From: a virus
Strand: one strand, 5' to 3'
Length of the DNA: 23,727 bases
Virus record (IMG/VR): IMGVR_UViG_3300026142_000022
Location: 1-23,727 of that record
Of this stretch, positions 1-23,727 are shown one piece after another. The first letter of the stretch is position 1. Each line of letters starts with the position of its first letter. Below the pieces are notes generated by a model. It searched no databases and had not been told where the DNA came from. It was given only the letters and a program-made list of their open reading frames with translations. The position numbers and the translations under genes were made by a program.

Positions 1-2143
1 CTGCCTTATACTGCGCGAGGCCCAGCATCTGGTCAGTGACCCGGCGGAACCCGAGGGGTGATGTCTCAGGTTGCGGTAGCGATGCCTGGATCATCGAGAA
101 CATCTGCGTCGAGGGGTTCGAGTCAGTGCCCCGCACCGCATTCCTGACGAACGTGCCAGAATTCTTTGTCAGCTCTTCATACCCGGCAACCTGCTTATCA
201 AAACTAGGATCGACCATACGCATCAGTTTAGCGACACTCTGGGTCGGACCAGCAAGCAGACCTTGATGGATATTCCCCGCAGCATCCTTCATGCTTTTCA
301 GTAGCGCGATATCGTTGCGGGCGGCCTCACCTTCCTTCTGAAAGACCGGGATTTGGTTTTCCTCATTTTTCGCGCGGGTCTCGCTCCCGCTGATTTCTCC
401 CGGCGTCTGGTACGGCTTGCCAAAAACCGCGCTCCCTGGGGTCAGGGCGCCGCCCGGCTGCGCGGCACCGCCAGCAGTAGCCGGCGCTGCGTCGCCGCTC
501 CCCACCATCTCAGCATACTGCTTGCGCGTGACCTGACGTTCCACCATGGAACCATCCGGTTGCCGCGTGAAAATCGTCGTCGGCTCCAGCGAGGCGGCCC
601 CCAATTGTTGTTGCCGTGTGCTCTCGCGGCCGAGATTCTCTTTTGCCGTAGCAATGCGGATATCGCTCGGCTCAGTGATGGCCCGCTCAGCCCCTGTCTT
701 AGCCGCTGTCTCCGGGCCAATATAAGGAAGTCCGGCGCTGCGCTTCGCAGCCTCGATCTTCCCCTGTTGCTCCGGGTCGTTCGGCATCAGATTTGAAACC
801 CAAGCGCGGCCTTGCAACTCTTTCGGAAGCTTCGAGATATTTTTATCAAGCTCGGTTGGCTCTATGAACTTCGCGGCAAGCCCCATCTGCGCCTTAGCGT
901 ATTCGATAAGCCCGGCGCCGCCGGTCCCGAGCATCCCGGCGCCAGCCGCCACCCGTCCCCAATGGTCGAACATCTTCATGGCATACGCGGCCTGCGTGCG
1001 CGAGCCGGTCACTGTCTCCGGGCTGCGCGGCGCCACCGTATTCGGCATCGCCGCTTGGGCTTGTTGGAGTTGCCGCGTTGATACATCGGGCAACTCACCC
1101 GCGGCGAAAGCCTGCCCTACCGCAGCGCGCGGGCTTTGCACCGGGGTCGGTGGCGCGTCGGCGGGCTGAGAAGCCCCCGAGGACGCATCGGTCATTGTCT
1201 GCGGTGTCGCCTGCGCGTATTGCACGCGGGCAGTCCCCTGCGTCGGGATCGGTGTTACTCGCCCTTGCGCTTGAGTGGGGATCAGCGTGGCGGCCGGAGT
1301 GTCTGAGCCTCCCCCATTTACCCACGCATCAATCGGCTTGCCAGTAATGTTGGCAACGTACTTGCGCGTCTCGGCGGGCATCGCCGATGGGTTCGCGCCG
1401 CGCGCCAACCATTTTTGGACATTGCCCTCGCCCCAATTGTAGCCGGCGAGGCCGAGGCCGAGATTGCCGCCGAACATCGCGGTATTTTTCGCGACGTATT
1501 GTGCCCCGGCCGGGATCGCCTGATTAGGATCAAGCGGGTCAATCCCAAACCGCCTTGCCGTACCGGGCATAAATTGCGAAATGCCGAGCGCTCCCGCTGA
1601 AGATTTGGCGTTCGGATTGAAACTGCTTTCTTGTGCGATCTGCTTGGCGAGAATTCCCGCAGGGATACCGTTCTGCTCCGCCGCCGCCTTGACCGCCGGC
1701 CAATACTGCCCGGCCATTTTTTGCGCCGCCGCGTCGTCAATCCCCCCGCCCGTCATCATTTGACCCGACACAGGAGGCGCAGCGCTCGGCGCCTGCTCCG
1801 GCATTTGGATGCCGGCGGGAATATCAGGCGATGCGCTCTCTCCAGCGCCAAGCAGGCCCGCCGCATTCGGGGCGCCCGGCTCGAATGCCTTATTCATAAA
1901 ATTCATCGCATTCTTTTGCGATGATTGTTGGCCAAGCATCTGCACCAGCGGCGCGATTGTCTCCATTGCCGAAGGCGGGTTGACCCGCGGGCGCCCGGAA
2001 TCGAGCAACGCTAGCCCCATCAGGAGCCTGGCAAATTTATCGTCGCCAAACCCGGCGCCGCCAAACAGCCCGCCGCTTTCAGACTGGCCGCCGCCGAACG
2101 CGAAGGGGGTCGGGTCCGCTCTCGGCCCTTGTGGTATTGCCAT
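1..2143 (-). CDS. Virion lytic transglycosylase / ejection protein (C-terminus beyond left edge)
   Basis: The minus frame stays open from an ATG at 2143 to the window edge: 714 codons with no stop. Residues about 148-246 form an SLT lytic-transglycosylase domain of the Slt70/LysM-associated type. The catalytic glutamate is E172 in AQESSFNP, followed by GALGISQFMPGT (184-195) and AGYNWGEGNV (233-242). Such enzymes cleave the glycan strands of peptidoglycan; on virions they open the wall locally for DNA entry, as T7 gp16 and P22 gp4 do. The remainder is Ala/Gln/Pro-rich, as is usual in long ejection proteins. The start is supported by GGAGGG about 5 bases upstream, and the ATG directly follows the TAA of the gene before it. 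It is the last of three adjacent putative ejection genes. The SLT call is firm; the ejection role is inferred from position and size. Confidence 0.9.
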   Translation of the reverse strand, partial: MAIPQGPRADPTPFAFGGGQSESGGLFGGAGFGDDKFARLLMGLALLDSGRPRVNPPSAMETIAPLVQMLGQQSSQKNAMNFMNKAFEPGAPNAAGLLGAGESASPDIPAGIQMPEQAPSAAPPVSGQMMTGGGIDDAAAQKMAGQYWPAVKAAAEQNGIPAGILAKQIAQESSFNPNAKSSAGALGISQFMPGTARRFGIDPLDPNQAIPAGAQYVAKNTAMFGGNLGLGLAGYNWGEGNVQKWLARGANPSAMPAETRKYVANITGKPIDAWVNGGGSDTPAATLIPTQAQGRVTPIPTQGTARVQYAQATPQTMTDASSGASQPADAPPTPVQSPRAAVGQAFAAGELPDVSTRQLQQAQAAMPNTVAPRSPETVTGSRTQAAYAMKMFDHWGRVAAGAGMLGTGGAGLIEYAKAQMGLAAKFIEPTELDKNISKLPKELQGRAWVSNLMPNDPEQQGKIEAAKRSAGLPYIGPETAAKTGAERAITEPSDIRIATAKENLGRESTRQQQLGAASLEPTTIFTRQPDGSMVERQVTRKQYAEMVGSGDAAPATAGGAAQPGGALTPGSAVFGKPYQTPGEISGSETRAKNEENQIPVFQKEGEAARNDIALLKSMKDAAGNIHQGLLAGPTQSVAKLMRMVDPSFDKQVAGYEELTKNSGTFVRNAVRGTDSNPSTQMFSMIQASLPQPETSPLGFRRVTDQMLGLAQYKA

Positions 2144-2599
2144 TTAGACCCTCCGCTGACCCGCCAGGCGCAGCAACTCCATTAGCTGATTTGGCTGGCT
2201 GCCACCGCCACCAGGCATGCCACCGCCGCCGCCGAACCCGCCAAATGGCGTTGCCATCTGTGGCTGCATCGGCTGCGGCATCGGCTGTGGCCCCTGCTTG
2301 GCTTTCATCAGGTCCATCATGGTCATGAACTGCTTCATCTTGTCGTCGCCGCCGCCCCCAGGGCCAAGCAAGCTTGGCCCGACGCCGCCGCCAAACAGAC
2401 CAGCGAGCCCGCCACCCATCGGCAGGTTCGGTGTCGTCACCTGCGGCGCCGGCGGCGGCGATCCGGCAGGCATCGAGTTCGTATCGGGCGCGGCGAGCAA
2501 CGCATCGCTCTGCGGGGTGTACTGATTTCGCCCGAACAGACGAGACACGATAGAGTCATGCGCGAGACCACCGAGGCCCATGTTGAAAGGGAAATCCAT
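2144..2599 (-). CDS. Gly/Pro/Met-rich small virion protein, probable ejection-complex component
   Basis: This 151-residue protein begins MDFPFNMGLGGLAHD. The ATG at 2599 has GGAGGT four bases upstream. A longer frame back to 2698 would read into the inserted IS and is not native. The protein is low-complexity: Gly runs around residues 65-80 and 118-132, a short helical Met/Lys stretch (KMKQFMTMMDLMKAK), then a QPMPQPMQPQM-type repeat. No enzymatic motif is visible. Its TAA abuts the ATG of the transglycosylase gene, so the two are almost certainly co-translated. Small Gly/Met-rich proteins encoded beside a transglycosylase are common among podovirus internal proteins, but I do not recognise a named family. 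The IS lies between this gene and its natural upstream neighbour and could disturb its transcription. Confidence 0.75.
   Translation of the reverse strand: MDFPFNMGLGGLAHDSIVSRLFGRNQYTPQSDALLAAPDTNSMPAGSPPPAPQVTTPNLPMGGGLAGLFGGGVGPSLLGPGGGGDDKMKQFMTMMDLMKAKQGPQPMPQPMQPQMATPFGGFGGGGGMPGGGGSQPNQLMELLRLAGQRRV
2358..2383. repeat. Coding copy of a 26-bp palindrome also found in the capsid terminator
   Basis: CCAGGGCCAAGC, then A, then AGCTTGGCCCGAC. The copy at 16106-16131 differs at one base (G for A at the centre). Here it encodes part of a Gly/Pro segment in the gene at 2144-2599; there it forms the tip of the terminator. Confidence 0.8.
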
Positions 2600-2618
2600 T
2601 ACGACCTCCGGCCGGGGA

Positions 2619-2638
2619 CTGCCTGCTTTAGCTGGCAG
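2619..2638 (+). repeat. Left-end hairpin of the IS
   Basis: A 5-bp stem CTGCC/GGCAG closes over a T-T mismatch, two G-C/C-G pairs and a TTTA loop. It matches the right-end hairpin except for one base in each arm, and those two changes keep the pairing. In IS200/IS605 elements such subterminal hairpins are the TnpA recognition sites. Confidence 0.75.
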
Positions 2639-2685
2639 CGGAATGCCGGTTGGCCAGAAGGCCGAATCCAGCGTGTATTGAAAAT

Positions 2686-2720
2686 TCCGACACGACATGA
2701 AATATTCGGTGCGTGTCGGA
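2686..2720 (+). promoter_or_regulatory. Hairpin over the tnpB start codon
   Basis: A perfect 9-bp inverted repeat (TCCGACACG at 2686-2694, CGTGTCGGA at 2712-2720) with a 17-base loop covers the GTG start of tnpB at 2713-2715. No good ribosome-binding site precedes that GTG. If the hairpin forms in mRNA it would hide the start and keep translation low. It could instead be a recognition structure for transposition. Confidence 0.5.
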
Positions 2721-3936
2721 GATCGTTCGCACCGTCAAACTCAAGATCGCCTTGCCGTTCGACGTAGCGAGGCAGACGGTTGTTGTCTGGACGAAAGCCT
2801 GCAACGCCGTTAGCCGCATTGCGTTCGATGCTGGCGGCCTCTCCAATGCGGTGCGCCTTCATGCTTTGGCGTATCGGGCGGCTAGGGAGGGTGGGCTGTC
2901 GGCACAGGTCGCCCAATCCTGTATCCGGCACGTCGCATCGAAATACGCAGCGCTGCGCTCGAACGGTGTCGTGCCGACGCGACCGTGTCAGTTCAGGGAG
3001 CAGGCGGTTGTCCTGCAAGGCGGCAAGCGTGGTCGCGATGTCTCGTTGCGCTCGTCCGGCTTGTCGCTGTGGACCGTCTCCGGGCGATGCAAGGCGGTTC
3101 CGTTCTCCGGCCCACCCAATTTGCAGGACAAGCTTGCTAATTGGGCCTTCGGCGACGGCCGCCTCTCGATCCACCGTGGCCAGGTCTTTCTGGCGCTCTC
3201 GTTCAAGAAGGAGGTTAGCGAACAAACCGCTCCGAACGATGCCGTCATCGGTGTCGATCGGGGCATCAATGTGCTGGCCGCTGCGACGGATGGCCAACGG
3301 CATTACCGGCGCCGTGGCGGGTACACGAAGCATGTGCGTAACCGCTATCTGCGTGTGCGCGCGTCTCTCCAACGGAGGAAGGCAGAGCGACCGACGCATT
3401 CTGTGCGCCGAACGCTGAAACGGCTGTCCGGCCGGGAGAAGCGCTTCATGCAGGCCGTCAATCACGAGATAAGCCGCGATATCGTTCACTTCGCCGACAA
3501 ATCCGGATGCCCGGTCATTGCCGTCGAACAACTCGACGGTATCCGTAACCGCCGCCTGCGAAAGGCGCAGCGTGCCGAGATCAACCGATGGGCCTACGGC
3601 CAGTTGATGTTCTTCCTCCAATACAAGGCGGAAGAGCGGGGGATGTCGGTGATCGAGGTCGATCCGCGCAATACTAGCAAAGGCTGCTCGCGCTGCGGCC
3701 ACGTCACGGCAGCCAACAGGAATCGCAACCTGTTCCGCTGCAAGGCGTGCGGTTTCACGCATCATGCCGATTCCAATGCCGCGTTGAATATTCGACTTCG
3801 CGGAATCCTGCTTCGGCAACAGTCTGAGCAGGATGGGCTGGCGTCATGCAGCCCTGAAGCTCGGTCCGATGAACCAGGCTCAAACCCTGGGGAGGACGCG
3901 GGTAACAAGCTGTCTGCTTTAGCTGACAGTTCATGA
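2713..3936 (+). CDS. tnpB: TnpB RNA-guided nuclease of an IS200/IS605-type element
   Basis: This 407-residue protein has normal TnpB length and every key residue. The RuvC triad is D182 (IGVDRGIN), E272 (IAVEQLDG) and D353 (HHADSNAALNI). A zinc ribbon lies between the second and third: C325/C328 and C343/C346. The N-terminal about 170 residues match the usual OrfB helical and beta-barrel part. TnpB proteins bind an omegaRNA made from the element's own 3' end and cut DNA that matches the guide beside a short TAM; this maintains the element at its donor site. The GTG at 2713 is the first start after an in-frame TGA. Residues after about 365 are encoded by the likely omegaRNA and right-end hairpin, so that tail is probably unstructured. 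The gene is antisense to the phage late operon. Nothing suggests inactivation. Confidence 0.92.
   Translation: MSEIVRTVKLKIALPFDVARQTVVVWTKACNAVSRIAFDAGGLSNAVRLHALAYRAAREGGLSAQVAQSCIRHVASKYAALRSNGVVPTRPCQFREQAVVLQGGKRGRDVSLRSSGLSLWTVSGRCKAVPFSGPPNLQDKLANWAFGDGRLSIHRGQVFLALSFKKEVSEQTAPNDAVIGVDRGINVLAAATDGQRHYRRRGGYTKHVRNRYLRVRASLQRRKAERPTHSVRRTLKRLSGREKRFMQAVNHEISRDIVHFADKSGCPVIAVEQLDGIRNRRLRKAQRAEINRWAYGQLMFFLQYKAEERGMSVIEVDPRNTSKGCSRCGHVTAANRNRNLFRCKACGFTHHADSNAALNIRLRGILLRQQSEQDGLASCSPEARSDEPGSNPGEDAGNKLSALADSS
3800..3936 (+). ncRNA. Predicted omegaRNA scaffold for TnpB
   Basis: In this family the guide RNA comes from the 3' end of tnpB through the right end, and the guide itself is the flanking DNA just past the element. 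Here the segment contains a CCAGG/CCTGG stem with a 7-base loop (3874-3890) followed by the right-end hairpin (3910-3929). The guide would then start about 3934-3938 and read into the end of the neighbouring phage gene (TATTTGCTATCC and onward). The 5' boundary is a guess; the call rests on position and hairpins. Confidence 0.4.
3910..3929 (+). repeat. Right-end hairpin of the IS
   Basis: The stem CTGTC/GACAG carries the same T-T mismatch and TTTA loop as the left-end hairpin. Relative to the left end, a C-G pair is replaced by T-A, a compensatory change that supports a selected structure. It lies inside the last codons of the tnpB frame. Confidence 0.75.
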
Positions 3937-5610
3937 CTATTTGCTATCCTGAAATTGACTGACAGCAGAAAGCAGGGCATGCATGTCAATAACCTTGTGT
4001 CCGCCAATCTCGTGAACCGTGCCAGGATATTTCTTCTCGACATCCTGCGCCATCGGACCCATAACTTTTGGGTTGCTCTTCGGATCGCTCTTATAGCGAT
4101 ACGCATACATCGGCAACCCAGACTGCGGGTCTTCTCCGAGCTTCTTAATATCCGTCTTGTCGCGCCGGTCTGATGGCATAAACAGGCTTGCAATCGATGC
4201 GAGCCCAGCCAGCGTCCCGATCGGGTTGCTCTCCTTTGGCTGCGTCGTCGTCGATGTCGTGCCGATATTGCCTGGCGTCGATTGCTGCAGCAGTCGCAAC
4301 ATATCGATCGGCTGACTGAGATTGCTTTGATCGTTTGCTTGCTGCGTCGCCCCGGTGCCGAGTAGCTGCTGCAGCGCCGTTGCCTGACGCCGGGCCTCAT
4401 CATTGGCAAAGGTGTTTTGCAGCCCGGACGCTGTCAGCGCGCGATTGGCATCATTTTCCGACAGCCCCATCGCGCGACCGATCGCGGCCTGCTCCTGGGT
4501 CGCGTTGAACTGGTTGGCTTGGTTCGCCAGACCCGCGAAATACTGCAGCGCACTATTCCCCTGGCCGGCATTGAATTGTTGCGCGCCCTGTCGCTCCTGT
4601 GTGTTGAATTTAGCAATATCGGCGAGCTGGCTCGCGTTGAATTGCCCCATATTGTTTACAGCGGCAGCATTTCCGGCGTTTGCCGATTGCTGACGCTGCG
4701 CATTGGCTTCTAATGCCGCATTATAGGCAGCCTTGTTTAGCCGCTCAGCCTCGTCCTGTAAATTAGCGTTAAATTCGCCGCGCTGATTGATCTGCCCGGT
4801 ATTGAACTGCCCCATTTGGTTCGTCTGACCGGCGTTAAACTCACCGACCTGTTGCGCATTGTTCGCGTTCGCCAGGGCTGTGGCTGTGGCTCTGTCATAG
4901 CCTTGCGCCATCAGCTGCCCGGTTGTCAGCGCAACCTGATCGCCAAACGCGCGGTTGGCTTCGGCCGATTGCAACGCCCCGCGGGAACCCCCAAAGCTCG
5001 CGGCTGACGCATTGCGCGCCCCGATCGCAGCCTGGGTCTGTCCCAGCTCGCGGCGCATCCGGTCAATTGTTGGGTCGAGGACGTCCTTTGTATAGGGGTT
5101 GAGCAGCGCGTGGATCGCGTCGCCACCCACCTGCCCGGACCTCGGGTCGGTCGTCGCGGTCCCGCTGGTTGTGGCATAGCCCGCACTCGCTGGCGACATA
5201 TTTGCCGGCACCCCCGACGATGCCGCATTGTACTGTTGGGCAGCCACCGCCTGTGGCGTCGCCGCCTGCTCCCATGTCGTTTCATAGAGCGGGTGGCTCT
5301 CCTGAGCCGGGATCGGGGTGTAGCCTGTGTGCGGGCCGTTTTGGCCATTAAAGATGTAATTCTGCGCCACGTTGGTTTGCGGCGCGGTTGCGCCTGGCGT
5401 TCCAAACATGTTCTGCGCCATCTGGCGAGCGAGATCAAACCCGGCCGTCTGGTCGGGGGTGAACCCGGCAACCGTTGTAGCCGGCGGGTTTTGCAGAAAC
5501 GGATCGGTGAATCGCTGCGCAGTCGCCAGCGTGTTCTTCTGGGCGTCCTGGATGTAGGCCGGAATTTCTGTCTTTTGAGTCGAGGTCTGCGACCCACCTC
5601 CGCTGGACAT
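3937..5610 (-). CDS. Large ejection-type virion protein with 11-residue repeats and C-terminal S74-like domain
   Basis: The 557-residue product starts at the ATG at 5610, which has AAGGA nine bases upstream and follows the previous stop by one base; a TTG at 5619 is less likely. It is Ala/Gln/Asn-rich, as ejection or internal core proteins usually are. Residues about 247-378 (bases 4477-4872) form an exact 11-residue repeat anchored by FN (consensus FNAxQxxxxxQ). The last 78 residues begin SDRRDKTDIKKLG and include MGPMAQDVEKKYPG and a GGHKVID turn. This is the pattern of the S74 intramolecular chaperone family, in which the Ser of the SD pair and a nearby Lys carry out self-cleavage. Release of the C-terminus at about residue 480 is therefore possible. 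It lies between the GNAT-like gene and two further ejection genes; the IS starts directly after its stop. Confidence 0.8.
   Translation of the reverse strand: MSSGGGSQTSTQKTEIPAYIQDAQKNTLATAQRFTDPFLQNPPATTVAGFTPDQTAGFDLARQMAQNMFGTPGATAPQTNVAQNYIFNGQNGPHTGYTPIPAQESHPLYETTWEQAATPQAVAAQQYNAASSGVPANMSPASAGYATTSGTATTDPRSGQVGGDAIHALLNPYTKDVLDPTIDRMRRELGQTQAAIGARNASAASFGGSRGALQSAEANRAFGDQVALTTGQLMAQGYDRATATALANANNAQQVGEFNAGQTNQMGQFNTGQINQRGEFNANLQDEAERLNKAAYNAALEANAQRQQSANAGNAAAVNNMGQFNASQLADIAKFNTQERQGAQQFNAGQGNSALQYFAGLANQANQFNATQEQAAIGRAMGLSENDANRALTASGLQNTFANDEARRQATALQQLLGTGATQQANDQSNLSQPIDMLRLLQQSTPGNIGTTSTTTQPKESNPIGTLAGLASIASLFMPSDRRDKTDIKKLGEDPQSGLPMYAYRYKSDPKSNPKVMGPMAQDVEKKYPGTVHEIGGHKVIDMHALLSAVSQFQDSK
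4477..4872 (-). repeat. Eleven tandem 11-residue (hendecad) repeats in the ejection protein
   Basis: Anchor residues spaced exactly 11 apart read AN, FN, FN, FN, LN, AN, GN, FN, FN, FN, YF, FN: twelve anchors, eleven intervals, with no gap or insertion. Other positions favour A at +2 and Q at +4 and +10. Eleven-residue periodicity is typical of extended alpha-helices or right-handed coiled coils. Confidence 0.8.
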
Positions 5611-5611
5611 T

Positions 5612-5992
5612 TCAATCAATCCTTCGCGACATGAGGGTGTGCGTCTCTTTGTACCCCGGGAAGACGCGAAGCCACCCTCTGCGTCCGCCCAAGATCACCA
5701 GATCACATCCCTGTTTTTTCGCCCAGTCCCGAATCACCGCCTCGGTGGCAACGATTTCCTTTAAGTCTCCGGCAGCGAGCCAGCCCCTGAGCACCTTGGC
5801 GCGCGGGTACTGTTCGACGTTTGTAATCATGACCGAGTTCGCGGTCGACCAGAGCTGCGCGTTGCCGCTCTCGATTTCTTTCCAGACATCGTCGATATCG
5901 TGGGTGCCGATACCGCGGTCGAGAACCTCTTGAACCAGGTCTCGGTTGCGCTCGAATTGCTGCCACAGCCAGCCGATACTGCTTGTATCCAT
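5612..5992 (-). CDS. Small GNAT-like phage protein
   Basis: This 126-residue protein resembles the short GNAT-fold proteins often encoded in podovirus structural blocks. Visible pieces are a central GNAQLW strand, VTNVEQYPRAKVL, an acetyl-CoA-site-like helix (GDLKEIVATEAVIRDWAKKQGC, read in two parts about residues 74-95) and the terminal GGRRGWLRVFPGY followed by ETHTLMSRRI. GNAT enzymes move an acetyl group from acetyl-CoA to an amine. Whether this one is catalytic or a structural relic is not known. The ATG at 5992 has only a weak upstream purine tract. Its TGA is one base from the ATG of the ejection gene, so the two are coupled. The fold call is from motif memory, not a search. Confidence 0.7.
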   Translation of the reverse strand: MDTSSIGWLWQQFERNRDLVQEVLDRGIGTHDIDDVWKEIESGNAQLWSTANSVMITNVEQYPRAKVLRGWLAAGDLKEIVATEAVIRDWAKKQGCDLVILGGRRGWLRVFPGYKETHTLMSRRID

Positions 5993-6040
5993 GCGCTCAA
6001 TCTGTAAGATGTCGAGGCTGCGGCAGGCGTCTGACTAGCG

Positions 6041-6133
6041 CTGTCGGTAGCTCAGAGGGGAAGAGCATTGCGCCCGCCGAAGTAGTCTCTCGGCTCACGC
6101 AAAGATGCCTGGGTTCAAATCCCTGCCCGACGG
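6041..6133 (+). tRNA. tRNA-like gene with an enlarged anticodon arm; identity undetermined
   Basis: A cloverleaf can be drawn in the gap between two minus-strand genes. The acceptor stem is 6041-6047 with 6127-6133 (7 bp, one G-T). TA is at 6048-6049. The D arm is GCTC/GAGC (6050-6053, 6063-6066) with a GGGG-containing loop. The T arm is CTGGG, TTCAAAT, CCCTG (6109-6125) with one T-T mismatch. The anticodon stem TTGCG/CGCAA (6068-6072, 6098-6102) encloses 25 bases instead of 7. These include a second hairpin GCCGA/TCGGC (6076-6080, 6090-6094) and have no T at position 33. One extra base separates T arm and acceptor. No CCA is encoded. It may be a decayed tRNA, a tRNA with an 18-base insertion, or a tRNA mimic. 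Confidence 0.5.
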
Positions 6134-6142
6134 CCGCAGCGT

Positions 6143-8260
6143 CTACCGCCGCATCCCCGTCTGCGCGATATCCAGCTTCTCCGAGCCGAACCGGACATAG
6201 GCCGGGGCCGAATGGCCAGAAAACCGCATCTTTAGCTGCCGGCCGACGATCCGGGTGTCGATCCGATCGGTCGTGCCGGTGTAAAGAAACGGGCCGTGCA
6301 CGGTCTCGGCGCCAGTTGGCCACGGCTTACTATAAAAGGTGATATTGACCGGGCCGCGCTGATCCAGAAAATCCGGGATGATGCGCATCACCCGCGCAAG
6401 AAACTCGCCATCGCCGATATCGAAATAGGCGGAATCCAGAAACCAGTCGATTGCACCGCCCGCCGCGGTGTCGCCCCGCTCATGGAAATAGACGTAGCCA
6501 TCCGTGCCAAGCACGATCGGGTTCTCGTAAATGCCCGGTGTGATCCAGCCTGAGCGCGCGAAGGTTCCGGAGGTTGAATGCCCCTCATCCATCCGGATCG
6601 CGGCATAACGCGAACATTCCGTCCCGTCGCGGCCGTCTGGGTACAAGCCCCAGAATTCGGAAAAAGCCGGGAGAAAGCCGCAGGAGACTTTCTCGCCCTG
6701 ATTGACCGCAACATGCTCAAACACATCGCGCCGGATCTTGGATGTGATCGGCTCCGGCGCCGCACCGGCGAAACGGTAGAAATTATCACGTGACCACCAG
6801 TACACGATGCCGTCGTGTTCGGTGCATGCGAGCGCGCCGATGATGCCGCATCCTGACCCCGACGGGTTGAAGATAAAGGGGTTGTCGGCGTTGTTGGTGA
6901 ATTGCATCGTGAAGAGGCTGGAATCGGAAAAGATGGCGTTCTGTTGCCGCGTCGGGATTCCGGTTATCAACCGACTGCCTTGCGACAGGATATCGTCGCC
7001 CGCCAGGTTGGCTACGGTCGGTGTCCAATCCCGGAGATTTTGCCGATCGCACCAGCGAACCCCCATCGAATAATAGACATCGTCGATTATCGTGCCGAGC
7101 ATCACCACAATCTGATGCGGGTCCACGAACATTGCCGCATTGCGTTTCGGCGCCTCATCGACCCGATACGCGACATCTTCGAGTTTGACCGACAGATTAT
7201 CGATCGACCCATTAAATGCAGCGTTTTTCGAGATCACCAGCCGCGTCGCGTCGGCAGGGATAAGGCACAGGCGCGAGTACGTGCCCCCAACCGAGATGGC
7301 TTCCGACACGTCGCCGATAAGCCCCGCATTGGTCTTGATGGTCAGCGCGCCGGCGGCGGCTGTCGTCGTGACCATCACCCGGTACACCATGCCGGCCTTG
7401 ACGGGAACAGCGATAGACGCATCCGACCCAGCCCCAGGAGTGCCGACCAATTTTCCGCCGGAAACCGTCCACCCCGCCCCTAATGTCCACCGGATCGCCG
7501 AGCCAAAGGTTCCGTTGCTTATCAGCTCCGGATAAAACGCTGCCGGCTGCCATTGATAAAGCCCGCCGCCCCGCGGCAGAGCCACCAGCGTCTCGCCCCA
7601 ATTGTCGAGAAACCAGACACGCGGGAGTGTATCGAGCGCATCCGTCGCACCATAACCCCCGAGGCCATAGGCGCCCGTGCCATAGCCACCCGGATCTCCC
7701 GTCCCATCGATGAGCCCAGGCGGCAGCGCCGCTACATAATCGATATTGCCGCCACCGGTCGCGGTCGCCGCCGCGTCGCTCGTCGTGACAATGGTATACG
7801 TGAATTTATCAATGATCGTGACCGGGTAATCGCCCGATAGGCTGATCCCGCCAACCGGGGCTGATTGATTAGAGAACGTGACCACCATGCCGGCGACAAA
7901 AGCGTGATCGATCGGGCCAATAGTGACCACCGGGCTCCCGTTGATTGTCGAGACTACGTTTGTAAGCACCCCCTCAGAATGCGGCGGCGTGATATCGCGG
8001 ATACCGTTACCGACCACCGTATAGAGCTTCTCCGCGGTGCCGAATGCGACGTGCCGCAGGCCGGTCAAATCAGCCCAAGCTTTTTGCCCGCGGGCAATGC
8101 CTGCGAACCGATCCAGCGCCATAAAGTCCCATCCGCCGATGGTCTGCGGCCGACCAGCGACAAATCGAATATTGTTGCCGTCGATATAACCGCCCTCGCT
8201 CGCCAGCGGCGAATCTTCCTTATTCAGGCCAGGCGCAAAGGTGAAGGTCGTGACGCCCAT
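6143..8260 (-). CDS. Tail nozzle / DNA-stabilization protein, P22 gp10-like, with inserted modules
   Basis: This 705-residue protein has the P22 gp10-like pattern (Phage_stabilise), called nozzle in SU10-like podoviruses. The N-terminus is FAPGLNKEDSPLASEGGYIDGNNIRFVAGRPQTIGGW, seen as two consecutive blocks, followed by GLYQWQP. The second half is rich in beta-propeller-like W and G motifs such as DPHQIVVMLG, VRWCDRQNLRDW, IVYWWSRDNFYRF and FWGLYPDG. It forms the tail tube end below the adaptor and plugs DNA after packaging. Two segments look inserted: residues 95-175, a small beta domain with GDYPVTIIDKFTYTI, and residues 246-362, a carbohydrate-binding-like jelly roll (LISNGTF to GSIDNLSVKLED). 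The ATG directly follows the TAG of the preceding gene. Confidence 0.85.
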   Translation of the reverse strand: MGVTTFTFAPGLNKEDSPLASEGGYIDGNNIRFVAGRPQTIGGWDFMALDRFAGIARGQKAWADLTGLRHVAFGTAEKLYTVVGNGIRDITPPHSEGVLTNVVSTINGSPVVTIGPIDHAFVAGMVVTFSNQSAPVGGISLSGDYPVTIIDKFTYTIVTTSDAAATATGGGNIDYVAALPPGLIDGTGDPGGYGTGAYGLGGYGATDALDTLPRVWFLDNWGETLVALPRGGGLYQWQPAAFYPELISNGTFGSAIRWTLGAGWTVSGGKLVGTPGAGSDASIAVPVKAGMVYRVMVTTTAAAGALTIKTNAGLIGDVSEAISVGGTYSRLCLIPADATRLVISKNAAFNGSIDNLSVKLEDVAYRVDEAPKRNAAMFVDPHQIVVMLGTIIDDVYYSMGVRWCDRQNLRDWTPTVANLAGDDILSQGSRLITGIPTRQQNAIFSDSSLFTMQFTNNADNPFIFNPSGSGCGIIGALACTEHDGIVYWWSRDNFYRFAGAAPEPITSKIRRDVFEHVAVNQGEKVSCGFLPAFSEFWGLYPDGRDGTECSRYAAIRMDEGHSTSGTFARSGWITPGIYENPIVLGTDGYVYFHERGDTAAGGAIDWFLDSAYFDIGDGEFLARVMRIIPDFLDQRGPVNITFYSKPWPTGAETVHGPFLYTGTTDRIDTRIVGRQLKMRFSGHSAPAYVRFGSEKLDIAQTGMRR

Positions 8261-8605
8261 CTAGCGCCGCCCCGCGGCGATGTCTTCCGCTGCCCACTTG
8301 TCAAAGAAAAGCGGCAACGCCTCCAAAATAGTCCCGACAGTGATTTCAGAACCAGTGTGCAGCGTTACGATCTCGTTGGGGATGTTTGTCGCGATGCGCA
8401 CGCAAACTGCCGGAACATTCGCTTTTGAGAGAGCGGTGCCTCGCGAGTCGCGCAGCACTGTTTCGCGATAGATCGCGATATTGTATGGCCCGGTGAGCGG
8501 CGCCTCGATGACTGCTCGATATGTCCGCTCTTCAAGGAGCGTCGCGGTTACGGTTTCCGTGGTTTGCACCACGACGGGTTTGCTGACGGTTTCTTGCGTT
8601 GCCAT
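8261..8605 (-). CDS. Conserved-position hypothetical protein between fiber and nozzle
   Basis: This 114-residue protein has no recognised family. The first about 40 residues are Thr/Val/Glu-rich with strand-like TETVTATLLEERTYRAVIEAP. The middle has alternating hydrophobics (YNIAIYRETVL, VCVRIATNIP) and the C-terminus is a short helix (LPLFFDKWAAEDIAAG). The start overlaps the fiber stop in a TGATG, with GAGG seven bases upstream, and its TAG abuts the nozzle ATG. This gives tight translational coupling on both sides. The position suggests a small virion or fiber-assembly protein, but that is only inference. Confidence 0.7.
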   Translation of the reverse strand: MATQETVSKPVVVQTTETVTATLLEERTYRAVIEAPLTGPYNIAIYRETVLRDSRGTALSKANVPAVCVRIATNIPNEIVTLHTGSEITVGTILEALPLFFDKWAAEDIAAGRR

Positions 8606-10470
8606 CAGACGGCCTCTAACGCAGCCACACGCGCCCGCAATAGCTTTAGCTCAGCCACCAGATTCGCCATGATCTCCGGCGAGCTGGCCTGCATGCCCTG
8701 GTAGATCGGCAGGCCATCTGCATCAACCGCATCCTTTTCGCCAGTCACCGACGAGGGCGTGACTTCCGCTGCCTCGTGCGCGACAAACCCGACACCGCGT
8801 ACCCCGTCTTCTTCCCAAACCCATTCGCGTGGACGCAATGCGTCGATAAACTCCCCGCTACCGACGAGATCGATAATCTCGTTTTTGAGCCGGTAATCGG
8901 ACGACGTGTTATAGGCGGTAACGGAGGCGGTCTGCGTGATTGACCCGACCGACGTGCCGGCAGCATTGACAAAATAGACCGCAACCGTCGTATCGGTCTG
9001 CGGCCGTAGCGCAATGCCGTATTGCGTCCCGCCCCCAGCGTATCCAATCGAAACACCAGCGACAGCGGGCGGAAAGCTATATGCGCTTGACCCAAACCGC
9101 CATGTCGTAACGCCGAGCGCTGTCGTGTTCCGCCCGGTTTCGGCGTGACCGCCAGAGGCGAAAATGAGCTGCCCGGTGGGGCTGTCTGCCATCAAAACAA
9201 GCGGGGCGGCGTTGAGGTAGAGATACCCGGAGCCGGCGGTTAGCGCGCCGTATGTGGTCTCAGCCGTCCCGCGAAATCCAAACCGGGCGCCGTTCGTTCC
9301 GTTCGATGCCAGGAAATAGGCTTCCGCCTCAACGCCAGTAGAAGCATTGATAACCGAGCTGGTCAGCGCAGTATCCACCGAAAGCTCGGCGGCGGTGTTG
9401 CCAAATACCGTCAGCCCGGCACTTGAAATGTCAAGCACTTGCGTGCCAGCGGTGGCAATACCCAGACCGTCTGGACCAACCCAATAGAGCCCGGTGTTGC
9501 TATCGCCTGAAATACTCAATGCTGGGGCGGCGACACTGCCGGCATTGAGTACGGCCGTGGCCGCCCGCATCTGTGCGGGGACCGTGATCCCGGTAGCGTC
9601 GATCTGGAGCTTATTGACACCGCCAACCGCCACACCGAGCGAATCAGCGCCAACCCGGTAGATCCCGGTGTTCAAATCCGCGCCAAAGCGGATGGCAGGG
9701 ACCGTAACGCCGCCATCGTTGATAACGGCGCCGCCCGATATCGTCGCCGCTCCGGGGATAATAATCCCAGCTGTGTTCACTTCAAACGCCCGGCTACCAC
9801 CCGCCGCAATCCCGAGCGCGTCGGCACCGACACGATAGAGCCCAGTATTCGGATCGTTGGCGAAACGGAACGCGGGGACTGCGACGCTGCCGTCGTTAAT
9901 GATAACGCCAAAAGATACGCTCGCCGAGCCGGTGATTATGGCTCCCGATACGTTGGCTTCAAATACTTTGCTGCCGTTGGACGAGATTCCGAAGGCGCCA
10001 TCACCTATCCGGTAGAACCCGGTATCGGGGTCGCTCTGAAAATATACCGCCGGCGTTACCTGTGTACCGTTACCCAGCGGCCACAAATTTGTCGCCAGCA
10101 CAACATCCACGCCGTCGCAATACAGCGGGGTTACTGCCGCAGGCGCTACCGACGCGCCTGCCGCCAAGGCGGTCTTGACCACCACCGAGCTGGTGCAGGT
10201 ATTGTGGACGAGATAGGTTTTCGAGACGCTGGGGATCTGGACGGTGCCACCGCCGCCGGTGAATTTCAGCACCCTGGGACGAGTTTCGTCGGCCACGTAA
10301 TTGGCCGAGGACGGAACCGTATTCCCGTCAACAACCAGCACGGACACGCCGTCGAGCGCGGCATCGATCATTTCGATCGTCTGGTCGTTTAGGATGATCC
10401 CCCAAACGCCAACATTGTCGCCAGTCCCCTGTTTGTTGAAGCGGTTGCTGGCGGTCGGGGTTGATGCCAT
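8605..10470 (-). CDS. Tail fiber with tandem repeats and C-terminal S74 intramolecular chaperone
   Basis: The product has 621 residues. The N-terminus (about 10-42) contains GDNVGVWGIILNDQTIEMIDAALDG in two adjoining blocks, a common virion-anchoring motif. Residues about 139-358 hold four repeats of 58-59 residues, each with D-x-(N/D)-T-G-x-Y-(R/W)-(V/I)-G (anchors at D147, D206, D265, D323); this is expected to make a trimeric beta-structured shaft. Residues 523-621 are a Peptidase_S74 domain: SSDYRLKNEI, then VRGVGFVAHEAAEVTP, ending in a coiled coil (ELKLLRARVAALE). In S74 proteins the domain assists trimer folding and then cuts itself off at the SD site. Receptor binding at the tail is the usual role. 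The start has only a weak ribosome site. It is transcribed away from the plus-strand gene at 10522. Confidence 0.9.
   Translation of the reverse strand: MASTPTASNRFNKQGTGDNVGVWGIILNDQTIEMIDAALDGVSVLVVDGNTVPSSANYVADETRPRVLKFTGGGGTVQIPSVSKTYLVHNTCTSSVVVKTALAAGASVAPAAVTPLYCDGVDVVLATNLWPLGNGTQVTPAVYFQSDPDTGFYRIGDGAFGISSNGSKVFEANVSGAIITGSASVSFGVIINDGSVAVPAFRFANDPNTGLYRVGADALGIAAGGSRAFEVNTAGIIIPGAATISGGAVINDGGVTVPAIRFGADLNTGIYRVGADSLGVAVGGVNKLQIDATGITVPAQMRAATAVLNAGSVAAPALSISGDSNTGLYWVGPDGLGIATAGTQVLDISSAGLTVFGNTAAELSVDTALTSSVINASTGVEAEAYFLASNGTNGARFGFRGTAETTYGALTAGSGYLYLNAAPLVLMADSPTGQLIFASGGHAETGRNTTALGVTTWRFGSSAYSFPPAVAGVSIGYAGGGTQYGIALRPQTDTTVAVYFVNAAGTSVGSITQTASVTAYNTSSDYRLKNEIIDLVGSGEFIDALRPREWVWEEDGVRGVGFVAHEAAEVTPSSVTGEKDAVDADGLPIYQGMQASSPEIMANLVAELKLLRARVAALEAV
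9397..10056 (-). repeat. Four 58-59 residue repeats in the tail-fiber shaft
   Basis: The repeated unit carries DPxTG(F/L/I)YR(I/V)G, then LGIA-GGS-type and INDGSVAVPA-type blocks. Spacing between the D anchors is 59, 59 and 58 residues. The copies have diverged at DNA level, so the repeat is old compared with the 60-bp repeats at 11581-11790. Confidence 0.75.
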
Positions 10471-10489
10471 TGGCTATCGCGCGCCTTCC

Positions 10490-10499
10490 GTGATAGGGT
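10490..10499 (+). promoter_or_regulatory. Possible extended -10 promoter element
   Basis: GTGATAGGGT lies 22 bases before the ATG at 10522, with TTGGCT 18 bases upstream of TAGGGT as a weak -35. A near-identical GTGGTAGGGT precedes the gene at 21436 and GTGGTATTGT precedes the one at 18319. The similarity between the three plus-strand units is the main support. Confidence 0.3.
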
Positions 10500-10521
10500 T
10501 TTGCTTCAAAATGAAAGCGGG

Positions 10522-10977
10522 ATGGCAATGAGCAAATTCGTGGATCGCGACCGCAGGACTACAAACGAGACCGCGTTAGTGGAGCGCGTCGCGCGTGCCC
10601 TCATGCATGTAACCGCGAGGCTCCCCGGCAATCCGGATGGCCGAGAATTCCCCGTGCTGGCGATGGACCCAGATTTCGATGATCTGCCCTTGGATCACAC
10701 CCAAGGCTGTGACGAAGACGAGATCACACAAGAGGCGGTGTTGAAGCTGGCCCGCGCCGCTATCGAGGCGATGCGCGATCCAACCCCAGAAATGCTGAAA
10801 TGCAGCGAACGCTTCCCCTGGAGCGAACAGTTCGCCGGAGACGCAGAAGAGGAACGCGCATACGGCAAATATTTGTGGCAAGCGATGAATGACGCGGCGC
10901 TCGCCGCGCCTACGGGTGAAAAAGTAGACGTAGATGCCGTTTGGCACTCGATGGTTGAACGTGTGACGAAGACCTAA
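10522..10977 (+). CDS. Plus-strand phage cargo gene, unknown function
   Basis: The frame gives about 151 residues from the ATG at 10522; an ATG at 10528 is equally possible, and the frame is open back to a TTG at 10501. The protein is acidic. The block AAIEAMRDPTPEMLKC followed by YLWQAMNDAAL is a pattern I associate with small phage accessory proteins of unknown function. No catalytic motif is visible. It faces the late operon: it is divergent from the fiber gene and converges on the gene ending at 10984, six bases past its stop. No clear terminator separates them. This placement and its own promoter-like sequence suggest a moron gene. Confidence 0.75.
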   Translation: MAMSKFVDRDRRTTNETALVERVARALMHVTARLPGNPDGREFPVLAMDPDFDDLPLDHTQGCDEDEITQEAVLKLARAAIEAMRDPTPEMLKCSERFPWSEQFAGDAEEERAYGKYLWQAMNDAALAAPTGEKVDVDAVWHSMVERVTKT

Positions 10978-10983
10978 TAGTAT

Positions 10984-11910
10984 TTAGCTTTTATCAATAT
11001 CGCCCTGGATGCGCGCGAGGACATCGTTGAATTGCGCCTGCATCTGCCGTGCCCAGAGCGGCGCGTCGCTCGATATGATAATCTGATAGCGGTTCGCGCC
11101 GCTTTTGCGAATCACCGGCGCACGCGCAAACAGAGAATGCGCAGCAAATCCCCAGGCCGCCCGCGTCATCGCCAAAATGGTTGGTCCCGCGCCAATCAGA
11201 GCGCGGGCGACAAACCCAAGCGCAGCCGGGAATGTACCGAGAACCGAGCGAATTCGCGTTGCGACCGGAGTAAATTGGAAGGCCGCCGGGGTTGCGCGGG
11301 AAACGGTCGCGGGTGTCGCCCGACGGGCGGTAAACCCAAGCGCGGTAACCACCATACTAAGCAGCGCGCCGTTGGTAGCAAGCAGTGAGGCGGCGGTCCA
11401 CCCCAGCACGGCAACAGCCACGGCGAGAGCCGTCGGACTAAAAACACCGACAGCCAGCGCTGACCAGGCCAGAGAGGCCACGGCTACACCAAGCGTCGCC
11501 GCGCTAGAAACCCCCGCGGCTCGCGCCGTATAGGACAGGCTGGCAACAGCACTCGCCGACAAGGTCGCGGCAGCACTCGCCGCTCGTGCCTGCCAGGCCA
11601 GCGCGCCAACGGCCTCGCGCAGAACGGCGGCAGCCATCGGTGCCCGAACCTGCCAGGCCAGCGCGCCAGCGGCTTCTCGCAGGACGAATACGGCCATCGC
11701 CGCCCGTGCCTGCCAGGCCAGCGCGCCAGCGGCCTCCCGCAGGACAGCCTTCGAATTTTGTGTCCGAGCTTGCCAGGCCAGCGCTGCTTTCGCGACCGCC
11801 AGCAAGGTTGGGGTAAACGCAGTTTCCTGGTAGGCGCCGCCGCCCATCCAGACCGTGCGCGAGCCGGTTTCTTCGTAGGCGCCATCTTCTAGCCAAACCG
11901 TGCGACTCAT
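10984..11910 (-). CDS. Structural-block protein built of eleven 20-22 residue repeats
   Basis: This 308-residue protein of unknown function is very Ala-rich. Residues 2-31 are a 15-residue tandem duplication (SRTVWLEDGAYEETG then SRTVWMGGGAYQETA). From about 36 to 260 one unit recurs eleven times, anchored by an aromatic residue at 46, 66, 86, 106, 127, 149, 171, 193, 213, 233 and 255, with consensus A-x-L-x-(W/F/Y)-x-A-R. The first four copies are exactly 20 residues and nearly identical, containing ALAWQARA and VLREAAG. Residues about 267-308 are a different, charged C-terminal segment (RYQIIISSDAPLWARQMQAQ). Alternating hydrophobic and Ala positions could be stacked helices or short beta-hairpins; a membrane role is not excluded. 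It lies between spike and fiber genes, so a tail-associated location is likely. The ribosome site is weak. Confidence 0.8.
   Translation of the reverse strand: MSRTVWLEDGAYEETGSRTVWMGGGAYQETAFTPTLLAVAKAALAWQARTQNSKAVLREAAGALAWQARAAMAVFVLREAAGALAWQVRAPMAAAVLREAVGALAWQARAASAAATLSASAVASLSYTARAAGVSSAATLGVAVASLAWSALAVGVFSPTALAVAVAVLGWTAASLLATNGALLSMVVTALGFTARRATPATVSRATPAAFQFTPVATRIRSVLGTFPAALGFVARALIGAGPTILAMTRAAWGFAAHSLFARAPVIRKSGANRYQIIISSDAPLWARQMQAQFNDVLARIQGDIDKS
11581..11790 (-). repeat. Four near-identical 60-bp coding repeats
   Basis: The string TGCCAGGCCAGCGC occurs at 11591, 11651, 11711 and 11771, exactly 60 bases apart, each with similar flanks (GCCCGNRCC before and GCAGGAC-like after). 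The unit is in frame (20 codons), pointing to recent tandem duplication by slippage or recombination. Confidence 0.9.
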
Positions 11911-11914
11911 AGCA

Positions 11915-13270
11915 CTAGGCTAACAGGAGCTTGGGGCTGACATAGAGGGTTGTAGAGGCCTTCGCCACGACCGGGCGTCCGCGGACAGGTCCGACAACAT
12001 TGGTGGTCAGCGCGACATCCAGTGTGCGCTTGTCCGGGTTAGAGAATCCTCCGGTACCAGTCCACGATGTCGAACTGCTGGTCTGGTTTACCGCGGTCCC
12101 GGTAAACGGATTTGCATTGCGATCTGTCGCTGTCGTACCAGTCGGTAAACTGGCGCTGTTTGGATAGGACAGGTCAAACCAGATTTCGCGATCGGTTAAT
12201 GGCGTGGCGTTATCGCGAATCGTCTCGACCGTCGCGGTTTGTGCGGTTGTTACCGTATTCCATATACGCAACCAAGGACAAACAAACGGGAAACTCTCAT
12301 TGCATTCAGACGTCGTCACGATCTGCCAAGATATCCCCGCTGAATTAAAACTTGCTCCGCTTGCTGCGTAAATCGAAGCATTCTCAGTCAGAGTGCCGTA
12401 CGCATTACGAAATTCGAAGCTGTCAATCGTGTTGCCAGAGTCAACATTGCGCAACGTGATAAACCCCGGCCCACCCGCCCAAGTACCTGTCGTTATCGTC
12501 GGCGTGGCATTAAGTCGAACATTAGTTAATGTAATCTGCGCAGCAACGAGATTTGTTACCGCGAAATAAGCAGCCCCAGCATAACCACTCAAGGTAGAAT
12601 CGCGTATCTCAACAACTGGCGCGCTGGCCGTAGAGCCAATGCTAAATAATTGGGCCGGGACAGAACCGCCTGTTGCGGAAACCGTGCAACCGCTAAAATC
12701 TGCGACAGCATTATTCACTGTTATCCCAGATCCAGCCCTACTGCCGCTAATAATGATTGTGCAATTAACCAGCTTTATTCTAGTATATCGTACTGTTGAG
12801 CCCGCGGCGGCGCCAAGCGCGATGGTCGCTGTTGCATTAGCTGTTTTTAGGTCTAACGTGCAGCCAACCAACTCCAATGCACTGCTAACACCCCCCACAT
12901 TAGCCAATGTGATAGTCGCTGATGATGAGCTATTGGTTGCGCCATTAAGGGTAACGCCATACACATACATGGATGACGCCGCCGCATTCGCCACGGTAAA
13001 CGCGACGTTTGCCGCACCCACCGACTCTGACGCGCCCGCTAACCAGGCATCCGACCCCGCCCGGTTTACCGAGATTATTGCGACGCGGCCAGCTGGTGGC
13101 GTCCATGTAATCGCGGCCGTAGCGGTGAAACTGTGGGCGCTATCTACCTTTATAACATCGCCATCCGCCGCAATGGCAAGAGCGCCGGTGATGGTCTGTT
13201 TGGCGAGCGCCCAACTCGCGCCGGAGTCGGCGTTGTCTCCATCAACCGAGCTAACAAATATATCTGCCAT
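11915..13270 (-). CDS. Predicted right-handed beta-helix virion protein (tailspike-like)
   Basis: The 451-residue product opens MADIFVSSVDGDNADSGASW, an opening seen in several phage beta-helix proteins. It then shows a long series of short strands ending in N, D or C-T/N turns (LELVGCTLDLK, IKLVNCTIIIS, ADFSGCTVSAT, VEIRDSTLSGY, ITLTNVRLNAT, ITLRNVDSGNT), spaced by about one helix rung. That is the parallel beta-helix or pectate-lyase-like pattern of tailspikes and polysaccharide-binding phage proteins. No pair of catalytic acids can be named with confidence. The last about 60 residues (FSNPDKRTLDVALTTN onward) look like a separate beta domain. Genes on both sides are structural and spaced by 3-5 bases. 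Confidence 0.7.
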   Translation of the reverse strand: MADIFVSSVDGDNADSGASWALAKQTITGALAIAADGDVIKVDSAHSFTATAAITWTPPAGRVAIISVNRAGSDAWLAGASESVGAANVAFTVANAAASSMYVYGVTLNGATNSSSSATITLANVGGVSSALELVGCTLDLKTANATATIALGAAAGSTVRYTRIKLVNCTIIISGSRAGSGITVNNAVADFSGCTVSATGGSVPAQLFSIGSTASAPVVEIRDSTLSGYAGAAYFAVTNLVAAQITLTNVRLNATPTITTGTWAGGPGFITLRNVDSGNTIDSFEFRNAYGTLTENASIYAASGASFNSAGISWQIVTTSECNESFPFVCPWLRIWNTVTTAQTATVETIRDNATPLTDREIWFDLSYPNSASLPTGTTATDRNANPFTGTAVNQTSSSTSWTGTGGFSNPDKRTLDVALTTNVVGPVRGRPVVAKASTTLYVSPKLLLA

Positions 13271-13273
13271 ATC

Positions 13274-13741
13274 TCAGGCACCAGCCGCAGCGCGAATGCT
13301 CGTTGCCAGTGTTGCGGCCGGTGTCAGCTTTGCGGTTCTTAAGGTAGTCACCTGCGCTTGAGTCATACCGAATATCGTGCGCAAACGCGCGTCCGTAAGC
13401 GAACTCAAATAATCCCCGACCATGATCGAATCGTGCCGCGCGGCGGCTGCATAGAACACACGCAAAGCGTCCTGCACATCGTTTAGCAGCGCAAATTTTA
13501 ACGCTGGCATAACTGCCAACGAACCATCTTGGATAATCCGCCCGAGACGATCTGCAGTCTCAGCGGCAATAAGAGACACCAGCAAGGCTGCCGCATGTGC
13601 CACCATAAACGCGGTCACATCTGTGCCGAGCGGGCGCAGTTCATTAAACGGCCCGTACACGGTCCCGTCAGTATGGGCCTGGGTGAATACCACCCGAATT
13701 CGGCCGCGCGCGTTCGTGGTCGCGAGCAAGGTCGGCGTCAT
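13274..13741 (-). CDS. Hypothetical structural-block protein
   Basis: This 155-residue protein is not recognised. The first about 40 residues are strand-like (RGRIRVVFTQAHTDGTVYGPF). The rest is mostly helical with Ala/Leu-rich stretches (FMVAHAAALLVSLIAAETADRL, NDVQDALRVFYAAAARH) and a small C-terminal segment (MTQAQVTTLRTAKLTPAATLA). The long Ala/Leu helix is hydrophobic but not a clear membrane span. The ATG comes six bases after the preceding TAA, with no strong ribosome site, so translation is probably coupled. Position among connector and decoration genes suggests a minor virion component. Confidence 0.65.
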   Translation of the reverse strand: MTPTLLATTNARGRIRVVFTQAHTDGTVYGPFNELRPLGTDVTAFMVAHAAALLVSLIAAETADRLGRIIQDGSLAVMPALKFALLNDVQDALRVFYAAAARHDSIMVGDYLSSLTDARLRTIFGMTQAQVTTLRTAKLTPAATLATSIRAAAGA

Positions 13742-13747
13742 TATAAA

Positions 13748-14182
13748 TTACGGGCTCGTAATGATGCCGGAGGCATTCCACTGCACGGTCAGGTCTCCCG
13801 CCACATTGCCAAAGGATGACCCGCGGTCATCGAAGGCGATCAGCGGCGAGGTTGAGCTTGTGCCAGTGCTTTTGTAGAGCACCAGCACGCGGCCATTACT
13901 AAAGCCCGAGGCGTGCTGCGTAAATGTGACATCGGCCGCGTCAAACGTGACGGTCCCAGACGATAGCCCGAGCGTCTTGGACGCAAGCGTTGCGCCGCCA
14001 GCCGTGTAGTTCGTGCCGGAGACTTCGTTGGTCATATCGTTGAAGAAATCATCGGCAGACTGCGAATAGGCATAGCTCGCTGTCGCAATGGCGACTTTAA
14101 TGGTGTCGCCGGAAGTACCGAAATTGATCGCGCTCCCATTCATCATGGAGAGCCGAAAATTGTCGTAAAGAGTTAGCGCCAT
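13748..14182 (-). CDS. Conserved small beta-rich phage structural protein
   Basis: The 144-residue sequence belongs to a widespread phage type that I recognise by motifs rather than by name: MALTLYDNFRLSMMNG, DTIKVAIATASYAY, FFNDMTNEVSGTNYTAGGATLASKT, VTFDAADVTF, VLVLYKSTGTSSTSPLIAFDDRG and LTVQWNASGI (each a short block). It is commonly found among head and tail structure genes and annotated as a virion protein of unknown role. It starts with a TGATG overlap and GAGGAAA seven bases upstream, a strong site, so it may be made in quantity. Confidence 0.75.
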   Translation of the reverse strand: MALTLYDNFRLSMMNGSAINFGTSGDTIKVAIATASYAYSQSADDFFNDMTNEVSGTNYTAGGATLASKTLGLSSGTVTFDAADVTFTQHASGFSNGRVLVLYKSTGTSSTSPLIAFDDRGSSFGNVAGDLTVQWNASGIITSP

Positions 14183-14418
14183 CAGAATTTCCTCTTTGCA
14201 AGCGCGATGCGCACCTTGCCGAGCATCGTGCGTGCGCTGAGTTTCAAATTGTCTTCAATGCGGATGATTTCGGCCCGCGCTTCGTCAGTCTCGATGCCGC
14301 GCAGTCGTGCCAAGCGCGCGAGCTGGCGCTCGATAAATTCCACCGATGCCGGGGCAGGGTTTAATGACAACGGCCGCGCCGTCATCGGCATCAACCGCTT
14401 GGCGTCTTCCATGTTCAC
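14182..14418 (-). CDS. Small helical hypothetical protein
   Basis: 78 residues if the GTG at 14418 is used (it overlaps the adaptor TGA as GTGA), 76 from the ATG at 14412. The central part is a basic amphipathic helix (EFIERQLARLARLRGIETDEARAEIIRIEDNL) and the C-terminus is Lys/Arg-rich (LGKVRIALAKRKF). No family is recognised. Head-tail junction accessory or DNA contact are possibilities only suggested by position and charge. Confidence 0.6.
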   Translation of the reverse strand: MNMEDAKRLMPMTARPLSLNPAPASVEFIERQLARLARLRGIETDEARAEIIRIEDNLKLSARTMLGKVRIALAKRKF

Positions 14419-15116
14419 GGCGTCGGGCCGCTAAGCCGCAATGTGCCGTTGCTCCAGCGCGCCATCTGGTCGGACAGGTGATAAGAAGTCACCGCCTCCG
14501 CATACAGCTTGTCCCAAACCGCCATCCGGGCATCATCCTGCAGGAACGGCGCCGACTCCAGCAGGGCCGCGTATAGGTACAAATTGGGCTTTTTGGTGAG
14601 CAGCCAGTTAGTCGGCGCGTCATCCGATAGAGCCGGGATTTTTTGATAATAGTAGAGCACAACGCTGGCAGCTTGTGTCGCGTAAGCGGTGAACGTATTT
14701 TCGAGGATCGTGTACTCGTCCTGATACCCACCGGCGCGGCCGCCGTAATAATCTGTCGCCCAAGGCAGCCCGACCCGCCTGAGAACATTCCTGGCGGCAC
14801 CGGCTGTATTGCCATCGGTCCAGATCGCACCCGACGCTTCGCCAATCGGGATGCCGGTTTCCTCATCGATGATGATATTCAGCCCGCCGGGATAGAGCAC
14901 GACAAACCGGGCCTCCAGAAAATCATCCGGCAGGTTCGCCTCACCAGCATCCGATAAATTGAGAAACGCCCGGGTTTCCATCGCGGCGACACGCAAGGTA
15001 TCGTTCAGCCGGGTTTCGGCCAACGTGATTAAGTCCGGGATCACCGCGCCCATGTCGGCGCGCATCAGCCAGGATGCCACAGAAGTTCGGAGATCCTGGT
15101 ATGTGCCCAGCGCCAT
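14415..15116 (-). CDS. Head-to-tail adaptor (SU10-adaptor-like)
   Basis: The 233 residues fit the podovirus adaptor family: GTYQDLRTSVASWLMRADM near the start, then IPDLITLAETRLNDTLRVAAMETRAFL, LPDDFLEARFVVL, VVLYYYQKIPALSDDAPTNWLL and PNLYLYAALLESAPFLQDD. Twelve copies would form a ring under the portal to which the nozzle binds. It is encoded between capsid and tail genes, in the expected place. The start ATG at 15116 follows the previous stop by three bases. Confidence 0.85.
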   Translation of the reverse strand: MALGTYQDLRTSVASWLMRADMGAVIPDLITLAETRLNDTLRVAAMETRAFLNLSDAGEANLPDDFLEARFVVLYPGGLNIIIDEETGIPIGEASGAIWTDGNTAGAARNVLRRVGLPWATDYYGGRAGGYQDEYTILENTFTAYATQAASVVLYYYQKIPALSDDAPTNWLLTKKPNLYLYAALLESAPFLQDDARMAVWDKLYAEAVTSYHLSDQMARWSNGTLRLSGPTP

Positions 15117-15119
15117 GGC

Positions 15120-15458
15120 TCAGATTTTCCCGTCGCGGGTCCGCAGTTTGTAATAGTCGCGATCGTTCAGAACCCGCTTGACATAAGCGTCGTCGCCCGC
15201 TCGCTTGGCTGGTGCCAACTTGTCGAAATACAATCCGAGCGGTATCGACGCGACTACAGCCCCATCGCCCCAGCGTCTCCCCGCACTGTCCGCCCGGGCG
15301 CGCTGATTATCTTCAATGATCGAAGAAACGAGTTCCTGTACGCAGGTCGCGACCTTGCCGTCGTCCAGCTCTACGTACCAGACAACTTTGTTTGGGCCGC
15401 AGTTTATAACTTTCCCCGCGCCATGGAACGGGTCATAGAACGGGCTTGGCATGACCAC
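15120..15458 (-). CDS. Conserved small phage protein next to adaptor
   Basis: 112 residues from the GTG at 15458, 110 from the ATG at 15452; the latter, giving MPSPFYDPFHG, looks more natural. The C-terminal half contains RRWGDGAVVASIPLGLYFDKL, then AYVKRVLNDRDYYKLRTRDGKI. I recognise this as a pattern shared by many podovirus proteins of unknown role that are encoded between capsid and connector genes. The first half is a small beta domain with CGPNKVVWYVELDDGKVA. A virion assembly role is likely from position. Confidence 0.7.
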   Translation of the reverse strand: MVMPSPFYDPFHGAGKVINCGPNKVVWYVELDDGKVATCVQELVSSIIEDNQRARADSAGRRWGDGAVVASIPLGLYFDKLAPAKRAGDDAYVKRVLNDRDYYKLRTRDGKI

Positions 15459-15727
15459 TAATCCCGGAAGGTGGCGCGCGTCGGCAGTGCGACGGATGCC
15501 CCAAGAGCAATAGCGGCGTCCTCATGGTGCAGCTTCATGATGCCGGGATCGAGAACCTGTGGGTTCGCGGCAACGCCGCCGTCATTCGGCAAAACGGTGC
15601 CGTCGTCTTGTACAAGCCAATGCGGCGCGTATCGGCGCAACAGGTTGACTTCAAGCAGCTTCGGCTTTGCCGGGGCCGGCGGCGGGGGCGCATTGTGCGG
15701 CGCATTATGCTGTGGGCGTGAATCCAT
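15458..15727 (-). CDS. Hypothetical protein with Pro-rich N-terminus
   Basis: This 89-residue protein begins with a His/Pro/Asn low-complexity segment (residues 1-22), followed by LLEVNLLRRYAPHWLVQDDGTVLPNDGG and an Ala-rich tail. AAGGA lies nine bases before the ATG, and the TAG overlaps the next gene's possible GTG. The block LLRRYAPHWLV followed by DDG resembles small phage proteins encoded after capsid genes, but I cannot name a function. Confidence 0.65.
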   Translation of the reverse strand: MDSRPQHNAPHNAPPPPAPAKPKLLEVNLLRRYAPHWLVQDDGTVLPNDGGVAANPQVLDPGIMKLHHEDAAIALGASVALPTRATFRD

Positions 15728-15740
15728 GGAGATAGAATCC

Positions 15741-16070
15741 TTATCCGCTTACAACCGCGGCCCATTTGCCGGCGACGGCGCAAAAGAAGATGACGTTTCC
15801 GGCAGCCGCGACCGACAGCACGGCATCCGCCGCACCGGCGTTAATCGCATCGCCCTTCGCAGGAAATACCGCACACGCATTCGCCGCCGCCGCGTTCTGC
15901 ACAAAAACCAACGAGCCCGGAAGTGCAGACGGCAGCATTACGCTATCGGCGGCAGTCGCTACGGCGGTGATGCGTGTCATTGATTGCGGGCGAATTTGCG
16001 GGGCGCCCGCCTGCCCCCCGCCGACCAATGCAGCAGGAATGACATCAAATGTCGTACGCTCAAGAGCCAT
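15741..16070 (-). CDS. Small beta-rich protein after the capsid gene, possible head fiber or decoration
   Basis: The ATG at 16070 (MALERTTFDVIPAALVGGG) has AAGGA eight bases upstream; a longer frame to 16115 would run into the terminator hairpin and is rejected. The 109 residues contain TRITAVATAADSVMLPSAL, SLVFVQNAAAANACAVFPAKGDAIN and VIFFCAVAGKWAAV. This is the short-strand, Gly-and-N-turn pattern of trimeric capsid-fiber or decoration proteins often encoded right after the major capsid gene. It sits just beyond the terminator, so its expression depends on read-through or a separate promoter. Role is inferred. Confidence 0.7.
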   Translation of the reverse strand: MALERTTFDVIPAALVGGGQAGAPQIRPQSMTRITAVATAADSVMLPSALPGSLVFVQNAAAANACAVFPAKGDAINAGAADAVLSVAAAGNVIFFCAVAGKWAAVVSG

Positions 16071-16083
16071 ATCACATATCCTT

Positions 16084-16143
16084 AAAAAGAAGCAGCGCCG
16101 ACAGGCCAGGGCCAAGCGAGCTTGGCCCGACCCTATCGACGCT
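16084..16143 (-). terminator. Long hairpin terminator or attenuator behind the major capsid gene
   Basis: In the transcript a 12-bp stem (AGCGTCGATAGG with CCTGTCGGCGCT, two G-U pairs) continues past a 3x3 internal loop into an 8-bp stem GGGCCAAG/CTTGGCCC with a CTCG loop. It is followed within three bases by a T-run (TTCTTTTT). It starts 18 bases past the capsid stop. This is a textbook intrinsic terminator. Partial read-through would give much capsid and less of the connector and tail proteins. Confidence 0.85.
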
Positions 16144-16161
16144 GTTGTTGATGCCGCCGAA

Positions 16162-17175
16162 CTAGGTGCTCGATGTCATTCCGAAAATATCGGCCACGAC
16201 GCCATGGGCTTTCTCGTGGCGATCAATCAGCGCGAACTCGCACTTTAGTACGAACAGCTCGGCATCCGCGTTCGACGCGAGATCCGTGTCCTCCTGGATA
16301 TCCCGGAAGAAACCCTTTTCGAGCTTATCCGGAGTAATGAAGTACACGTTGCGCGCGTATGCCGCCCCGGCCCGTGCAAGCTGGCGATCGGGCACGAAAT
16401 CGATGAGTCCCCAATCGCTGAGATACGCATCGGCCGCACCGACGATCGTTGCCGCCGATTTCGCCGATGTCGCAACCCGAAGCTGTGCGACGCTGGCATC
16501 CGACATGAAGCCAGAAAACACCGACTTCGCGTAGGGCGACAAGATACACAATGTTGGATTGCCGCCCGCGGTGTACGTCGCAAGTAGCGCGGCATCCATC
16601 AATGCCTTTGTAAAAGCGCGTTGTGCTGTGCCGTTGGTCGCCGCGTCGACGACCCCCGTACCAGCATTGAATCCTCCACTTGCGCCCCCGGCGGAGAACA
16701 CATCATTGCTTGCCGTCCAGGCTCGCAATCCAGCACTCTTACGAGTGAGACCACCCACGGATGGGTTGTTGCTGAGCATCGACACCTCGATGTCGGTGCG
16801 GAGTTCCAGGCCCTTCTCCATCCGGTTGCGACCCACTTCGGTTTTCGGGCCGACCTTCAGAAGCTCGTTCTGCGAATCCGATACTGCAAATGTTCTCCAG
16901 AAGATTTGCGTATAATTCCCCACGCGGGCAGGTTGGTTCACTGCACTAAACGTGTACTGGTCACCTTCAACTTGTGCGTTGTCAGGGTTCGGGGTGGCCA
17001 GCGAGCTTTGCACCCATTTCGGATCGACGCCATCGATATTCGGCGCCCGGCCGATCATAGAAAAAAGCGGCGTTTCTGCTGGGTCCACACGTTCGATCGT
17101 ATCGCGAATGATGATTTCGCGATTTTGTTTGGATGCACCAGAAGTAGATTGGTAGGTATTGGTAATAATTGCCAT
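16162..17175 (-). CDS. Major capsid protein, SU10 type
   Basis: The 337 residues match the SU10-like major capsid family (DUF5309 type): ETPLFSMIGRAPNIDGVDPKWVQ near residue 35, VGNYTQIFWRTFAVSDSQ, ELRTDIEVSMLSN around residue 128, ILSPYAKSVFSGF and the C-terminal FFRDIQEDTDLASNADAELFVLKCEFAL, followed by HEKAHGVVADIFG (given as blocks). It is an HK97-fold shell protein, the most abundant virion component. The scaffold lies immediately upstream and a strong terminator downstream. AGGA precedes the ATG by ten bases. Confidence 0.9.
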   Translation of the reverse strand: MAIITNTYQSTSGASKQNREIIIRDTIERVDPAETPLFSMIGRAPNIDGVDPKWVQSSLATPNPDNAQVEGDQYTFSAVNQPARVGNYTQIFWRTFAVSDSQNELLKVGPKTEVGRNRMEKGLELRTDIEVSMLSNNPSVGGLTRKSAGLRAWTASNDVFSAGGASGGFNAGTGVVDAATNGTAQRAFTKALMDAALLATYTAGGNPTLCILSPYAKSVFSGFMSDASVAQLRVATSAKSAATIVGAADAYLSDWGLIDFVPDRQLARAGAAYARNVYFITPDKLEKGFFRDIQEDTDLASNADAELFVLKCEFALIDRHEKAHGVVADIFGMTSST

Positions 17176-17187
17176 GAGAGACAGTTC

Positions 17188-18264
17188 CTAATCGAGATTG
17201 CCAAGGATGGCCGCCGCACCTGCGCGCGACGCCCCGCTGTCTCGCCACTGCCTGAGCTGAGTGTCCGATGCCTGATTTGCCGCCTGTTCCGCTGATACCC
17301 TACGCCCCGGGGGTTGTACCGGCGGCGCCGCTTTTGCCTTTACCTCTGCGGTTGCTTTCTGCGCCATGAGCTTTCGATAGGCCGCGACCTCTTTCGACAT
17401 CTCATGCACCATGTGCAGCAACGGCGCATGCACGGTATTGTTGACCTCTTCGGCCGAAATACCGTAAGGCGCGGCTGCTTTCGCGATATCCCCGTAGAAT
17501 TTCTGGAGCCCCTCAGGGCTATCGATACCGGGGACCCTCTCGCTAAGCGTCTTGTAACTCCGCTCCAGCATTGCCTTGCGCTCGGCCTCGCGGGCCTGCT
17601 CCGATTTCTGCAAGTGCTGAGCTTGCTCGGCCTCGGCAGCGCTTTGTACTTGGCGAAGATTATTCAGGGCTTCCTCACGCAGCTCCTTTTGCTCCATGTA
17701 GCCGATAAAATCAGCGTGACGGAGAGCCGGGTCTGGTGCGGGCGGAATGTAGGCATTAACGATTTGGTAGGCTTGCGCCAACGCATTCTGGACGGTCTGC
17801 TCTTGCTGGGCGAGTTGTGCTTCGCGTTCCTGGATTCTCGCCGCAGTGGCGGCTAGATCAGGAACCTTAGCTTCGTATTCCCGCAGCGTGCCGATTGCCT
17901 TACGCGCCTCACTCGCACGCACTTTGGTGCCATCCCGCAGGACGAGCATCGCGTTGCCGTGGATGATGACTTCGGGCTCTTCATCGTCAGCTTTGGGGTC
18001 AGTGTCTTCTGTCGCAGCGACCTCTTCGGTCGGCGCGTCTTCGCCTTCATCTGCCGCAGCGGCCTCAGCCGGTGCTTCTTCGGTTGGCGTTTCAACGGGC
18101 TCCTGGGTGTTCGCCTCGGGCGTGGCCGCAGCCGGTGCCTCGGGCGGCGTATCCAGGCCGGCCAACAAAGCCACCGCAGAGGCTCGGTCCGTCGGGCCGG
18201 TATCTGTAGGCGCAGTGATTTGTTCGCTGGCGCCCACAGGCGCAGCGGTGGTATTGTCAGACAT
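17188..18264 (-). CDS. Putative capsid scaffolding protein
   Basis: 358 residues directly upstream of the capsid gene. Residues 1-100 are an acidic Pro/Ala/Glu/Thr-rich disordered region. There follows a small beta segment (VIIHGNAMLVLRDGTKVRASEARKAIG) and a long coiled coil (residues about 135-240, rich in E, Q, A and R), and the C-terminus is basic. The composition and order (acidic, helical, basic tail) fit scaffolding proteins, which hold coat subunits during procapsid assembly and then leave. No protease motif is visible. The call depends mainly on location and composition. Confidence 0.75.
   Translation of the reverse strand: MSDNTTAAPVGASEQITAPTDTGPTDRASAVALLAGLDTPPEAPAAATPEANTQEPVETPTEEAPAEAAAADEGEDAPTEEVAATEDTDPKADDEEPEVIIHGNAMLVLRDGTKVRASEARKAIGTLREYEAKVPDLAATAARIQEREAQLAQQEQTVQNALAQAYQIVNAYIPPAPDPALRHADFIGYMEQKELREEALNNLRQVQSAAEAEQAQHLQKSEQAREAERKAMLERSYKTLSERVPGIDSPEGLQKFYGDIAKAAAPYGISAEEVNNTVHAPLLHMVHEMSKEVAAYRKLMAQKATAEVKAKAAPPVQPPGRRVSAEQAANQASDTQLRQWRDSGASRAGAAAILGNLD
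18248..18257 (+). promoter_or_regulatory. Weak extended -10-like element
   Basis: GTGGTATTGT, 62 bases before the ATG at 18319, matches 8 of 10 bases of the element at 21426 and contains a TGnTATnnT extended -10. It lies inside the first codons of the scaffold gene on the other strand, so its composition is partly constrained. Confidence 0.22.
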
Positions 18265-18318
18265 GGGTTATCCGTTAATGCGGCGCCCGCAGGCGCTGGA
18301 ATTCCGGTGGAGGCGTTA

Positions 18319-18594
18319 ATGGCCGCGACTGAACTGCCTCGATTCATGATCGAAGCTACGAAGAACTTGGCGGATAAAGTGGCTGCACTGCATAAGCGCG
18401 GCCTGCTGGTGGACGTCTCCGCCCCTCAGAAACAGACGCTAATCAGCGAATTCCACGAAGAAGACAACCACGCCGAATGGCGGCGGCTTAACGACGGGAC
18501 GCGATTTGTCGTGTACGTTAACGGCGTGCCAACAGTAGTCTCTAAGGAAGAGTATTTAGCAGCACACGACGAGCACGAGGAACCCGACGACTAA
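18319..18594 (+). CDS. Plus-strand small gene of unknown function
   Basis: 91 residues, starting MAATELPRFMIEATKNLADK. The ATG at 18319 has GGAGG seven bases upstream, which fixes the start although the frame is open for 360 bases further. An N-terminal helix is followed by WRRLNDGTRFVVYVNGVPTVVSKEEYLAAHDE, a small beta-hairpin and acidic tail. No family is recognised. It is divergent from the scaffold gene, and its TAA overlaps the TAG of the converging minus-strand gene at 18591. The strong ribosome site and opposite orientation argue for an independently expressed moron. Confidence 0.75.
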   Translation: MAATELPRFMIEATKNLADKVAALHKRGLLVDVSAPQKQTLISEFHEEDNHAEWRRLNDGTRFVVYVNGVPTVVSKEEYLAAHDEHEEPDD

Positions 18595-18851
18595 ATCCCC
18601 AACCTTGCCCGCTCAGCCGCGTGCAATCCCATCTGCACCGCTATCTCCAGGCGGTGCTTTAGATCGCGGATCGCATTGACCCGGTCAGCCAGCACCCGCC
18701 GCTTGCGGTCGCCCCAACGCCACATTGTCTTAGTCGCGAGCAATTCTTCGATCGTCTCGTCTTCCAGCGCCTTCAGGGCGTCACGGAAGACAGGCGCGCT
18801 TAGCAGGTTTTGCGCCTCAGAGGCGTGGCGGCGCAATTCGGCTTCGGTCAC
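18591..18851 (-). CDS. Small helical protein after the portal
   Basis: 86 residues from a GTG at 18851 that overlaps the portal TGA as GTGA. The sequence is a run of charged helices: MTEAELRRHASEAQNLLSAP, ALKALEDETIEELLAT, then WGDRKRRVLADRVNAIRDLKHRLEIA. Small helical proteins of this style often follow portal genes in podovirus-like genomes and are annotated as hypothetical. No holin or spanin feature is present. It is translationally coupled to the portal; a head or portal assembly role is inferred. Confidence 0.65.
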   Translation of the reverse strand: MTEAELRRHASEAQNLLSAPVFRDALKALEDETIEELLATKTMWRWGDRKRRVLADRVNAIRDLKHRLEIAVQMGLHAAERARLGI

Positions 18852-21382
18852 GTCTCAGCCTGCTGAATGTTGGGCTCTTGCTGTGGCCGCATCTTCATTT
18901 CCTCGCGCTTTAGCTCAGCCTCCATCTGAAGCTCGCGCAGCTTCAGTTCTGAGCCAGCCTGCATTTCTTGCTGCTTCAACGCGAAATCGCGCTGCGCCTG
19001 CTCAAGGGCGAGCTGATGCTTCATATTCAGCTCTTGCACCATGGCCGCGCCCTTCATCTGGATTTCGCGTTCGCGGTGCTGATTATCAATCTCGGATTGC
19101 TGCTGTTTGTGCTGCCAATCCAACGCCGCCTGCTGTTGCTTGGCCTGCTGTTCCGTAGCCATGCGTTGCTGGTCGGCCTGCGCCTTAGCCTGAGCTTCTT
19201 GCTGCATTACCTGGATTTTAGCCTGCGATTCGGCCATTTTCGGGTCCGGCGCCTGTTGCTGCTGCTGCAACATCTGTTGCATCAATTGCTGAACATCGTC
19301 CTTTGAAATCTCCGGGAAATAGGTTTCCGGCGATTTCAGCCCAGCCGCCTCGACCATCTTGCGGTCGGTCGCGAACACAACATCCGGCCCCATGCCAAAC
19401 TGCGCCGCAACCATTGGCGTCAAGCCCTGGATAATCGCTTTCTGCTCCAGGCTAATGGCTTGCAATATCGCGACATCATGCTCGCGCGAGCCGGAGCCAA
19501 GACCAACATTAACAATAACGTTCATGTCGGCATCCCAGGAATTCGGGTTCATATCGACCCATTCGCCGCGTAGCTTGATCGTCCTGGTCTTGTCCTGATG
19601 TTGCGTTATCAGCTTCAAGAGGCAACCAAACATCCGCTTGATGCCGCCTTCCGCGCAATTGCGGGCGCGCAGTTCGTTTTTGGCGTGGCTGGCTGCCGAT
19701 GCCAGGCTCGCGGCCATCGCGGTTTGATTCTGCAAGGTCTCAGGATCGAGACCAGCCGTCGCCGCTGATACGCCAGTACGAAATTCGCGGATTTTGTCAA
19801 ACCAATCCAGCCCAACCGTCAGCTTGTCGGCAATAAACGGAACGGGCAAGGTATTGACGACACCAGCCTGCTTGACAAACACGTTGCCGCCATAGGTCGG
19901 ATTATACAGCTCCTCCATGCTGGCCGGGTCAACCGCGGAAATGACCACTTCCCGCTGCGGGTTATTTGCCCAATACAAATTATCCGCGAAACCGCGCAGG
20001 AAAACCGTCTTTATTTGCTGAATATCAGCGAGATCATCATACAGCGACCCGCCGCGCCACCGATGCGGCATCGGGTCCGGCACAACATCGGAGAACGGCA
20101 GCGGATCGCCCCATTCTTCATTCGCCAGCATCATATGGCCTTCAACGCCGGTCTGATTGCCCGCGGCCATAATAACCTGACGCCACTCAGGAACACCGTC
20201 TGAGTTGAAGTCAATCTGTACGTAGCACTCCCATACCTCTATAAGGTCGGTGCTGTGATCGGGCGAGGCATTGCTGCCACCGGACATGCCGCGTGCGGCT
20301 CGCGCGCCTTTATCATCGCCGCCCGCGATATAGGCCGGCAGATCCTCGATAGCGGTGCGCTGATCCGGATAATCCTGGATCAGCGAGCCGCGGGTGCGAT
20401 TGTGACTGACGTGCGCGCAAAACAGAACATGCTCTTCGTCCAGCTTCAGCGCGTTGCGATCAATGCGAAACTCTTCGTGCGGAACCGCGGCAATCCGAAC
20501 GCGGCCGTCGTAGCGTTTGCGTTTGATTTTTAGGTCGTGCAGTTTCGGGGGAGCTAGTCCAGCAAATCCCGGAGGCTGCGCGGCAGCCGGGGGCGCAGCG
20601 CCTGCCATTCCTCCTGCGGCATCTCCTGCGATGCTCGGAACGCCATATCTATCTGCATCGCCATTGAAGCCGCCCGGAGACTCGCTGGGGTTTGGAAGGG
20701 GCTGCCCTGGCCCGCCGCCAAGCGCTCCCGCTGCCGCTGCCGGCGCTCCGTCTCCCGATTCTCCACCAAGAGCCGCTGCGCCTCCTGCATTGCCTCCCAA
20801 CGGGCCATCCATTCCTCCGGGGTCGGCCACGTTGGTGTAGTTCGGATCATCGCGTTCTGTATGCTCCAGGACTTCAACGTTGGGATCGTTGACGGTATCA
20901 ATATACCGCGCTTCGGCAATCCCCGACAGGGTTTCTGTGCAATACGCCGGCGTGCTATCCCACCAGTGCTTAATGATGCCATTGCCGAGCGCCAGCCCAT
21001 CCCAGAACGCATCGTACAGCACGGAGTAGCCATCGCATTCGGAGCGAAACAGGTAGTTGACATAATCCGTCGCCTGTGAAGCGCCCTCTTCTGCTTCACG
21101 CCGCCGCGGCTCGTACACAACAGTGCGCTCACCGCCGGTGAATATCCGTTGCATTTGCGGCATGACCCAGCCGTGCGTATCGGATACATCGCGGCTGACA
21201 ACGCTGGAGCGGCCCTTCTGAGCCGGGACGTCCCCACCGAGGGTCTCGTGACCCTCATAATACTGCAGCGCCTTCTGGCGCAGTTTCGACATCTCGCCTG
21301 AGTCGTAGGCAACAGCATCTTCAATTTGTGTGTTGATGATCCCCGCAAGCTCGCGGTCGGTCATTTTTCCGCGAGATTGCAT
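18848..21382 (-). CDS. Portal protein, P22-like with long helical barrel
   Basis: The product has 844 residues, the length of large podovirus portals. The N-terminal half carries LRQKALQYYEGHETLG, SRDVSDTHGWVMPQMQRIFTGG and FWDGLALGNGIIKHWW. The middle has PHEEFRIDRNALKL and CAHVSHNRTRGSL, then VVPDPMPHRWRGGSLYDDLADIQQIKT and GVSAATAGLDPETLQNQTAMA, which are portal-core blocks. Residues 694-835 are an almost uninterrupted Gln/Ala/Glu/Met-rich helix, matching the C-terminal barrel of the P22 portal that projects into the head. Residues about 187-279 are a Gly/Ala/Pro-rich insertion. Twelve subunits form the DNA channel at one vertex. The ATG at 21382 has GGAA six bases upstream; an ATG at 21364 has poorer spacing. 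Confidence 0.9.
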   Translation of the reverse strand: MQSRGKMTDRELAGIINTQIEDAVAYDSGEMSKLRQKALQYYEGHETLGGDVPAQKGRSSVVSRDVSDTHGWVMPQMQRIFTGGERTVVYEPRRREAEEGASQATDYVNYLFRSECDGYSVLYDAFWDGLALGNGIIKHWWDSTPAYCTETLSGIAEARYIDTVNDPNVEVLEHTERDDPNYTNVADPGGMDGPLGGNAGGAAALGGESGDGAPAAAAGALGGGPGQPLPNPSESPGGFNGDADRYGVPSIAGDAAGGMAGAAPPAAAQPPGFAGLAPPKLHDLKIKRKRYDGRVRIAAVPHEEFRIDRNALKLDEEHVLFCAHVSHNRTRGSLIQDYPDQRTAIEDLPAYIAGGDDKGARAARGMSGGSNASPDHSTDLIEVWECYVQIDFNSDGVPEWRQVIMAAGNQTGVEGHMMLANEEWGDPLPFSDVVPDPMPHRWRGGSLYDDLADIQQIKTVFLRGFADNLYWANNPQREVVISAVDPASMEELYNPTYGGNVFVKQAGVVNTLPVPFIADKLTVGLDWFDKIREFRTGVSAATAGLDPETLQNQTAMAASLASAASHAKNELRARNCAEGGIKRMFGCLLKLITQHQDKTRTIKLRGEWVDMNPNSWDADMNVIVNVGLGSGSREHDVAILQAISLEQKAIIQGLTPMVAAQFGMGPDVVFATDRKMVEAAGLKSPETYFPEISKDDVQQLMQQMLQQQQQAPDPKMAESQAKIQVMQQEAQAKAQADQQRMATEQQAKQQQAALDWQHKQQQSEIDNQHREREIQMKGAAMVQELNMKHQLALEQAQRDFALKQQEMQAGSELKLRELQMEAELKREEMKMRPQQEPNIQQAET

Positions 21383-21425
21383 TCATGTTCCAGACACAAA
21401 AACCCTCACCGTTGCGGGCGGGGTT

Positions 21426-21435
21426 GTGGTAGGGT
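21426..21435 (+). promoter_or_regulatory. Extended -10-like element before the plus-strand cassette
   Basis: GTGGTAGGGT abuts the ATG at 21436 and differs by one base from the element at 10490. If it is a real -10, transcription would begin near the second in-frame ATG at 21442 and the message would be leaderless. No convincing -35 is visible. Confidence 0.28.
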
Positions 21436-21696
21436 ATGGGGATGTTAGAGCGACTAAAAACCCGGGCTCAGTCAGACAAGGCTAGCGCTGCGCAGATCCG
21501 CGAAAGCAACATTCGCCTGCTTCGCGCCACCAAATGGCGACCCGTCACGACTGATCCACCACCGCCGGGCGTTTGGGTAGAATTGTATCGCCTCGGCGAA
21601 TTGTGGACAACATGGGCGCTCACCGGCAACCGCCCTCCCCCAGATGAAAAAACTATCGATCTCTGGTGGCGCCCAGAAGGGCGCCCGAATGACTAA
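21436..21696 (+). CDS. DUF551-like small phage protein
   Basis: 86 residues (84 from the ATG at 21442). After a charged N-terminal helix comes WRPVTTDPPPPGVWVELYRLGELWTTWALTG, ending in IDLWWRPEG. This W-x-P...P-P-G-x-x-V...WW-x-P pattern is the DUF551-like type common in phage accessory regions; its function is unknown. It is first of three plus-strand genes between portal and the 22194 gene. Its stop overlaps the next start by eight bases. Confidence 0.75.
   Translation: MGMLERLKTRAQSDKASAAQIRESNIRLLRATKWRPVTTDPPPPGVWVELYRLGELWTTWALTGNRPPPDEKTIDLWWRPEGRPND
21668..21685 (+). promoter_or_regulatory. Hairpin covering the next gene's ribosome site
   Basis: A perfect 7-bp stem GGCGCCC/GGGCGCC with an AGAA loop ends three bases before the ATG at 21689 and contains the AAGG that would serve as its ribosome site. 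Ribosomes finishing the upstream gene, which stops at 21696, would open it, giving obligatory coupling. Confidence 0.55.
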
Positions 21697-21958
21697 CCCC
21701 ATGACTAACCCCATGCCACGTCGGATTGCGGTCGAGCTGGGGTTCGAACATAATCTGCCGGAAACCTGGCCAGATTCCCTGATCTTAATGATTTCGCTGA
21801 TATTAAAGCGAGTTCCGCCAGATCGGATGGATTCGACACTCGGCCTAATCGTGCGAACCTGTCAGCATTTCTCTCGGCTCGATCGGATGGGGGTTATGAT
21901 CGATCACCAAGCCGAGTGGCGACGGAGTGTTGAACTAATTGAGCAAAAGAATGATTGA
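21689..21958 (+). CDS. Unknown small protein, second gene of plus-strand cassette
   Basis: 89 residues from the ATG at 21689 (MTNPMTNPMPRRIAVEL). The first codons are a 12-bp tandem duplication, ATGACTAACCCC twice, which gives three in-frame ATGs, so the exact start is ambiguous. A frame extending back to 21644 has no ribosome site. The body is helical (SLILMISLILKRVPPDRMDSTLGLI) with no recognised domain. It overlaps the genes on both sides, indicating one message. Confidence 0.65.
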   Translation: MTNPMTNPMPRRIAVELGFEHNLPETWPDSLILMISLILKRVPPDRMDSTLGLIVRTCQHFSRLDRMGVMIDHQAEWRRSVELIEQKND

Positions 21959-22169
21959 CATGATCCGTATAAGCACCACAGACATCATCAAGGATAGCGC
22001 AAACACCTCGGTTGAGGTTTCGCTATCCCATAATGGGCGGATATCCTTCGTCATCGTTTACGGCGGCACAGACACCATCCAGCATGCGCCGGATTTGATC
22101 CGGTTTTCGCTAACCAAAGAAGATGCCCGCATCTTGGCGGATGATATCAGGCAAGCAGCGAGAGCCTAG
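21951..22169 (+). CDS. Unknown small beta-rich protein, third gene of plus-strand cassette
   Basis: 72 residues from the ATG at 21951, or 69 from 21960. TSVEVSLSHNGRISFVIVYGG suggests two antiparallel strands; LTKEDARILADDIRQAARA is a terminal helix of the kind often seen in small conserved phage proteins. The function is unknown. It overlaps the previous gene and ends in the 5' arm of a strong hairpin. Confidence 0.65.
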   Translation: MIDMIRISTTDIIKDSANTSVEVSLSHNGRISFVIVYGGTDTIQHAPDLIRFSLTKEDARILADDIRQAARA

Positions 22170-22184
22170 AGACCAGGCTCTCGC
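22158..22184. terminator. Bidirectional hairpin terminator between convergent genes
   Basis: A perfect 10-bp stem GCGAGAGCCT/AGGCTCTCGC with a 7-base loop lies exactly between the stop of the plus-strand cassette (TAG at 22167-22169) and the stop of the minus-strand gene at 22194. No T-run follows on either strand, so it may need Rho or act as an end-protecting structure. Confidence 0.65.
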
Positions 22185-22193
22185 CCGGGGCTG

Positions 22194-22625
22194 CTACCGT
22201 TTTGCCGCAGCCGCAGCAGCCGGCTTCTTCGCATCGTCATCGAGCTTCGGCTCGTCCTCGGTAACGCGACCAGCGGCCTGTGCCGGTGGCGTCGGGCGCG
22301 CCCGCTCGATCGGATCAGGATGGCCGTCGTGCTGCTTCACGTAGCGCGGCTCGGAACCTGGGTAGGGGCTCGACAGCACATCCTCGGGCGTCGCCGCTAT
22401 CCGCGATGCCGGCGCAGGACGGCCACCTTCGCCTTCGCCCTCGTCTCCCATGGCTTTGCGATGCGCCTCCATCGCAGTATGCAGCCGCTTCCGCAGCTCT
22501 TTGACCTTCGGATGGTTGTCAATATTGCCATCGCCGCCAGACTCTTTGTCTTCGGTCGCGCGCCGCAGCCTGTTGACTGCATCATTAACCGAGTTTTCCA
22601 GCTCTTCGAGCGCGGTTGTTGCCAT
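22194..22625 (-). CDS. Charged coiled-coil protein between terminase and portal
   Basis: 143 residues. Residues 1-65 are a charged helical segment (LEELENSVNDAVNRLRRATED, VKELRKRLHTAMEAHRKAM). This is followed by Gly/Glu/Pro-rich sequence and an Ala/Lys tail (KKPAAAAAAKR). AAGGA lies nine bases before the ATG at 22625. No family is recognised. Its place between terL and portal could suit a packaging accessory or a second scaffold, but nothing specific supports either. Confidence 0.7.
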   Translation of the reverse strand: MATTALEELENSVNDAVNRLRRATEDKESGGDGNIDNHPKVKELRKRLHTAMEAHRKAMGDEGEGEGGRPAPASRIAATPEDVLSSPYPGSEPRYVKQHDGHPDPIERARPTPPAQAAGRVTEDEPKLDDDAKKPAAAAAAKR

Positions 22626-22685
22626 GATGAATATTCCTTTTGAGGTTAGGGGTTAGCTACATTAAGATTCGTTTATACCGTTCTT

Positions 22686-23727
22686 TTACACCACCCAGCT
22701 CATGTCCCGCTTCGGGATCACCCCGAGGCTAGTGGTTGGCTCGGTATAGGCGCACGCCATAAGCCCAAAACTATCGGCCGCATGCGATGCCCAATTGTGC
22801 TCCGGACCCAACCCAATCTGCCTATCCTCGTCGCGACGCTCATGATACGAGGCCAATGCCTTGCGGCCAGCATGCGTCTTTTCCGCGTCGAACCACATTC
22901 TCGGAAACCACCGACGCGCGGTCTCAACCCGCAGCATGTCGGCCCCTTTGCCCTGGTTCTTAATCGGCGGCGGTACGTCGAACCCAGCTTCCTGCAAATG
23001 CTGTTGGTAGGTCATCGCGAACGCCTTGTCGCGATGCGCCCCATCGTGCGGCAGGATGCACTCGGCGCGAGCATAGCCGCGCTTACGTAGCTCAGCGGTG
23101 TAAAACCCAAGCGCTTGGCCTTGACCCTCGATGTAGTCAAGAAACCGGATCTGGCCACCAACCCATTGCGAAATCCAAATGGCCGTCGCATCGTTGATGC
23201 CGATATCCCAGCTTGCTTTGATGCTCAGGATCGGATCGACCGATAGCGGAACAATCCGCCCCTCTTCATCGGCGCGCCGCAACCCGTCAGCGTAGTAAGC
23301 GCCCTCAACCGCTCGCTGGTACTCGCCGAGCCACACATGCGCGTACTTATCGGGGTCGCTTTTATCTAGTTCGGCCTCGCCGAGCAGTGCTTTTGAGCAC
23401 CATCGGTTGTCGAGATAGTTCGCCTGCACCACGATCGCATTCGGCGGCTTGTTGCGGCCTCGTAGGAAGCGATCGACCGGGTCGGTTTCGTTATCCGGGT
23501 TCCAGCTAAACCACAGCTCTGAGCCATCCTTCCGGATGGTCGGGCGCAACAGGTTGAGGCTGCGCAGCGATAGGCTTTGCGCTTCCTCGACCCAGGCAAT
23601 ATCAAAGCCTTCCAGAGACTTAATCGATCCCGCCGTGTGGTTTTGCATGCCCTGGAAGACAATCAGCCCATTGCCAGGGGTGCGGATCTCAGATTCGAGC
23701 ACTTCAAACAGGTGGCCAACGCCCAGA
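22686..23727 (-). CDS. terL: Terminase large subunit (N-terminus beyond right edge)
   Basis: The frame is open to the window edge (LGVGHLFE precedes the first listed GTG at 23702), so the N-terminal ATPase part with Walker A lies outside. Visible are the Walker B segment GFDIAWVEEAQ (D at about 23603), the coupling motif SWNPDNETDP, and the RuvC-like nuclease: WDIGINDATAIW (D at 23207), ILPHDGAHRD (D at 23045) and NWASHAADSFGLMA (last D at 22775). This is the PBSX/Terminase_3 type. The protein pumps DNA into the head and cuts concatemers. All three nuclease acids are present, so it should be active. The 60 bases after its stop (22626-22685) are AT-rich and may hold a promoter, but no consensus is clear. 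Confidence 0.92.
   Translation of the reverse strand, partial: LGVGHLFEVLESEIRTPGNGLIVFQGMQNHTAGSIKSLEGFDIAWVEEAQSLSLRSLNLLRPTIRKDGSELWFSWNPDNETDPVDRFLRGRNKPPNAIVVQANYLDNRWCSKALLGEAELDKSDPDKYAHVWLGEYQRAVEGAYYADGLRRADEEGRIVPLSVDPILSIKASWDIGINDATAIWISQWVGGQIRFLDYIEGQGQALGFYTAELRKRGYARAECILPHDGAHRDKAFAMTYQQHLQEAGFDVPPPIKNQGKGADMLRVETARRWFPRMWFDAEKTHAGRKALASYHERRDEDRQIGLGPEHNWASHAADSFGLMACAYTEPTTSLGVIPKRDMSWVV

What the first reader, a model, noticed from the sequence alone, without database searches (positions are those of the whole stretch)
2610..3960. Intact TnpB nuclease lodged in a phage late operon, with a guide predicted from a phage gene
Seen: a full-length tnpB with D182, E272, D353 and both zinc CxxC pairs, end hairpins and no tnpA, between two ejection genes. 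Known: TnpB takes its guide from the DNA just past the right end. Inference: the guide would be the last codons of the ejection gene ending at 3937, so the nuclease would cut related phages or sister genomes that lack the insertion at that site. That would favour spread of the element (homing) or exclude close competitors.
Basis: partly seen in the sequence, partly recalled or inferred. Interest (0 to 1): 0.75.

Follow-up and report, generated by a model that had tools for sequence, protein, structure and literature searches.

The report
Phage TnpB element at gene junction
A phage carries a small mobile element encoding an RNA-guided DNA cutter; its predicted guide matches the end of a phage gene, and it sits exactly where one gene's stop codon overlaps the next gene's start codon, so it can probably copy itself into sister phage genomes without breaking either protein.

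Summary
The window is a whole IMG/VR record of an SU10-like podovirus. It carries an intact tnpB (2713-3936, +; D182/E272/D353, two CxxC pairs) with matched end hairpins and no tnpA. I place the element at 2600-3937 (1338 bp): TAM CCAT (2596-2599), guide from 3938. The right end is fixed by an omegaRNA pseudoknot (3843-3848 with 3932-3937) that covaries in 18 relatives. The boundary rule is confirmed by a filled/empty pair of near-identical viral contigs for a relative element (L095/L236). Homing is the best mechanism but untested; no close empty-site relative of this phage is held. New: the TAM is the start codon of the next gene, and the inferred empty site is a TAA/ATG overlap (TAATG). Insertion turns TAA into TAG and supplies a Shine-Dalgarno (GGAGGT). 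Relatives repeat this in viral contigs: in 12 of 35 right ends a >=100-codon frame runs into the junction in the overlap frame (overlap background 3.4%, p~1e-9), and all 12 regain a stop within one codon; 15 bacterial copies show no such bias. New variant of a known kind.

The parts
2596..2599 (+). TAM / left cleavage site CCAT; on the minus strand ATGG, the start codon of gene 2144-2599
   Evidence: only flank shared between copies of relative elements at different sites; empty/filled pair L236/L095 has TCAT at the same place
2600..3937 (+). whole tnpB-only IS200/IS605-type element, 1338 bp
   Evidence: boundaries from family comparison and pseudoknot
2604..2609 (-). Shine-Dalgarno GGAGGT inside the left end, 4 nt before the ATG (2599-2597) of the downstream gene
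   Evidence: sequence; same ACCTCC position in L096 and L191 and L139
2619..2638 (+). left-end hairpin
2678..2706 (+). sigma70-like promoter TTGAAA-17-AATATT before tnpB
   Evidence: consensus match only; a similar TTGACA-17-TATATT lies before tnpB in L107 (sequence)
2713..3936 (+). tnpB, 407 aa, intact RuvC D182/E272/D353 and zinc ribbon
3835..3937 (+). omegaRNA 3' core: stem-loop 1 (3835-3840/3849-3854), pseudoknot arms 3843-3848 and 3932-3937, right-end hairpin
   Evidence: covariation over 18 sequences
3910..3929 (+). right-end hairpin
3938..3957 (+). predicted guide / target TATTTGCTATCCTGAAATTG; complement of the last codons of the ejection gene
3937..5619 (-). gene upstream of the junction: DNA ejection protein homologue with C-terminal Peptidase_S74; stop now TAG, inferred TAA before insertion
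2144..2599 (-). gene downstream of the junction, 151 aa, no family match; its start codon is the TAM

Best explanation
This is a tnpB-only (IS1341-like) member of the IS200/IS605 transposons, inserted at a late-gene junction of an SU10-like podovirus. Shown: intact TnpB, paired end hairpins, omegaRNA core with a covarying pseudoknot ending at 3937, TAM CCAT at 2596-2599, no tnpA. Inferred: tnpB mRNA from a promoter near 2680 is processed into an omegaRNA whose last 16-20 nt (3938-3957) guide TnpB to TCCAT-TATTTGCTATCCTGAA, a site present only in genomes without the element. Cutting such genomes during co-infection, or after the element has been peeled out, and repair from the filled copy would keep and spread the element (homing / gene drive). 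Movement to new sites would need a Y1 TnpA in trans. By anatomy the insertion is neutral for translation: it splits an inferred TAA/ATG overlap, restores the upstream stop (TAA to TAG) and gives the downstream gene a new GGAGGT.
For: Catalytic and zinc residues intact; AlphaFold model pLDDT 81 aligns to Cas12f1 at Z 23 (rmsd 6.9, 336 aligned) and to a TnpB ternary complex at Z 19 (rmsd 6.2, 330 aligned). Pseudoknot helix fully paired in 18 sequences with both-side changes at 3 of 6 pairs; whole structure 93% paired against 21-51% in slid controls. Boundary rule proved on L095/L236: filled and empty contigs with 29 differences in 5,000 and 0 in 122 flanking bases, no target duplication, element starting after TCAT and ending TTAC. 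RE end TNAC constant while flanks vary; LE preceded by CCAT/TCAT/CTAT at different sites. Own genome has no target next to a TAM. tnpA+tnpB loci with the same RE hairpin exist in bacteria (G010:C321, G007:C91). TnpB as retention/homing nuclease and as plasmid gene drive is published (PMC8612924; PMC11870625).
Against: No empty site of this phage itself was found; the only other record is a 100% identical filled contig, probably the same population. TAM use, expression, RNA processing and cleavage are predictions. tnpB lies antisense to late transcription, so its omegaRNA timing is unknown. Pseudoknot rows were chosen because a pairing hexamer was found, so 100% is partly by construction; most RE ends of the TTAC/TGAC class had one, those of the TCAC class almost never in this form.
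Confidence: 0.7

Rival explanations
1. A recent passenger insertion with an intact but unexpressed or inactive TnpB; it persists only because the junction tolerates it, with no homing.
For: No tnpA in the record; one insertion in one phage population; relatives at the junction lack it; tnpB is antisense to the late genes.
Against: Open frame, all catalytic residues, promoter-like site, complete omegaRNA core and both ends conserved.
Confidence: 0.2
2. The nuclease is used by the phage to exclude close competitors (superinfection defence) rather than for spread of the element.
For: Any co-infecting genome with the empty site would be cut by the same reaction; PADLOC Cas12f/Cas12u models match, as expected for any TnpB.
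Against: Target is not conserved even in the nearest other relatives, so only near-identical genomes would be hit; cutting a sister that can be repaired favours conversion.
Confidence: 0.07
3. Domesticated RNA-guided regulator (TldR-like) acting on the junction that holds the ribosome-binding site of the downstream gene.
For: Guides of this family often cover ribosome-binding regions (20 of 53 with an SD complement in the first 14 nt against about 5 further out).
Against: RuvC triad intact, whereas TldRs have lost nuclease activity (PMC13418256); the target next to a TAM is absent from the own genome.
Confidence: 0.03

Closest known systems
ISDra2 TnpB / reRNA (IS200/IS605)
   Same: RuvC DED and zinc ribbon, omegaRNA from the right end with a pseudoknot next to the guide, TAM left of the element, guide = right flank, homing-like retention
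   Different: 18-19% identity to TnpB ternary structures in the structural alignment, Z lower than for Cas12f1; TAM CCAT, not TTGAT; no tnpA; in a phage at a stop/start overlap
tnpB element in L107 (IMGVR_UViG_3300020171_000019)
   Same: 54% identical TnpB, same hairpin type, omegaRNA tail and promoter spacing
   Different: inserted after CTAT, not at a start codon; RE ends TTGAC
L095 element with its empty relative L236
   Same: same class of ends, YCAT TAM, stop/start overlap insertion with restored stop, CCTCC in the left end
   Different: 35% identical TnpB; the overlap is ATGA, RE ends TTAC so the stop is GTG-TAA
IS200/605 TnpB gene drive in plasmids (PMC11870625)
   Same: TnpB guided by its insertion site acts on multicopy replicons lacking the IS
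   Different: shown experimentally with plasmids; here the replicon is a phage and function is inferred
TldR phage regulators (PMC13418256)
   Same: phage-borne TnpB homologue with guide RNA
   Different: TldR is nuclease-dead and targets host flagellin; this one is intact and targets its own insertion site

Membership tests
IS200/IS605 tnpB-only (IS1341-like) element | OrfB/TnpB protein | tested here: met
   PF01385, PF07282, NF040570
IS200/IS605 tnpB-only (IS1341-like) element | subterminal hairpins, no inverted repeats, no target duplication | tested here: met
   direct-oriented hairpins; no duplication in the relative's empty/filled pair; for this element itself the empty site is inferred
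IS200/IS605 tnpB-only (IS1341-like) element | insertion 3' of a fixed short motif kept at the left end | tested here: met
   CCAT here; CCAT/TCAT/CTAT in copies at different sites
IS200/IS605 tnpB-only (IS1341-like) element | Y1 TnpA acts on these ends | tested here: inconclusive
   absent from the record; tnpA+tnpB loci with the same RE hairpin in bacteria; activity in trans not testable
Active RNA-guided TnpB nuclease | RuvC D-E-D and zinc ribbon | tested here: met
   fold
Active RNA-guided TnpB nuclease | omegaRNA with pseudoknot ending at the transposon boundary | tested here: met
   covariation; known form in PMC10711439
Active RNA-guided TnpB nuclease | TAM-dependent cleavage | not testable with these tools
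   needs an assay
TldR | loss of RuvC catalytic residues | tested here: not met
Type V-F CRISPR-Cas (Cas12f) | CRISPR array beside the effector | tested here: not met
   no array-like direct repeats in the window other than a 60-nt coding repeat at 11567-11784
IS607 TnpB element | serine recombinase TnpA | tested here: not met
   no PF00239 match in the record; a tnpB-only IS607 derivative is argued against by the hairpins and the TNAC end

The most novel reading that the evidence does not exclude
A class of phage-borne tnpB elements is built to be translation-neutral: the TAM is a start codon (YCAT = rc ATGR), the complement of the right end supplies G plus a stop in the frame of TAATG/ATGA overlaps, and in some the left end supplies a Shine-Dalgarno. 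They enter stop/start gene junctions of compact phage genomes without changing either protein and then home RNA-guided into empty sisters, doing without a self-splicing intron what intron-borne homing endonucleases do.
Probability: 0.35. Interest if true: 0.75.

Novelty: new variant of a known kind. Interest (0 to 1): 0.55.

Why it matters
TnpB is known as a transposon nuclease in chromosomes and plasmids. Here it sits in a phage late region at a site that costs neither flanking protein, and the same junction habit recurs in other viral contigs but not in the bacterial copies. That gives a testable reason why RNA-guided nucleases can live in gene-dense phage genomes, and names exact TAM, guide and empty sites for assays.

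Tried and rejected
Rfam scan of the window: nothing. Single-protein TnpB scan of IMG/VR found only the twin contig; an alignment of 8 TnpBs at 34-35% identity was too diverse to scan with. Right-flank search for an empty site of this phage: L157/L158 are AT-rich coding chance hits. Right flanks of L109 and L093: only filled copies. A left boundary after TTAC (2599-2602) was considered and dropped because L096, L139 and other relatives put CCAT at about the same distance from the hairpin. The IS608 rule pairing the left cleavage site with the tetranucleotide 5' of the hairpin (PMC5934647) gave CCAT only with a wobble, so I do not rely on it. Start-codon adjacency by ORF length alone is only moderate (23 of 42 against 27% background, p 1e-4); the frame test is stronger. 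Stop restoration in 12 of 12 is automatic for the five TA| sites (the RE always ends in C); for the other seven it needs TTAC or TCAC, which most viral REs have (28 of 38), so it is suggestive, not proof of adaptation. An SD-like 4-mer in the left end occurs in a minority of relatives (12 of 42).

Full report
What is there. The window is a complete IMG/VR record of 23,727 bases with SU10-type major capsid and portal proteins and a terminase. The portal's closest isolate relatives are Rhizobium phages at 34-36% identity. Late genes are on the minus strand. One 407-aa tnpB is on the plus strand at 2713-3936. It has D182, E272, D353 and both CxxC pairs, hits guided_TnpB, and its AlphaFold model (pLDDT 81) aligns with Cas12f1 (Z 23, rmsd 6.9, 336 residues) and a TnpB ternary complex (Z 19, rmsd 6.2, 330 residues). 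The C-terminal 34 residues have low confidence in the model; their codons overlap the omegaRNA.

Ends. Hairpins at 2619-2638 and 3910-3929 share 18 of 20 bases and differ by a compensatory pair. The pattern CTGYCTGCTTTAGCTGRCAG occurs in 66 stretches of viral contigs and 36 of bacterial and archaeal genomes, with tnpB beside many of them. Left ends typically read YCAT|...GGGGA-hairpin-NGGAA, right ends AAG-hairpin-N4-5-TNAC|. Copies of one element at different sites share only CCAT/TCAT/CTAT (or TTAY) on the left and nothing on the right.

Right boundary and guide. In the TTAC/TGAC class the last six bases of the element pair with a hexamer 40-95 nt before the right hairpin. Permuting partners gives 10 of 51 on average and at most 18 in 500 trials, against 26 observed. 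On an 18-sequence alignment the pseudoknot helix is paired in all cells with both-side changes at three pairs, stem-loop 1 in 79% and the hairpin in 99%; the covariation score is 0.36 against 0.15 in shuffles and at most 0.09 in slid versions. Rows were chosen for having a pairing hexamer, so the pseudoknot percentage is partly by construction; the permutation test is free of that choice. A pseudoknot between the bases next to the guide and the loop of stem-loop 1, and a scaffold that ends at the transposon boundary, are known for IS200/605 TnpB (PMC10711439). Hence the element ends at C3937 and the guide is TATTTGCTATCCTGAAATTG.

Empty site. For this phage none is held: the only other record is a 100% identical filled contig, the next best ejection-gene relatives align only in parts, mostly the S74 domain, and no other contig carries the target. 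For a relative element the pair exists: L095 (filled) and L236 (IMGVR_UViG_3300047576_000042, empty) differ at 29 of 5,000 bases on the left and 0 of 122 on the right. They read GCCACGTCAT|ACCAGAAG (empty) and GCCACGTCAT|element of 1238 bp|ACCAGAAG (filled), with no duplication. The same rule gives TCCAT|TATTTG here.

Junction. Read on the minus strand, the inferred empty site is CAG GAT AGC AAA TAATGG: stop TAA overlaps start ATG. Several ejection-gene relatives have the same TAATG overlap at this junction (L006-L008, L070, L075-L077), and no junction read shows an insertion. The element makes the stop TAG, leaving the protein unchanged, and places GGAGGT four bases before the ATG. In L236 the overlap is GTATGA; in L095 the upstream gene reads GTG TAA, again the same protein end.

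Family test. In 35 right ends in viral contigs, the frame that fits a stop/start overlap is open for >=100 codons in 12, against 0 and 3 in the other frames (p 3e-4). ATGR sites at a true overlap with such an open frame are 3.4% of the background (p 8e-10). In 15 bacterial and archaeal copies there is no such bias (3, 0 and 2 in the three frames). In all 12 a stop returns within 0-1 codons. Guides beginning TA are 10 of 50 (p 9e-4), and Shine-Dalgarno complements are concentrated in the first 20 nt of the guide (20 of 53 against about 5). Elements within the sample are related to one another, and for most of the 12 the left side was not seen, so the p-values are optimistic and the overlap is inferred from the right flank. 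The likely cause is survival: insertions elsewhere in a gene-dense phage are lost. Whether the ends are also shaped for it is open.

Mechanism. Shown: intact nuclease, ends, omegaRNA core, guide, absence of a self-target next to a TAM, absence of tnpA. Inferred: expression, processing, cleavage, conversion of empty sisters. The precedents are 'peel, paste and copy' (PMC8612924) and the plasmid gene drive (PMC11870625). Bacterial loci with tnpA, tnpB and the same right hairpin (G010:C321, G007:C91) show where a transposase acting in trans could come from.

Verdict. A well-delimited member of a known kind in an informative setting. Nine literature searches in an open-access library found no account of phage tnpB elements at stop/start overlaps. 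Key subscription papers could not be read, so novelty of that point is provisional.

Noticed in passing
L167 / genome G007 (Proteobacteria MAG F1-120-MAGs186): About 120 tnpB-like and 20 Y1 tnpA matches in a 6 Mb bin: extreme IS605 load, or a contaminated bin.
   Followed up: no
L099 5068-5160 and 6791-6883, L112 1307-1399: Three ORF-less mini-elements of roughly 120 nt with both hairpins in one 68.6-kb viral contig (MITE-like), each at a different site.
   Followed up: partly
L107 and L205 (one 76-kb contig): Two left ends 93% identical over 57 bp, but beside TnpBs 54% and 31% identical to the window's: ends conserved, nucleases different.
   Followed up: partly
window 3937-5619 and 8605-10470: Peptidase_S74 chaperone domain twice in one operon: in the ejection-protein homologue and in a tail-fibre-like protein.
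   Followed up: no
window 11567-11784: 60-nt tandem repeat inside the 10984-11910 reading frame (LAWQAR repeats), function unknown.
   Followed up: no
IMGVR_UViG_3300001991_000004 (L002/L082/L138): 100% identical contig that extends the phage about 5 kb past the left end of the window (coordinates).
   Followed up: no
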